Shown here: piece after piece, positions 1-64,000 of the stretch
Layout: every line of letters begins with the position of its first letter
How positions within the stretch are numbered: position 1 is the stretch's first letter
Assembly: GCA_963971305.1 (NCBI GenBank)
Contig: OZ020306.1
Location: forward strand, 4,890,842-4,954,841
Source: Arcuatula senhousia
Taxonomy: Eukaryota > Mollusca > Bivalvia > Mytilida > Mytilidae
Reading direction: 5' to 3'
Length of the DNA stretch: 64,000 nt
Notes under the pieces: model-generated
Databases searched by the model: none
Told to the model about the DNA's origin: nothing
The model's input: the letters and a program-made list of their open reading frames with translations, nothing else
Translations under genes and position numbers: made by a program

Positions 1-325
1 AACAGAAAAGTTTATGCATTTTATCAGATTTATCTCTAAATCAAATCCAGTTATTTTTGTGAAAAATTATGATTATCAATACTAGTATTCTTTCTAATTT
101 GTCCTTGAAGAAGAGTACATGTGTGTTCAATGGACATATTTGCATTTTGTTGCATCACATCACATTGATCAAGGTAACAGTGGGTATAAATAACATATGG
201 AGATGAAACTGATTTGCTAATCTATACAAATTTGAAAGATGCAAAATAAGTTTCCATTTAATTGGCCAGAGCTATAGAAGATTTAACAAGCTTTTATTTA
301 GGTAAGACTATCGTGAATGGATTTT

Positions 326-994
326 TTACATCACTGTACATGTAAATGGACATTTTTTAAATTCGTTTGCTTGATTATTCAGAGTCTCATTTGAAACATC
401 ATATATTATCTTGCACTCTCCTTCAACATCACTCACTGAAAACTTATATTTTCCCGTTCCACTGATAAAATTTAATGAATTAACATAGGCATCTGTGACG
501 ACTAGAGAAGCATTTGTCCAGCAGCCTTTATCGGGAGCGATGTCAAAGATTTCTTTAGATGCCTCCAATTGTTTCCTTAATGACTGTTTCTTCCTCCCAC
601 CTTTCGTACCCTCCACCCCACAATATTTAATTACAGCACATTCTATAGTGTCTTTTGTTATTTCTGGTACATGTATTATATCTTTTATAAATTTCTTATA
701 TATAGTTTCCACAATTTCTACCTTCCCATAATGTGGTATAGTTTCATAGACAACAAACTGTCTATCCCCTCGCCCAGTCATTATACACAGGTAACTGCGG
801 TCAGTATCACGGACTAGAATCTCGGCATTCTCTAAGACGTAGGGATCCTCCTTAGCCAGGATGTAGTCGACTATTCCTGATAGCATTCTGTTCATTGATA
901 TAAGGTCCTTGTAGATCCTGGCCCGGTATCTATAGAATTCCATCACTCTACTTATCAGGTTAGAATTGACTCCATCCACTTGTATAATTTCCAT
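326..994 (-). CDS. Unrecognised protein, terminal coding exon, with C-terminal CaaX box
   Basis: A 222-codon open frame read on the minus strand ends with TAA at 328-326. I do not recognise the family. The start is chosen at ATG 994-992 because a strong splice acceptor (pyrimidine tract ending TTTCATTCCAG) sits immediately before it, so the Met is the first codon of the exon behind a probable untranslated exon further right; the frame stays open upstream to an ATG at 1036, but that lies inside the acceptor tract. The protein is mixed alpha/beta in composition, with a basic stretch GGRKKQSLRK near the middle and no signal peptide or membrane segment. Its last residues are KKCPFTCTVM: CTVM fits a CaaX prenylation box (Met at X favours farnesyltransferase) and the nearby upstream Cys could be palmitoylated, so membrane anchoring of a cytosolic protein is inferred. 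Gene reality is supported by length, acceptor and codon texture only. Confidence 0.6.
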   Translation of the reverse strand: MEIIQVDGVNSNLISRVMEFYRYRARIYKDLISMNRMLSGIVDYILAKEDPYVLENAEILVRDTDRSYLCIMTGRGDRQFVVYETIPHYGKVEIVETIYKKFIKDIIHVPEITKDTIECAVIKYCGVEGTKGGRKKQSLRKQLEASKEIFDIAPDKGCWTNASLVVTDAYVNSLNFISGTGKYKFSVSDVEGECKIIYDVSNETLNNQANEFKKCPFTCTVM

Positions 995-1039
995 ACTGGA
1001 ATGAAAGCAGAGGTAGTAAGCTTGCAGACAAAACAAATT

Positions 1040-1957
1040 TGGGGGGAGGGATGTAGAAGGGCTTTCTTTTCAAGAAAGCTGTATTTCCGTCTGATTAGTT
1101 TTCTGAACATTTTAACGCCTACCTAGAATTTTTATGAAAATTGCAATAAGGTAAAAGAAAAAGATGTGCGTTCAGCTGTTAGAAGGTCAAATGTGAAGTC
1201 GAATGCCACTGAGACAGAGACCAAGGCATTAAATAACGGTATCAACCCAGATGTCAGAGGACGACTATGTACCTTAAAAATTAATTTTAAACCACGTCTT
1301 ATTGCCATTCTCAGAGTCCAGAATAGTTTTACATTTGGAAATGACAAAACTTAGTAAGAAAAATTTTGTCTGCCCAAACCCCAAAGGTTTTTTCATGTGC
1401 ACTAAAATGTTAAACCTTTCTCCTTTTCTGGAACTGTGTTCTCATATGAATTAAATACTTGTATTCCTATCGTGTGGTATTCAATTTACAATAGCAAGAA
1501 CATAATTTGAATGATGGCAGGACTTGAATGACTTTTATGTAAAACAGTTTGAATAGAAAGAAGGTCAAATCTTCATTTCTGAAAATTATTTAGACTTTCT
1601 GTGTCTAAACCACCAGATTAGCATATACTTTTGACATAAATCAACAAAGAACATATTTACATCTAAAATATGTATTTAATTTTCATTTCTAATGTGTTTT
1701 TTTTCTATAATCATAATAACTTTAAAAACAAAACAAAAACGACTTTGTTTTTCTTAGAAAATACATGATACTTACCTCCAAAATAAGCATATTTATAACA
1801 TAAGATATGTTGACTTCCGTCAGATCAGAAAATCTATTACATTAGGGTGGTTAATCTTCCGTTTCGATTTTTGTTAATTTGAATCAAACAAAGTCATGCT
1901 CGATTGTTCTTGTTCAGGTATCAATTACACTTTGGTTTAGGGCTGAGTCATATGTTC
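1040..1957. other. Non-coding stretch, nothing recognised
   Basis: AT-rich sequence upstream of the CaaX-protein exon. It could contain the 5' untranslated exon or promoter of that gene, but no motif is clear enough to place either. Confidence 0.4.
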
Positions 1958-1958
1958 A

Positions 1959-3955
1959 GGGGCCGTATGCATAAAACTACTTAAGTTAAGGCTTCCTTAA
2001 AGTTAGATTTCACTTAAGTTTTCCTTAGTTAATTAGTTATCTTAACTAGTAAGCATAAAGACACTTAAGTCGGTACTTAACTAAGGAAAACTTAAGTATG
2101 ACATTCGGAACTCTACCTTAACCGAAATTATATTTTTCAATGTATCTTTATTATTCAATACCGTTTTTCGATTTTCTTTATTAATCAAAACTGTTTTTTC
2201 CCCCAATTGATAGTCCAATAGTATAAAGTTTTGTGAAGAAAAATGTTTAAATTCAAGCCGATTCGGGTGAATTTGAATATAAGTCACGTCGAAACGAAAA
2301 TCAAATTTTATCGAAAAAGAGAGGCTTGTAATCCATGTAATCATGTGTACAAATTTGGTAAACGAAAACACGTTAGAAATATCAAAAATAGTTTTTATTT
2401 TAAATATAACATGCAATTGGGAGTATGTTATGAACAAAATTTGTAAAGACAGCTTGATTTAGAAGACATATAAAAGAAAAAAACGCACTTTTGAAAACAG
2501 AAGATTCGGTTTATAGAAAAATTCATAGACAAACAGTAATGTTATTTAAATAGCTATAGAAAGTTGATATATCCAACCAATCATTATAATCAAGCATAAT
2601 GTACTGTATATTGTAAATTTTCTGTGATTATTCTGCTCTTTTTGGGCGTTGTGCTTAGCAATAAAATCATTATTATTTTTTTTTGTATACTAGTATTACC
2701 TATAGTTACATGTAAGGAAAATTAAAGTTGGTTTGTGGGGGGGTGGGGGTGGGGGGGGGGGGGAAATTGTACAATCTAATCATTTTGAACCTTTCATACC
2801 TACCCTATATCGCACCCCAATGTTCAAAGCAAAAAAATATCTACAAATTTACAAAAAGGATGTCACAATCTGAATATATGTTATATTAACAAATGTATAC
2901 CTAATTTTCTATAACCTTGACCAATATAATACCCCTGGGGTAATGGCCCTCTGGGTGATATAGATGTCTCGGCTTTAGATCGCAGTTGGCACAGATTTCG
3001 ACTTTTAATAATCAGAAAATATATCATGCTTTAAAAACACTGTCAGGGTCAAACTGGCTAGGAAGTAGACGTAGTTGAGTGACATACCTGAAGTCGAATC
3101 CCACGGTTTAGGTAGAATATCAATATTCAAGAGGCTGTAATTATAAGTTGCTGAGAAAGCTGTTACAAAACTATTTCTTCGCCCGCCCGACATTCATCAT
3201 TTATTACCCGGATTTTTCATTCCGTAAAATCCGACCAAAAACTTGCAAGTTCAAAGAATACATTTACTGGCAATACTTATAGCATGGCATAATAACTCGT
3301 TTTAGAAATAACCGTGTTTAAATGAACTATAGTCTTTCGTGGAAAGTAGTTACTCTTAATTTTAGAACCTTCGATCGTTGTTTGAACTTCGTGAAGATCC
3401 TTGCTTAAGTTTATATACATGTACATTTTAACAATCATTCATGTGTACATTTCTTTCCATGCAGTGCACGAGTTAAATCGAATAGAAGTACACGTGAACC
3501 GAGTGAATCATTTGACGGTTACATGTATGCATTGTTGTGGGTTGTGTAATAAGGGCGAATGAACTAAAATACAATGATGATTTTCAGGGAAGGTTAAAGG
3601 GTGTAAGGGTATGGTATGAAGCTTAAAATGGTTAACTTTCTTCTCAATGTTCAAATTCAACCCGAAGAACTAATGTTGGCGTCTATTTCGCAGTGCTAGT
3701 TATACTTAAGGTACCATAGTAGGTACCTTAGACTTAAGTAGAAACTTAAATATTTTCTTAGTTTAAGATGTTTACTGCATAACACTTAAGTCTAGTAGGC
3801 GTGGTCTAAAAAAACTAAGATTTCACTAAGGAAAATTCAAATACTTAGTTTAAGAAGTTTTATGCATACCACTTAAGTAGAATGGGTGGAGTTTCCTTAA
3901 CTTAAGTATTTACTTAGCAAAATCTTAACTTAAGTAGTTTTATGCATACGGCCCC
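1959..3955. mobile_element. 2-kb terminal-inverted-repeat element (non-autonomous DNA transposon)
   Basis: The left end (1959-1990) and right end (3924-3955) are a perfect 32-bp inverted repeat beginning GGGGCCGTATGCATAAAAC. Inside each end there is a further zone rich in CTTAAGT-type subterminal motifs on both strands (about 1990-2110 and 3700-3920), as in transposase-binding regions. If the ends are taken as GGG...CCC, the element is flanked by the 3-bp direct repeat CAG (1957-1959 and 3955-3957), but this overlaps the inverted repeat and is ambiguous. No transposase frame is present. The superfamily is not certain; a 3-bp duplication and G-rich ends would suit a Harbinger/ISL2EU-like element. 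Confidence 0.8.
2737..2763 (+). repeat. G-tract, possible G-quadruplex
   Basis: Twenty-seven bases of G interrupted by only two T, in runs of 7, 5 and 13. It lies inside the 2-kb inverted-repeat element. Confidence 0.8.
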
Positions 3956-4480
3956 AGGTTTTCATTCTATAAGCGAAAAAGAAAACACTTTCCAACGAAG
4001 ACTTGTAGACCTTATAATTTAAGCAAGCAAAACTGATATGATGAGGGACTTAACAACAAGGACTTTTCTATAAAAACTACTTCAAATACATGTACACTTC
4101 TCTAGAAATCATGCAATTATACCAACGTTTAGGAAACAATGATGAAATGCGCCTGGTGTTACTATTTTTTTTAACACTCGTTAGAGACGCTTAGCATTCA
4201 AGCGATTCTGAATTGTCCTTAAGGATACTGACAACCAAATTACACGCCCCCTCATTTAAGCAACTAAAAGAACATTATTTCAAAGCGCTCTAGGCAGTAT
4301 AATCTAAGTATATCCTCATGAACTATAAGTAGCCCCTGAAACTTTAACCTATTTCAAGTTTGTACCCAAGTTCATGCCTTACACTTTTACAGTGAAAACT
4401 ACTACCTTAAGCCTGTTGAAGAGCGGCCTAAATAAAACACTTTACATACAGGATTTCTAAAAAAAAAGTATAGGTCCTAG
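3956..4480. other. Non-coding stretch, nothing recognised
   Basis: No open frame, RNA gene or clear repeat seen between two transposable elements. Confidence 0.4.
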
Positions 4481-4482
4481 GA

Positions 4483-4693
4483 TACACTGAAAGCGAAAAT
4501 TGGTCAAAATGACTAATTCAGTAGTCAAAATCTAACAGGGAGATAGTCAGATATTTGGAAATGACAAGTATAGTAGTGACAATGACTACTTTATTAGTCG
4601 TGCTGATGAGTTGACTAGTTGCACCATCATCTAGGTGACGATCAATATGACTATCTAAACTTGTCACAGTGACTATTTTAAGTTTTCAGTGTA
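4483..4693. mobile_element. Small MITE with TACACTGAAA ends
   Basis: About 210 bp bounded by TACACTGAAA on the left and its inverse TTTTCAGTGTA on the right. The interior is filled with short GACTA/TAGTC and GTCACAGTGAC motifs in both orientations, so the whole unit can fold back on itself. No coding capacity; target duplication not resolved. Confidence 0.6.
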
Positions 4694-4699
4694 CCCCCA

Positions 4700-5425
4700 T
4701 TTAAATACATGAATATTTCTTATTTTAAAAAAAAATAAATTTGAGTTGAACATGTTACATATTTTATGAAAGTATGCATTTTTTTCACACACACAAAAAA
4801 CACACTTTTGAAAAAAAAATATTGAGCTCTGAAAGTATGTTCAGTGGGAAATCACTACACTCACTGGAAATTCTTAGCACTATTTTCACATCGTTCCAAA
4901 TGATTGGCCGATTGAGTAGTAAACACTTATTCGGAATCGGACCAAATATTTCTGATAATTAATAAATAAAAAGTTACAAAGTTCTTATTGACAAAAAAGA
5001 AAATTGTCATCTACAGTACATTTATTTTTGACGTTTGAAATAAATAAAAGGAATTTGTCAGTATTTACAACTTTGTGTTTCTTTGTGTTACTCGTTATAT
5101 GTTGCTTTTGGATTTGAGTTTCGTCTTTTAATAGACAAAAAGTTACACATTTTTATGAACATTTACAAGCGGAAATTTATTATGCTTTGGGTTTTTTTTG
5201 GGGGTTTTTTTTTGGTGACAATCATTTATCTGGTATATTTCAATCCGACAATTTTTCGTAAGTTAAGCTATAAAATTAACATTGAGTACCGTTTAGCAAC
5301 CCCAGTTCATCATATACAGCAACATCATAAGTTATATCGTGACAAGATTGATAGTAAGAAAACAAACTTTTGATAAAAAAATTATACTTAAAAGGAAATT
5401 TAAGAATAAGTTACCATGGAAACAT
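4700..5425. other. AT-rich non-coding stretch
   Basis: Low-complexity A/T runs. A 96-codon frame on the plus strand at 5083-5373 has a hydrophobic middle but compositionally looks like chance AT-rich frame; nothing supports a gene. Confidence 0.35.
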
Positions 5426-5427
5426 TA

Positions 5428-6009
5428 ACAAGAGGCTCCCAGGAGCCTGAATCTCTCACCTGGTCTTGATGTCAACCCTGTGATGAACTTTGTAGAGCTA
5501 AATAAGCTGAACATTTAAGCAAGCAACAGCTTTTTTCTTTCAGCAATAGTTTTCATTCTGTAGGCCAAAAACGTGCAAAATTTTATTTTAAGGGCCGTCC
5601 TAACACTTTGACTCTATAGAGACGTTTGTTAAGAGCTTAATGAATTGAACATTTAAGCAAGCAACCCATTTTCTTTATCTGCTATAGTTTTCATTATATA
5701 AGCCAAAAACATGAAAACATGTTAATTTGGGGCTGTAATCCCTATAAGGGGACATCTGACGATTTCAACCCTATGAATGCTTTTGTAGAGCTAAGTGAGC
5801 TGAACATTTAATGTTTTTTTTATCGATCAAAAATCGAAACAGAAGTTTGGTGCAAAATACCCTAAATATCATTCATACTAAGTTTCATTGAATTCTGTTC
5901 AGTAGTTTCAGAGGAGAAGATTTTTGAAAAATTGTTAACGGACGACGACGACGACACCGACGACGGACGCCAAGTGATGGTAAAAGCTCACCTGGTCCAG
6001 GTGGGCTAA
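5428..6009 (+). mobile_element. Mosaic repeat element, short copy (Helitron/'pearl'-like)
   Basis: The element starts ACAAGAGGCTCCCAGGAGCC (a palindromic hairpin GGCTCCCAGGAGCC), then TCTCACCTGGT, and ends with a GAC microsatellite, then AGCTCACCTGGTCCAGG and TGGGCTAA. The interior holds about two to three diverged copies of the 158-bp unit (GAGCTGAACATTTAAGCAAG ...) that is amplified in the copy at 33114-35114. The layout, with end hairpins, core tandem unit, microsatellite and CTAA-type terminus, resembles bivalve 'pearl'/Helentron-associated elements; that family name is an inference. Confidence 0.7.
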
Positions 6010-6470
6010 AAATACCTTTAAATACACTAAACAACCAATATACAATTTTCTTAAGCATTTTCAGCAGGTTTCTTTCGAGATGCGACTCCGTTGCTCTAGA
6101 TGCTACTTTAGTTTTAAATTTAGGGCCATAATTCCTCTTTAAATTTGCGGACCAGAAAGAAAATTAAACATGATCTGACAAAATATGGGGTCAATATAAT
6201 GTTAAGGGGCAGACTGAAAGAGGTGCATGCTAAGATTTTCACGTTGGAATAGACTTTAATATCACATGAGTTATAATAACATCGATTTGAAGTGGAATAA
6301 ATAACATGCCTTTATATGGAGAGTAGGGTTCCTTTTCATTGTATTACTTAATACTGTTCACAATTCTGCATTAAACATCAACATTACCAGTACAAATCAG
6401 TTGTACTATGAAATATGAATCTAAATCATTGTTCTGTACTTGTATGACTATGTTTGTTGACTGATTTATA
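6010..6470. other. Non-coding stretch, nothing recognised
   Basis: No frame, repeat or RNA gene identified. Confidence 0.4.
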
Positions 6471-6471
6471 T

Positions 6472-7020
6472 GCCCAATGTTCACGCCAGACAGTCGGTTA
6501 ATCGAGGAAAAAGTCTGTTGATTTACCTGTATATGCAGTTAAATGGGAAATGAGTCTGTTGATGGAGTCGATTCGAGTCTGTTGATATGGAAGTATCGAG
6601 AAAAACCTCGTAAGGTTATTAAATAACACATATTTTCACTAATATGGTAAATGAATTAGCAAAACCATTTATGTCTAACAAAATGAAAAAGAATACTTTA
6701 ATTAAAAATGTTAAAAGTTTGTATTAACACCAATTTAATAAGCTATAAAATGAAAAGGCGTTTTACTCAGTATATATTTCATTAACATTTTAGCATTCAA
6801 AAATGTAAACAAAACCATGCAAAATCCTAATAAATATCAAAATAACGTTTTCTTGTTGCACCAGCAGATGCATTACATCGGATGTGTTCTATTTTATTTA
6901 TATGCAAAACCATTGTGCTCAATTTTAAGTTTTTGTGCTATAGATCATGTTTTAGTTAAAACACAGTCTGTTGATGAGTCGGTTAATGAAAACTCAATCT
7001 GTTGATCGGTCGGTTGAGAG
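6472..7020 (+). repeat. Dispersed repeat with AGTCTGTTGATGAGTCGG motifs, copy 1
   Basis: The first ~95 bp (from CCAATGTTCACGCCAGACAG) is nearly identical, in inverse orientation, to 11576-11674, and the far end again carries CAGTCTGTTGATGAGTCGG. The middle differs between the copies. It looks like a non-autonomous element with conserved ends and a replaced interior. Confidence 0.6.
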
Positions 7021-7329
7021 TAAATATATTAATCAATTAGTCAGCATTCGCTATATATGGTGTGGTCAAAAACATTATAAAGGAGAATATTCATCAAAAG
7101 AATATATGAATACAACTTATTTTTAATAAATTTCGATAATTCGTAATTTTTTACATAATTGTATGTTTGTTATCTTTTCTTAAGAAGGTCTTATGAAAGA
7201 CATGATCGGCTCATAGTGTGATTTCATTCTCTCAGATAAGTGCATTGTTTGTCATAGGGTCATTTCGTACTCCTATACTGGATTTTACACGCTGAATTGT
7301 AACTAGCATTGAGACTTATACTTTGCAAC

Positions 7330-7455
7330 AGGGATGAACAACTTACTCTTCCCGGTCAGCTCTCGTTTTGACCTGAGTTCAGGTTGTCAGTTGCTGTTCA
7401 GTTTTTCGTGTGTTTTGTATTTCTGGTTTGTTCTTGCTATTGTGTGTGTTTGTTC
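7330..7455 (-). repeat. Dispersed repeat family A, fragment
   Basis: Minus-strand fragment of the family best seen at 47700-48230 (AACAAGAACAGCACAAGG..., CTCAAGTCGTAACAAGAG, GGTTCCTGCCTGCTATAGCA). No coding function; abundance and divergence suggest an old SINE- or MITE-like family. Confidence 0.5.
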
Positions 7456-7977
7456 TCGTCAATTAAATTTGTTCTATCTAACATTAAAATTATATTTTCA
7501 AATAAAAGTATAATAATTATGTATTTAAGATATTCTTCCATTGCTTAATATATATATAGTTGTGAGATGGAAAGTATAACATTTGAGGGTTTTTATGCCT
7601 GAACAAAAAAAACACATTTTCTACCCGACTGCTCTGGTAAGGAATGTTCACTGGTCAGATTGAAAATAACACGTTATTTAAATTTGTATACGCTTAAAAC
7701 AAACGTGGCCATTAAAAGTAAGCATCGCCTTTTGACGCCTTCGAAGAACTAATTTAGGACTAGCGTCTAGCTTTAGATAAAGATAGTTAAGGTCAAGGTC
7801 ATGTGAGAGGTGATCTGGAGTTGTTTTACATACGAAGCAATGGGAAAAAATGACACAATTTCACAAAAGACATTCAATTATGAAAATGGGGTCAAAGCCA
7901 CATTACATGGTTGTAGTTGTGTAGACTAAAATGGTCTGCCTCCAAATATTGGATAACTAGCTATTATGTTATATATA

Positions 7978-8115
7978 TAAAAAAGCAAAGAGGCACCAAT
8001 GGCGCATTCTGAAGCCAAACGTCCAAAAGAGCGAATGCAAAACCGGTCAACACAAAACAAAACACGCATGAACAAACAAGAAACACACAAACATCAACTG
8101 GCAATGGTGTCGTGG
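7978..8115 (+). repeat. Dispersed repeat family A, fragment
   Basis: Starts GCAAAGAGGCACCAATGG and matches the left part of the family A copies at 44040-44270 and 47700-48230. Short open frames on both strands here are by-products of the repeat. Confidence 0.6.
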
Positions 8116-8119
8116 TCAT

Positions 8120-8560
8120 TTGACATGGTGTCAGAGTCGTATGGTCACTGTCATGGTCACATGACATGGTGTCAGTTGCGTACACCATAACCCCAAGTAT
8201 GAGAAAACCGATAACATATACCTAGATGTTTTTCACTTATTTCATTTTCAATCATTTTTGGTCCCATAAAATTAAGTATCTGAGAGTTATCTTGATTTGC
8301 GCAACCAGGAAACATAAGACATGGTTTCAGTTGCATACACCATAACCCGGGAGTGTCAATATAGATGATTGCAGATGCATAGCTATTAAACTTCTCACTT
8401 GATACATTTTCCAAATGTTTTACAAAGAGTTTTTTATGGTTCCAAAAAGTATGCAGATCCGCTGTACTACCAAAATGGGGTTAGTTTCAAATGGAATTAG
8501 TTGCGTAGACAACATCCCTAACTGTCTATAAATAATATGATAATAGGTGCAACCTAAAAT
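8120..8560. repeat. Degenerate ~163-bp tandem array (three units)
   Basis: The motif GGTGTCAGTTGCGTACACCA recurs at about 8168, 8327 and 8490 in drifting form, each followed by ATAACCCC-type sequence. A fourth related unit is at 10263-10320 beyond a MITE insertion. Units are strongly diverged, so this is an old array. Confidence 0.6.
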
Positions 8561-9275
8561 GGGACGCAGCTTTAGAAAATAGTTGTCAAAAATGTCATTG
8601 ATCAATAACTGATAATTACAAATATTAATTACAAATATCGAATTATTTGTGCAAATTACAAATATTTGTAACATTCTAAAATAGTTGGATGACGTTGACG
8701 GGACGAAATAACCTTCTTTTGGTGTTACGTTATCAATGACGTCATTTCCCGGTCAGAGTATTTCGCGCTCCAGCAGAAGTAAACAAAGCAACCTTTTTTC
8801 TGCCAGGTTTTGGGTGATTTTCTGTAGACCAATATATCTTTTTAGAAATATTGGGTGGAGAAAATTGATATAAAAGCCTGGCAGAAAATGACGACTTGTT
8901 TCAATCAGGATTTTGGAAAAAAAACACTGGAACATGCACATGCACAGGATTGATTAAAATATCTCCATGATCAGCTAAGCCTAAGGTAAGACCATCTTTT
9001 TTTTTCTATTCAGTGTTGTTAAGCTTTATCTTTTATTGTTATTGTTTAAAACACCCGCTTAAACATCGCCTTAAATTGGTTGAATCTTTATTAAACAATC
9101 ACTAATCACGATTGTTCCTAACGCACCTGTTTACAATGACCATTCTCGCGAGAACTTGGCGTGATCATTTCATCCCTTTGACAACGAGAGTTTCCTTGAA
9201 AAATATATTAAGAGAGTTTAGTTTTGACTTTCCATCCGTATTCTCCTGTTTATTTTAAAAAGAAATTTAACTGTG
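8561..9275. other. Non-coding stretch
   Basis: No repeat or gene recognised; a short palindromic run of ATTTGTAATTACAAAT-like motifs at 8615-8670 is the only structure. Confidence 0.4.
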
Positions 9276-9281
9276 GTTATT

Positions 9282-10012
9282 TATGGAACGCCAAATTAAC
9301 ATATATTCAATTAAATGTACCTATCTTCAAATAATTGAAGATATCTTCAATCATTTGAAGATATCTTCAAATAAATTGAAGATATCTTCAATTCAATTGT
9401 ACCTATCTTCAAATAATTAAAGATATCTTCATATCAATTGAACCTATCTTCAAATGAATTATACCTAGGTGCAATTTAATTGCACCTAGGTATAATTCAA
9501 TTGTACCTATCTTCAATTGAATTGAAGATAGCTTTAATTCTCTTGAAGATAGGTCTAATTCCAACATCTCCATAATTCTTTTGGAGATATCTCCAATTCA
9601 TTTGAAGATATCTTCAATTCATTTGAAGATATCTTCAATTCAATTACACCTATCTTCAATTCAATTATACATATCTTCAATTTAATTATAGATTGAATTG
9701 AATTCAATTGAAGATAGGTTCAATTCGATTGAAGATAGGTTCAATTCAATTGAAGATAGGTTCAATTCAATTGAAGATAGGTTTAATTGAATTGAAGATA
9801 GGTACAATTGAATTGAAGATAGGTACAATTGAATTGAAGATATCTTTAATTGTGCTGAATTGTACCTAGGTACAATCGAATTGAAGATAGGTATAATTGA
9901 ATTGAAGATATCTATAATTGAATTGAAGATAGGTATAATTCAATTGAACATATCTTCAATTATTTGAAGATAGGTACAATTAATTGAATATATGTTAATT
10001 TGGCGTTCCATA
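9282..10012. mobile_element. Giant-palindrome MITE with GTTATT target duplication
   Basis: The 731-bp element has near-perfect inverted ends of about 58 bp, starting TATGGAACGCCAAATTAACA on each strand, and is flanked by the direct repeat GTTATT (9276-9281 and 10013-10018). The interior is an almost continuous run of 18-20 bp self-complementary units of the type ATTGAAGATATCTTCAAT and AATTGAAGATAGGT, so the element can fold into one very long hairpin with alternative registers. No coding capacity. Confidence 0.9.
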
Positions 10013-10018
10013 GTTATT

Positions 10019-11100
10019 AGATCTGTCAGTTTTAAAATTTACTAAAAGAAAAGCATCGAATTTCTGGCCCCATAGAAATTTGGAAGAAAAACCAAACCAT
10101 TAACTTTTGGAAGTTTCTACATATGTGGGACTGCGTCCCATATTAAATGCCTAGCTACTATACTTTTCACTTAATTTAGTTTCTCAAAAGCCTTGCAAAG
10201 AGGTATTTTGGCCCGAAAAACCTCGAAGTTGACAGAGTCGTTGAACCATGAAAATGGCAAACGGCATGGAGTTAGTTGCGTAGAACATAACCCCAACTGT
10301 CTGTATACTTTACCAAATATCAGATACCAAGCTATAATACTTGTCTAGTAATTAATTTTCCGCAAAAGCCTTACAATAAATTTACACCGCCACCGACGAC
10401 AGAAAGAAGTCGTCTTGCCTTTAGCGACTAAAGTCGCAGGCGAAACAAAAAAATTCAGCTCCCCCAAATCGTTTTAAAGATAATAAGAGTTATAAATTTT
10501 GCAGGAATTTTTTTTTCTGATTTATTAATAGGTTAGCATTACACTTTATTTAAGAGTAAAAACCTGTGGAAAAGCAAGATAGGTAAAATGTTTTAAATTA
10601 GCTCGTTATGACCAATTCAACTTTATCTAAAATAATAGCCGGTTCATTGGCAAAAATATCGCTATTTAAAAGGTACATCCCCCTTAACTACCAAAATGGT
10701 GGACAGTTTCAAAGAAGATACAACAACAATATGACGAAGACATGACGATTAGATGTTTTGTTAGCAAGTTACTCAGTACAAATTACCTCCACAAAACGGG
10801 ATAAAACATTATGGTATGCACGTCAACAGGATACATGTATACTACTCACAAACTATTTCTAAATTATGCTCAAAAGTAACAGATCAGTTGCTTCCATAAA
10901 CTTTGTGACGGACTGACATACAGACACAAAGTGAAATCGAAAATGAAACAAATCGCAGACTTTCCTGTCATTTTCAGATGATTCTACTTATTTCTTCCTT
11001 TTTAACACCCAATTGAAAATATGATTTGACTTCTTTGCCTTGTAAAGACATTAGACGTATCTAAAGTTTGAAGTATCATCATTTCATCGCCTTCTTAACG
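10019..11100. other. Non-coding stretch with one old repeat unit
   Basis: Contains the displaced fourth unit of the ~163-bp array at 10263-10320. Otherwise nothing recognised. Confidence 0.4.
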
Positions 11101-11104
11101 CTCA

Positions 11105-11674
11105 GTATACCATTATATTACCGTTTTATACTGGTTAATTGACGCATCAACTGACAAAAAAGACATTAACCAACTCATCAACAGACTTTAACCGTCAAAT
11201 TTTTAATAAAAGGACGATTAACCATATCTAAAATATTTATATGTTAAAATTTTAATAACCAATAATTTAGCTAATAACTAACTGCACATTTTGGTACCAA
11301 ATCTGTGATTTTTTTCTAAGAGACTAATCGATTTTTGGTGAAAACATGTTTTTTAGTCCTTAATACTGCTGCTACTGTCTCTGCGCCTATTCGTTTTGTT
11401 ACAAACTGTGATGGCTTTCTGTCTGTGGAATAATTGGAAATTATGCTGAAGTGAATATCATTTTGTCCTACACTTTTTGTTTTTGATTGGATACTTATTT
11501 CATGTAAAAAAATGGACGTTTTCCAGAGAATTTGTGAATTAAATTTCAATTTTACTCTCAACAGACCTATTACCGACTCCATCAACAGACTCATTTCCCA
11601 TTTAACTGCATATACAGGTAAATCAACAGACTTTTTCCTCGATTAACCGACTGTCTGGCGTGAATGTTGGGCCC
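11105..11674 (-). repeat. Dispersed repeat with AGTCTGTTGATGAGTCGG motifs, copy 2 (inverted)
   Basis: Inverse of the copy at 6472-7020: 11576-11674 matches its first ~95 bp almost base for base, and 11150-11200 carries ACTCATCAACAGACTTTAAC, the inverse of the far-end motif. The two copies are 4.1 kb apart in opposite orientation. Confidence 0.6.
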
Positions 11675-11679
11675 TATGA

Positions 11680-12600
11680 TTAGGAAATAAATATATTTAT
11701 TTATTTATAGTTGTACAAAAAGAAAATCCATCAACGAATACATGCATGATGTGTATCTTGAACATCTGCATGATTGAAAGGTTTTATCTAAACTTCGTAC
11801 ATTCAGGAACTGTTTTTATTGACATTAAATGAAGCTTTTACCTGAATTGACTGTAAATTGAAATATTGATCAAAGATAAATCGTTTTTTAGATAGGGTTA
11901 AAATATTATGTAATTTTATTCACTGGGTACTTTGACGAAGTCGAGACAATAAACAATGGGGAAGAATGTCGTAATGTATCGGTCTGAAGCAATCAGGACT
12001 CAAATGGTGGAAATAATGTAAGTTATATTAGCTAGAAAAAATTACTCCTAGAAACAAGGGTATCAGATTCAGATGATAGTGAGTTAACTGCTAACTCTAC
12101 CGAATCACCCGAGTTCACTCTCGTTTCGTTAACGCTGGTTTTCAATGTTTTGTGGTAAATTTATGTCTACCGATTATGTCTTTGTCTTTTCGGATTTACC
12201 AATATTCAATTGCCCCATTGGTACAACTTTGTTTTTATAATAAAATTTACCACTTGGTATTGCCGGCTAGGTAACGCTGGAAATCTAAAGACAGTAAAAA
12301 AAAATACAGTACATGATTTTCGGCTGAAAGGCAAATGAGAGAAAATGGCAGACAACGGCTTAACAGACTGTTGTCCACTTCTTTCTCCCATTGTCCACTT
12401 GTGTGTTGTTGCCCTTTCTTTTTTAAAAATCATGCAGTTTTCCGGCAGAGTTTACGATAGCCGGTAGAACCACTTTTATTAATCAACTGCATCACCTAGA
12501 CGCTTATGTAGTAATAGGACTTGAATGTTTGGCACAGTAGGCGTGAATTAAGTAATGGAATTAAATAATTCAGTATAACAAAACATTTTTTTCACTTGTC
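11680..12600. other. Non-coding stretch with a family A fragment
   Basis: At 12085-12235 (minus strand) there is an eroded family A copy (CGAGTTCACTCTCGTTTCG ... TGCCCCATTGGTAC). Nothing else recognised. Confidence 0.4.
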
Positions 12601-12609
12601 AAGAGAAAA

Positions 12610-13010
12610 ATAGCTAATTTTTTCACCTCGGTACTTAACATTTCCAGGAAAACAGTGCATTTGTTTACACTTGGTACCTAAAGTTACCTCGACACTGCGA
12701 GGAAAACCATACATATGTATCCCAAGTCAAGTAAAAAACTTTTTATTTAAAGTCGGTGGACATATAACAATAAAACATAAGCTCTGTAGAGCTTTTAAAA
12801 CCGACATACATAAAGTTAAATGCAAAGCAAAGCAATAATAAAACATTTAAAGCGCTAAACTAAAATGCAGAATCAGAATAACAAAAACATGCATACATAA
12901 AATAGAACCCTCGGTAGAAAACAGTGCATTTGTTTACACTCGTAACCTATAGTTTCCTCGACACTGCGAGAAAAACAATACATTTGTTTCCCCTCAGTAC
13001 TTCTAGGAGA
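12610..13010. repeat. Pair of ~100-bp direct repeats
   Basis: AAAACAGTGCATTTGTTTAC followed by CTCGACACTGCGAG occurs at 12648-12720 and again at 12918-13000, about 270 bp apart. The second copy abuts the 21-bp minisatellite element. Confidence 0.6.
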
Positions 13011-13385
13011 TTATTTTTAATTTATTGTGCGGGTAAGAACTAAAATAGTGCAGGTAAGAACTAAAATAGTGAGGGTAAGAACTAAAATAGTGAGGGTAAG
13101 AACTAAGATAGTGAGGATAAGAACTAAAATAGTGAGGGTAAGAACTAAAATAGTGAGGGTAAGAACTAAAATAGTGAGGGTAAGAACTAAAATAGTGCAG
13201 GTAAGAACTAAAATAGTGAGGGTAAGAACTAAAATAGTGAGGATAAGAACTAAAATAGTGAGGATAAGAACTAAAATAGTGAGGGTAAGAACTAAAATAG
13301 TGAGGGTAAGAACTAAAATAGTGAGGGTAAGAACTTTTTATATACGCACAATAAATTAAAAATAATATCCTAGACCCAAACGCCT
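13005..13385. mobile_element. MITE carrying an internal minisatellite
   Basis: Left TTATTTTTAATTTATTGTGC (13011-13030) and right GCACAATAAATTAAAAATAA (13347-13366) are inverted repeats; the right end continues to CCTAGACCCAAACGCC. The outer part of the right end matches the ends of the intact MITE at 42525-42639, so both belong to one family, and the outermost left end seems to be lost here. The space between is almost entirely the 21-bp tandem array. Confidence 0.75.
13026..13340 (+). repeat. 21-bp minisatellite, 14 full units and a partial
   Basis: Unit GTGAGGGTAAGAACTAAAAT plus A, with few substitutions (GTGCAG and GAGGATA variants). Because 21 is a multiple of three, the plus strand stays open for 110 codons as repeats of VRTKIVR; this frame starts and ends in the MITE ends and is not considered a gene. 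The GTAAGAAC core also occurs in the inverted end, suggesting the array grew out of the MITE end. Confidence 0.95.
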
Positions 13386-13689
13386 ACATCAGTGTTGTTG
13401 AAAATGTTTGTTGCCTTAGTGCTCATTGAGCCCTTAAAATAACTGATTCTTTTAAAATTCAATAACCTCACAGCTCTAACCTATTCAGACAAAATGTCAC
13501 CTTCTTTCTCCCGTTCTTTCTTCGCCCATTATATGGCATATTCTTAAAACGATTTAAGATTATGGTTCCAGTTGTATCGGTTCACGTTATTTTGGTCCTT
13601 TAGCCAAAAACATCGCGAAGTAAGTCACACGATGTTGAGGTCACGGGGGATAACATAGCCAGGGGGACTATAATAGAATGGGGACCTTT

Positions 13690-13980
13690 CACAAGATCAG
13701 TCTGGTGGTTTTGTCTTGAAGTCATTGATTAGTTTGTATAGTTGAAGACTGTTCCTTGTTTAAGAAGGGGGTCTATCTGTGACTATTTCAGGGCTGGATT
13801 TGAATTATATGCATTTTATTTAGACCATGGGCCAATTGCAGAACCGCGAGCAGTGCCAAATGGCCTCGTTGAAGGCTGCTGGCGGTTGTCCATTGTGGTT
13901 TTTCTAAATTGCCGTTTAATTGTGGGCTGTGTCGCGTACACTTATTCCACATCTCATTATTTTCTATTTTAGGTGCAATA
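13690..13980 (+). repeat. Dispersed repeat family C, copy 1
   Basis: Contains GTTGAAGACTGTTCC and ends GTGTCGCGTACACTTATTCC followed by ACATCTCATTA. Related copies lie at 24505-24650 (plus) and 27725-28030, 35850-36055 and 57945-58240 (minus). Short open frames inside it are incidental. Confidence 0.65.
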
Positions 13981-13984
13981 ATGG

Positions 13985-15345
13985 AAGTATAGGCATAAAA
14001 GATGATGGAAGCACTTTTGTTGGTCCCTTTCATCTTAATGGAGCAAACTTTTAATTTACTACGTACCCTTTTACAATCGTATAATTGTTGACCGTTAGCT
14101 TGGAAAGCTCGTATGGGCGATTGCATTATAGTCTTAACAAGATTATTTCTTCTTTTACAAGTTTGTATTTTCACAAAGAATGGAATTTAGCAGTTGTGTA
14201 TTATGAGACGCTGATTCTGAACTTCTGAACTTTCTGAAGTTCAGGATCAGTAATTTATATAATAGTCAAACTATTTTTGGAGTACAAATTAATTTCTTAG
14301 TTTTAGAACATATAAATGGTTTCCTTTTTGTTCAGCATATTTTGTAAGTTCCGCCAAGGTCCCAGTTCCTTTTCCGTCCACATTTGTTTCTGAATTCTGT
14401 CAATGATGTAGGTATATGTTTTATATCAATCAGATCCCCTGATGACAGGTAACCTATATCTATCATACTAATCAGGGCATGCCGGATATAAAACATTACA
14501 GGGGATTTCTTTTCTTATCATTAAAGACATTTTCCGTAAAAAATCTCCTTATACGAACATGTGGACACAATAACGGTGGAAAATTGCAACAAAATATTTC
14601 ATTAGCTGTCGTTTTAGACATGACCTTTTCTTCTCGGCAGTTCATATGGCTTAATAACTTCATAGACATTTTGCTTTTATAAATAACTAAATAAAAGCTT
14701 CATTTCGTTTATTTTTTATTATCTGCTTTGAGCTTGACATGTAATTTCCCTATGTTGCGCCCATCTATTCTAGTTTTATCCACTGGTGGTTAGCAACAGG
14801 TTAGAAATATCCCGAGAATAATGTGGGAGAAAATATTTCACATGGCATGGGAAACAACAACAATAACTTATGTGTCATTAGTTGTAAGGTTTATACATAA
14901 CGTGGAACGTAATTAATGCAGAACACATAAAAAACAACATGCTTCATATTTCTTTAAAATCTTATGTGAATAATTTTTCAAATTAAAATAAGGATAGTTT
15001 TTGAATGTGGATTAAATCCATTGAAGTTGAAGTATATAAAATATGGTAAGAAATCTCTTTCATTTTTATTGGTGACCTAAACTATCGTCTAGTAACAACT
15101 GAAATTTGATTTTAATCAAAACATACAAAAACAACTTATTCTAATTGAATTGCTAATTTATATATGCGACTTTATTCTAAAATATCAAGGTGGTTTAATT
15201 CCTGATCCTGATGGCGGGAGAGAGAGGGGACACAAAATGAGCATGTAATAATCAAACAGCAATAAAGTGTAAAAAGGCAGAACTGCATATAAACACTTAT
15301 ACAAGATAGAAGGATTCTCTTTTAATATTGTTATTTAAGCAAGAA
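13985..15345. other. Non-coding stretch, nothing recognised
   Basis: AT-rich, with scattered chance frames only. Confidence 0.4.
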
Positions 15346-15349
15346 GTAT

Positions 15350-15600
15350 AATTTCATTGGTTGATATTTCCCAATCGGGCATTCTAATGTCAAAATACGA
15401 AAAGGCGAAGACAAATTCGTCAACACCGGGAACACGAACGAAAACAACATAAAGAAACATAACATAAAAAACACACAAAACAACAGAACAGCATTCAAAG
15501 TCGAAACGAGAGTGAAATCGGGTGCCCGGAAACGTAAGCAGCTCTTTCTTGTAGCAGCACATCCGTCGTGTGGCTAAGGGTCAACTCAGCCTGTCAAATC
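15350..15600 (+). repeat. Dispersed repeat family A copy
   Basis: GGCATTCTAATGTCAAAATAC ... AACGAGAGTGAAATCGGGTG ... AGCACATCCGTCGTGTGGC follows the layout of the family A copies at 47700-48230, with about 70-80% similarity by eye. The 75-codon minus-strand frame lies within it. Confidence 0.55.
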
Positions 15601-15604
15601 CGGT

Positions 15605-16230
15605 AAAGGGGATGATGATAAACCAACATTTGTATTCATCTGATGTCTTCCACTGGTAAAATCTTGAGTAGCGAGTAGCGACACCATTTGAGGAGCAACA
15701 TAACATGTATACTTGATGATCATGAAAATCATTATAAGTCCCACAGGCTATGGAATAACGAATTAGTTGTGATGTGTAAAACTCCATAAGCTGGACATGT
15801 AGATATGAATATGAATTAGACTTCCTAAAAACCGTAATATCCTTAATCCCCTGTTCCTGTGGGGTTGAATGAGGCGAAGAATGTCACTTTAGTGAGAGGA
15901 CGTTATATGGCAGAAGGTGAGAAAGAAGAATGGAGAAGGTCTAAAAGTGATTATTATAACTCTGCTTAATATGAATAAAAAAATAGCAAGCAAAGGTGCG
16001 CAGTTAATGTCCATTAGAAAGCATATATAGTCTCCACAAAAAAAAACACTTCCCCTTAACTGTACAAATAGGCTATTTATAGGAAAGTTAAGCATTTGCT
16101 CCACTGACTGTAATTTTGTTCTCTTTATTAGACCCATGGATGACAAAATAAGCCTTTGTACCAGATATTTATTCCTTCGTCTACCATTCTTTTTGTAAAA
16201 CCTACATTTAATCTTCTGCGCCAACCGTGA
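15605..16230. other. Non-coding stretch
   Basis: No supported gene or repeat; a 111-codon minus-strand frame at 15889-16224 has hydrophobic, irregular composition and no splice context, and was not accepted. Confidence 0.35.
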
Positions 16231-16235
16231 TTTAA

Positions 16236-16776
16236 GGTAGATGGGGTGTCTAAAACGTTATCCATAGAATTTTTAAATTTTGACCACAGTTAGTCCTAGA
16301 CTGGTACTTTAAATTGCCATAATAAAATAAAAACTTCACCACGAGAATTTTTGTAGAAATGACTTTGAAAAATGGATGATTTCAGTACTTTTCATGAGGA
16401 TCAATAGGGAAAATTCAAATTTCTTCTACCTAAAAAAATCCACTTCATAGATTTTTCTTAAAATTTGTGAAAATCTTTGTTTTCAACAGATTTTTAAATA
16501 TACTAAATAAAAAAAAAGTTCACCATCAAAATTTTAGAAAAAAGTGAAAAATGTGTTTATTCCCTATTATTTCTATACAAATTATCTCCCCTTAAAAAGT
16601 ACAGAAAAATATTGAAATTCGCAAAGAATATGTATTAAATCCTAATTTTTGTTGCAATTATCAATTTTGATGTTTACCTAGCCCAATAAAAATCAATTAA
16701 AATAACAAGCATTATAAATTCTTCAGTTTTGATAGATGTGCAAAAAAGATGCTCAGTGATAGACACCCCATCTACC
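16236..16776. mobile_element. piggyBac-like MITE (TTAA target)
   Basis: GGTAGATGGGGTGTCTA at 16236-16252 is exactly inverted at 16760-16776, and TTAA stands immediately outside both ends (16232-16235, 16777-16780). A TTAA duplication with a G-rich end fits the piggyBac superfamily (Kolobok is the alternative). The 541-bp interior is AT-rich and non-coding. Confidence 0.8.
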
Positions 16777-16780
16777 TTAA

Positions 16781-17770
16781 GTTAGGAAAAGAAGTACCCG
16801 GTATATAGTGTGGAAAAATCTTAAGTGCTGTTTTTTCTCAAGATAAAACTGCAAATATAGAGTTAAGAGCCTCCTTCAGTTTCTTCGAATTCTTAAGAAT
16901 CCACATTTGACACCATTCTAAGAATAACAACAATTGAAATATTTATGAAGCATGATATTATTGCTGCCAGTATTGCAGTCAACGGAACTGAAATAGGTTT
17001 AGTGGTACATTTAGATGACCATGCAATGAAGCGTTATTTTATGGTTTTTTATGTGAATATAGGGGCGGAATGTCATTATTTTCATTATCTTTATCACCCG
17101 TAGAATGGCAAAAGAAGGAAATGTTTACTGCATAATGCTTTTTAGCGCTTAATAGCACCGAACCATAAGTGTTGAAAGGTTTTTTTTTTGTATGATAATT
17201 ATTTATTTTTTTTTTTTTTTTTTCCATTTTACAGAATTTTATTTTACTATAGCTGTGAACAATTATATTTCTTGCTACAGCTTTTGCAAGAAATATACCC
17301 AGTAATATTAATGTCTACATAAGCAGGGTATTATATAGACAAACTTATATAATCGTTGGTTAGTAATATTACATACAAATGAGATATATATACTATATCA
17401 TTACAATAAAAATATATTCTTAGTGAGAAAACAAAAAAAAAAACACATTCTCAGAAAAACGGTCTCTTTGTATATACTTTACCATTTTCCAAATTATATA
17501 ATTGAAGGGCGTTAAGTTAAAAAAGATTTTAACACGCATCAATGAGCGGGTATTTAAATATACCGCCACGTGCTTGTGTAACATAAACAAGAGAAAGTGG
17601 TGTTAGATGTATACTAAATACATGTATTTTATTTAACGGATATAATAATTCTTATCATGTAAGTATTACATAATCATTCTATATGAATTTGGTTTAAACC
17701 ATTGGATATTTTCTAGATATTTGATAAAATATTTCTAATAGGAATATCAATGAATTTCGATCCAGTATGA
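16781..17770. other. Non-coding stretch
   Basis: AT-rich with T-runs near 17205-17223. Nothing recognised. Confidence 0.4.
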
Positions 17771-17771
17771 T

Positions 17772-19440
17772 TGAGCATAATAATAATTACCACATTTTTA
17801 TAGCGCCCTTCTCAAAAATAAAATGTTCAAAGGCGCTTTACAATGAGATCATAAACAATTACAATGATTTTAAAAAGATGATAAAAACATGAAAATACGA
17901 ATAACACATATATTACATTTGTAATATAAACTACCCCATTATGAATCTTAAAATCTAAAACTCAGTCAACTATAGATAAAAATTAAAATATGTGCATAAA
18001 GGATAATTTAAAAAGTCTCGAAAATAAGTTTTAAAGAGAGTTTAAAACTATTAAAAAAAATAATAAGTAAAAAATAAAAAATAAAATAAAAACTACTTAG
18101 ATCTTAAACTTTGATAAAACATTGAAATACAGCACAACAATTCACATTGACAAGCACAGCACAGTTAGTTACTATAAATTTTCAAGAAAAAATGCGTTTT
18201 TAAAGATTTCTTGAACACTTCTACTGTTTTTGAGTCTCTGATGCTATCTGGAAGGTCATTCCACAGTTTTGGTGCCACTGAAGAGAAACTGCGTTCACCA
18301 TATCTTACAGTCCTACTTTTTGGAACAACAAGTTGCTTTGAAGAGTTCTTTGATCTTAAGTTTCTTGTTGGTTGATATAGTTCCAGTAAATGTTTTAGGT
18401 AAATTGGTGACTGGTCATGTAGAGCTTTGTAAGTTTGTACAAGGATCTTAAAGTTCACTCGGTGAATCACAGGAATCCAGTGTAGGTCCTTTAATACTGG
18501 AGTTATATGTTCAAATCTAGATGATCTTGTGATGATGCGGGCAGCTGTGTTTTGAAGATGCTGCAGTTTATTCAATGTTGTTTTTGGTACACCATATAAG
18601 AGTGCATTACAATAGTCCATGCGTGAGGTGACTAAAGAATTCACTAAAGATTTTGTTGCATCTGTATTCAAGTACTTCCTTATATGACCAATCTGGCGTA
18701 GTTGTCCATAACAAGATCTGCAAACGGAGTTTATGTGCTTTTCCATGGTCATGTTGTTGTCTAGTACAGCACCAAGATTTCTTACATTACTTGATGGTTT
18801 TATACTTTCCTCTCCGATAGTCACAGTTATTGTCTCAACATGCTTTTGGTTTCTCTGAGATGTAAATATCATTACTTCAGTCTTGTCAGCATTGATTTTT
18901 AACATATTATTGTTCATCCATGACACTATTTCAGCGAGACAGTTTTGAACTCGATCTAAAGAGTCATTCTTTGAAACTGGGCACGTCGGTTTAAAGGAAA
19001 GGTAAAGCTGTCCATCGTCTGCATAATAATGGTAATCCAATCCATGTTTCTTACATATTGCACCAACAGGTTTAGTGTACATAGTAAAGAACTTAGGTCC
19101 TAGAACGGATCCTTGAGGCACGCTATAGCTCAATTTGACTGGGTTTGAGAGGTCACCATTTATTGTAACAGTCTGATGTCGATCAAATAGATATGAACGT
19201 ATCCATTCCAACGGTTTTCCAGATATACCAAAGTTGGTGTTTAGACGCATAAGTAGTGTAGTGTGGTCGATTGTATCAAATGCGGCTGATAAGTCCAGCA
19301 TAACTAACATGGTAACATCATTGTTGTCTAGAGAATTCAATATATCATTTTGAACTTTTATAAGTGCTGTTTCAGTTGAATGAAATTTTCTATAATTATG
19401 AATTCTTTTTGTATGAACTCTGGCCTTGGCTAGTGTTTGA
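17772..19440 (-). mobile_element. 5'-truncated CR1/L2-type non-LTR retrotransposon
   Basis: The minus strand carries the C-terminal part of a reverse transcriptase (see the coding entry), followed by a ~390-bp 3' region ending near 17772 with GCGCTATAAAAATGTGG and a short ATT-repeat tail (AATTATTATTATG), the kind of tail seen in CR1-like elements. The 5' end is lost: upstream of the first Met the frame stays open to about 19440 (RKFHSTETALIKVQNDIL is retrotransposon-like), and beyond this similarity stops. No target duplication was resolved. Confidence 0.85.
18165..19340 (-). CDS. Reverse transcriptase fragment of the non-LTR element
   Basis: A 391-codon uninterrupted frame. The palm motifs are in order: LDLSAAFDTIDHTTLL (motif A, catalytic Asp), VPQGSVLGP (motif B), YYADDGQLYL (motif C, the YADD pair), then KTEVMIF. 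The C-terminal segment with LKDLHWIPVIHRVNFKIL and TYKALHDQSPIYL is the post-RT domain typical of CR1/L2/Rex-type LINE elements. The endonuclease and N-terminal RT are missing because of 5' truncation, so the fragment cannot transpose alone. The first Met is internal; coding similarity extends upstream. The absence of stops suggests a fairly recent insertion. Confidence 0.9.
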   Translation of the reverse strand: MNSLDNNDVTMLVMLDLSAAFDTIDHTTLLMRLNTNFGISGKPLEWIRSYLFDRHQTVTINGDLSNPVKLSYSVPQGSVLGPKFFTMYTKPVGAICKKHGLDYHYYADDGQLYLSFKPTCPVSKNDSLDRVQNCLAEIVSWMNNNMLKINADKTEVMIFTSQRNQKHVETITVTIGEESIKPSSNVRNLGAVLDNNMTMEKHINSVCRSCYGQLRQIGHIRKYLNTDATKSLVNSLVTSRMDYCNALLYGVPKTTLNKLQHLQNTAARIITRSSRFEHITPVLKDLHWIPVIHRVNFKILVQTYKALHDQSPIYLKHLLELYQPTRNLRSKNSSKQLVVPKSRTVRYGERSFSSVAPKLWNDLPDSIRDSKTVEVFKKSLKTHFFLKIYSN

Positions 19441-19489
19441 GGGATGCAATTTCATTATTTTCATAATTGAACATGCATGTCTATAATAC

Positions 19490-19805
19490 GGAAACCCTAA
19501 CCGTTTACCATAGCGGGCTAGCGTATGTGGGGAGTGCCTTGCTTTATGCACGTAAAATATTCTTTTGTGGACCGCCGAGAAGTGCATCACATACTAGTAG
19601 TCTAAATTTTCTGTCCCTACCCACCTCTCCCCTTTTCCAGTGCTCTTAATAACTTACTGTTCCTTCTCATTCCATCCTCATATTTTTCATCATCATTCCA
19701 TGTTCATTTTATCATCCTTTTCATGTTTATGGTGTTTATTTAACCTATATATAGTGTTGCAAGGGCGTAATACTTCAACTCATTCACTCATCCAAACCAT
19801 GAGTG
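19490..19805 (+). repeat. SINE-like dispersed repeat family B, copy 1
   Basis: Pyrimidine-rich body (CCTACCCACCTCTCCCCTTT, TTCCATGTTCATTTTATCA) ending with GCAAGGGCGTAATACTTCAA then CTCATTCACTCATC. The same order recurs at 60810-61085 and 61690-61930. The tail resembles the end of bivalve tRNA-derived SINEs. Confidence 0.6.
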
Positions 19806-19829
19806 TGTTCAATTACATTTCTAAACATT

Positions 19830-20292
19830 GATTAAAGAATCGAAATACATATATACATGTTAGAATTTAGATCCATTAGTCAGAATATTACCAAACCGTA
19901 AAGGCTGTAGCTCCATCTAGATTAAATAACACCACTAAGTCAGCAAAAGTCATGAAACAGCAATAGATTAGAGCTATTAAAGCACTGCCTTAAACCTTAG
20001 AAATCGTCATTATTCCAGTTTTTCTTGACGCCAAATAATTTAAGAATTTTCTTCATTCTCAATTTTTTCATACTGCTATATTTCATGTATTTACCCTTGT
20101 TTTAAAAGATTCTTTGACTTAAAAAACGAAAAGTTTATGTCTTCTATGTTGGGCGGTTCAGTTTTTGTTCTATAATGCTAGAACACATTAAGTAATACGT
20201 GTGCTCCTTTGGTAAGCAGTTCGGTTACGTTTAAAGACCTGCGATGTTTTCTATGAGACGATATTTATTTTTACCATTCATTTTTTTGTAGA
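19830..20292. other. Upstream region of the GT31 gene, ending in a splice acceptor
   Basis: No frame. The T-rich tract ending TTTTTTTGTAG at 20283-20292 is a good splice acceptor, so the GT31 coding exon is probably preceded by an untranslated exon that was not located. Confidence 0.45.
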
Positions 20293-20300
20293 TTGATACA

Positions 20301-20312
20301 ATGAAAGAATAA
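20301..20312 (+). promoter_or_regulatory. Minimal upstream ORF before the GT31 start
   Basis: ATG AAA GAA TAA lies 8 bases after the acceptor and ends two bases before the main ATG. Such an upstream frame could lower translation or require reinitiation. Confidence 0.4.
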
Positions 20313-20314
20313 GA

Positions 20315-21346
20315 ATGAGGAGATCTTTACAAAACACTGTTCGGTGTTTCAATAAAAAGTTACCGCTTGTCGTCTTGGTCGTCTGCATCTTAGCAATAAT
20401 CTCCATGGGAATCGACCGCCGGGACAGTGACCGGTCGGTATACACGACGTCGTCGACAGCTGTAAATGTATCAGGAACTACTCCTCTTGAGTCCTCGACC
20501 TTAAAAGAAATCTCAGTGCAAGCATTTACTGAAACACCAGTTGATATGAGCCAAACTAAGCATAATCAGTACCAACATCCTTTTAGGTACATATACTCGT
20601 CGACACGATGCACACAGCACAACCAAGGGCCATTCCTGCTTATTCTTGTCAAATCCAATGTGAAAAATTTGGACAATAGAATGGCGATTCGAAGTACTTG
20701 GGGAAATATATCCGACTCTAACATAGGTCTTGTATTCCTGCTTGGAAACTACCCGTTGTTAAAGGACTCTATCAGACAAGAGAATTCAATCTACGGTGAC
20801 ATCGTACAGGAGGACTTCATTGACCACTATAATAACAACACATTGAAGACAATCATGGGATTTACATGGTCCGTAAATAACTGTAAAAATACATCTTATT
20901 TCTTCTTCGTTGACGATGACTATCTTGTAAACATTCGCTTACTGTTAAAGGAACTCCATAAACGTAAACCTGGGAATGTATTCTGGGGATGTGTTTGGAA
21001 GGGGGCAAAACCCAACAGGGACAAACGTAGTAAATGGTACATCTCAAGGAAGGAATATCCACATAAATTCTGGCCGCCTTATGCCACCGGTGGCTCGATA
21101 GTTATAACACGGGATTATGCCACGAGAATGATAGAAAGTTTCAAACATATAAAACCACTTTTTATAGATGATGTGTATTTAGGAATTGTAGCTAAACATT
21201 TAGGTATACCTCTAACGAACGATTGCCGATTCCATCCTTATTATAGCTTTAAACATGTCAGAGATATGTTCTCTATTCATCACTTTGAATCTCCTACAAA
21301 ACTGTTAATTGACTGGGAATCAGTAAAAGAGGACATCAAAGGCTAA
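20315..21346 (+). CDS. Beta-1,3-galactosyltransferase-like enzyme (GT31 family)
   Basis: Complete 343-residue type II membrane protein. Residues 16-31 (LPLVVLVVCILAIISM) form the signal anchor, followed by a Thr/Ser-rich stem to about residue 90 and the luminal catalytic domain. GT31 hallmarks are in order: RMAIRSTWG (122-130), EDFIDHYNNNTLKT (166-179), the metal-binding FVDDDYLV (198-205), PPYATGGSIVIT (254-265) and IDDVYLGI (284-291, for the usual EDVYVG). N-glycosylation sites are at Asn51, 131, 174/175 and 192. The family transfers Gal or GlcNAc from a UDP-sugar in beta-1,3 linkage in the Golgi; which sugar and acceptor cannot be told from sequence. Length matches the family. The coding region is a single exon, with a three-codon upstream frame just before it. 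No other genes cluster with it. Confidence 0.9.
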   Translation: MRRSLQNTVRCFNKKLPLVVLVVCILAIISMGIDRRDSDRSVYTTSSTAVNVSGTTPLESSTLKEISVQAFTETPVDMSQTKHNQYQHPFRYIYSSTRCTQHNQGPFLLILVKSNVKNLDNRMAIRSTWGNISDSNIGLVFLLGNYPLLKDSIRQENSIYGDIVQEDFIDHYNNNTLKTIMGFTWSVNNCKNTSYFFFVDDDYLVNIRLLLKELHKRKPGNVFWGCVWKGAKPNRDKRSKWYISRKEYPHKFWPPYATGGSIVITRDYATRMIESFKHIKPLFIDDVYLGIVAKHLGIPLTNDCRFHPYYSFKHVRDMFSIHHFESPTKLLIDWESVKEDIKG

Positions 21347-21349
21347 CAA

Positions 21350-22490
21350 AAATTACAAATGACGCAATTTCTTCTTTTTCTTCCACGGTCTTTCAAGAGT
21401 GTACTTGACTCGGGTACATGCGTTTAAAAAAGGAAGTGTTGGCATTGTTGAAACTATACGAGTAAAACATATTTTGACAAAAGTAAAAAAAAAATGGACA
21501 ATCTGATTTTATAAGGTTACCGTTCACAGCCTTTTGATGGTAAAAAACAAAGAAATACCAAAGCGACATTTGTCAAAATCTTTTTAAGAGAACACAAAAC
21601 AAAGGGGAAAGCCCTGTCGACAATGATGCTTATTTTCTTTATATGATCTCATTGACATTATCGTCTATATTTTTTAATTGTATGATGCTACTACTTAAGG
21701 GGGCAACCATTTGTATTTAATGGGAGTGGGGGCTATGGATATTTATTTCGTCCCGCTCTTTATTTTCAAAAATGGGATCATGGAAATTGTTTTGCCCGAA
21801 AATGCGCAAAATTTGATATTTTTGAATTTTCGAAGGCCACAAAACACGATCCTGTCTTTCTCTTAATTTAAGCATTGCCCAGACTTTTTATTTCCAGACG
21901 TTTGATGTCCTACCTTTTTAATATTTCAAATTTCACCATACCCCCATATATCAAATGGTTGTTTCCTTGTTATGATGATGCTACTTTTTCTTTTTGTCAT
22001 GTATGAGATGTTACTTTTCCGCCATTTGATTTTGAGGCAAAAACACAATATTTTAAGATATAAATGTATTATTTCACAGATGAAACGACTGATTAATTTC
22101 TAAAGTGACACCAATTTAAGCATTAAGGCATATACTAAATGTTATTCTTTCTCCAAGTGTTGTAAACTCCCGATATTTTTTTTTTCAATGTAGGACTCAA
22201 GGAAACATATTGTCGCACTTAAATATGTTTGCAGTTGTGATTATTTTTTTTTAAGAAATCGACTTACCATATAACAACTGGCAATTTGTTTCATAATCAC
22301 ACAGAAAAAAAAGGAATCATCTTTATCATGTTTATTGTAGTTGCTATGATTTGGTTCTGACACTATATGAATAATATAATAGCAATAATAGGCAACGTAT
22401 ATCTACATATACATTATTATTGAAAAAAATTATTAGAGTCGATCCACATTTTTTTCTTAAATATATATTTATTTTTACATGAAAAAATCG
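21350..22490. other. Downstream region of the GT31 gene, non-coding
   Basis: AT-rich; presumably includes the 3' untranslated region. No convincing polyadenylation site or other feature placed. Confidence 0.4.

Positions 22491-22525
<35 letters not shown>
22491..22525 (+). repeat. (TCA)n microsatellite
   Basis: About eleven TCA units in a row. Confidence 0.95.
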
Positions 22526-22605
22526 GTTTGTTAAGAGACTCTTCCAACATTTTAGTGTTAAAACTATGTATGAAGGGGACAATAAAAATCATATACTGGT
22601 CATTA

Positions 22606-22827
22606 TCAGACCATTGATCGACGACGAGATTGGTGGTTTATGGCCTGTTTATCATTGGTGATACTGCAGGCATTTGCTTTCGATTTTACAACTGTAGATT
22701 TCTTGTAGCATTTTTTCCTTTTTGTCTTTGGTCTAACTGCAGACAGAGGTGTCGCTGGCATTGTACCTAATTCGTGTTTTGGATGATCTATTGTTTCGTA
22801 GGCTGGATTCTCCATGTCAAATGCCAC
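22606..22827 (-). other. Open segment with NPAYETIDH motif, possible relic exon
   Basis: A minus-strand stretch reads ENPAYETIDHPKHELG and is open upstream through YTDEYVRQSVAFDM. NPAY-type motifs occur in cytoplasmic tails of receptors, but there is no confirmed splice structure and the downstream part is basic and low in similarity to anything I recognise. It may be a relic or an orphan exon. Confidence 0.2.
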
Positions 22828-23411
22828 TGATTGACGTACATATTCATCTGTGTATGTAACCTAGTAGCAGTTCTTGACTTCTTACGTTCTCCATTGACCT
22901 CCAGCTCCTTCTTCTTGCGTAATATTCATCGGACATTCTACATTTGGAATTTGTGAGTGCTTTCCCTTTCTCAAAACATAGAATTTGTATGGATTTCCTC
23001 TGTTCTGTTTGGCCCGTTCAACCTCTGCCTGTGTTATCAGCTGTTTCAGTCTGCCCTGTACAGAAGCAAACGTTCAGCTTTATTCTTCTTGGTTGAAGGC
23101 GGCTTGGGTTCCAAATGTGTCACAGTCAAGGGGTTGTATTGGGACACGTGCTCCTGATATCAATCAAATGCTCCTTAGGGCATGCGTCATTCAGCCCCTG
23201 ACAACCAAAGTCAAACTCCAATTCTTCATGTGTGGTTTAGCTTGCTTAACACGAAGGAACCCGTTTCAACGCAATGGAAAAATGGGCAAAGGCGAGTTAC
23301 TTGCGCCCTAAAAACCAGTCGATAGCCTCGGATAGATGGGACTCGACAGCCATGAAAGGTAGCCCATCTAGGAGAAAGAAAACTCTGATTTAAAACCTCC
23401 GCTGCCTTTCA

Positions 23412-23570
23412 GCTCCAGATCTAGCCTTCTGTGCTGACGATATCCATAAGAATATCAGTAGAAAGGTATGCAACCAGCTCGGAAGTAGTGACCATCGCCC
23501 AGTAGTACTATTCATCACAGAAACACCACTACACGCTTTCATGGAATTACAAGAAGGCGTATTGATTTAG
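23412..23570 (+). pseudogene. Decayed non-LTR retrotransposon endonuclease fragment
   Basis: A 52-codon frame starts APDLAFCADDI and contains QLGSSDHRPVVLFI, the C-terminal strand and catalytic His of the apurinic-like endonuclease (SDH signature) of non-LTR elements. Upstream, 23280-23410 still looks coding-like but is broken by a stop (KKTLI-stop-NLRCLS). The reverse transcriptase that should follow is absent; another repeat begins at about 23585. Confidence 0.75.
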
Positions 23571-23584
23571 TTAGTAAGTTAGTT

Positions 23585-23690
23585 ATTGCTTTACTCCCAA
23601 GCAGCACGATTTCGGCTATATCCGGGAGAGGAACATGAAAGTGGTGATAAAATGAAAATGAAATGATGATGAAGTGGAGGAAATGGGGAC
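23585..23690 (+). repeat. Dispersed repeat with GCTATATCCGGGAGA motif
   Basis: TCGGCTATATCCGGGAGAGG then GATAAAATGAAAATGAAATG. The same order is found at 57690-57745 and, more eroded, at 36730-36785. Confidence 0.5.
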
Positions 23691-23899
23691 ACAAGGCCAA
23701 TCGGGTAGGAGAGTTTTGACTGCTACTGGAAAAGGATCGATATTTTGTTCTAACGTGGCCCCTTTGGAAGTCTATTAGCCAAAAAAGGCCTAAATTGCTA
23801 TGTTACCCTACCAGTGCTCGATAATCGGACCAGAGACGGTCAATTTGAAATATGCAAACTTTTCAATCACTTGTGTTAGAAGTTTTACACTTCTTTGTT

Positions 23900-24455
23900 T
23901 AATTACGATTGCCTGTCGCGGGTAAGCTGGTGGATAGAATGTCACTAAACTACGCTGGAAATATTCGTCAGCTTCGCACAGATTTTCGCGATTTTACTGG
24001 GAAGTCCATCATTTGATGTTTTATCCTGTTAAAAATGATGTCTAGCTTTGGTATTGTGGGATTCTTCTTTTTTATTTACCTCAAGAAGTGTCTCCTTTGG
24101 TCTCTTTTGTAATTATTGATTTAGATTGTTTGTTCAACAGTTCTGCTGTTGTTGTCCATTTTCTTGACTAGTTGCATGCCACACCATTGTACACCAATAT
24201 TATTATAATATTATTCTTTCCTCTTTGCTTTGCATTTCCAAAATATTTACGGTTTCCACAGTCAAGTCCGTGAGTTGTCAAGGATGTTGCTTGTCTAAGT
24301 CGTTTTTATGTGTGCCTTTGTGTACCTTGTAGTGACCCCAGTCTTCCCTTTGCCTTGACTGTCTTGATTTATCATAAAGTTTGTGTTTCTTTTCCACCAG
24401 TAGTTTCTTAAATTTGTGATTGAACCAAGGTAGGTTGTGAATGTTGTATGTCCAG
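23900..24455 (-). pseudogene. Decayed non-LTR retrotransposon, endonuclease-RT linker region
   Basis: Reading the minus strand from 24455, LPWFNHKFKKLLVEKK and then QREDWGHYKVHKGTHKN match the 'PWFN...' basic linker that precedes reverse transcriptase in LINE elements. The trace continues with stops and shifts (AELLNKQSKSIITKETKG) to about 23900. It faces the endonuclease relic at 23412-23570 and is therefore from a different insertion. Confidence 0.65.
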
Positions 24456-24504
24456 AAATTGGCATTACACTGATAATTTTAGGACAGGTGTCGAAGCTTA
24501 TGTA

Positions 24505-24650
24505 TTATATTTTTGTTAAATCTTAGGTCAAAGCAAGACGTCGAGCATCGACCGTTGGTCATGTTGAAGACTGCCGCTTGCGTTTATGGAGGTTGTGTCG
24601 CGTACACTTATTCCACATCTCATTATCGTCTAGTTAATGCTAGTTTTGTG
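24505..24650 (+). repeat. Dispersed repeat family C, copy 2
   Basis: CCGTTGGTCATGTTGAAGAC ... GGTTGTGTCGCGTACACTTA, matching the copies at 13690-13980 and, inverted, at 27725-28030. Confidence 0.65.
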
Positions 24651-24719
24651 AGGATATTCTTTTACATGATGTTAAGGAATCCACCTTTACAGTTGTTCCA
24701 AAGTGTATAGCGTTTCTAT

Positions 24720-25560
24720 AGTGGATACAGACGAAACGCGCGTCAAACACAGGCTAAAATATAATTATTTGTTTCTATCACATCTAATCAAGATTGACCG
24801 AATTCAAAGAAAAAATCTATATTAGATAAAGAAATATATAAATTTTATTCATTCATCTGGTAACAACTAAAAATATCATCACAGAGTTCTTATATCACAG
24901 ATTTGATTAATTACAGTAAAACCATTTATAATATTGAAGAGTAATTAAACGCTTCCACTTGTATATTGAAATAATGTCTAAAAGCTGTGGCACTGAAAGT
25001 TCCAATTTTATTGTAATATTTCTACAAATTTAACAGGCGTACTTATTTATAGTAATTATTTCTGTGTAAAAAGCTGTTATATCAAAATGAAAAGAAATCA
25101 ACAAATCAACAAATAGATCTTTTCCTAACAAACTATTTCATGTTTCTAATTTGAAAGTGCCATTTTATGAATGATAAAAATGCATGGGTGACATGTTCAA
25201 GCTTCATGAATGAATCAAGTGAAAAAAAAACAATAATGATAGTCGTCATATAATAAATGAAATCAATGAATTAAATAAAAGCACCAAAAACGAAAACAGT
25301 ACAATTTTTTTTTTCTAGAAATTATACTTATGTTGTAAAATAATTCGATAATGAAAACCATTCTATTAAATGAATAAGAAATTGTCAGTAAATTAAGATA
25401 TTGCAGTATAGACTTTTTAACTTACATTTTTCTTATATTCAATGTACGTTATTCTCTTTGGAAAAAAGCATTAATTATACCAAGATATCCAAATATGTGA
25501 TATAAACTAGATTAAAATGATTTCCTAAATGACAGAAATGTACGAAAAAGTCACAGTTTA
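24720..25560. other. Probable 3' untranslated region of the ZU5/death gene and intergenic sequence
   Basis: AT-rich sequence downstream (minus strand) of the death-domain exon. Several TTTATT (AATAAA inverse) hexamers occur, so a polyadenylation site cannot be singled out. Confidence 0.35.
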
Positions 25561-25564
25561 CATG

Positions 25565-25920
25565 CTACGAAACTGTCATTTGTGATAGTACACGCGTGAA
25601 GACTTCCGGTGTGACTTCTTTGCTGTCCTTGTGGCACTCAAACACAACATTTGCCGCCTCCATTCGACCCATTTCTCTTAAAGCACAAACTAAAGCCTCA
25701 ACTGCCAAGTCTTTTTTGTCTTTCCTTGTCCTTTTCCAGTATAAAAGAATTTTGTACGTCACATCCGCCATTGAAAGTCCATTTGAAATTGCATCGAAAC
25801 CGAGGCCAGTGATCGTGCTGTCCGGAAGGTCAAGGTGAACTGCTAGTGTCAATCCCTCTGGAACAAATCTTGACAAGTTCCGCAAACTTCTTCCCGTGAT
25901 TGCCTTCGACTCTTTCTCTA
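25565..25920 (-). CDS. DTHD1: DTHD1-like exon 7: death domain and stop
   Basis: Acceptor TTTACTTTGTAG at 25932-25921; the first two bases complete an Ile codon (phase 1 join). It encodes about 118 residues. The death-domain core shows LGFDAISNG, a conserved Trp in YWKRTRKDKKD and the helical ALVCALREMGRMEAANVV. It ends SQMTVS-TAG. Confidence 0.85.
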
Positions 25921-28900
25921 CTACAAAGTAAAATAAAAAGAAAGGTTATAAACTTCAAAACATTGAACAACAAGTTATGGATAAGAGGAGAGTGTTTAAT
26001 TTTTTTTTTAAAATATTTCCCAACATTTATCCCCGTTTTTTCAATAAAACACCGCCATAATTAGATCAGATTCACCTAGTACCAATGATAAAAAAATAAA
26101 GGAACTTTTCAAAAAAGAAAAAAAAACATAGGTGATGTCAGTGATAGAAATTTCAAAATTAAAAAAGCAATTACATGCAACGTTATGCTAATAGTGTGTT
26201 GTTATGTGCGATTATGGTCCGTAATGCTTATTAGATATTTATATGAAAGACAAAAAGTAAAGAACCATGCAATACCGGTATAGATCATGCAATCGTTGGC
26301 AAAACCTTAAAGATAATAGTTATTTATATTCTTATTCCTAACTGTCGTCAAAAGCATGCAAAATATGTAAACTTGATATATATCATAAAAAGTTAAAATA
26401 GTTTAAAAAGCATTGTATAATTCCTGGCATCTAAAGACACACTCGTTACCTAGGCGACGATCTACAAACAGTAATGAACAAAGTTAATTCGAGAATCTTA
26501 ATACCAACCATAGATTTTTATCCTTAACGTTATACTTGAAATCTCATTTATATATTTAATGACCCAACATAGTTTTCCCAATATAGACATGCATTTAATG
26601 CATTGACAAAACCGAATCTTGATATGAAATCCTCAATTTTAATGTAACTTTTGTTATAATTGCGATATCGACATTCAGCAACATTCAATAAAATCAAATA
26701 TCAAATGAACAATCATTTTATTTTCTATTTAATCCTTTTTGCTAAACAAATTTAAACTTATTCAGTTGCAGTATTGTCATGTTTTCGCAGTGATAAAATT
26801 TGAGAGGTGCATTAAATAAAAGCGCAGCGGATAGAGAAAACGTCTTACTTATGATTTGAGGACGACTAGTTTTCATGAGTCGTTCCATTACGCTTGGTGG
26901 TAATGGTTTAAACTTCGGCACAGAATTTTGGACTGGCTTTTCCACTTTGATATCAGGAGTTTTTAATAAATCAAGATTTGGTTTTTCTTTCTTGACTTCT
27001 GGTTCCTCTGGGATGACTTCTTCAAAGAAGTATGCCTTAACTAGAGCCTCCTCTATTTCTAGCCTGACAGACATTGTAGCTGCTTCTCTGGTTTTCTGGT
27101 CTGTAATATCGACAGGCGATAAGTTTATTGCACCTATAAGCGTTCTTTCCTCTGTGGTTTTAGGTTCTATAACGAATTTGCGTAAACTTTCTGGTAAATG
27201 TTTGAAATATTGCAAGTCTTTATTTTCCATGTAATCGCTATCTAAACTAGCCTTTAGATCGTCTGATATATTAAATGTCCATTTCATACCGTCAAATATT
27301 TCGAATTCTGAGGGTATATTTTGTGACTTGGGTTTTACAACAGGCGCCCGTCTAAAGTGTGGTTTATTGTCAACAGGATCCTCTGGTCGAACTATTTCCT
27401 TTTTAAAGGGACGAAAACCTTTCTCCTTCATTTCAGCAATTTTACTGTCAGATTTACTTTTAGGGAAACATTCGAGCACCAAAAACCACATTTTTTCTTG
27501 AAAGTTGATAAATGCCATGAGTTCTCCTTTTTCCATGTCGACTCTTCCTTCTAGTACATTAACGGCTGACGCCATTCGCTTTTTCCGATCAGGTTTTGAT
27601 TTAACAACACAAAATCTGAAATAAACATTTTAATAAGACTTTTTATTCTAAAAAAAAATGTCAAAAAAGAATGTCATGTACGCATCTGTATATACTTTTT
27701 CATTTTTTTTTGTTAGTGTTAACTTTTGATGTGGAATAAGTGTACGCGACACAACCAACATTAAAGAAACGGCAATTTAAAAAATCACAATGGAAAACAG
27801 CCAGCAGTCTTCAACATGACCAGAGGTCACTGCTCGCTGTCTTGCATTGACCCAAGACTAAAAATACAATACATAAGATTCAAACAAATCCCTAGATTAT
27901 CAACGGAAGACCCATTTCTGGACATAAAACAAAAACAGATAGTTGACAAGGACAAACAAAAGCTTTGACAAGGATTCCTGGCTTAGGACAGGCACATATA
28001 AAATGTGGCTGGGTTAAACTAGTTTTTTTTACCCAACCTTCCCCCTATTGTTTATCTTGTACAAAGCACAAAAGATAACACACTTAAAAATCAAATCGAT
28101 AAAAGTTCAATTCACCAAGAGAGAACATGGGACAAGAGTACTATACGAGAACAACGAGAATAACTGGATTTTCTGGTTATAAGAGAATAAAATTTTTTGT
28201 TAAACTACCAACCACCTACCTGTTCGGGTATTTGACGTCAAATCATGAAATGTGACCGTAAGTCTAGGGAATCTTTATCTATTGTCGAAAACCCACCCGT
28301 TTAGGTAGTTGACGTCACACGTGACCGTAGTTCTAGTAATTCACCTGATAAGGTATCTGACGTCACACGTGACCGTAGTTCTAGTAAACCCACCTGATAA
28401 GGTACTTGACGTCACATGTGAATGTAGTTCTAGTTAATCTACATTTAGTGTCGAAAACCCACCTGTTATGGTATTTGACGTCACACGTGACCGTAGTTAT
28501 AGTAAATCTATAGTGCCGAAAACCCACTTGTTAAGGTATTTGCCAATATACGTGGCCGTAGTTCTAGAAAATTTATATTTTAATAGTGTCGAACACCTAC
28601 CTGATTAGCTCTTAGACGTCACAGGTGACCGTAGTCATTTCTATACAAACCACCCACCTGTTTAAGAATTTGACGTCACACGTCACAGTAGTTCTGGTAA
28701 ATCTATATTTTGTGTCGACTAGTTCCCATCCATTATCTCCTTTTTGTAACACGGCGATGTCATTGTTGGCGCTCTCGTTGTCCACCTCCACGTTGGCGGG
28801 CAGGGGAAGTTTGACACTGACGGCTCGTCTGAAGGTACACTGATAGTTGGGAACCAGATCTATAAATTCTGATACATTTTCCAGCTCTGTTGTCTCTAGT

Positions 28901-31900
28901 GGGAAAAGCTCCTTTGCCAGTGTGACTTTCTCCTCTGTGATTGGCGTTATCTGATTCAATAAAGTATCAAGTACAAATGATATGTATAACATCGTCAGAT
29001 TTTATGAATGTCTATGAACGACGAAAAGGCTACCCGGGGAGGGGCTATGGACAAACAAATCAGGATAGCTCAATTTCGTCAGCTGGAAGAAATTGGAATT
29101 CCGATTTGTCCTAGGAGGTTTCCGGATCCCACTAGATTCGAATTTGTCCTGTAACATTTACTTTATGACGGTTGCTGGTTTGTTATATTGTAACAGGTGT
29201 TGCCCTTAAAGGGTCTTGATAGTTTTCGCTTGTAGTGTCACCTGGCGGTTTGTGTATCTTTGCTTTATTTAGTGCTAAGTCAATACTTATCGCATTTGTT
29301 CTAATACTCGTTTTTTTATTATTAGAGCTTGCAATTTCCAGTTCAGTAATCCTCTTAACGGGTCATATTGTAAGCTGTAATATGCTTTTGAACCTTGTGT
29401 TCTCAAGTACCTGAACTTTTTTTATATTGCACATGTTACATAAATTAATCTTTCTCTCTTTAATAAATCTAATCACCCGTTTTAATGAGGATAATCAAGC
29501 TTAAAACGCCCAAAAAGTATTTGATACAATGGTAAACTGTGTCAGTGTATTTTACTTTGTATGGATGGATTCTATAATTGTTATAGGGGTTTTCGTTGAT
29601 CAGCTAATTAAACTGGTTTTTGCATCAATGACTTGGGATAAGAAAACAGTCAGGCGACAAGCTTTTTATTTTGTCATGTTGCTAGATTCACGAAGAGGAT
29701 TGATATTACTAAATGCATTGGTAGCTGCATTTCCTCACCTGTATTGCACATTGAAATGTTTTGTCTGCAGCTTTCTTTGGTACACGTATGCTGATATATT
29801 TGCTCATGTGTGAGTTATACAGACACCCCTGGGTCGTCACTTCAAAGGTTTCCTTCTTTGGTGTGAATGTAACCACAAACACTCCTAGTCTGTCTATCTC
29901 TAGCTCGATACAAGGGGACGACGTGTCAGGCTGTAATATAAAATTGCTTTCTGTTAGAGTGGAAAAACGAGCAAAAATCTGCATTACTGATATATGTTTT
30001 AATCAGTTTTGGTCTCCAGAATAGGGAACTAAATAGCTGAATCTATTGACTATGTACATTGTAATACATGTGATATATATTTGTATTCAATGGGTTTATT
30101 AATGTTCTATAAAACCATCTTTTAACCACAAAATCTGCTGAAATGTTTCGTATCAAGAGTTAGGATTTTCAGTACTCCGATGGTCATTCATCTAGTGTAT
30201 AGCCGTTTTGAAAAGAGTCATTTTATTTTCTGTCGCCGCCCTATACCCAGTAGTTAACAACTATTGAGCGAATGAAATATCGTTATGTACGTTCAAATCT
30301 CAGTTCTAGGCTTGTAATAAAGGATAAATGTTTTGTTAATTATTGAAATTACTTAGGTATTTTATACCCTTAGAATAGATCATAATCGTTTTGGTCATTA
30401 GTGTAAAATGTTTACATTGTATGGTCCGTTTGATGTTACAATTAATTTTGTTTGCATAGCAGCACAACTTTAATCAAATTAAAAGCCATAATACATTGTA
30501 AAGCACTTATTTTTTTTAATTTTACAGCGATATAGATTAAAGTATATGTAAATATAGTAATGATGGTATCAAATTATTTAAACTGTGTGTTGCGATTGGC
30601 TTTAAAAAACACAAGAGCTCATAATCAGTGTAAAAAGTTCTCTTACAATTAACCCAGTATATAAATCCTACCTGAAATTCCACAGAAAAAGCACCTAGTT
30701 GTCCTTTTTTTCATGTGCATGTATACCACTATTGCGTGTATTCTTCGTAACCTACCTTCTGCAGAAAGCCTACATTAACCCATTCGTTCTCGTCCTTCCA
30801 TTTGCCTTTAACATTAATCTCATTATGATCGGTATCTATCTGGTAATACGGTAGTCTCACTATAACACTCTTCTTCAGTGGATGCACTGATGAGTTCAAG
30901 ACAAATATTTCACTGGTTAAGTGTTCATTAAATGGTAACACGGGCGAGTACCTCCATCTCTGTGAAGGTGAAGCCACTTGGCAGGATATAGAATCTTTTT
31001 TGCCGAACAATCCTTCTGGGACGGTTAGTTTGGCACCAAGTGGTAAGCCGAAATTGCCTCCTTTCTTTCCAGGTGAATAATTTACTTTTAAGCTGGAAGA
31101 TAAATAAAAAGGAATTATTTCACAAGCTAAAAACATCACTCCATTATGTTTTTGTTTACATACATGTTGATTGATTGATTGGTTGGTGGTTGTCTACTTA
31201 CTGTTCCGTCGGCGATATTTCAGTCATAGTTAACAAGTTGAAATTTATAGATATGAAGCCTCATGCTTATTACCCACTTTTACGTTGTTTCTTTTATGCT
31301 TCATATCTTTTTACCGCAAAAATACACGATATTTGAGGGTCTTACTTTCTTTTAAGGTCTTTCAAAGACGTAACTTATGACCATTAAAGTGTTAGCTTTG
31401 AAAGGAAAAATTGGTTGATACCAAAGACAAAACAAACAACGAAACTGTATATAGAACTGTTTCACCTTACATATTAATGAGCTTCTTTAAAGATTGTTAA
31501 GTAACTGTTATCAATACGACTTACTGTGCATCGTCATCCAGAAGGTCTTTCTGTGTAGAGTTGATGCCAACACTCCAAGAATTAGAAATCTGTTTATTCT
31601 TCATATTTCCTTCAATTTCTGGTCTAAAAAAGAAATCAATCTAAAATATGAACGGGTTTTTGATATCTCTTTACTGCAAAACAAATGTCTGTGGTAAATA
31701 ATTAACCGTTCACATATTTTCTAAAAACACTTTGTAGCTGCTCTGAATAAGTAAATACTGTAAGTATATAGAGACCACTTTATATTTTTCCTTTTTAATT
31801 GAACGACATTCAGATAATGACAGAAAATTATTCTCAAGCGATATTATAATGACCACCTTACAATTCTCAATGACGGCCAATCACTATATCAAAGACATTC

Positions 31901-34900
31901 CCATTAAGAACGCCATAACAAGCATTAAAACCATTATCGAGTTTTCATTCAAATCATACATAAATAAATCAAACAATTTAAATTATTAAATAAAATATAT
32001 AATTGAACACTTCAACACGTTATACAATACTGAGCTTCTTCCCTGTGAAATATAAATATTTACACTCGTTGTGATTGTGGAGAGAGAAACGTACAAAAAC
32101 ATCCTCACAGACACACAAACAGTCTATAGTATAACAGAAAGAATGGTCATTATAAAACGTCGTAATCCTATTATTTGACATTATATATTTAAATGATTAT
32201 AGAAGTTTGAACACTGATTTAGACGGTGACCATAGAGATTCGACACTAGGAGAAGAATTAGACGCTTCAGTGCAGCTCGTGTAAAGTTTGAACTTAAAGT
32301 CCTTATAAGATGGCTCATCTAGAAAAGTACCTTATTTCTAACCATAAATGTTAATGTATCTCTATCAAAAAAGTGTTATTGTCGTATCAATAAGACACCT
32401 AGATTTTAAAAAAGACATAAAACATCGGGATCTAATGAAAATAAAAGCAAGGATTTTTTCTTCAGATCTTCGATCTACCAACAACAGTTCGTAAATATAT
32501 TAAAACTTTGTATGAAATTGAAAGCCGTGCTCATGATACATGTTATAATTGTTTCCCAGCACCGTTGTGATGAATATAAATGTTTTCCCAGCACCCATGC
32601 TTAATTGTAGGTTGAGTGAATACATGTATATGTGTTTTCCCGCGCCAGTATAAGACTTTTTCCAACCACCCATACTAAATTCTAGGTGTGATTCATTTCC
32701 ACCCCATCAGAGGCTTACATGAAGACTTCTCTATAGTCTGTACTATCAGATTCGCCCTCTGAATTATATAGGTCTATGATGATATCACACGCGGAAACAA
32801 CGTCTATTTTCATTTTCTGAAATAATTTAGAAGTGTCAATATGCTATATCCTTCCAGCGAAGCACTTGGTTTTACTGGTTTCCTGTTTATTGTTGATATT
32901 AAGATATTATTTTTAATCATTGAAAAATGTATGCTTCTGGGACCGGCACACTTGGCAAATAGTTTTCACACTGACATTGGATTGTGGATGTTTTGTCTCG
33001 ATTATATTGTGGTTAATGCGTCGGGCTACTAATTTTAAAACCAAGGCTCGTGCTTCAAAGACCACACTCGCAAACTGGAGACAGCTTGTTTCTCAATCCA
33101 GGGTAAATTAAAAACAAGAGGCTCCCAGGAGCCTGAATCGCTCACCTGGTCTTGATGTTGACCCTATACTTTTGTAGAGCTAAATGAGCTGAACATTTAA
33201 GCAAGCAACAGCTAATCTCTATCTGCAATAGTTTTCATTCTGTAGGCCAAAAACATGAAAAATCGCCTTATCAGAGGCCGTAACCCCTATAAGGGGTCAC
33301 CTGACAACTTCCACCCTATGGAAAATTTTGTAGAGCTAAATGAGCTGAACATTTAAGCAAGCAACAGCTAATCTCTATCTGCAATAGTTTTCATTCTGTA
33401 GGCCAAAAACATGAAAAATCGCTATTTTTCAGGGGTCGTAACCCCTATAAGGGGTCATCTGACAACTTCGACCCTATGTAGAATTTTGTAAAGCTAAATG
33501 AGCTGAACATTTAAGCAAGCAACAGCTAATCTCTATCTGCAATAGTTTTCAATCTGTAGGCCAAAAACATGAAAAATCGCTATTTTTCAGGGGCCGTAAT
33601 CCCTATAAGGGGTCATCTGACAACTTCGACCCTATGGAGAATTTTGTAGAGCTAAATGAGCTGAACATATAAGCAAGCAACAGCTAATCTGTATGTGCAA
33701 CAGTTTTCATTCTGTAGGCCAAAAACATGAAAAAAAACTACTTTTCAGGGGCGTACCCCTATAAGGGGTCATCTGACAACTTCGACCCTATGGAGAATTT
33801 TGTAGAGCTAAATGAGCTGAACATTTAAGCAAGCAACAGCTAATCTCTATCTGCAATATTTTTCATTTTGTAGGATAAAAACATGAAAAATCGCTATTTT
33901 TCAGGGGCCGTAATCCCTATAAGGGGTCATCTGACAACTTCGACCCTATGGAGAATTTTGTAGAGCTAAATGAGCTGAACATATAAGCAAGCAACAGCTA
34001 ATCTGTATGTGCAACAGTTTTCATTCTGTAGGCCAAAAACATGAAAAAAAAGCTACTTTTCAGGGGCCGTAACCCCTATAAGGGGTCATCTGACAACTTC
34101 GACCCTATGGAGAATTTTGTAGAGCTAAATGAGCTGAACATTTAAGCAAGCAACAGCTAATCTCTATCTGCAATATTTTTCATTTTGTAGGATAAAAACA
34201 TGAAAAATCGCTATTTTTCAGGGGCCGTTATCCCTATAAGGGGTCATCTGACAACTTCGACCCTATGGAGGATTTTGTAAAGCTAATTGAGCTGAACATT
34301 TAAGCAAGCAACAGCTAATCTTTATCTGCAATAGTTTTCATTCTGTAGGCCAAAAACATGAAAAATCGCTAATTTTCAGGGGCCGTAACCCCTTTAAGGG
34401 GTCATCTGACAACTTCGACCCTATGGAAAATTTTATAGAGTTAAATGTGCTGAACATTTAAGCAAGCAACAGCTAATCTCTATCTGCAATAGTCTTTATT
34501 CTGTAGGCCAAAAACATGAAAAATCGCTATTTTTCAGGGGCCGTAACCCCTATAAGGGGTCATCTGACAACTTCGACCCTATGGAAAATTTTATAGAGTT
34601 AAATGAGCTGAACATTTAAGCAAGCAACAGCTAATCTCTATCTGCAATAGTTTTCATTCTGTAGGCCAAAAACATGAAAAAATGCTATTTTTCACCTTCA
34701 AGGGGCCGTAACCCCTATAAGGGGTCATCTGACAACTTTGATCAAATGGAGACTTTTGCAGAGCTTTTGATGCTGAATCAGTAGCGTGGCCTCAGATTTC
34801 CTTTATCTCTTATACTTTTTGATTTATAAGCCAAAAACAGTAGTCTGACCCCCCCCCCCTAGTCTATTTTTAGTAACAGCGAATTTTTAACGGATCAAAA

Positions 34901-37147
34901 ATCAAAACATAAGTTTGGTGCAGGACACCCTAAGGATCATTCATACCAAGTTTCATTAAATTCTGTTTGGTAGTTTCAGAGGAGAAGATTTTTGAAAAAT
35001 TGTTAACAGACGACGACGACGACGACAGACGACGACAGACGACGACGACGACGACGACGACGGACGCCAAGTGATGGTAATAGCTAACATGGACCTTCGG
35101 TCCAGGTGAGCTAACTAGGAAGTTTAAGACATAATCCAGGAAGCTCAATCTCATTCAAGTAAAAATTGTAATTATACATAATAAGCAAAAATTAATTTCA
35201 ACAGATAAAAGACAAAATCAAACCCGTATAAAAATGAATGTGTGTCAAAAATAAGTATTTAAAATACTATTTCTGAAGCTTAGTAGTGGTTTTAAAAACG
35301 ATAAAGACTCAATTTGAGATAAATCTAAAAAGGCCAACGATACAAGAATTTCTTTCTTCACCGTTCAGGAAAACTCATTAAATCAGACGCCTTCTTTGGC
35401 GCTAAATCAACTTCTTTTGACCTGCACTTAATTGCATTTTTAAATAGAATAATCAATTTTAGGCATAACCGATCCCAATCCCCACTTGAACTATCGCTGG
35501 CCTACTAAAGTCTCTATAAGGACTAGGCGGCCTGTACTAACAATTTCAATTAAAATTTAGTTTTTCACAGCAAATGTAACTTGGGTAAGTATTAAGACGA
35601 TTTAAATAATTAGACGTGAAATGACAGACCATTATGTATTACATTAGAGGGATTAGGAGCATTTTAATATGCAACACATGATTTATTTCTGATATGGAAA
35701 TAAGGAACCGGTGTAACATTAAGAACACCGAAAAGATTAGTTTATAAATACCATCATCTTCAGATAGTGTAGGGGGTGACTAAATGAGACGTGGATCAAG
35801 TGACTATAACACAAAATCGATTAAAAAAAAGCAAACAGCAAAAAAAACACAATCAGCAGCCGTTGACGTCGTCTATAGTGCCGCTGTCCACCACAGTCTT
35901 ACAATTGACAATAGAAATAGAAGGCAAATGACTATAAAATCAGCAATCAAGTTCTCTTAGACACAAGAGACATATAGGACAAAAACACTCAAAGCTTTGA
36001 CAATAGTTCCTAGGTTGGAATAGGTACACACATAACGTTATGGTAGGGGTATCTTAATATTTTCGAAAATAACAATTTTTGTGTAATAATTCTTTTGGCT
36101 GTAAAGAAATCATTCGTTCACTTGATCTCTTTGGTATGATAATTCCCATGATTCCACAGACACTCTTTGACGACAGAACAGTGCCGTTGATTATTCAAAT
36201 CAACCATAAATTCAAAATTTCTACTCTTTTTAAAACAAAATCAGATAAATACACTGTATTACCAGTATGACTATAAGACAGGATATTTTAGTAAATATAT
36301 TCCAAGTATATAGCTCAAAAGACGTGCATACTCCTTCAACCCGTCATTTGAATAAGCGATTATTTTCTTGTTTTATCTTATGTTCTACTAACAGCAAAAC
36401 ATGTCTTAAGATGAAAAATTAAAGCATGTTGGGTTTTTTAAAAGGCCTGACACTTTTGTTAACAGATGGGGGCTGATAGTCTCTCTCTTGAAATCACAAC
36501 CACATCTTGTGCATATTTACATTTTCTTTTATACACGATCTTTGAATGACTATAAATTTATGCTAAGCATGTATAAAACATATCCCTGTTAGTAATATAA
36601 AATTAACAATTTAAATGAGATCATATGTGTTGTAAAAATTTATAATCGAATAAAATATAAGTCCACGTTTATAGAAATATGTATTTTTTTTCGTGTTGAA
36701 AAGAAAAGATGCATTATATTCACAAGCAGCACCAACTCGGCTATAGCAAAGAGAGAACGTGAAATAACGATGAAATAGTATACATGATAAAGTTTTCACT
36801 TTGTTGGTGATTGAATTTAAAAAAATAATAATAAGAGAGTGAAAACAAATGAAAAAGTTTGCAACCCCCCTCCCTTTTTGGCATGTCAATGAAGTTGTTC
36901 TGTGGACGTTTATGTCAAATTAAAAGTTCTTTCAGTATATAAGTCCATATTTTCTAAATATGTGTGTTTTTACCCTTTTTGGGAAAAAATCAAATTAGAA
37001 AAAGGAAGGAAAGCAGAGGGAAAATGTAGCACATAAATATTAAAAATTAGAATTTTATAAATAGATTTTAAAAAATATATTATTTTACAAAAGAACAAAA
37101 ATCAAAAGGACTTACTTTTTCGTTTGTTTCTTTGGTACAGATGTCAT
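25565..37147 (-). CDS. DTHD1: ZU5/death-domain protein, DTHD1-like, seven-exon model
   Basis: Coding exons on the minus strand: 37147-37116, 31623-31525, 31092-30756, 29930-29739, 28950-28658, 27615-26849 and 25920-25565. All junctions are GT-AG, phases match at every join, and the lengths sum to 2076 nt (691 codons plus TAG). Approximate domains: disordered N-terminus 1-44; first ZU5 44-156 (LPLGAKLTVPEGLF); second ZU5 185-320 (KYISIRVPKK ... TVTCDVKFLN); UPA-like region 320-500; Lys/Glu/Pro-rich linker; death domain about 585-670 (YWKRTRKDKKDLAVEALVCA). ZU5-ZU5-UPA-death without ankyrin, LRR or transmembrane parts fits the DTHD1 family rather than ankyrin, PIDD1 or UNC5. The role is inferred as a cytoplasmic signalling scaffold. 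A second possible first exon is at 50802-50516. The symbol is a family assignment from architecture, not from alignment. Confidence 0.8.
25930..26840 (-). other. DTHD1-like intron 6
   Basis: Intron between the UPA-like and death-domain exons. AT-rich with no repeat or frame of note. Confidence 0.6.
26849..27615 (-). CDS. DTHD1: DTHD1-like exon 6: UPA-like region and linker
   Basis: Acceptor TGTTTATTTCAG at 27627-27616, donor ATCATAA|GTAAGA at 26848. It encodes 256 residues from FCVVKSKPDRKK to SRPQII. The first strand (FCVVK) completes the fold begun in exon 5; WTFNISDDLKASL and the following helices fit a UPA-like domain; a charged linker rich in Glu, Pro and Lys follows. The open frame runs 38 codons past the donor into intron 6. 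Confidence 0.85.
27725..28030 (-). repeat. Dispersed repeat family C, copy 3 (intronic)
   Basis: Starts TGTGGAATAAGTGTACGCGA (inverse of the family C end) and continues through CAGTCTTCAACATGAC to TTGACAAGGATTCCTGG. It is the most complete family C copy together with 57945-58240, and lies in intron 5. Confidence 0.7.
28218..28720 (-). repeat. Tandem array of exon-5 end plus splice donor
   Basis: Eight units of 48-77 bp. The unit nearest the exon is the real end of exon 5; seven more follow in the intron. Donor GT positions (minus strand) are 28657, 28600, 28527, 28462, 28393, 28344, 28296 and 28219, with flanks such as AACAG|GTGGGT and ATCAG|GTAGGT. Several intronic units still read RTTVTCDV-type peptide in the exon frame (units at donors 28462, 28393, 28344, 28296), one has a TAA (28600), one is diverged (28527) and one has an insertion (28219). 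Six units contain a perfect TGACGTCA and three also contain CACGTG. Confidence 0.9.
28658..28950 (-). CDS. DTHD1: DTHD1-like exon 5: second half of ZU5-2
   Basis: Acceptor ATTGAATCAG (28960-28951) is weak in pyrimidines; donor AACAG|GTGGGT is at 28657. It encodes about 98 residues from ITPITEEKV to the strand TTVTCDVKFLNR, whose Arg codon is completed by exon 6. If the donor is skipped, the frame meets TAA in the first intronic repeat unit, 16 codons later. Confidence 0.8.
28960..29735 (-). other. DTHD1-like intron 4
   Basis: Intron without recognised repeats. A plus-strand 94-codon frame at 29529-29813 overlaps exon 4 and is a shadow. Confidence 0.6.
29739..29930 (-). CDS. DTHD1: DTHD1-like exon 4: end of ZU5-1 and start of ZU5-2
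   Basis: Acceptor TTTTATATTACAG at 29943-29931, donor ATACAG|GTGAGG at 29738, exactly 64 codons in phase 0. It encodes PDTSSPCIELEIDRLGVF through SKYISIRVPKK to QCAIQ; the last part is the typical first strand of a ZU5 domain. Confidence 0.85.
29945..30750 (-). other. DTHD1-like intron 3
   Basis: AT-rich intron, nothing recognised. Confidence 0.6.
30756..31092 (-). CDS. DTHD1: DTHD1-like exon 3: ZU5 domain 1
   Basis: Acceptor TTTATCTTCCAG at 31104-31093, donor CAGAAG|GTAGGT at 30755. It encodes about 112 residues with the ZU5 core GGNFGLPLGAKLTVPEGLF, then Cys, YSPVLPF and the strand KKSVIVRLPYY. Confidence 0.88.
31100..31520 (-). other. DTHD1-like intron 2
   Basis: Short intron with a GATT microsatellite-like run near 31170. 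Confidence 0.6.
31525..31623 (-). CDS. DTHD1: DTHD1-like exon 2
   Basis: Acceptor CTTTTTTAG at 31632-31624, donor GCACA|GTAAGT at 31524; 99 nt. With the two bases carried over from either first exon it reads (K/I)PEIEGNMKNKQISN and ends KDLLDDDAQ. It is polar and probably disordered. Confidence 0.75.
31630..33110 (-). other. DTHD1-like intron 1, right part
   Basis: Non-coding. At 32550-32700 three diverged ~60-70 bp units share TGTTTTCCCAGCACC and CATGCTTAATTGTAGG-like motifs. Confidence 0.45.
33171..34770 (+). repeat. 158-bp tandem array, about ten units, with dimer duplication
   Basis: GAGCTGAACATTTAAGCAAG recurs at about 33186, 33344, 33502, 33660, 33816, 33974, 34133, 34291, 34449 and 34607, a steady 156-159 bp step. 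Units at 33660 and 33974 share TGTATGTGCAACAG, and units at 33816 and 34133 share CATTTTGTAGGATAAAAAC, so a two-unit block was duplicated as a whole. Each unit includes the small palindrome ACCCCTATAAGGGGT. Confidence 0.92.
35008..35064 (+). repeat. (GAC)n microsatellite
   Basis: GAC units with two AGAC interruptions, at the right end of the mosaic element. A shorter tract occupies the same place in the copy at 5940-5968. Confidence 0.9.
35120..37110 (-). other. DTHD1-like intron 1, left part
   Basis: Includes an eroded family C copy at about 35850-36055 (minus strand; CAGCAGCCGTTGACGTC ... GCTTTGACAATAGTTCC) and an eroded GCTATA...GAACGTGAAAT repeat at 36730-36785. Otherwise non-coding. Confidence 0.45.
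37116..37147 (-). CDS. DTHD1: DTHD1-like exon 1 (short form)
   Basis: ATG at 37147-37145 opens MTSVPKKQTKK and the donor AAAAA|GTAAGT follows at 37115, leaving two bases for exon 2. No good acceptor precedes the ATG, so this looks like a true first coding exon with its own start. The exon is short, and the assignment rests on phase, donor and position. Confidence 0.55.
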
Positions 37148-37154
37148 AATACCT

Positions 37155-40100
37155 CCACAAGAGCATGTGTTAAATTAGATATTAATTCTGACGCACAATT
37201 TGGTTTTCACACAGAAAATGTTTAAATACCAATCTACATACAAATAGATCTATATGTATTAAATGGAGGAGCTTTATTATACGTAAATGGTATACATATC
37301 TACGGAGACGTCTTTAGAAAACGAACAGAAAAAGTTCTCTCCATGGAGCAAATTATTTCTAAAGTTCAAACGTGTTTTATTGTACGGTTGAAAAGCATCC
37401 GTTATATTTCTTTAATGATTTTTAGTTTATATTTGTACATGTTGAAACATTTATCTAAAATATAATGACAAAACATTCAAATAAATTGTTTGGCCATGAA
37501 CTAACGACTAAGGGTAAAAACGAGACCCAAAGTGATGGAGAAGATTTAAAGTTAGATAAGTATATAAGTCTGATATTTAATATAAGTTTTTATATAATAG
37601 ATAATAAAATAATTCAATACACGCGAACTTTATAGATCAAGATGACAGATTGAATGCCTATGTAACAAACAAGTGCTGTCATGTTAGTAATAATGTAAAC
37701 ATTTAAATTCAATTAAATAAGGTGTTTTTGAATGATTTATGTTAAATTTGAATAATGAAAATTAGATGGCAATTAATTTAAAGTCTGCCTGAATGCTAGA
37801 AGTTTATGCTCTAAGTCACAAAACAATTACAGAGCGATATGAATTCCATACTTTACAAACATTGATAACAAGTTGACTTGATATGATGGTTAACCTACTA
37901 AAGTCAGGACAATTGTAATTGTTACTTGTGAGGATTTGTCCAGTATTTTAACATTTGTCGCCGATTTCCTAGAAGTCTGGTGATCGTTCGTTCGTTGGTC
38001 TGGCCAGGGCGACCACTCTGAACCAACCCAACAAAATTCCCTGAAACTTAGTGCGAAGTAAGAATTTACAAAAATTTAGCTGTACATGTTATCGAGAAAT
38101 TCGCATTTTTTATGGAAGTTTTATTTCTTTGAGTATAATTATATAGCGCCAACATCATTTATGAGTTGCGCTTATTATCTGGGTTTTTTTTATTCTCAGT
38201 TTTAATAAGAGCTATATATGTTTTAGTTCTTTGTGTTTGTCACATTTCTCTCAGTATATTATATATCAATGCTGCAGTGTGGACACAGGCTTGTTTTTAC
38301 AAAACACGTACATGTACAAGGACTACATATCTTAAATGAAGCTTAAAAGCATATGGGTTTCTTTTATATTGAAGCACGAAAATCAACATTACAATGTTTA
38401 TTTTTCCTCTTTTTTGCTTTGCATTCTATTTTTCCCCTTCTCCCTTCCGTTTGCAGTTGCTTGTTTACTTTTCTTTGATGTTGTATAAGGACTATGACAA
38501 CGCCTTCTTGGATTCAATAAATTCCAATTGTCTGGTACAGCAATACATCATAATTATTAACCAATGCTGCAAGTATTATTCAGCCACGTCAAGTTCTGAG
38601 CAAATTTACATATGCGGTTTTAGCTCCTGTACTTTGTTGTAAAACAACCAAGTCAACAATAGACCGCCGCTAAGCTATCGATTACTGCCTAGTAAGTATA
38701 GTCTTAGTCAGGTATGAGAAATCAGCTTTGGTTTCAGTATTTAGAAATATGAGAAATTTAGTCCAATTGTTTTTGATCCAAATAATTGAATTTTCTTAAT
38801 ACAATTAAAACCCACTTAGCGTAATGACATAGTAAGTAAGCAGATTTTATGTATAAGTTCTTAAGCCTAACTCAAGCCGGTGACATTGCAGTGCTATCAA
38901 ACTTATCTATTTTTGCGTTCTGATTTAGATTGCTCCGATAGTCAACCACCTAGATGATCGAATATCCCTTATTGTCTATCTATTGAGAGTTGCTTGAATT
39001 TTAATGTTTTGGGGTTTTCAATAGGTTTTTAAATCGAATGTGCAATGTATAGATGAACAATTAATTTTAATAGTTATTGAAATTGTCGAGTTCATTTGTA
39101 ACTTTATAATAGATTATCATTAAAGTTATTACTTTAACGTGTGCAAATTATACGGTCACTTTGATGTGATTGTATTCTAATAATCATTTCTGTTTAAACA
39201 ACAATAAATTTTAATCAAATTAAAAGCTTGGTTTAAAATATCAATTTTCATAATGATTATATACTGCCATTTATTTTTGTGGCTTTTATTCTCTACATAA
39301 GCTCAGATCAATCGTTTGAAATAGTCAATACCTTTACTGAGTTTGTAAATTTAATTATACAATTGAAAACTTTTTTTTGCATGAAAACTAAATATTATGA
39401 AATTAGTTTTATTCATTTTTTCCTGGTAATTTTGAATTTTTATGTCAAATTTATTGACATATTTTTAATGAAAAATCTGGAAAATGCGTTTTATTTTTCA
39501 CTTATAAATGTAAATAGGATAATAAATTAAAGTTACAACAAAGTTCCATACAATAAATGAAATCTATTATAAACTTCAAGTTATTTTTGAAACTACAGTT
39601 TACAGAAAATCCATTTCTTTACTCTAACTCCTGGAACTCCTCTTTTTAACATTTAAGGGGAATCCCCCAAAATTCCAAGCATCGGAGATCTTACGTCAGT
39701 ATTCAAAGAAAACATAAACGACAGTGACAATTGTTTGTCGACTATTTTGGGTTGTTCTTTTTATATCAAAATATCAAATCGTGGCTTTACCAAGGGCGGT
39801 ATAGAAACAATATATGACAAATAAAGTTTGAATGTTTGTTTTTCAAATAAAATTTCACTAAATTAAATCAAAGACAAACATTCAGAGACCTACCTTGTAT
39901 AAATTATACGTCCTTTCAATTAATAATTAGCAGAATGAATAACATTCCCATTTCTGAATTCTAGAGAACAAACAAATGATACACCCCTGTCCTAAACATG
40001 AACTTAGAATCAATAAACATATTTACACGACGTTTTGAACCTGTATCTATTTATAAATCGTTATTATTTAATATTTACTCCTTAGGAAAACAGAATTAAA

Positions 40101-41580
40101 GGGTCGCCATGGACTTAGTGCTTAAATGGTCATAAAGTGAACAATTAAAATGTGTAGGTGCCCTCATTTAATCCTGGAGAGTTTAACAATAAAGTACCTA
40201 AATTGACCGTTAGATGAACATGACTTATTACATACTTTCTGTACCAAAATTAGATGAAAAGTAACTTATACTTCTAAAAAGAACTTCTTAACAGTGCTCC
40301 TTGTACTTCTAAAAGTACTTTAGTTCTAAAATAATTTTACAATTTTGACATAATTAAAAGTGCGAGACCATTAACAAAGGGTATTTGACGTTCTCTTTAA
40401 CGGGTATATGATCAATCTCAAGTGGAACACAAACAACTCAACTTCATATAGAAAGTAAATTGTACTTATAAACAAACTAAAATGATTTGCAATATATAAT
40501 GCTTGTCAACAAGATGGTTTGCTCAGAAGTAATATAATAAATACGCATGTTATTTAAAAACTAAGGATTTCTATAAGATCTGTACAGAAAAGAAAATGCA
40601 GAATCACCAATGGTAGAAAATAAACTTATTTAGCGAATGAAAAACTATTAAGTTGGCAGCTGAAATCTTCTATTTTTAGTTGTTTGGGCCAAAGAAGTGG
40701 AAAAACAATAGTAGTCCTGTTTCCCGAGACAGAAAGTCATTACGATGGTTTGATATCTATCCCTGTTTACCAAGACATGTGTATAACATTCCTGACAGAG
40801 TGTCTTTACAAAAACCATTTAACATTAAGCTTTAAATGACATGTTCATAAATCTCTGATCTACATACCAATCTGTAGTGGTGTCACCTCAATGAAAGGTA
40901 ACTAACTAGTTATCTACAGTACATAGAGTTTGTCATAAATAAATACTACCGAACAGTTCTGTTATATCAAGTTTATAACATTAATACATGGAGATAGCGA
41001 GCACCGTGGATCATAACATCGGTATGGATTAAACCAGTAGAAAATGGCAAAGAAATTACATTGGAAATCAATTAAAGATAATAAACTTGTTTTATGTTTG
41101 TTTAATTCAGAAGAGGCCCAAGCCATATAAGCTTGTAAATATCAATTTTATATATAAAGTCAATATGTCGAGTCATTTCAGTATAACTCTTGAAGATTTT
41201 TGTGGCTTCTATACCACAAAATTAGGGCCCCGACACACCTTAACTTTGACTAGAGGATTATGTACATTTAGCTTTGTAAAGACTCTCATGAAGCTAAAAC
41301 AACATGGATAACCATATTGGGCCTTCATAACAAAACCCTATCTTTTTTTTCGGCTTTTGAAAAGGGAGCCCCGACCCTTTGTACCAGTAAGTACTAATAC
41401 ATATATCCCTTCCTACGACCCATTCTGAGTTGGTGTTTTGTACTTTTATTTTTAGTTTTAACACAGTGGAGAGTCGTTACGGACACTTTCGTGTTTAACG
41501 TCTGGACTATCAATCAACTGATCTGTCGACCTCAATAATTATAAAGTAAGAACATGCAGCTTTAAGCCATATTCTGAAGT
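37155..41580. other. Upstream region or long intron, non-coding
   Basis: AT-rich with chance frames only (for example 38394-38642 and 39279-39530 on the plus strand, both Phe/Leu/Tyr/Ile-rich). No repeat family recognised. Confidence 0.4.
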
Positions 41581-41584
41581 CTGA

Positions 41585-41715
41585 CTTTGAGTGTGGTTTT
41601 GAGTTGTCAGTCCACAATGTGGTTTAAAGTATGGATTAAAGTTGTCAGTCCACAGTATGGTTTTAAGTTGTCAGTACAGAAAATGTACAGTGTGGTTTAA
41701 AATGGTCAGCTTACT
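41585..41715 (+). repeat. Degenerate short tandem repeat
   Basis: GTGTGGTTTTGAGTTGTCAG-type units occur four times in about 130 bp (AGTCCACAATGTGGTTTAAA, AGTCCACAGTATGGTTTTAA, ACAGTGTGGTTTAAAATGG). Confidence 0.6.
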
Positions 41716-42219
41716 TGGTTAAACTGATAATCAGACAGGACCGTTGTCTTATTTGTACCAGGGCGGTACTCTATTGTTTTTTAATCTGTAATCATATTTA
41801 CAAGTAAACTTCGTGCATGAGATCTTTTGACAATAATAACATTATTTGATAACGAAGTCATATACGTAATTGCACTGTTTTCTACGTATTAGGTTGTTAT
41901 GTAATAGTTTGAATTAGCCGGTGCATATTTTGACAGTTACTTTGCGGTAACATCAACTTCTTTTACAGTGCCTATATATAGTAAATTGATGGCAATGTTT
42001 CTTGGCATTCAATTTCAATAGTAACCAAGCCTTAGAAAAACAATTATCTATAGTCGGTAGTAAGAAATAAGGTAGTTCGGACTTCAAGGAAAGAGAATGG
42101 GAGTGAAATACTGAGGAAATATGTTAAGTATTCTACACAGCGGTTCATGACAAGTTGTGAATAAAGGCTATTTTATGCGATTTGTTAACATTTTTGAGAA
42201 GACTATAAGGGACCGACCG

Positions 42220-42436
42220 TTTAACTTGAAGGGGGGCTTGGTTTTTTCCTAAAAAAATATTCTGAAAATTATTTTTGATGAAAAAAATATTTTGCTGCAG
42301 AGGGTATGAAAATTGTCTGAAGAAGAATTTCTGCCATATACAATAATGATAATAATGAAAGAAATATTGTGTCGCGACGCCCTCGAAAAAATTTTCTGAC
42401 CAAAACAAAAAACCAAGGCCCCCCCTTCAAATTAAA
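42220..42436. mobile_element. MITE with TTTAACTTGAAGGGGGG ends
   Basis: TTTAACTTGAAGGGGGGCTT at the left is mirrored by GGCCCCCCCTTCAAATTAAA at the right. A second eroded copy lies at 62289-62497 and a left end alone at 53808-53825. The two minus-strand frames crossing it are incidental. Confidence 0.7.
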
Positions 42437-42524
42437 TCCACTGAAGATATCGCACAAAATCTTTACCCCTATCACAGGAAGTGGATTTGTCAGTACGGTT
42501 CCGGCGAATAGGTAAATTTTCAAG

Positions 42525-42639
42525 CACAGGCGTTTGGGTCCAGGATTTTATTTTATGGAATATAGCAATATAACGAGGGTCAGACTTTTTTAATATACAC
42601 ACAATAAATTAGAAAAAAAACCTGGACCAAACGCCTGTG
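42525..42639. mobile_element. hAT-type MITE with 8-bp target duplication
   Basis: Ends CACAGGCGTTTGGGTCCAGG and inverse CCTGGACCAAACGCCTGTG (one-base difference), flanked by the direct repeat TTTTCAAG (42517-42524 and 42640-42647). An 8-bp duplication fits the hAT superfamily. The interior keeps a single GAGGGTCAGAC, comparable with the GAGGGTAAGAAC unit amplified in the related element at 13005-13385. Confidence 0.85.
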
Positions 42640-42649
42640 TTTTCAAGGC

Positions 42650-44035
42650 AAGAAAAAACACAGTATCCCCGATTTCAAACTTTTAATGAGCTTCCAAGGT
42701 ATGATTTTATTATAACTATATTTTTAATATGTTGTTTGTTAATAATAGGCTTTTGATGGCTTAACCTAAAGTAAATAAGAAAAACCAAGAATAGATCAAG
42801 TCTCTTATCAATAATAAACAGAATATTAACGTTTCCTTTTAATAATAGTTTTCTTTAACATTACCAATAATCGTAGGTAGCTAAGTGTAATGATAGGGAA
42901 AACAACTCCTGGCTTTGTTATATGTTCTCAATGCTCTTTGTAATGACATGGGCGATATTTCAATGATATAGCATAGGACATGCAGTTGACTTTTCATTTA
43001 ATAAATAAACTCGATCACCACTTTAAAATGTATATTTAAAAACTGTTGCATTTTGCTTTTAACTTTTTTGGTAAAATAAAAAAAAATACAAAATATGTTA
43101 CCTTTCATCTAGAAATAAACTTGCGATATAGGCAAATTTAGACAAAAAATATCTTTCTTCTATACTGATTTTTTACATAAAACAAAATTTGAAAGTTAAA
43201 AATATATAATAATATACAAATATGACACTCTACCTTGCTTTTGCCATTTGTTAATTAACCGTTTAATTGCTGTCCACTCTCTGATGACGGTCATCAAGTT
43301 AATGGTGATAAGTATTATAGATATCCGTTATTGACAACAGTCAGGTTATATAAAAGGACAATTACAAGAAAATGAAGAGACTTTGAACATTAACCCCATT
43401 GGCAATATATTACTTGAACATTGACACCTAAGTGTCATTTAATATGCAAACTTTCTTTTCAAAGACCAAAACGAGTACTTCATTGATTTATTAAAATGTA
43501 TCATAAATTAGACCTATTGAAAAAACAAATGGTGCCGCGAAACGGAAGAATGATTTCCAATGATCAAATACCTATAGCATGAATGGAGAAAGTGAAGAAT
43601 ATGGTACGTGCTTCGTGGGAAGAAGTTGCCCATATCTTTAATAACTTTAAACAAAAGAGTTCAAAAGCATGGGAGATAAAGAAAGACAACTCGGTCATTT
43701 GAACACCCCCCTACGATGATCTGAAGGACAAGGTGATAATATATCCATTGGACAATAAATCAGTTACAATAAGTTGTACTAAAACATAAAAATGTGTACA
43801 TGTAAACAAAACTTTAGCTAGCTAGGGTTTTGGATCTGATAAAGAGAAAGGAACCAAGCATTTTCTAATTACTACCTGAAAAAATTGATTGCCAATAAGA
43901 ATATACATCTGCAAATATCAAATCTGCAGATGAAGTGTTTGCCTAAGCGTAGGACTTGAAAAGATGAGTGCAGATGTTAGTTTGTCATAGTGTTTGTTTT
44001 TTCTTCCTTTATCGGATTTCGCACACTGAATTACA
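42650..44035. other. Non-coding stretch, nothing recognised
   Basis: AT-rich, no supported frame or repeat. Confidence 0.4.
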
Positions 44036-44039
44036 AATT

Positions 44040-44270
44040 GTCAGCGCGACGGGTAAGCTACATGAATAACAGGCAGGAACCGCTTATTCTATTGGGGCAC
44101 CTGAGTTCACTCTCGTTACGAGATTGCGTTGTTGATTTCATGCTCTGTTGATTTTGTGTTTTTTTTTTTGTGTTTTGCGTTCCTTCCTGCTGTCCGTAAT
44201 CGTGTTTACCGGTTTTGTTGGTGCCTTTTCGGACTTTTGACACTCGAGTGCCCCATTGGTGCCCCTTTTC
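44040..44270 (-). repeat. Dispersed repeat family A copy
   Basis: Minus strand of the family: GGCACCAATGGGGCACTCGA ... GAAAAGGCACCAACAAAACC ... CAACAATGCAATCTCG-like drift ... ending at the AGCGGTTCCTGCCTGTTATT end. Short frames on both strands belong to the repeat. Confidence 0.6.
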
Positions 44271-44274
44271 TACT

Positions 44275-46080
44275 TGTACACACTCTATTTATCAATTCAA
44301 CTTTTAGTCAAATATATTTACTAAGACCTGACAAATCCTGAAGCTGGAGTCTCATAACTTAAAAGAGAAGTATTTCGACAAGCACAAAACCAAACACACA
44401 TGCATCGAAACACCATTGTCAAAACATTTAAATTAACACAAATGGAAGTAACCCTTTAACTGATACAAATCAAGCTCTCTGCGAACAACAAAAAGAGAAA
44501 GGATGCTGCAAGTGGATATAAGCACTTCCTGCTTGTTATAATCACACAGTGACACAATGTGAATAAGTAGACTTAACTCAAATGTTATTAAAGTACCAAA
44601 TACGACTGTAAACAATCAAAAAGATTTATGCTTTGATGTCTTTAAACTGTTAGAACTGGGGAGAGAGGATATTCTATAGATAGTTTACTGTATTTTCTGT
44701 TGTTGTTCATGTTGTACATTGTATGTTTCAATTCTGTATTTATGTCTGAATTGTAAATGTATGCTGTTATCCTTACTACACAGATTTCGCATTTCGATTA
44801 TCTACATATGTCCCAAACAGTACTCGGCATACCTCCAGACTTTGTCTTATCGATGTATAACCTGTTATTGAATATGACAATTAAAATCATAACCAGGAAC
44901 TGATACATCTTAATAAACTGTGAACTTGTACCAGGATCGATCGTGAGAACTCAGATATCAATTCATCTCAAGGTTTGGTCCTATTCACCGCCAGTTAGCA
45001 AACACATGAAACCAATTATTCCTTACTAGTAATATCCGGGAGCCCATGTTTTCAGCTGCAATTATTGGGATTTTTCTTTTAGCTAAATCTATATGTAAAG
45101 ACTTTGACATGCTGCAATTTTTCAATTATACCTAATAATTTTTTTTTTATATATTTTTACACATTTTTTTCAACGTTTGAAAGATACAATGGGATTTTAA
45201 TGGGGGAAAGGTTACTTATGGCTAAAGCGACTGGTTGGTTAAAAGCTACAAATCATCAATATTATAGAGATAAGAAGTCTAAACCCCGAAGACGAGTTAA
45301 AAAATAGCCAGTAGCCAACGACAAAAAATGCAATAAGAGAAAAAATGAAAATTTACCAGAATAATTTCTACCTAGTTTTAGCACTTCTAGAGAGCGCTTT
45401 TTAAACATTAAATTACTTTTAATGATTGATTAATTACTCTGATTTTTTCTTGCAATTTACAGGGTTAAACGGTTGAATCTTTCCATGCACTATAACAAAA
45501 GCAGCAACAAAAAGAAGACATATGTTGAAGACATGCAGTTTTTTACATTCCATGTACACGCGACATGGTCATAAAAAGTAAAATACATTGTATTGATAAC
45601 TAATAGAAACCTGTTATCCGATTATGATTTAATGGATTTTGGATTAGCTTTCCAATCATTTAATCCTTATAGAGAAATAATGAGTGTTAGTGTTCCCCTG
45701 ATGATAACCCATTACACGAGATCACTAGTTGATTCTATGTTTTAGTCCTACCTTATGCAGTATCCTAGCTACCTTTCACTAGTTCACTACAGTTTCAGCA
45801 AACAGACTCCAACATGATTTAAGCGAAAGTTTTCAATACACTAATTGAACGTTAATCGATTTAAATTTTCAATTAAGGTTTCATATATTTTGCATATTTT
45901 AAATTATAGCTCCTCTTATAACTACGGTCAATTTAAATATCAGAACGATGTAACAAGTTTAAACACTAACCGCCCAGTCGAGCGATAACAAAGCACGTCC
46001 ATTCATTCGACGTGATTCGTCAATGAAATTTATTTATTAAATGTTATATAGGGTTTACGGGGGTCTGGAAGGTTTAATCA
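44275..46080. other. Non-coding stretch
   Basis: A plus-strand frame at 45104-45307 ends in the basic KKSKPRRRVKK, but there is no other sign of a gene. Confidence 0.35.
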
Positions 46081-46083
46081 TAT

Positions 46084-46258
46084 CAGCAACTTGTAACGTT
46101 ACATCCGGATTAGATTTTCAGCAACTTGTAACGTTACATCCGGATTAGATTTTCAGCAACTTGTAACGTTACATCCAAATTACATTTTCAGCAACTTGTA
46201 ACGTTACATCCAAATTACATTTTCAGCAACTTGTTACTTTACATCCAGATTAGATATT
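46084..46258 (+). repeat. 35-bp tandem repeat, five units
   Basis: CAGCAACTTGTAACGTTACA followed by TCCGGATTAGATTTT, at 46084, 46119, 46154, 46189 and 46224. The first two are identical, the next three drift progressively. Each of the first four contains the palindrome GTAACGTTAC. Confidence 0.95.
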
Positions 46259-46439
46259 GTTATTTACTAAAGAAATCATAGTAGGATTCTATTTTGGCTT
46301 AGTTTGAACACCAGCCGCACATCTGTCTGTTTCAATACCCAGTGTGATCATGTAAAGCTGATCCTGAACTTATAATTAAGCACAATCGTGTCTTGCTTTG
46401 TGTTGCTATCCTACCATAAGATCCAAGAGCACCACTAAA

Positions 46440-46510
46440 CCTACTTTAATCCACCATTAATGCATTTGAAATACCCTTTCCAAGTCAGGACCATTGTGGA
46501 ATTCAATTTC
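46440..46510 (+). repeat. Dispersed repeat family D, copy 1
   Basis: TGCATTTGAAATACCCTTTC followed by CAAGTCAGGACCATTGTGG. Shared with 50325-50420 and 52350-52475. Confidence 0.55.
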
Positions 46511-46617
46511 TCAGGAATGTTATTTTTTTTAATATATAAGGTGAATTTGCAAAAGGGTACAACGAAAAGCACAAGAAACTTCAAAATACATGAAAATATT
46601 TTCAAAACGAATCTTGA

Positions 46618-46675
46618 GCACTCGTGTACTCCGAACGAGTAAGCTGTTCCTGCTTGCTGCACACACCCGTCAAAA
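46618..46675 (+). repeat. Family A fragment
   Basis: CTCGTGTACTCCGAACGAGT, AAGCTGTTCCTGCTTGCTGC, ACACACCCGTC: the right end of family A only. Confidence 0.5.
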
Positions 46676-46679
46676 TCTT

Positions 46680-47690
46680 AAAAAATAATCGTGATAGTCA
46701 TATTGACGGTTGTGTTTTACACACCACGATTTTTTTTACAGAAGAGGGACCAATCTTCTGAAAATTGCAAAACCACACAGTGTCACATTCAAATTGACCA
46801 TTAGGCTGAAGTAAATTCGAGAGCCCCCCTCCAACTGATTAAAATGACTAATCATATGTAAAATTCTTTAGATAGACGTTGATTTAAACTTAGCGACTAA
46901 CAAGACGTCGTATATAAGTTACAGCTAGTCTTTCAGGATGGGGTGCGATGCATAACGCAGCAAGCGACCATTGTTTCTTATCAGGGGAGATAATCAAGAT
47001 CTCGGGTTGATTTCTGGTCTAGGATTTACCGGATACCACTAACCAGAAGCCCTGAACCTGATTTGACATTTGTAGATAATGATTACAAGGCGTTTGTTTG
47101 GGAGGCAATAGTTCGATCAGGATTGGTTAACCTATTGATAACGTGATCCTCGCAAAGATTAAATACTTCCAAACTATTAAATCCTCATACAGTATTTATT
47201 GCGGATATTTAAAATTCTTCTTTTATGGATCATATTTATTCGCTTGAGTTTGTAAACAAGTAATTTGGACTTACAATACGTCATAAAAACGTCCCATCAA
47301 ATTGATAAATATTTTCCTTAATGTAAGGCCTTGTCCTTGATTCAGACTTCAATACAATTAAGGAAAGGCTGTTTCTATATAAGAATTGTATCACAAGAGC
47401 ATTTTATTAAGGTTAAACCCATCCTGGTGGTATATCTTATTAGTAATAAGCATGTCAATTCAGCATAGATCTGACCACGAACCAAGCTGTAACGCGGGAA
47501 ATACTTCAGTCTAACCCTAGGTCCATTTATATGTTACCTCTTCATAGATATTTAATTAATTATATGTTTTTCAATGTTTTAAAACCATAGGTTATAGTTA
47601 TGAATGAAAGACTGAAAATTAACTTTTGTTTCGATGAATTGTTTCAGAAACAGCCAACTTTCTGCAATTTGTCCTTTTTGAATATTGCAC
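46680..47690. other. Non-coding stretch, nothing recognised
   Basis: No supported frame or repeat. Confidence 0.4.
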
Positions 47691-47699
47691 TTAAATAAT

Positions 47700-48230
47700 A
47701 TTGACTTTTTGAAAGAAGCAAAGAGGAACCAATGGGGCTTTCGAGTGTCAAATAAGCAGAGGCACCAAAGGGGCATTCGAGTGTCAAAAGTCCGAAAAGG
47801 CAACGACAAAACCGGTAAACATGAACAAGAACAGCACAAGGAAACACAAAACATAAAAACAACCGAACAGAAATCAACAACGCGAACTCAAGTCGTAACA
47901 AGAGTGAACTCGGGTGCTCCGGAAGAGTAAGCGGTTCCTGCCTGCTATAGCACACCCGCCGCGCTGCCAATTTCCACACGCTAACAATTTCCACAAAAGT
48001 CCAAATGGGCAACGACGAAACCGGCAAACACGAACAAGAACAGCACGAAGAAACACAAAATCAACCGAACGGACAACAACAACGAGAACTCAAGTCGTAA
48101 CAAGAGTGAATGCAGGCACTCCAGAAGAGAAAGCGGTTCCTGTCTGCTATAGCACACCCGTCGTGTTGCTAATTTCCAATTCAATGTGTCGAATCCGGTA
48201 AAGGAAGACACAGCAAAGGACAAGGCATGA
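47700..48230 (+). repeat. Two tandem copies of dispersed repeat family A
   Basis: First copy 47715-47970: CAAAGAGGAACCAATGGGGC, a second nested start at 47758 (AGAGGCACCAAAGGGGCATT), GGCAACGACAAAACCGG, AACTCAAGTCGTAACAAGAG, GGTTCCTGCCTGCTATAGCA. Second copy 47990-48230 repeats from AGTCCAAATGGGCAACGACG to GGTTCCTGTCTGCTATAGCA and ends ATCCGGTAAAGGAAGACAC. These are the best-preserved members in the window. Overlapping frames on both strands are products of the repeat. Confidence 0.75.
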
Positions 48231-48437
48231 TAATTTTTTGGTCCCTTTTTCAAAAGTGAAATTTTGTGGTAAATAAAATTATGTTCATTTATTTGATATT
48301 AAGTAATGAAAGTTTATATATTAACAAAGAGTACATCAAATCTAATTTTAACATTTGATCAAACTTGATGAAAAAGTGGCTTTTTCTCAAAAATTCTCAA
48401 AGTTGGGTTTATTTTTGTATGGTTTTGGCTAAATAAC

Positions 48438-48540
48438 TATGAGCGGACAAGCGACCCACAAAAATATTCTAACTGTTAATTTGTCATACCAGAACTAATG
48501 TTTTCAGAAATTATCTTTGTGGGTCACAGGTCCGCTCATA
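48438..48540. mobile_element. 103-bp palindromic MITE remnant
   Basis: TATGAGCGGACAAGCGACCC ... and the inverse GGGTCACAGGTCCGCTCATA, with ACCCACAAA/TTTGTGGGT inside both arms. Confidence 0.7.
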
Positions 48541-48549
48541 TTTAAATTT

Positions 48550-49095
48550 CACAAAAACCGTTATTATTTTAACAATTTTCACAGTTCTATCATTTTGTGC
48601 ACATGCGTAATTACGCCACATGTCAAATTTTCAATTAAACTTTGCTTGTTCCAAAAAAATGTAACATCTGAATCACAAAATCATACTGTTATTATTCATT
48701 ATTCCAATTTTGGAAAATTTGTTGAATTTAGGGGGCCAATTCGTGCTCTTATCCTGTCTTGTCCTTTCTACGACAAACCAACACCTGCACTCATTTGAGA
48801 GATAGAAATCCCATATTTGTCTACGAGTGCACGGTGTCAGCCGTTGAAATTATAAAAATGGGAGCTTTAGATGTCAGTTTTAGAAATATCCTTAAAGACA
48901 TCTTAAATAAAAATGACAAGAACAAATGTTTGTAGCGTAGATAACTTGTTCTTGCTTTGCGTCCAGCTTTTGACACTATTCAGGTTATTGCCGTTTCATG
49001 AAGCGATCGCTAATTAGTATGCAGGTTAGGTTAACGATCGCTTTATAAAACTGCAACCTGGACATGAACAAGCAAGGTCAAACAAGAATAATACA
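48550..49095. other. Non-coding stretch with a small palindrome
   Basis: GAAGCGATCGCTAATTAG (49000) and AACGATCGCTTTATAA (49033) form an inverted pair around ATGCAGGTT. Nothing else. Confidence 0.4.
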
Positions 49096-49098
49096 ATG

Positions 49099-49732
49099 TT
49101 ATGCTGCGTTCACACTTACAAGTAATGCGCATTCAATTCGATTTCAAATTGCATTCAAAAATTTTGACGCGTTCACACGTAAAATCTATTTGAAAGCGAA
49201 TCAATTCGAATTGAAATAATGCGAATAATCTAATTCGCTATGATGATACGTTTTCGATAATTCGAATTGGGTAATTCGCATTCAATGCGCATTACATTGC
49301 CGTGTGAACGGAAACTTTAATTCAATTCGAATTATATATATATGACAAGTGCCCTAAATATATCTAATTGCATCAATTAAAATATATCTAATTGCTTCAA
49401 TAAAAAATAAATATCTAATATCATCAATTGAAAATATATCTAACATCAAATGAAACGGAATAAAATCCAAAAAAGGGGTCACACATGAACTTTTAACGTT
49501 GACGACGTCATTAGTCCTTGACGTCATAGCAGACTTCCAGGAACCAAAAATGTCCAATGCGAATTGAGTGGTAAAATATGAGTGAACGGATATCAGTTTC
49601 AATTCGAATTGAATGCGAATTGAAGAAACGTGTGAACACAAACGACATTATCGAATTCGCTTTCAGTTCAATGCGCTTTGGTAATGAGGATTGAATGCAC
49701 ATTAAGTGGTTATACGTGTGAACGCAGCATAA
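49099..49732. mobile_element. MITE with TTATGCTGCGTTCACAC ends
   Basis: TTATGCTGCGTTCACAC at 49099-49115 is exactly inverted at the right end (to 49732). The interior is full of AATTCGAATT and ATTCAATTCG motifs in both orientations plus further GTGTGAACG/CGTTCACACG pairs, giving a nested palindrome. Target duplication is ambiguous because the end itself is TTA/TAA. Confidence 0.8.
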
Positions 49733-49739
49733 GAAATCA

Positions 49740-50320
49740 AAACTGTGTCGGCTACCTCTGAGAAGTACAAGGAGTCAGATTTCATTTTCGGCTATATTAG
49801 AGTAATGAGTAACAATTTTTTATGCTCCCAAAACACAACGAATGTTCAAAGTCACCTTGATTCAATATAACGTTATGTACAGTATTTCTTATAAAAAATG
49901 AAATATACCTTGATAAAAATGACAAAAGTGGACATATAGAAGAAATAGAAAAAGAAAAACCAAAATATTGTTAAAATTACAGGCATCGTTTAGCTTTCAA
50001 TGTGTTGAGGGTCAATATCAATTCTCTTGTTCAAATTAAACGGTCTTTTAACAAATCATTGGTCCAAGAGAACATAATAAATTAACAAACAAGTATGCAA
50101 AAAAAACAGTAACAACTTCGTTCCAGTATTTCATTTTGCTCTGACCATTCAAGACTCACCAGAGACGCTATACTCAAAGTTGTAATGCCCTAATCAATTA
50201 GAATATGTAGAGCACAGTCTTGACAGTATAGAAGCCGGAAGTATGCAAAGTGATAAGGAATCCGATATCCTCTCACATCAATGTTGAAACGTAATGGAAG
50301 AAAAGCTAGATTTTGCGCCA
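49740..50320. other. Non-coding stretch, nothing recognised
   Basis: No frame or repeat placed; possible 3' flank of the alternative DTHD1-like exon (first part of its intron). Confidence 0.4.
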
Positions 50321-50324
50321 TTTA

Positions 50325-50420
50325 ACCTGGATTTAACCCACTATTTCTTCTTTTGAAATACCTGTACGAAGTCAGGACCATTGCGATTCTTAAAATTTCT
50401 ATGGATGTCTTTGCCTTGTT
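50325..50420 (+). repeat. Dispersed repeat family D, copy 2
   Basis: ACCCACTATTTCTTCTTTTG, AAATACCTGTACGAAGTCAGG and ACCATTGCG, as at 46440 and 52350. Confidence 0.55.
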
Positions 50421-50515
50421 TTGACTTTTCTTCTTGAATCATCCCAGTTCGGTAGTTTTGTTCAAAATGATTTCACTAATCGAAATTTTCTGGGATATGG
50501 GATATCTTTACTTAC

Positions 50516-50802
50516 ATTTTGTCGGATGCATCACCACCCTCTCCATTTGCAGCAGCCTCGACATTCTCACCATTAGCCGTCTCACTGAGTGACTTCATCA
50601 CTAAATCTAAGGTTTCCTTCTGTAGCTTAGGATCAATCGTCGGTGATGCCGGTGATTTGTATGGCTCCCTGGTCTCAAAGTTAACAGGATTGTCCAAGTC
50701 TATCTCAGGCACACCATCACTTGATGCCATAGACAAGTCCTCCTCGTTGATGGTCTGTGAGGCCAGGCCGCTCGGTCGGTCTTGTATTTTAATTTTATCC
50801 AT
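50516..50802 (-). CDS. DTHD1: DTHD1-like alternative first exon (long form)
   Basis: ATG at 50802 opens 95 codons (MDKIKIQDRPSGLASQ ... EGGDASDK) plus two bases AT before donor AAAAT|GTAAGT at 50515. The carry-over of two bases is the phase needed by exon 2 (31623), giving a 776-residue protein. The peptide is acidic and Ser/Glu/Asn-rich, probably disordered. It could instead belong to an unrelated gene; only phase and strand link it to the exons downstream, 18.9 kb away. Confidence 0.6.
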
Positions 50803-50824
50803 GTTGAAAAGTAGCTAGTCCATA

Positions 50825-52345
50825 CGTATAAGTTATATTATGTTACCTACTTCTGTAATATAAATTCCTCAAAAGGTTTAATTTTACACCTTTGCACTTA
50901 TAAAAATAAGTTATTATCTCCGATGTTTATCTTTTTCAAAGTCTGTTTCACTGGTTCAATTCCAATCCTCAAATATGGTAAAAATTCAATTTATATCACC
51001 ATAAGTATCCTCCAAATTTCAATTAAATTTCGAACTCAGACGAACAGAACTTCATAACTTGTAATGGGTTATTAATAAGTAAAATATAATAATTAACTCA
51101 GAATAGTGTGAAATTGAAACGACACTTTGTAATATCATTTCTGATACACTGACGAGAAGCTAATAAGACTTCGTGCAGACAATATTTAACATCCTGCCCA
51201 AAACATTGTAATTCAAATCTTTTGGAAAACTTAAAAGCTTTTTAAAACCATATCAAATAGACTTGATGGGTGTTAAGTAAATGTATAAGTTTGGTCCTGT
51301 CCGATTGTCCCCGTATCTTTACTGGGTACAAGTTTGTATCGCTTACTTGGCATTTCAAAAATTAATACAGCGATGTGTGGTAAACAAAATTTAAATTGCA
51401 TATATGCGCTCAATGTGTGAAATACAAATTAGATTAATTAAAATAAATTAAGAAAATTTAGCTATAAGGACGATAATTGCTCATGGTGTTTTTAAAATTA
51501 GTGACAAAAAATTCGCGAGTCAAAACCTATTGATAAAATAGCACATTGGTCCTTTTGGCTAATATACTTTCTTTAACAGAAAAAAGTGTAACAAGTTTCG
51601 TGAGTGACTTAGCTTTTTAAATTAAGTTAGAACTAGTTGGCTTTGGTGATATGTTTGATTCCCTGAAATGATGTGCGCCTTATCTTTAAAATATATAGGC
51701 GGTTTGATTCTTAATTTTCCTTAAAATCCAATAAAAACGAAGGACACAGTTCAATCAAAGGTGCAGTGGATTAGCGCTCAAACTGTTTTTTTTTTATAGG
51801 TTATCTAAAATTATATTTTTTATATAAAATTAAGTTAACCATCCAGAGTTATCGATTCAAGAAACCACTGAATCGACTTGCTTTACGTAATGTTGTTTAA
51901 TTTTCATTACATATGGAAATTGATTCAGTTGGTCATTTGGGTACAAAAATATTCGATAAAAGAGACGACTTGAATTAAAAAATTATTAGTTCTCCTAACC
52001 TGGAAAGTAACATGCCTACCTCGCCTGCGTAATTTATGGTGTCTATATTTCACAACTAGTTCGATATGCTAGGGCTTGTACAAATTTTCTTATTTTTCCT
52101 ATCCGACAACGCTGTTTTCATGACCCACTGTTCGACCAATATTATAAGGAACCACATCTCATATTGTTTTACAGTCTCTTAAAAGATTTTCTTTTAAAAT
52201 CAGATACTGGTAGAAAATTCAAAATTAAATTCAGATGTTGTTCTGAAATGATCACCCTATAGACATATTATGTCTAACAACCGTGTTGTGTTTTGAATTA
52301 CTACCGAACCTACAGATCGCAATGGAAGAGGGATATTTGGCGTCA
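50825..52345. other. Upstream region, non-coding
   Basis: Would hold the promoter of the long form if the model is right. No motif singled out. Confidence 0.35.
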
Positions 52346-52349
52346 TAAG

Positions 52350-52475
52350 ACCTGGTTTAACCCACAATTTCTTTGAAATGCCTGTTCTAAGTACCATTGC
52401 GGTTTCCAATTGTACCAGTATGTCTGCCTTGTTTTGTCTTTGGACATTTTAGAGTCTTACTTTGGAAGTTTTGTT
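52350..52475 (+). repeat. Dispersed repeat family D, copy 3
   Basis: GGTTTAACCCACAATTTCTT, TGAAATGCCTGTTCTAAGTA and CCATTGCGG; diverged relative of 46440 and 50325. Confidence 0.5.
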
Positions 52476-52479
52476 ATTA

Positions 52480-53230
52480 CCTTTGTTCAAATGGAGTTAT
52501 ACGAGTCATACCCACACCCAACCATTCGGACAACAGGAAGTAGATGATCGACTGGCCTGGAAAGGGCACGACACAAATTAGGTTGTTAAAGCCGTTTACC
52601 AAATCATCCCTTCAGTAGAAGGTGAGAAATCTGTTACGAAAGTCTGAACAGATGGACGAACGGATGAAAAAGGTTATTGCAATATGACCCCTCCCTCTCT
52701 TAAAAGTGGGGGAATAATGTCCAAAAAGGAAAGGCATAAAAACAAGAAAGAGACATACCGGTGAAATAGAAGAACCTTAAGGCTCTAAGCTTGTACAGAC
52801 ATTTCAAAAGGGAAGTGGTTATGACACCACAGCTCTCTCTACCGATCTTAGTAATGTATTTTACATAGAACACCTGTTTTACCTTGGGGTGATCTTGTCA
52901 GCACAGCAGACAGCCAAAACTACTAGAAATTTATACAATCACGAAAATAAATTAAGTCGGTGTTTTCGCGTTTTCTTTATCATCACTGTAAACCCTCATA
53001 ACTTTCCTTTATATTGTAAAAGGTTTAAACACAGAATAACTATTTTGAAATATAACAGATTGTGTAAGATAGAGGAAAATTCAGTGGATTTGAATTTGGG
53101 AAACTTTTTATCAAAACCCAACAAAACTGAGATCCACAGTTCACAAATAATTACCCCCGCTACCTTAAAATCGGACAAATAAAATTTAAGATAAAAGATG
53201 ATTTTCTACATTGAGTAGCGTATACAACAT
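52480..53230. other. Non-coding stretch
   Basis: A 97-codon plus-strand frame at 52889-53182 shows no family features and is not accepted. Confidence 0.35.
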
Positions 53231-53234
53231 GATA

Positions 53235-53560
53235 ATCCCCATTGGGACAATGAACAACTTACATGGCTGCAGCTGGTTATGGGAAATCTCAAAATGCGGA
53301 AAAAACCCCAACAGAAATAGGAGGTGCACATCTAGAATACTGTAATTAGAAAGATTCCCTGAAAATATAAAGAAAAATCCCTAAATTCGTCTAGTAACAG
53401 TAAAGGAAATAAAATATGGTAACACCTCCCATTGGGTCAATGACCAAAGAACATGGATTGCTATAGGAAACCCCAAAATCAAAAAATAAAATAAGAGATA
53501 AATAATCTTAATAATTAAAACAATTCCCTAAAAGTATGAAGAAAATCTATCAACGCAGAT
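53235..53560 (+). repeat. Two diverged ~190-bp tandem units
   Basis: CCCATTGGGACAATGAACAA (53237) and CCCATTGGGTCAATGACCAA (53428), each followed by ACATGG...GGAAA...CCCAAAATC and then GATTCCCTGAAAATAT or CAATTCCCTAAAAGTAT. Confidence 0.65.
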
Positions 53561-53564
53561 ACAA

Positions 53565-54570
53565 AAAAGTGTGACGGATAGACAGAAGCACGGAAGCAAG
53601 GACTGAACTTACCAACACAATACACCAGCCTCTATAATTTGTTGTTCCTTTTCTGTGACATCAAATTTGTTTCTGAAGAACTTTTCTTAAATGAAGTTTC
53701 TTTAGCAAGAGACATAACTCAATTCAACAGTTATAATATTTGTGTTGAAATAAAATGGCAAGTTTTCGTTTTCTTATATATATATCTAACAGTTTGCGAC
53801 CGACCATGGCCATTTAACTTGAAGACCGATGATGGGGGAATTCGTAACCGTAAAGAGGTAACTCTTCAGAATTTTTTTTCTTTACCTTTTTTCTTATACA
53901 TCAAAATATATCACTAAATAAAATTAAGCAGGATGTTAGTTAGTTAACTTCTAACCGGTGCGAATTTGGCTACATATGAGATTGAGGTTGGGACACAGGC
54001 CCGTCGGGGAAATGATTTTATTATTTCAAATACTAGTATAACATTACTTATACAATGTACTAAAATTACAAATACCATAACGCGGGTATGAACTATTAAT
54101 TTGGATATGCTATATATCGATATTTCAAGGAGTAACCTCTCATCAGTAGCATTTAAATCAAAATATTGGAAGGTCAAATTCCAAAACTGTTGAATACGAA
54201 AAGTACTCAAAACCAAAACGTTCGAACAAGGAAGCCAAATCCAACACCGAGGATATCGACCATGTGCATTACAAGGAAAGAAACCTGGTGTTTTAAACAA
54301 TTTAAAAAACGGAAATTTCAGCGACAAAAATATTAGAAATTTTATGGTAAATCGTGTCACTATGATTCCTAAATAACTGTACAAATCAAAACATTTATAA
54401 TTATGATTCTCTCTGTGCCTTTGTAGCTACAAAGGTTGTATCAGAGTAATAAAAGAAAATTATATTCTTACCAAAACCTGTACAAGTTAGTGTTCTTTAA
54501 CGTGTAAGAAACGTTACTTTTTCTCACACAATGCATTTTTTTTTGTATTATGACAGGACTACCTCTATCC
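53565..54570. other. Non-coding stretch
   Basis: Includes a solitary MITE end at 53808-53825 (CATTTAACTTGAAG). A 146-codon minus-strand frame at 53944-54384 has no recognisable domain or splice context. Confidence 0.35.
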
Positions 54571-54574
54571 TGGG

Positions 54575-55325
54575 TAAACATCCAAACCCCTCCGTTCAGG
54601 TAGCCCATTTAACCTTGGATATACATCCAGACCCCTCCATCCAAGAAGCCCATTTAACCATGGATATACTTCCAAACCCCTCTGTCCAGCTAGCGCATTT
54701 AACCATGGGTATACATCTAGACCCTTCCATCTAAGTAACCCATTTAACCTTGGATATACATCCAGACCCTTCCGTCCAAGTAGCCTATTTAACCTTGGGT
54801 ATACATCCAGACCCCTCCATACAAGTAGCCCATTTAACCTAAGGTATACATCCAAACCCCTCCATCCAAGAAGCCCATTTAACCATGGATATACATCCAA
54901 ACCCTTCCATCCAAGAAGCTCATTTAACATTGGGTAAACATCCATACCCCTCCATTCAAGTAGCCCATTTAACCTAAGGTATACATCCAAACCCCTCCAT
55001 CCAAGAAGCCCATTTAACCATGGATATACATCCAAAACCCTCCGTCCAGGTAGCGCATTTAACCATGGGTATACATCTAGACCCCTCCATCCAAGTAATC
55101 CATTTAACCTTGGATATACATCCAGATCCCTCCATCCATGTAGCCCATTTAACCTAAGGTATACATTCAAACCCCTCCATCCAAGTAGCCCATTTAACCT
55201 TGGGTTTACATCCAGACTCCTACATCCAAATAGTTAATTTAACCTTGGGTATAGTTCTAGACCCCTCCATCCAAGTCGCAAATTTAACCTTTGGTATACA
55301 TCCAGGCATTCCATCCAAGTAGCTC
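54575..55325 (+). repeat. 45-bp satellite array, about 16-17 units
   Basis: Unit CCATTTAACCTTGGATATAC + ATCCAGACCCCTCCATCC + AAGTAGC. Variant units recur in order: the TAGCGCATTTAACCATGGGT unit appears at 54691 and 55051, exactly 360 bp (eight units) apart, so blocks were duplicated. Because 45 is divisible by three, the minus strand is open for 201 codons as LDVYPWLNGLLGWRG repeats; this is regarded as a consequence of the period. Confidence 0.93.
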
Positions 55326-55339
55326 TATGGGCAAAGCGT

Positions 55340-57545
55340 CCCGACTCGTCATCAGGTACTGACCTATAACTTTAACTGACAAGATTAGAGCTGTTGCGAC
55401 CGAGACACACTTTAACCGACAAGAATAAAGCTGCTGCAGCCTAGATACACTTTAACCGACAAGACAAGAGCTGCTGCAGCCGAACCCACTTTAACCGACA
55501 CGAATAGAGCTGCTGCAGCCGAGACCCACTTTAACCGACACGAATAGAGCTGCTGCAGCCGAGACCCACTTTATTCGACAAGATTAGAGCTGCTGCAGCC
55601 GAGACCCACTTTAACTGACAAGATTATAGCTGCAGCAGTCAATACACCACTTTTACCGACAGGGTTAGAGCTGCTGCAGCAGAGACCCACTTTAACCGAC
55701 AAGATTAGAACTGTTGCAGCAGAAACCCACTTTAACCGACAAGATTATAGCTGCAGCAGCCAATACACCACTTTTACCGACAAGATTAGAGCTGCAGCAG
55801 CCAATACACCACTTTTACCGACAAGATTAGAGCTGATGCAGCAGAGACCAACTTTAACCGACAAAATTAGAACTGCTGCTACAAGATTAGAGCTACCGCA
55901 GCCGAGACCAACTTTATCCCGACAAGCTTAGAGCTACTGCAACTAAGACCCACCTTTAACGACAAGATAAGAGCTGCTGCAGCCGAGGCCCACTTTAATC
56001 TACAAGATTAGAGCTGTTACAGTCTAGACCCACCTTTACCGACAAGATTAGAACTGCCTCAGCCAAAATCAACTTTAACTGACAAAATTAGAGCTGCTGC
56101 AGCGGAACCCGCTTTATACGACAAGATTAGAACTGCTGTAGCAGAAACCTACTTTAACCCCTCTATCCAAATAGTTAATTTCACATTTGGTATAGTTCTA
56201 GATCCCTCAATCCAAGTCGCAAATTTAACCTTTTGTATACATCCAGGCATTCCATCCAAGTAGCTCTATGGGCAAAGCGTCCCGACTCGTCACCAGGTAC
56301 TGATCTATAACTTTAACTGACAAGATTAGAGCTGTTGCAGCCGAGACCCACTTCAACGACAAGAATAAAGCTGCTGCAGCCTAGATACACTTTAACCGAC
56401 AAGACAAGAGCTGCTGCAGCCGAACCCACTTTAACCGACAAGATTAGAGCTGCTGCAGACGGGATCAACTTAAACCGACAAGAGTAGAGCTGCTGGAGCC
56501 TAGAAACATTTAAACCGACAAGACAAGAGCTGCTGCAGCCGAACCCACTTCAACCGACAAGATAAGAACTGCAGCAGCCGAACCCACTTTAACCCGACAA
56601 AATTAGAGCTGCTGCAGCCGAACCCACTTCAACCGACAAGATAAGAGCTGCTGCAGCCGAGACCCACTTTAACCGACAAGATTAGAACTGCTGCAGTCGA
56701 ACCCACTTTATTCGACAAGATTAGAGCTGTTGCAGCCGAGACCCACTTTATCCCGACAAGAATAGAGCTGCTGCTGCTGAGATCAACTTTAACCGACAAG
56801 ATTATAGCTGTTGCATCCGAGAGACCCACTTTAATCTACAAGATTAGAGCTGCTACAGTTTAGACCCACTTTAACTGACAAGATTAGAACTGCTGCAGAC
56901 GGGACAAACTTTAACCAACAAGATTAGAGTTGCTGCAGCGGAACCCACTTTATACGACAAGATTAGAACTGCTGCAGCAGAAACCTATTTTAACCCAACA
57001 AGATTAGAACTTCTGCAGCAGAAACCTACTTTAACCCGACATGATTAGAGCTGCTGCAGCAGAAACCTATTTTAACCCGACAAGATTAGAACTTCTGCAG
57101 CAGAAACCTACTTTAACCCGACATGATAAGAACTGCTGCAGCCGAACTCACTTTAACCGACAAGATTAGAGTTGTTGCAGCCGAGAACCACTTTAACCGA
57201 CAAGATAAGAGCTGCTGCAGCCGAACCCACTTTAACCGACAAGATAAGAACTGCTGCAGCCGAACCCACTTTAACCGACAAGATTAGAGCTGTTGCAGCC
57301 GAGAACCACTTTAACCGACAAGAATAAAGCTGCTGCAGCCGAACCCACTTTAACCGACAAGATTAGAACTGCTGCAGCAGAAACCTACTTTAACCCGACA
57401 TGATAAGAACTGCTGCAGCCGAACTCACTTTAACCGACAAGATTAGAGCTGTTGCAGCCGAGAACCGCCCTTACCATCAAGATAAGAGCTGCTACTGCCG
57501 AACCCACATTAACCGACAAGATTAGAACTGCTGCAGTCGAGAATC
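55340..57545 (+). repeat. 40-bp satellite array (CTGCAGC-rich), about 50 units
   Basis: Unit ACTTTAACCGACAAGATTAG + AGCTGCTGCAGCCGAGACCC. Almost every unit has the palindromic GCTGCAGC (PstI site). The array is broken at 56155-56330 by a second copy of the array junction. Variants with AGCAGAAACCTACTTTAACCC form sub-blocks near 56950-57120. Confidence 0.95.
56155..56440 (+). repeat. Second copy of the 45-bp/40-bp array junction (941-bp duplication)
   Basis: The sequence from CCCTCAATCCAAGTCGCAAA through TAGCTCTATGGGCAAAGCGT to the first 40-bp units repeats that at 55261-55480. The marker TAGCTCTATGGG lies at 55320 and 56261, an offset of 941 bp. Confidence 0.9.
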
Positions 57546-57689
57546 ACACTGGTTTAGTTTAACAATATGTTGGTAATAAAAAGCAAATGAACCCTGCCAG
57601 TTGAATGGTTTGGCTTCCTTAACCATTTTTTAACAGGATAGTTAATCAGAAAGGTTTTTTTTTTCTTTAATGTAAAACGATGCAAATTC

Positions 57690-57745
57690 TGCTATATCCG
57701 GGAGATAAGGATAAAAGAGTGATAAAATGAACATGAAATGGAAAA
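57690..57745 (+). repeat. Dispersed GCTATATCCGGGAGA repeat, copy
   Basis: TCTGCTATATCCGGGAGATA then GTGATAAAATGAACATGAAA, as at 23605-23665. Confidence 0.5.
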
Positions 57746-57944
57746 GTATGGAGGGGTTTTTATACTTACATTTTATCTATTATGTGCAGATTCTCCTAGC
57801 AAAAGAAAATTCCTAGCATATTAACAAATAAAGGGAATTCTTTAATTTTCATCTTGACTTCGAATGTCGAGTTTCGACTGTCAGGATAGGTAAAAATGCT
57901 GGCAGCAAATGTGCCAAAGTGTCTTCTTATAAATAAAAGGTTAT

Positions 57945-58240
57945 GAGATATGGAGTAAGTGTACACGACACAACCTACATATATCAACGGAAAACTCCAC
58001 ACTGGAAAACAGTCTTAAGTCTTCAATGTGACCATTGGTCGCTGCTCGCCGTCCTGCAATTGGCCCAAGATTAAAATATAACACATACGATTCAAACCAA
58101 TACTAAAAATGTCAAAGAAAGACCCTCTCTGGACAAAGAACATCTAACAAAAAGACGATGGGTATAAACGTAAGCTGTGACAGAGATTCCTGGATTAGGA
58201 ACCTTAGAAACGATTTGGTTTTATTTTAAAGATTTTTAAC
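57945..58240 (-). repeat. Dispersed repeat family C, copy 5
   Basis: GGAGTAAGTGTACACGACAC ... CAGTCTTAAGTCTTCAATGTG ... CTGTGACAGAGATTCCTGG. It is collinear with the intronic copy at 27725-28030. Confidence 0.65.
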
Positions 58241-58309
58241 ATGATAACCACAACAATGAAACGGGTTTAATTAGCTTTCTAGTTCTCCGTACATCAGAAT
58301 ATAAGAGGC

Positions 58310-58400
58310 AAAGACGTACCAATTGGAGTACTCGAGTATCGGACATAAGTAAATGCAAAGGCAAAATCAGTTAAAGCCGAAGACAAAAAAAATAAATCAA
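58310..58400 (+). repeat. Family A fragment
   Basis: AGAGGCAAAGACGTACCAATT then GAGTACTCGAGTATCGGACA; left end of family A only. Confidence 0.4.
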
Positions 58401-58404
58401 GTCA

Positions 58405-58915
58405 GCCCTTTCTTCAGTGTGGACAAGTCAAAAAGACGAAGCAAAAGTAAATCCACTTTAGTTTCTTAATTTTGAAGTATATCCAATAAACTATCATTAC
58501 ATTTCCATGTAAAAATTAGGGCGTGTGTGGAATGTTTGATATCTAAATTCAACCTTTCCGACAAACCACAAAAAGCAACCATTTTAGATCATTAAAGGGA
58601 GTTTGGAAAGACAGAAACATTAATTATAATTCAATAACGATGCTAATCCGCTCTTAGTCGACCAATCAGAATTTAGATAGGTTATAAGATGACACGAAGT
58701 GACATTGTTTCAATATGACAACGCTTTTTTAACAGACGTCATTAAAACATGACAATGTGTACTACCTTGTTTACAATGTATATAAATGTTCTACTTTCTT
58801 CATGTTTTCATTATTCATAAGTCACTCACTGACAATTATAAAGGTAATTATTTTGTGTAATCTTATAGTTATTAGAATAATTAAGTTTATTTTGAAAGTA
58901 TATAGCTTTAGGCTT
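58405..58915. other. Non-coding stretch, nothing recognised
   Basis: No supported frame or repeat. Confidence 0.4.
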
Positions 58916-58922
58916 TAACAGC

Positions 58923-59252
58923 TTAAGGCCGTGGAAACTCATCAAAGACGCTTTTGCTGAAAGTTGAAATGGGCACAATGACATAACAAGTAATCAAATC
59001 CAAATTCATTACCAAACTTGAAATCATGAAGACCAGTTTGGCGACTTTTTCCATTTTCCATCTCATATTTCGTACAGGAACTTGAGTCTCATTTCGAAAA
59101 AGAAACCCAAGGACGATTTTCAACATCAAATGCATAGCTCGATTTCCCCTTCCTGTGGACCTTGTGTCTTTGATCTTAAAGCTATTTATTCCAGAATCCT
59201 CATGCATCTTTCGTGCATCATAAGCTCTACGACATATCTCCATAACAAACAT
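58923..59252 (-). CDS. Possible single-exon fragment with one membrane segment
   Basis: 109 codons on the minus strand, ending with TAA, preceded in frame by a stop just upstream. A basic region (RRAYDARKMHEDSG ... RNMRWKMEK) is followed by one hydrophobic helix (VAKLVFMISSLVMNLDLI and onward) and a short polar end. The order is reminiscent of the third intracellular loop and sixth helix of a rhodopsin-type receptor, but the usual CWxP is absent and nothing else of a receptor is near. It may be a relic or chance. Confidence 0.2.
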   Translation of the reverse strand: MFVMEICRRAYDARKMHEDSGINSFKIKDTRSTGRGNRAMHLMLKIVLGFLFRNETQVPVRNMRWKMEKVAKLVFMISSLVMNLDLITCYVIVPISTFSKSVFDEFPRP

Positions 59253-59259
59253 GACGACC

Positions 59260-60800
59260 TTTCCCTTTTAATGTATGAATATCCCGTCAACTTTAGCTTA
59301 TAGAGTTTAAACATCCAGCTGATTCGTTATTTCCTATAAAAAAAAAGTCCATTTGAGTTCTATAAATCAACAACAATTCTTTTAATTTTTTTTGTCTCTC
59401 AAATAAAATTTATTTTTTAAACACAAATAAACTTTTAATTAGTATACGAACTCTGATAACAAAAACCAAGATGTTATCTTCTGAAATAAAAAAGTTTTCT
59501 ATATGGTCTAATGCTAAATATTTAACCAATTTTAATAATACCTAAAATGGTGTGTTTATCTGACGGAACAGCCAGGTGTTGGGCCCACCTGAACATAATT
59601 GAAAGGACTAACAATAGGAGATTAGATGACCAATTAGCTCCACAAAGGATTTTTAAAGTTATACAGAGCAAATGCTGTTCCTGGTCACTAGGTTGTACTC
59701 CCATGGATTTCTATGAATTTTTGGTCCATTTTTACTATTAAGATCTATGGAAAACATTTTTATTGATCATGCAAAAATTTTGAAATTTTATGCCTGAGTT
59801 CGTATGCCATTAAAAAGTTATGACATACTTAAATAGTTAAAATATTTTGCAAGACGTAAATTTACAAGCCATTTTTCGTTGATTTATAAAACTCAAATGG
59901 ACTATAGCCTATGGAGCATATCATAATTTCATTGATTCTAGCGCCACTGAAACATTGTTATAAGATGCTCTTCATTCAAGAAATTTACATCATGTGTTCG
60001 TAGACAAATACGAGACTTCAATTTCTCAGTTGAATACAGAAGCGGGGTTGTCATAGAGTTTTTGTATTGTGGTTCTTTACGAGATTTGATACGCTGGATT
60101 TATTACTTTTAACGCGACAAATATGTTGCAACAAAACTGCTCACCTCCAATCAAATGCCCCATTGACGCTTCTTTGCCTCTTTTAGAGGTCTATACATTT
60201 GATGAGAAAAATGCTCAAAATAGCCATACGATGCATCTTTATTTCCGACCGCTTCAAACATCGTTCTTTGCTCTTTATTTAATCATTATAAGTATTGCAG
60301 TAAATTTATTTAATTTTAATGCCTATTAAGATGTCCTACCCAGCCCCTATCCTGTATTATTCAGAGAATCTTTCGTTATTTGTTGGATAATGTATATTTT
60401 CCCTCGTGTTGGATTTCTGTGTGTAGATTGTCCCGTGCAGTGTAAAACAACTTATCTTGTGACTTCTGTTATTCATAGATCTTTGCGAGATTCTGAATAT
60501 TTAAGTTTAGACCCGGTTCGGTTGTTTGATTCTTTTTTACTTCAATTCTTCAGTTAAATCTAATACTGCTACTATTTACGCGGTGGCTTTGATATCAAAA
60601 CTCGTCAGAAGGTACAGTGGTCATTCGGGTTAGCATACATCGTTGATTTCCACATTCCCATACATGGACATTGCACACTTTTGCTTTTCTGAAGATGGGA
60701 TTTCTTCTCAAAATGCCAGAATAGAGCATCCAAATTTCTCGAACTCCAAGCATTTACTTTTCTTTTATCGGACCAGTGCTCAGCCTACTGAGCAATCAAG
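59260..60800. other. Non-coding stretch
   Basis: Only chance frames (for example 59547-59741 plus and its minus-strand shadow). Confidence 0.35.
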
Positions 60801-60809
60801 GTGTGAATG

Positions 60810-61085
60810 ATAGGTGACCGAATGGGTTGGCCTAAGGCATGTGGGTTGTCAGGTCAGAAAGTCTGACCGTAGAACATAGTCAGCCAAACGTGTGGAGAGT
60901 GTCTTTTGTAGAACACATGGAGCGATCTTTATATGCTAAATTTTCTGCTTCTATCCACTACTCCCCTTTTCAGTCGCATTCAAATTTTCCTTTGTCCCCT
61001 CATATTTCTCATCATCATTTCTTGTTCATTTTATCATCTTTTTGTGTTAAAGAGGAGTAAAAAACCTCCTCACTCACTCACTTTA
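60810..61085 (+). repeat. SINE-like dispersed repeat family B, copy 2
   Basis: GACCGAATGGGTTGGCCTAA ... CTATCCACTACTCCCCTTTT ... TTCTTGTTCATTTTATCATC ... CTCACTCACTCACTT. Same order as 19490-19805. Confidence 0.6.
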
Positions 61086-61089
61086 TTTA

Positions 61090-61685
61090 TTGTCTGTTTA
61101 AATGAAATGCCTTTCCATGATTTTGAAGACATCTTGTGACCTGTTTTGATGATGTATGCCCTCCTTTATGCTTGAAAATTCCTGTGTGGAAAGGTTGCCC
61201 TAGTGGTAACAACAACCCCTTGTTTATATTTAAAAACAAACGTTTGTTTAAGTGTATTTAGTATGTGAAAAAAGGACACTTTCATTCCGGGTGAGCTAAT
61301 TTCACGGTTATGTTTATTTTTATTCAAGTAACTCTTATTTCCCAGCATTTTCTTCACTTCTGGTTACTGCGTTTTCTAGCATATAATAAGCTACTGAGAT
61401 GACCGTTTGGTGGCTTCTAAGAAAAACTAGGCCATATATTCGTTCGAGTAAACACGTCCTACTGTAAGTGTTATTTACTAGTTGTCATTTCAGACAAAAC
61501 ATTTCATTTATTACGTGATATTCATGTGTCTTGTCATCATATTTTCTTATTTAACTATTAACCCGGCTAAGTAAACAAACATTTTCATAAATTGTTTCCT
61601 TTTAGACCATATTTTTCGTCTTTATTTGGCGGTATAGTACAGGGTCTACGGGTGTACAATTTCATAAGAACAATAATTTGATATT
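61090..61685. other. Non-coding stretch, nothing recognised
   Basis: No supported frame or repeat. Confidence 0.4.
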
Positions 61686-61689
61686 GCAT

Positions 61690-61930
61690 TGCTTAATTTT
61701 TTGCTTGGAATGTTTGCCTCGATGGTTGACTGGATTGCACACCATGGCAGTCAGGACATCCCTGTATGGACGACCGAGTAGTCTACTACATTTTATACCC
61801 CTACCCACATCTACCCTTTTCCAATTATCTTTAAAATTTCTGGTTCTTTTTTTTTCCTATTCTGTCTCTATTTCTAATCATCACTTCGTGTTCATTTTAT
61901 TATCCTTTTAATGTTCACTTCTCTTGTATA
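61690..61930 (+). repeat. SINE-like dispersed repeat family B, copy 3
   Basis: CCTCGATGGTTGACTGGATT ... CCTACCCACATCTACCCTTT ... TTCGTGTTCATTTTATTATCC. Confidence 0.6.
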
Positions 61931-61950
61931 CTGAGTCACCTATATCAGGT

Positions 61951-62235
61951 ATGGGCTTGGGTAGCCATCTGGTCGAAGGTGCTGGTTTAAATCACTAGCC
62001 GATCTCCTCTCAGTAGGTCTTCGAGTCCCGCTTGTAATATATAAAACGGGACATCTCTACCTGTATGTGATTCGGTTTGTCAGTTACCTGCCCGAGGTCG
62101 GTGGTTTCCTTTGTATACTCCGGTTTCCTCCATCACTAAAACTGACCACTCAGATGCGTCGACAAGGGCGTTAAACTCTTACAAACACACACACACGCAC
62201 ACGCGCACACCTATATCAGGTAGCAAGGGCGTAAA
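61951..62235 (+). mobile_element. tRNA-derived SINE
   Basis: The head contains TCTTCGAGTCCCGCTT (62016 region), a close match to a polymerase III B box, and an A-box-like TAGCCATCTGG. The body GAGGTCGGTGGTTTCCTTTG ... ACTCCGGTTTCCTCCATCAC, then AAACTGACC and ACAAGGGCGTTAAAC, is the order seen in widespread molluscan SINE tails. A (CA)n tract and a second GCAAGGGCGTAAAACACCAA follow. Confidence 0.75.
62184..62211 (+). repeat. (CA)n/(CG CA) microsatellite
   Basis: Imperfect CACA tract after the SINE tail. Confidence 0.9.
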
Positions 62236-62288
62236 ACACCAATTCATCCATTAGGGCGTCCTTGAGTTTCGCTTAGGAACCGATCATT

Positions 62289-62497
62289 TAACTCGAAAGG
62301 GGGCTTGGTTTTATATTCTTGTCAGAAAATACTTTTCGCGGATAAATATTTAATTTTTTTACAGGTATCACGACATTTGTTTTCCATTATTAGCATAATT
62401 TTAATGGCAGTATCCTTTTTCAGATTTTTTTTCTTAACCTCTGCTGCCAAAATATTACAAAATATCTTTGTAAGAAAAACAACAAGACCCCTACAAA
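62289..62497. mobile_element. MITE related to 42220-42436, eroded
   Basis: Left CATTTAACTCGAAAGGGGGC then TTGGTTTTATATTC; the right end AAAACAACAAGACCCCT is a poor inverse. It lies just upstream of the TIMP exon. Confidence 0.55.
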
Positions 62498-62556
62498 ATA
62501 AATAGTCCACAAAACACTTCATCGCTACTGTAATGTTTTATTTTCAGATATAAAGA

Positions 62557-62668
62557 ATGCGTTCCGTGTTAAGATTTTTAACGATATCTTTGGCTGTTAG
62601 TGTGGTGTTTGGTTGTTCATGTTTACCGCCTGTTCACCACCAGGAAGACTTCTGCCGGTCAGATTATG
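62557..62668 (+). CDS. TIMP: TIMP (tissue inhibitor of metalloproteinases), N-terminal exon
   Basis: An acceptor TTTTATTTTCAG ends at 62547, nine untranslated bases follow, then ATG at 62557. It encodes a 19-residue signal peptide (hydrophobic core LRFLTISLAVSVVF, cleavage after Gly19) and the mature N-terminus CSCLPPVHHQEDFCRSDY. The C-x-C start, with Cys at mature position 1, is the wedge that chelates the catalytic zinc of metalloproteinases in this family; the following HHQ..FC..D pattern matches the TIMP consensus. Donor TTATG|GTAATA at 62669 leaves one base, and joining to the acceptor at 63229 gives YVIHGQVLES, the expected VIRGKV-like strand. The frame also runs on into the intron. 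The protein is secreted. The rest of the gene lies beyond the window. Confidence 0.9.
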
Positions 62669-62674
62669 GTAATA

Positions 62675-63215
62675 AATTGAAAATTATAATTTTCATTTTC
62701 AGGTTTGTCAATCTGACTTTCAACCTTTTCTATGTTGCTTTCTTTATTGGTCTTCATGCAAATACAAAATAAGATGGTTGGGTGGAATTGTCTCCCTTGG
62801 TACGCAATTGGTGAAACCTTGGACTAAACTTGTTATTCTTAACTTGGTTGTTTGGTACTACCGAAAAGGGCAAATATCTACTTCATTAAACTTGTTTAAC
62901 TTAAACTAATTGGCACGACCCCTCTCAATCGATTCATGAATTGGACAATTACCCTTGTACCTTCGTTCAATTTGACTACTCATATTGTGTTTTTATCAGA
63001 GTATCTGTGAACATCATTTCATGATTCTGTTAATTAAGTTTTATTCGATTCGTTAGTGATGTTGTATAAAGTATAAAGTATTTCATTCAGTCAATTATGG
63101 GCCCGTTAGGGCAAATATGAATTTTGACATATGTGTATACAATGAATAATATCAAACAACTTTTACTCACACTTTCTCTCTTTCACTTTCGTACTACGAG
63201 CCCTTGAATGATTCT
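62675..63215 (+). other. TIMP gene intron
   Basis: AT-rich intron between the signal-peptide exon and the repeated exon 2 start. No other exon seen. Confidence 0.7.
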
Positions 63216-64000
63216 CTTTTACTTTTCAGTGATTCATGGCCAGGTTTTAGAGAGTAACGCCCCGGTCACTGTTCCACCAGAACTGTTTAATACAATCAGA
63301 ACGTTTACTTTTCAGTGATTCATGGCCAGGTTTTAGAGAGTAACGCCTCGGTCACTGTTCCACCAGAACTGTTTAATACAATCAGAACGTTTACTTTTCA
63401 GTGATTCATGGCCAGGTTTTAGAGAGAAACGCCCCGGTCACTGTTCCACCAGAACTGTTTAATACAATCAGAACTTATACTTTTCAGTGATTCATGGCCA
63501 GGTTTTTAGAGAGTAACGCCCCGGTCACTGTTCCACCAGAACTGTTTAATACAATCAGAACTTTTACTTTTCAGTGATTCATGGCCAGGTTTAAGATAGT
63601 AACGCCCCGGTCACTGTTCCACCGAAACTGCTTAATACAATCAGAACTTATACTTTTCAGTGATTCATGGCCAGGTTTAAGATAGTAACGCCCCGGTCAC
63701 TGTTCCACCAGAACTGTTTAATACAATCAGAACTTATACTTTTCAGTGATTCATGGCCAGGTTTAAGATAGTAAGCCCCGGTCACTGTTCCACCAGAACT
63801 GTTTAATACAATCAGAACTTTTACTTTTCAGTGATTCATGGCCAGGTTTTAGAGAGAAACGCCCCGGTCACTGTTCCACCAGAACTGTTTAATACAATCA
63901 GACCTTATACTTTTCAGTGATTCATGGCCAGGTTTTAGAGAGTAACGCCCCGGTCACTGTTCCACCAGAACTGTTTAATACAATCAGAACTTTTACTTTT
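63216..64000 (+). repeat. TIMP: 86-bp tandem array of TIMP exon-2 acceptor and coding start
   Basis: Nine units begin (first exon base) at 63230, 63316, 63402, 63488, 63575, 63661, 63747, 63832 and 63918; the acceptor of a tenth is cut by the window edge. Every unit has TTTACTTTTCAG or TATACTTTTCAG as a strong acceptor, then TGATTCATGGCCAGG. In phase with the first exon each reads VIHGQVLESNAPVTVPPELF, then NTIRT; reading on through the next acceptor gives FQ-stop. Units 1, 2, 3, 8 and 9 are open; unit 4 has an extra T (frameshift); units 5-7 have an in-frame TAA (GTTTAAGAT), and unit 7 also lacks one base. No donor is found in the unit, so a productive transcript must use the last acceptor, probably beyond the edge. 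Confidence 0.93.
63230..63313 (+). CDS. TIMP: TIMP exon 2 start, first tandem copy
   Basis: It completes the Val codon left open at 62668 and encodes VIHGQVLESNAPVTVPPE then LFNTIRT, matching the second strand and loop of the TIMP inhibitory domain. If spliced here, translation stops at the TGA at 63315-63317 in the next unit, so this copy is probably a non-productive alternative start of exon 2. Confidence 0.5.

Follow-up and report, generated by a model that had tools for sequence, protein, structure and literature searches.

The window analysed here is a stretch of 64,000 nucleotides from the mytilid bivalve Arcuatula senhousia (G000:C4:4890842-4954841). It was extended with 40 kb of the contig from C4:4953000 onward, 38.2 kb of which lies beyond the window, and positions past either window end are given in window numbering carried on (window-continued). 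A TIMP gene begins near the right end of the window on the + strand. The coding part of exon 1 (62557..62668) encodes a signal peptide, judged by eye, followed by the N-terminal CSC...C (CSC at residues 20-22), and ends in phase 1 at the donor ATG|GTAATA; intron 1 (62669..63229) runs to the first, native acceptor at 63229/63230. The other exons lie in the extension on the same strand: exon 3 at 64653-64758, exon 4 at 65180-65301 and exon 5 at 65771-65956 (window-continued; borders set by eye and then checked). Between exons 1 and 3 the start of exon 2 is repeated in tandem. With the last repeat unit (unit 12) taken as the start of exon 2, the five exons, all bordered by GT/AG, measure 112, 110, 106, 122 and 186 nt; their coding sum of 636 nt is divisible by three. 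The sole in-frame stop before the end of this frame is codon 55, located in unit 12; exons 1 and 3-5 are open.

The identity of the gene as a TIMP, proposed in the initial annotation, was confirmed by the Pfam TIMP profile PF00965: exon 1 joined to one unit scored 30.5 bits (cut-off 23.1), and the complete read-through, with X at the stop, scored 100.3 bits against the same cut-off, residues 20-190 covering profile positions 3-183 of 183. A search of the protein collection (E <= 0.001, 68 candidates) returned two hits, the 'metalloproteinase inhibitor 4-like' proteins of Mytilus edulis and M. californianus, with identities of 50 and 49% in the search alignment and 51 and 50% in a three-row alignment. 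In the latter alignment 14 of 14 cysteines are invariant, and the exon 2 tail and the exon 2/3 junction align free of gaps with both Mytilus proteins. A 65-residue piece padded with X gave no candidate in the protein search; the same piece found 16 weak matches among PDB sequences, 15 of them vertebrate TIMPs (best E 0.15).

Tandem Repeats Finder placed an array at 63216-64000 of the window (period 86, 9.1 copies, 95% matches, score 1421) and at 63216-64245, window-continued, of the extended stretch (12.0 copies, 96% matches). The whole array (G000:C4:4954057-4955086, + strand) comprises 12 units, nine of them in the window, the ninth (63918..64000) being cut by the window end. A scan of the window found nine CAG|TGATTCATGG acceptors, so that the nine tandem acceptors with an 86-bp period initially described were recovered there, and the extended contig raised their number to 12. 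The exon parts of units 1-9 start at 63230, 63316, 63402, 63488, 63575, 63661, 63747, 63832 and 63918 (spacings of 86, 86, 86, 87, 86, 86, 85 and 86), and those of units 10-12 at 64004, 64090 and 64176 (window-continued). The extension also located the final unit and the exon end: unit 12 alone is joined to the remainder of exon 2, running unbroken into ...NTIRSIIYKVKVIEVFK up to the exon end at 64285, which is followed by the donor GTAAGT at 64286.

Every unit consists of 14 intronic bases (CTTTTACTTTTCAG and variants) followed by 70 bases of exon 2. The repeat unit was thus correctly described as carrying the acceptor of exon 2 together with the beginning of that exon, of which it holds 70 bases in place of the approximately 75 first estimated. 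A 2-nt filler stands at each of the 11 inner junctions (AA in ten, AC in one). At the left edge of the array the intron reads ...GATTCT|CTTTTAC, the inner junctions read ...ATCAG|AA|CTTTTAC or variants, and at the right edge the exon continues as ATCAG|GAGTATC, indicating that the duplicated segment is 84 bp, with the 2-nt filler added at each inner junction. Both ends of the array pass into non-repeat sequence, intron on one side and exon on the other, and comparison of the borders with the intron and the native exon showed that the repeat spans the exon-intron boundary, the units holding sequence of both kinds. We also considered the inner junctions as native exon codons, with RTYTF as a TIMP strand; this was rejected, the native exon continuing as NTIRSIIYKVKV on the extended contig.

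Splicing of exon 1 to acceptors 1 to 12 would give products of 66, 66, 66, 46, 43, 43, 43, 66, 66, 66, 66 and 54 residues, respectively, before a stop. From unit 1 (exon part 63230..63315) the 66-residue frame closes at the TGA of unit 2 (63316-63318). The 87-nt exon part of unit 4 (63488..63574) carries a +1 frameshift that leads to an early stop; units 5-7 (63575..63831) each have an in-frame TAA after VIHGQV, and the exon part of unit 7 is 85 nt long owing to a 1-nt deletion that sits after its stop. Apart from this deletion, these lesions, and the open frames of units 1-3 and 8-9 up to the TGA of the following unit, are those reported in the initial annotation. Its more general statement, that each unit runs into the TGA of the next, applies to units 1-3 and 8-11; units 4-7 stop earlier. 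The expectation that the last acceptor alone would give the full-length inhibitor fails in the assembly: unit 12 (exon part 64176-64245, window-continued) contains an in-frame TAA at 64226-64228, and because no other unit is joined to the remainder of exon 2, all 12 acceptors lead to a premature stop. None of the 12 therefore provides an intact frame able to make the inhibitor. Each of the 12 stops is followed by 57-967 nt of exon 2 and by three further exons, and mRNAs with a premature stop upstream of further exon junctions are, by the usual rule, targets of decay.

The acceptor AG is intact in 12 of 12 units, although lesions lie within five of the units themselves (4-7 and 12). The impression that acceptors were preserved while coding parts broke down did not exceed chance: with the filler columns excluded, 12 columns vary among the 12 units, namely 2 of the 14 tract columns and 10 of the 71 coding columns (Fisher p = 1.0). 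Invariant stretches extended to at most 25 columns (shuffle P = 0.14 for 12 units; P = 0.12 for the nine window units, with one false variable column included). As the contrast between tract and coding part is not significant, the apparent preservation is not evidence of selection on splicing, and a test for selection on the acceptor tract was not significant with nine or with 12 units.

The distribution of variants gives some indication of the history of the array. Units 1 and 10 do not differ in sequence, one lesion is common to units 5-7, and the 87-nt and 85-nt lengths occur once each. The two substitutions that create the stop of unit 12 are private to that unit, indicating that the array is probably older than this stop. 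Within alignment columns 64-66, paired substitutions occur in both unit 5 and unit 12, but the pairs differ. The same variants bear on the possibility of an assembly artefact, in which collapse or stutter of the repeat would have given a wrong consensus for the copy number or for the unit 12 stop. Tandem arrays commonly hold such errors; however, simple stutter would yield identical copies rather than 12 variable columns with shared and private variants, the change in unit 12 consists of two substitutions and not of a homopolymer indel, and both array edges run into non-repeat intron and exon sequence. We consider an artefact unlikely.

Splice-site strength was estimated with crude weight matrices built from approximate metazoan frequencies, taking the + strand of window positions 30-62000 as background. 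The unit 1 acceptor, at the 98.4th percentile of 3337 AG sites, was the strongest of the 12 and the one most distant from the exon end, those of units 2-12 falling between the 86.5 and 93.3 percentiles; the native acceptors of exons 3, 4 and 5 reached 98.7, 92.4 and 87.8. The exon 1 donor lay at the 88.8th percentile of GT sites, at the lower end of the range of the gene's own donors (88.8-100). Unit 1 is the only one with native intron upstream; in the other units the 14 intronic bases follow exon sequence and filler. Scores and upstream context together suggest that the inner acceptors may be usable and predict that unit 1, which is non-productive, dominates.

These values are relevant to the proposal in the initial annotation that acceptor choice acts as a rheostat between productive mRNA and nonsense-mediated decay. 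On this view transcripts would be shared between the last acceptor, the productive one, and its competitors, which lead to decay; the TIMP dose would depend on array length, and the stop of unit 12 would be either erroneous or a rare allele. The intact AG of all 12 acceptors, the scores of units 2-12, which are comparable to those of native exons 4 and 5, and the open state of the remaining gene are consistent with this; moreover, since the changes of unit 12 are private, the array probably once had an open last unit, and such arrays may persist. Against it, the strongest acceptor is a non-productive one and the acceptor tracts lack excess conservation. Such a switch needs a productive acceptor beside the decay-bound ones, and the assembled haplotype has none, 12 of 12 leading to premature stops, so that the proposal is unsupported here and would need another haplotype lacking the unit 12 stop. 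We regard it as improbable.

We also searched for splicing routes that avoid the stops. When all AG sites between 62700 and 64283 were used as single acceptors, three kept the frame open, all located behind the unit 12 stop; they scored at the 27.5, 33.9 and 4.5 percentiles and would lose most of exon 2. In two-step splicing that started at one of the 12 acceptors and yielded 200 residues or more, 32 combinations were in frame, all with weak sites. The seven best share the donor TTCA|GTGATT (70th percentile of 3284 GT sites) and the acceptor ATCAG|GAG at 64246 (80.6th percentile) and give 216 residues. Chains of cassettes from unit to unit can be dismissed by reasoning, as their final splice would also have to land beyond the stop of unit 12.

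The seven best combinations would amount to a new intron: exon 1 spliced to an open unit (1, 2, 3, 8, 9, 10 or 11), followed by a second splice from TTCA|GTGATT to ATCAG|GAG, producing a 216-residue TIMP in which about five residues are inserted into a variable stretch. That stretch differs by one or two gaps among the three aligned proteins, which permits an insert but lends it no support, and the donor, at the 70th percentile, falls short of the 88.8-100 of the gene's own donors, the acceptor lying at the 80.6th percentile. A precedent comes from potato, where, according to the part of the source available, tandem duplication of the segment where the first intron meets the second exon of an RdRp gene (PGSC0003DMG402000361) gave rise to a new intron documented by 106 RNA-Seq reads (PMC4974935). 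The duplicated segment is of the same kind as in the TIMP array, taking in the last part of intron 1, its acceptor included, and the first part of exon 2; however, the potato gene has a single duplication (two copies) with a cryptic GTAAG donor, whereas the TIMP array has 12 copies and is known from DNA alone (PMC4974935, as far as the accessible text describes it). The two-step scan of the TIMP array found no donor comparable to GTAAG in a productive frame. We hold a new intron as the route to a working inhibitor to be very unlikely.

The truncated product itself might be a working short peptide, and 7 of the 11 non-last units (1-3 and 8-11) do yield nearly the same 66-residue chain (47 residues past the signal peptide). 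Such a chain would retain three of the 14 cysteines (C20, C22 and C33), however, and an mRNA with exon junctions downstream of its stop should, by the general rule, be degraded. In vertebrate TIMPs the disulphide partners of the counterparts of C20, C22 and C33 lie further on. We find a functional peptide scarcely credible.

With every assembled copy leading to a stop, a recently broken gene copy is likelier than a device for the control of splicing. In the explanation that we favour, and hold to be probable, a minisatellite across the intron 1/exon 2 boundary has made this haplotype a recent null allele or pseudogene, a product of tandem-repeat turnover and not a regulatory device. A five-exon TIMP gene would have undergone a tandem duplication across that boundary (84 bp plus the 2-nt filler, of the kind that end joining can leave), and the duplication would then have grown to a 12-unit minisatellite through unequal exchange or slippage. 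Each unit would thereby have come to carry its own short 3' splice site and, from the second unit on, a TGA in the frame of the preceding one. Transcripts would mostly be spliced to the native acceptor of unit 1, the strongest, terminate after 66 codons and enter nonsense-mediated decay, and it is from this sequence of events that we infer a null allele or young pseudogene in the assembled haplotype. In line with such a loss, all 12 acceptors stop early when used with the usual exons 1 and 3-5, and the single acceptors that keep the frame are the three poor ones behind the stop. The 32 weak two-step splices that also keep a frame, and the intact AG of all 12 acceptors, count against it.

In exons 1 and 3-5 the locus looks like a working gene, their frames being open, their borders GT/AG and every cysteine retained. 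A recent loss fits this state, as would a functional gene in which the stop of unit 12 is allelic or an error of the consensus sequence. It follows from these exons that the loss, if fixed, is recent, or that open haplotypes persist. In a more speculative variant, to which we give little credence, the array could be a length-variable splicing sink in a living gene, haplotypes with an open last unit having a ladder of acceptors that lead to decay, so that TIMP dose falls with copy number, and the assembled haplotype would be the end point, in which either the last unit has been lost as well or the stop is skipped by a nascent intron extending over units 2-12. Should an open haplotype exist, it would offer a natural titration of how many competing acceptors one gene tolerates. 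If instead the favoured reading of a recent null is correct, the locus is a clear snapshot of tandem-repeat turnover breaking a gene at a splice border, in which one can still read the native edges on left and right and, between them, inner copies whose lesions are partly shared and partly private.

Repeats of this kind have been described in other genes. In human segmental-duplication genes, variable internal tandem repeats at exon-intron boundaries accounted for 27 intron modifications, with copy-number variation for some and altered splicing, according to the part of the report available (PMC2812944). As in the TIMP array, minisatellites there expanded across exon-intron borders; the human repeats, however, average 30 bp repeated 4 times, compared with 86 bp and 12 copies here, and they belong to young paralogues, nearly all with RNA support, whereas the TIMP gene has no close copy that we found at the DNA level and its array was characterised from genomic sequence only (PMC2812944, same part). 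Multiply duplicated 24-bp AGGT segments are described for fission yeast genes in the accessible text of the potato study (PMC4974935); these resemble the TIMP array in having several tandem exonic copies with splice-site potential inside a gene, but the AGGT segment is exonic and the intron spans the duplicates, as judged from expressed sequence tags (PMC4974935). Among molluscan TIMPs, five exons were reported for 132 of 142 sequences, the number also found here, and tandem duplication of genes was reported in Pteriomorphia; that expansion duplicated whole genes, in contrast to the part of one exon with its acceptor duplicated here, and the available portion of the study mentions no such array (PMC10755359). 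In the open-licence literature searched we found no report of a tandem acceptor array in a TIMP gene. The array is a new instance, longer than the cited human averages and apparently destructive in its effect, of a known kind of boundary repeat.

Searches of the 1.04-Gb assembly (1803 contigs) at the DNA level returned two rows for the array, both inside the array itself, and thus no array elsewhere. A further search gave 11 units of the array, the gene they belong to and 41 matches that fall in a repeat of intron 3, and no second gene copy or unplaced haplotype contig was found (40 of 558 candidates scored). The intron 3 repeat, of about 98 bp (64901-64998, window-continued), is dispersed, with at least 41 other matches on many chromosomes at 79-89% identity. 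Using tblastn, no alternative exon 2 was detected in introns 1 or 2, and searches with the gene's own protein and two Mytilus proteins found no other TIMP gene in the surrounding 302 kb (C4:4790842-5092999, window-continued -99999 to 202158).

This neighbourhood is rich in tandem repeats. The 302 kb contain 26 distinct arrays, the TIMP array included (period of at least 20, at least 5 copies, score of at least 300), and under looser settings (period of at least 10, at least 3 copies, score of at least 150) 12.5% of the sequence lies in tandem arrays. Judging from this one neighbourhood, such a density would lead one to expect an array to catch an exon edge now and then. Comparison of 16 arrays revealed related arrays with units of 155-158 bp at 33170-34765, -42322, 131274 and 157275 (window-continued; 83-92% identity) and others with units of 180-183 bp at -64483, 118295 and 168553 (window-continued; 78-89% identity); both are dispersed satellite families, perhaps carried by mobile elements. 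A 39-bp unit is repeated about 200 times at 89587-97299 (window-continued), and within the window adjoining arrays of 45-bp and 40-bp units (16.8, 12.7 and 30.9 copies) occupy 54571-57542, the 45-bp array having open frames on both strands. Elsewhere in the window, a 428-residue open frame at 18165-19451 (- strand) resembles, by eye, a LINE-type reverse transcriptase, and a single-frame beta-1,3-galactosyltransferase-like gene lies at 20297-21346 (+ strand), its closest named hit being from Mytilus galloprovincialis (58%).
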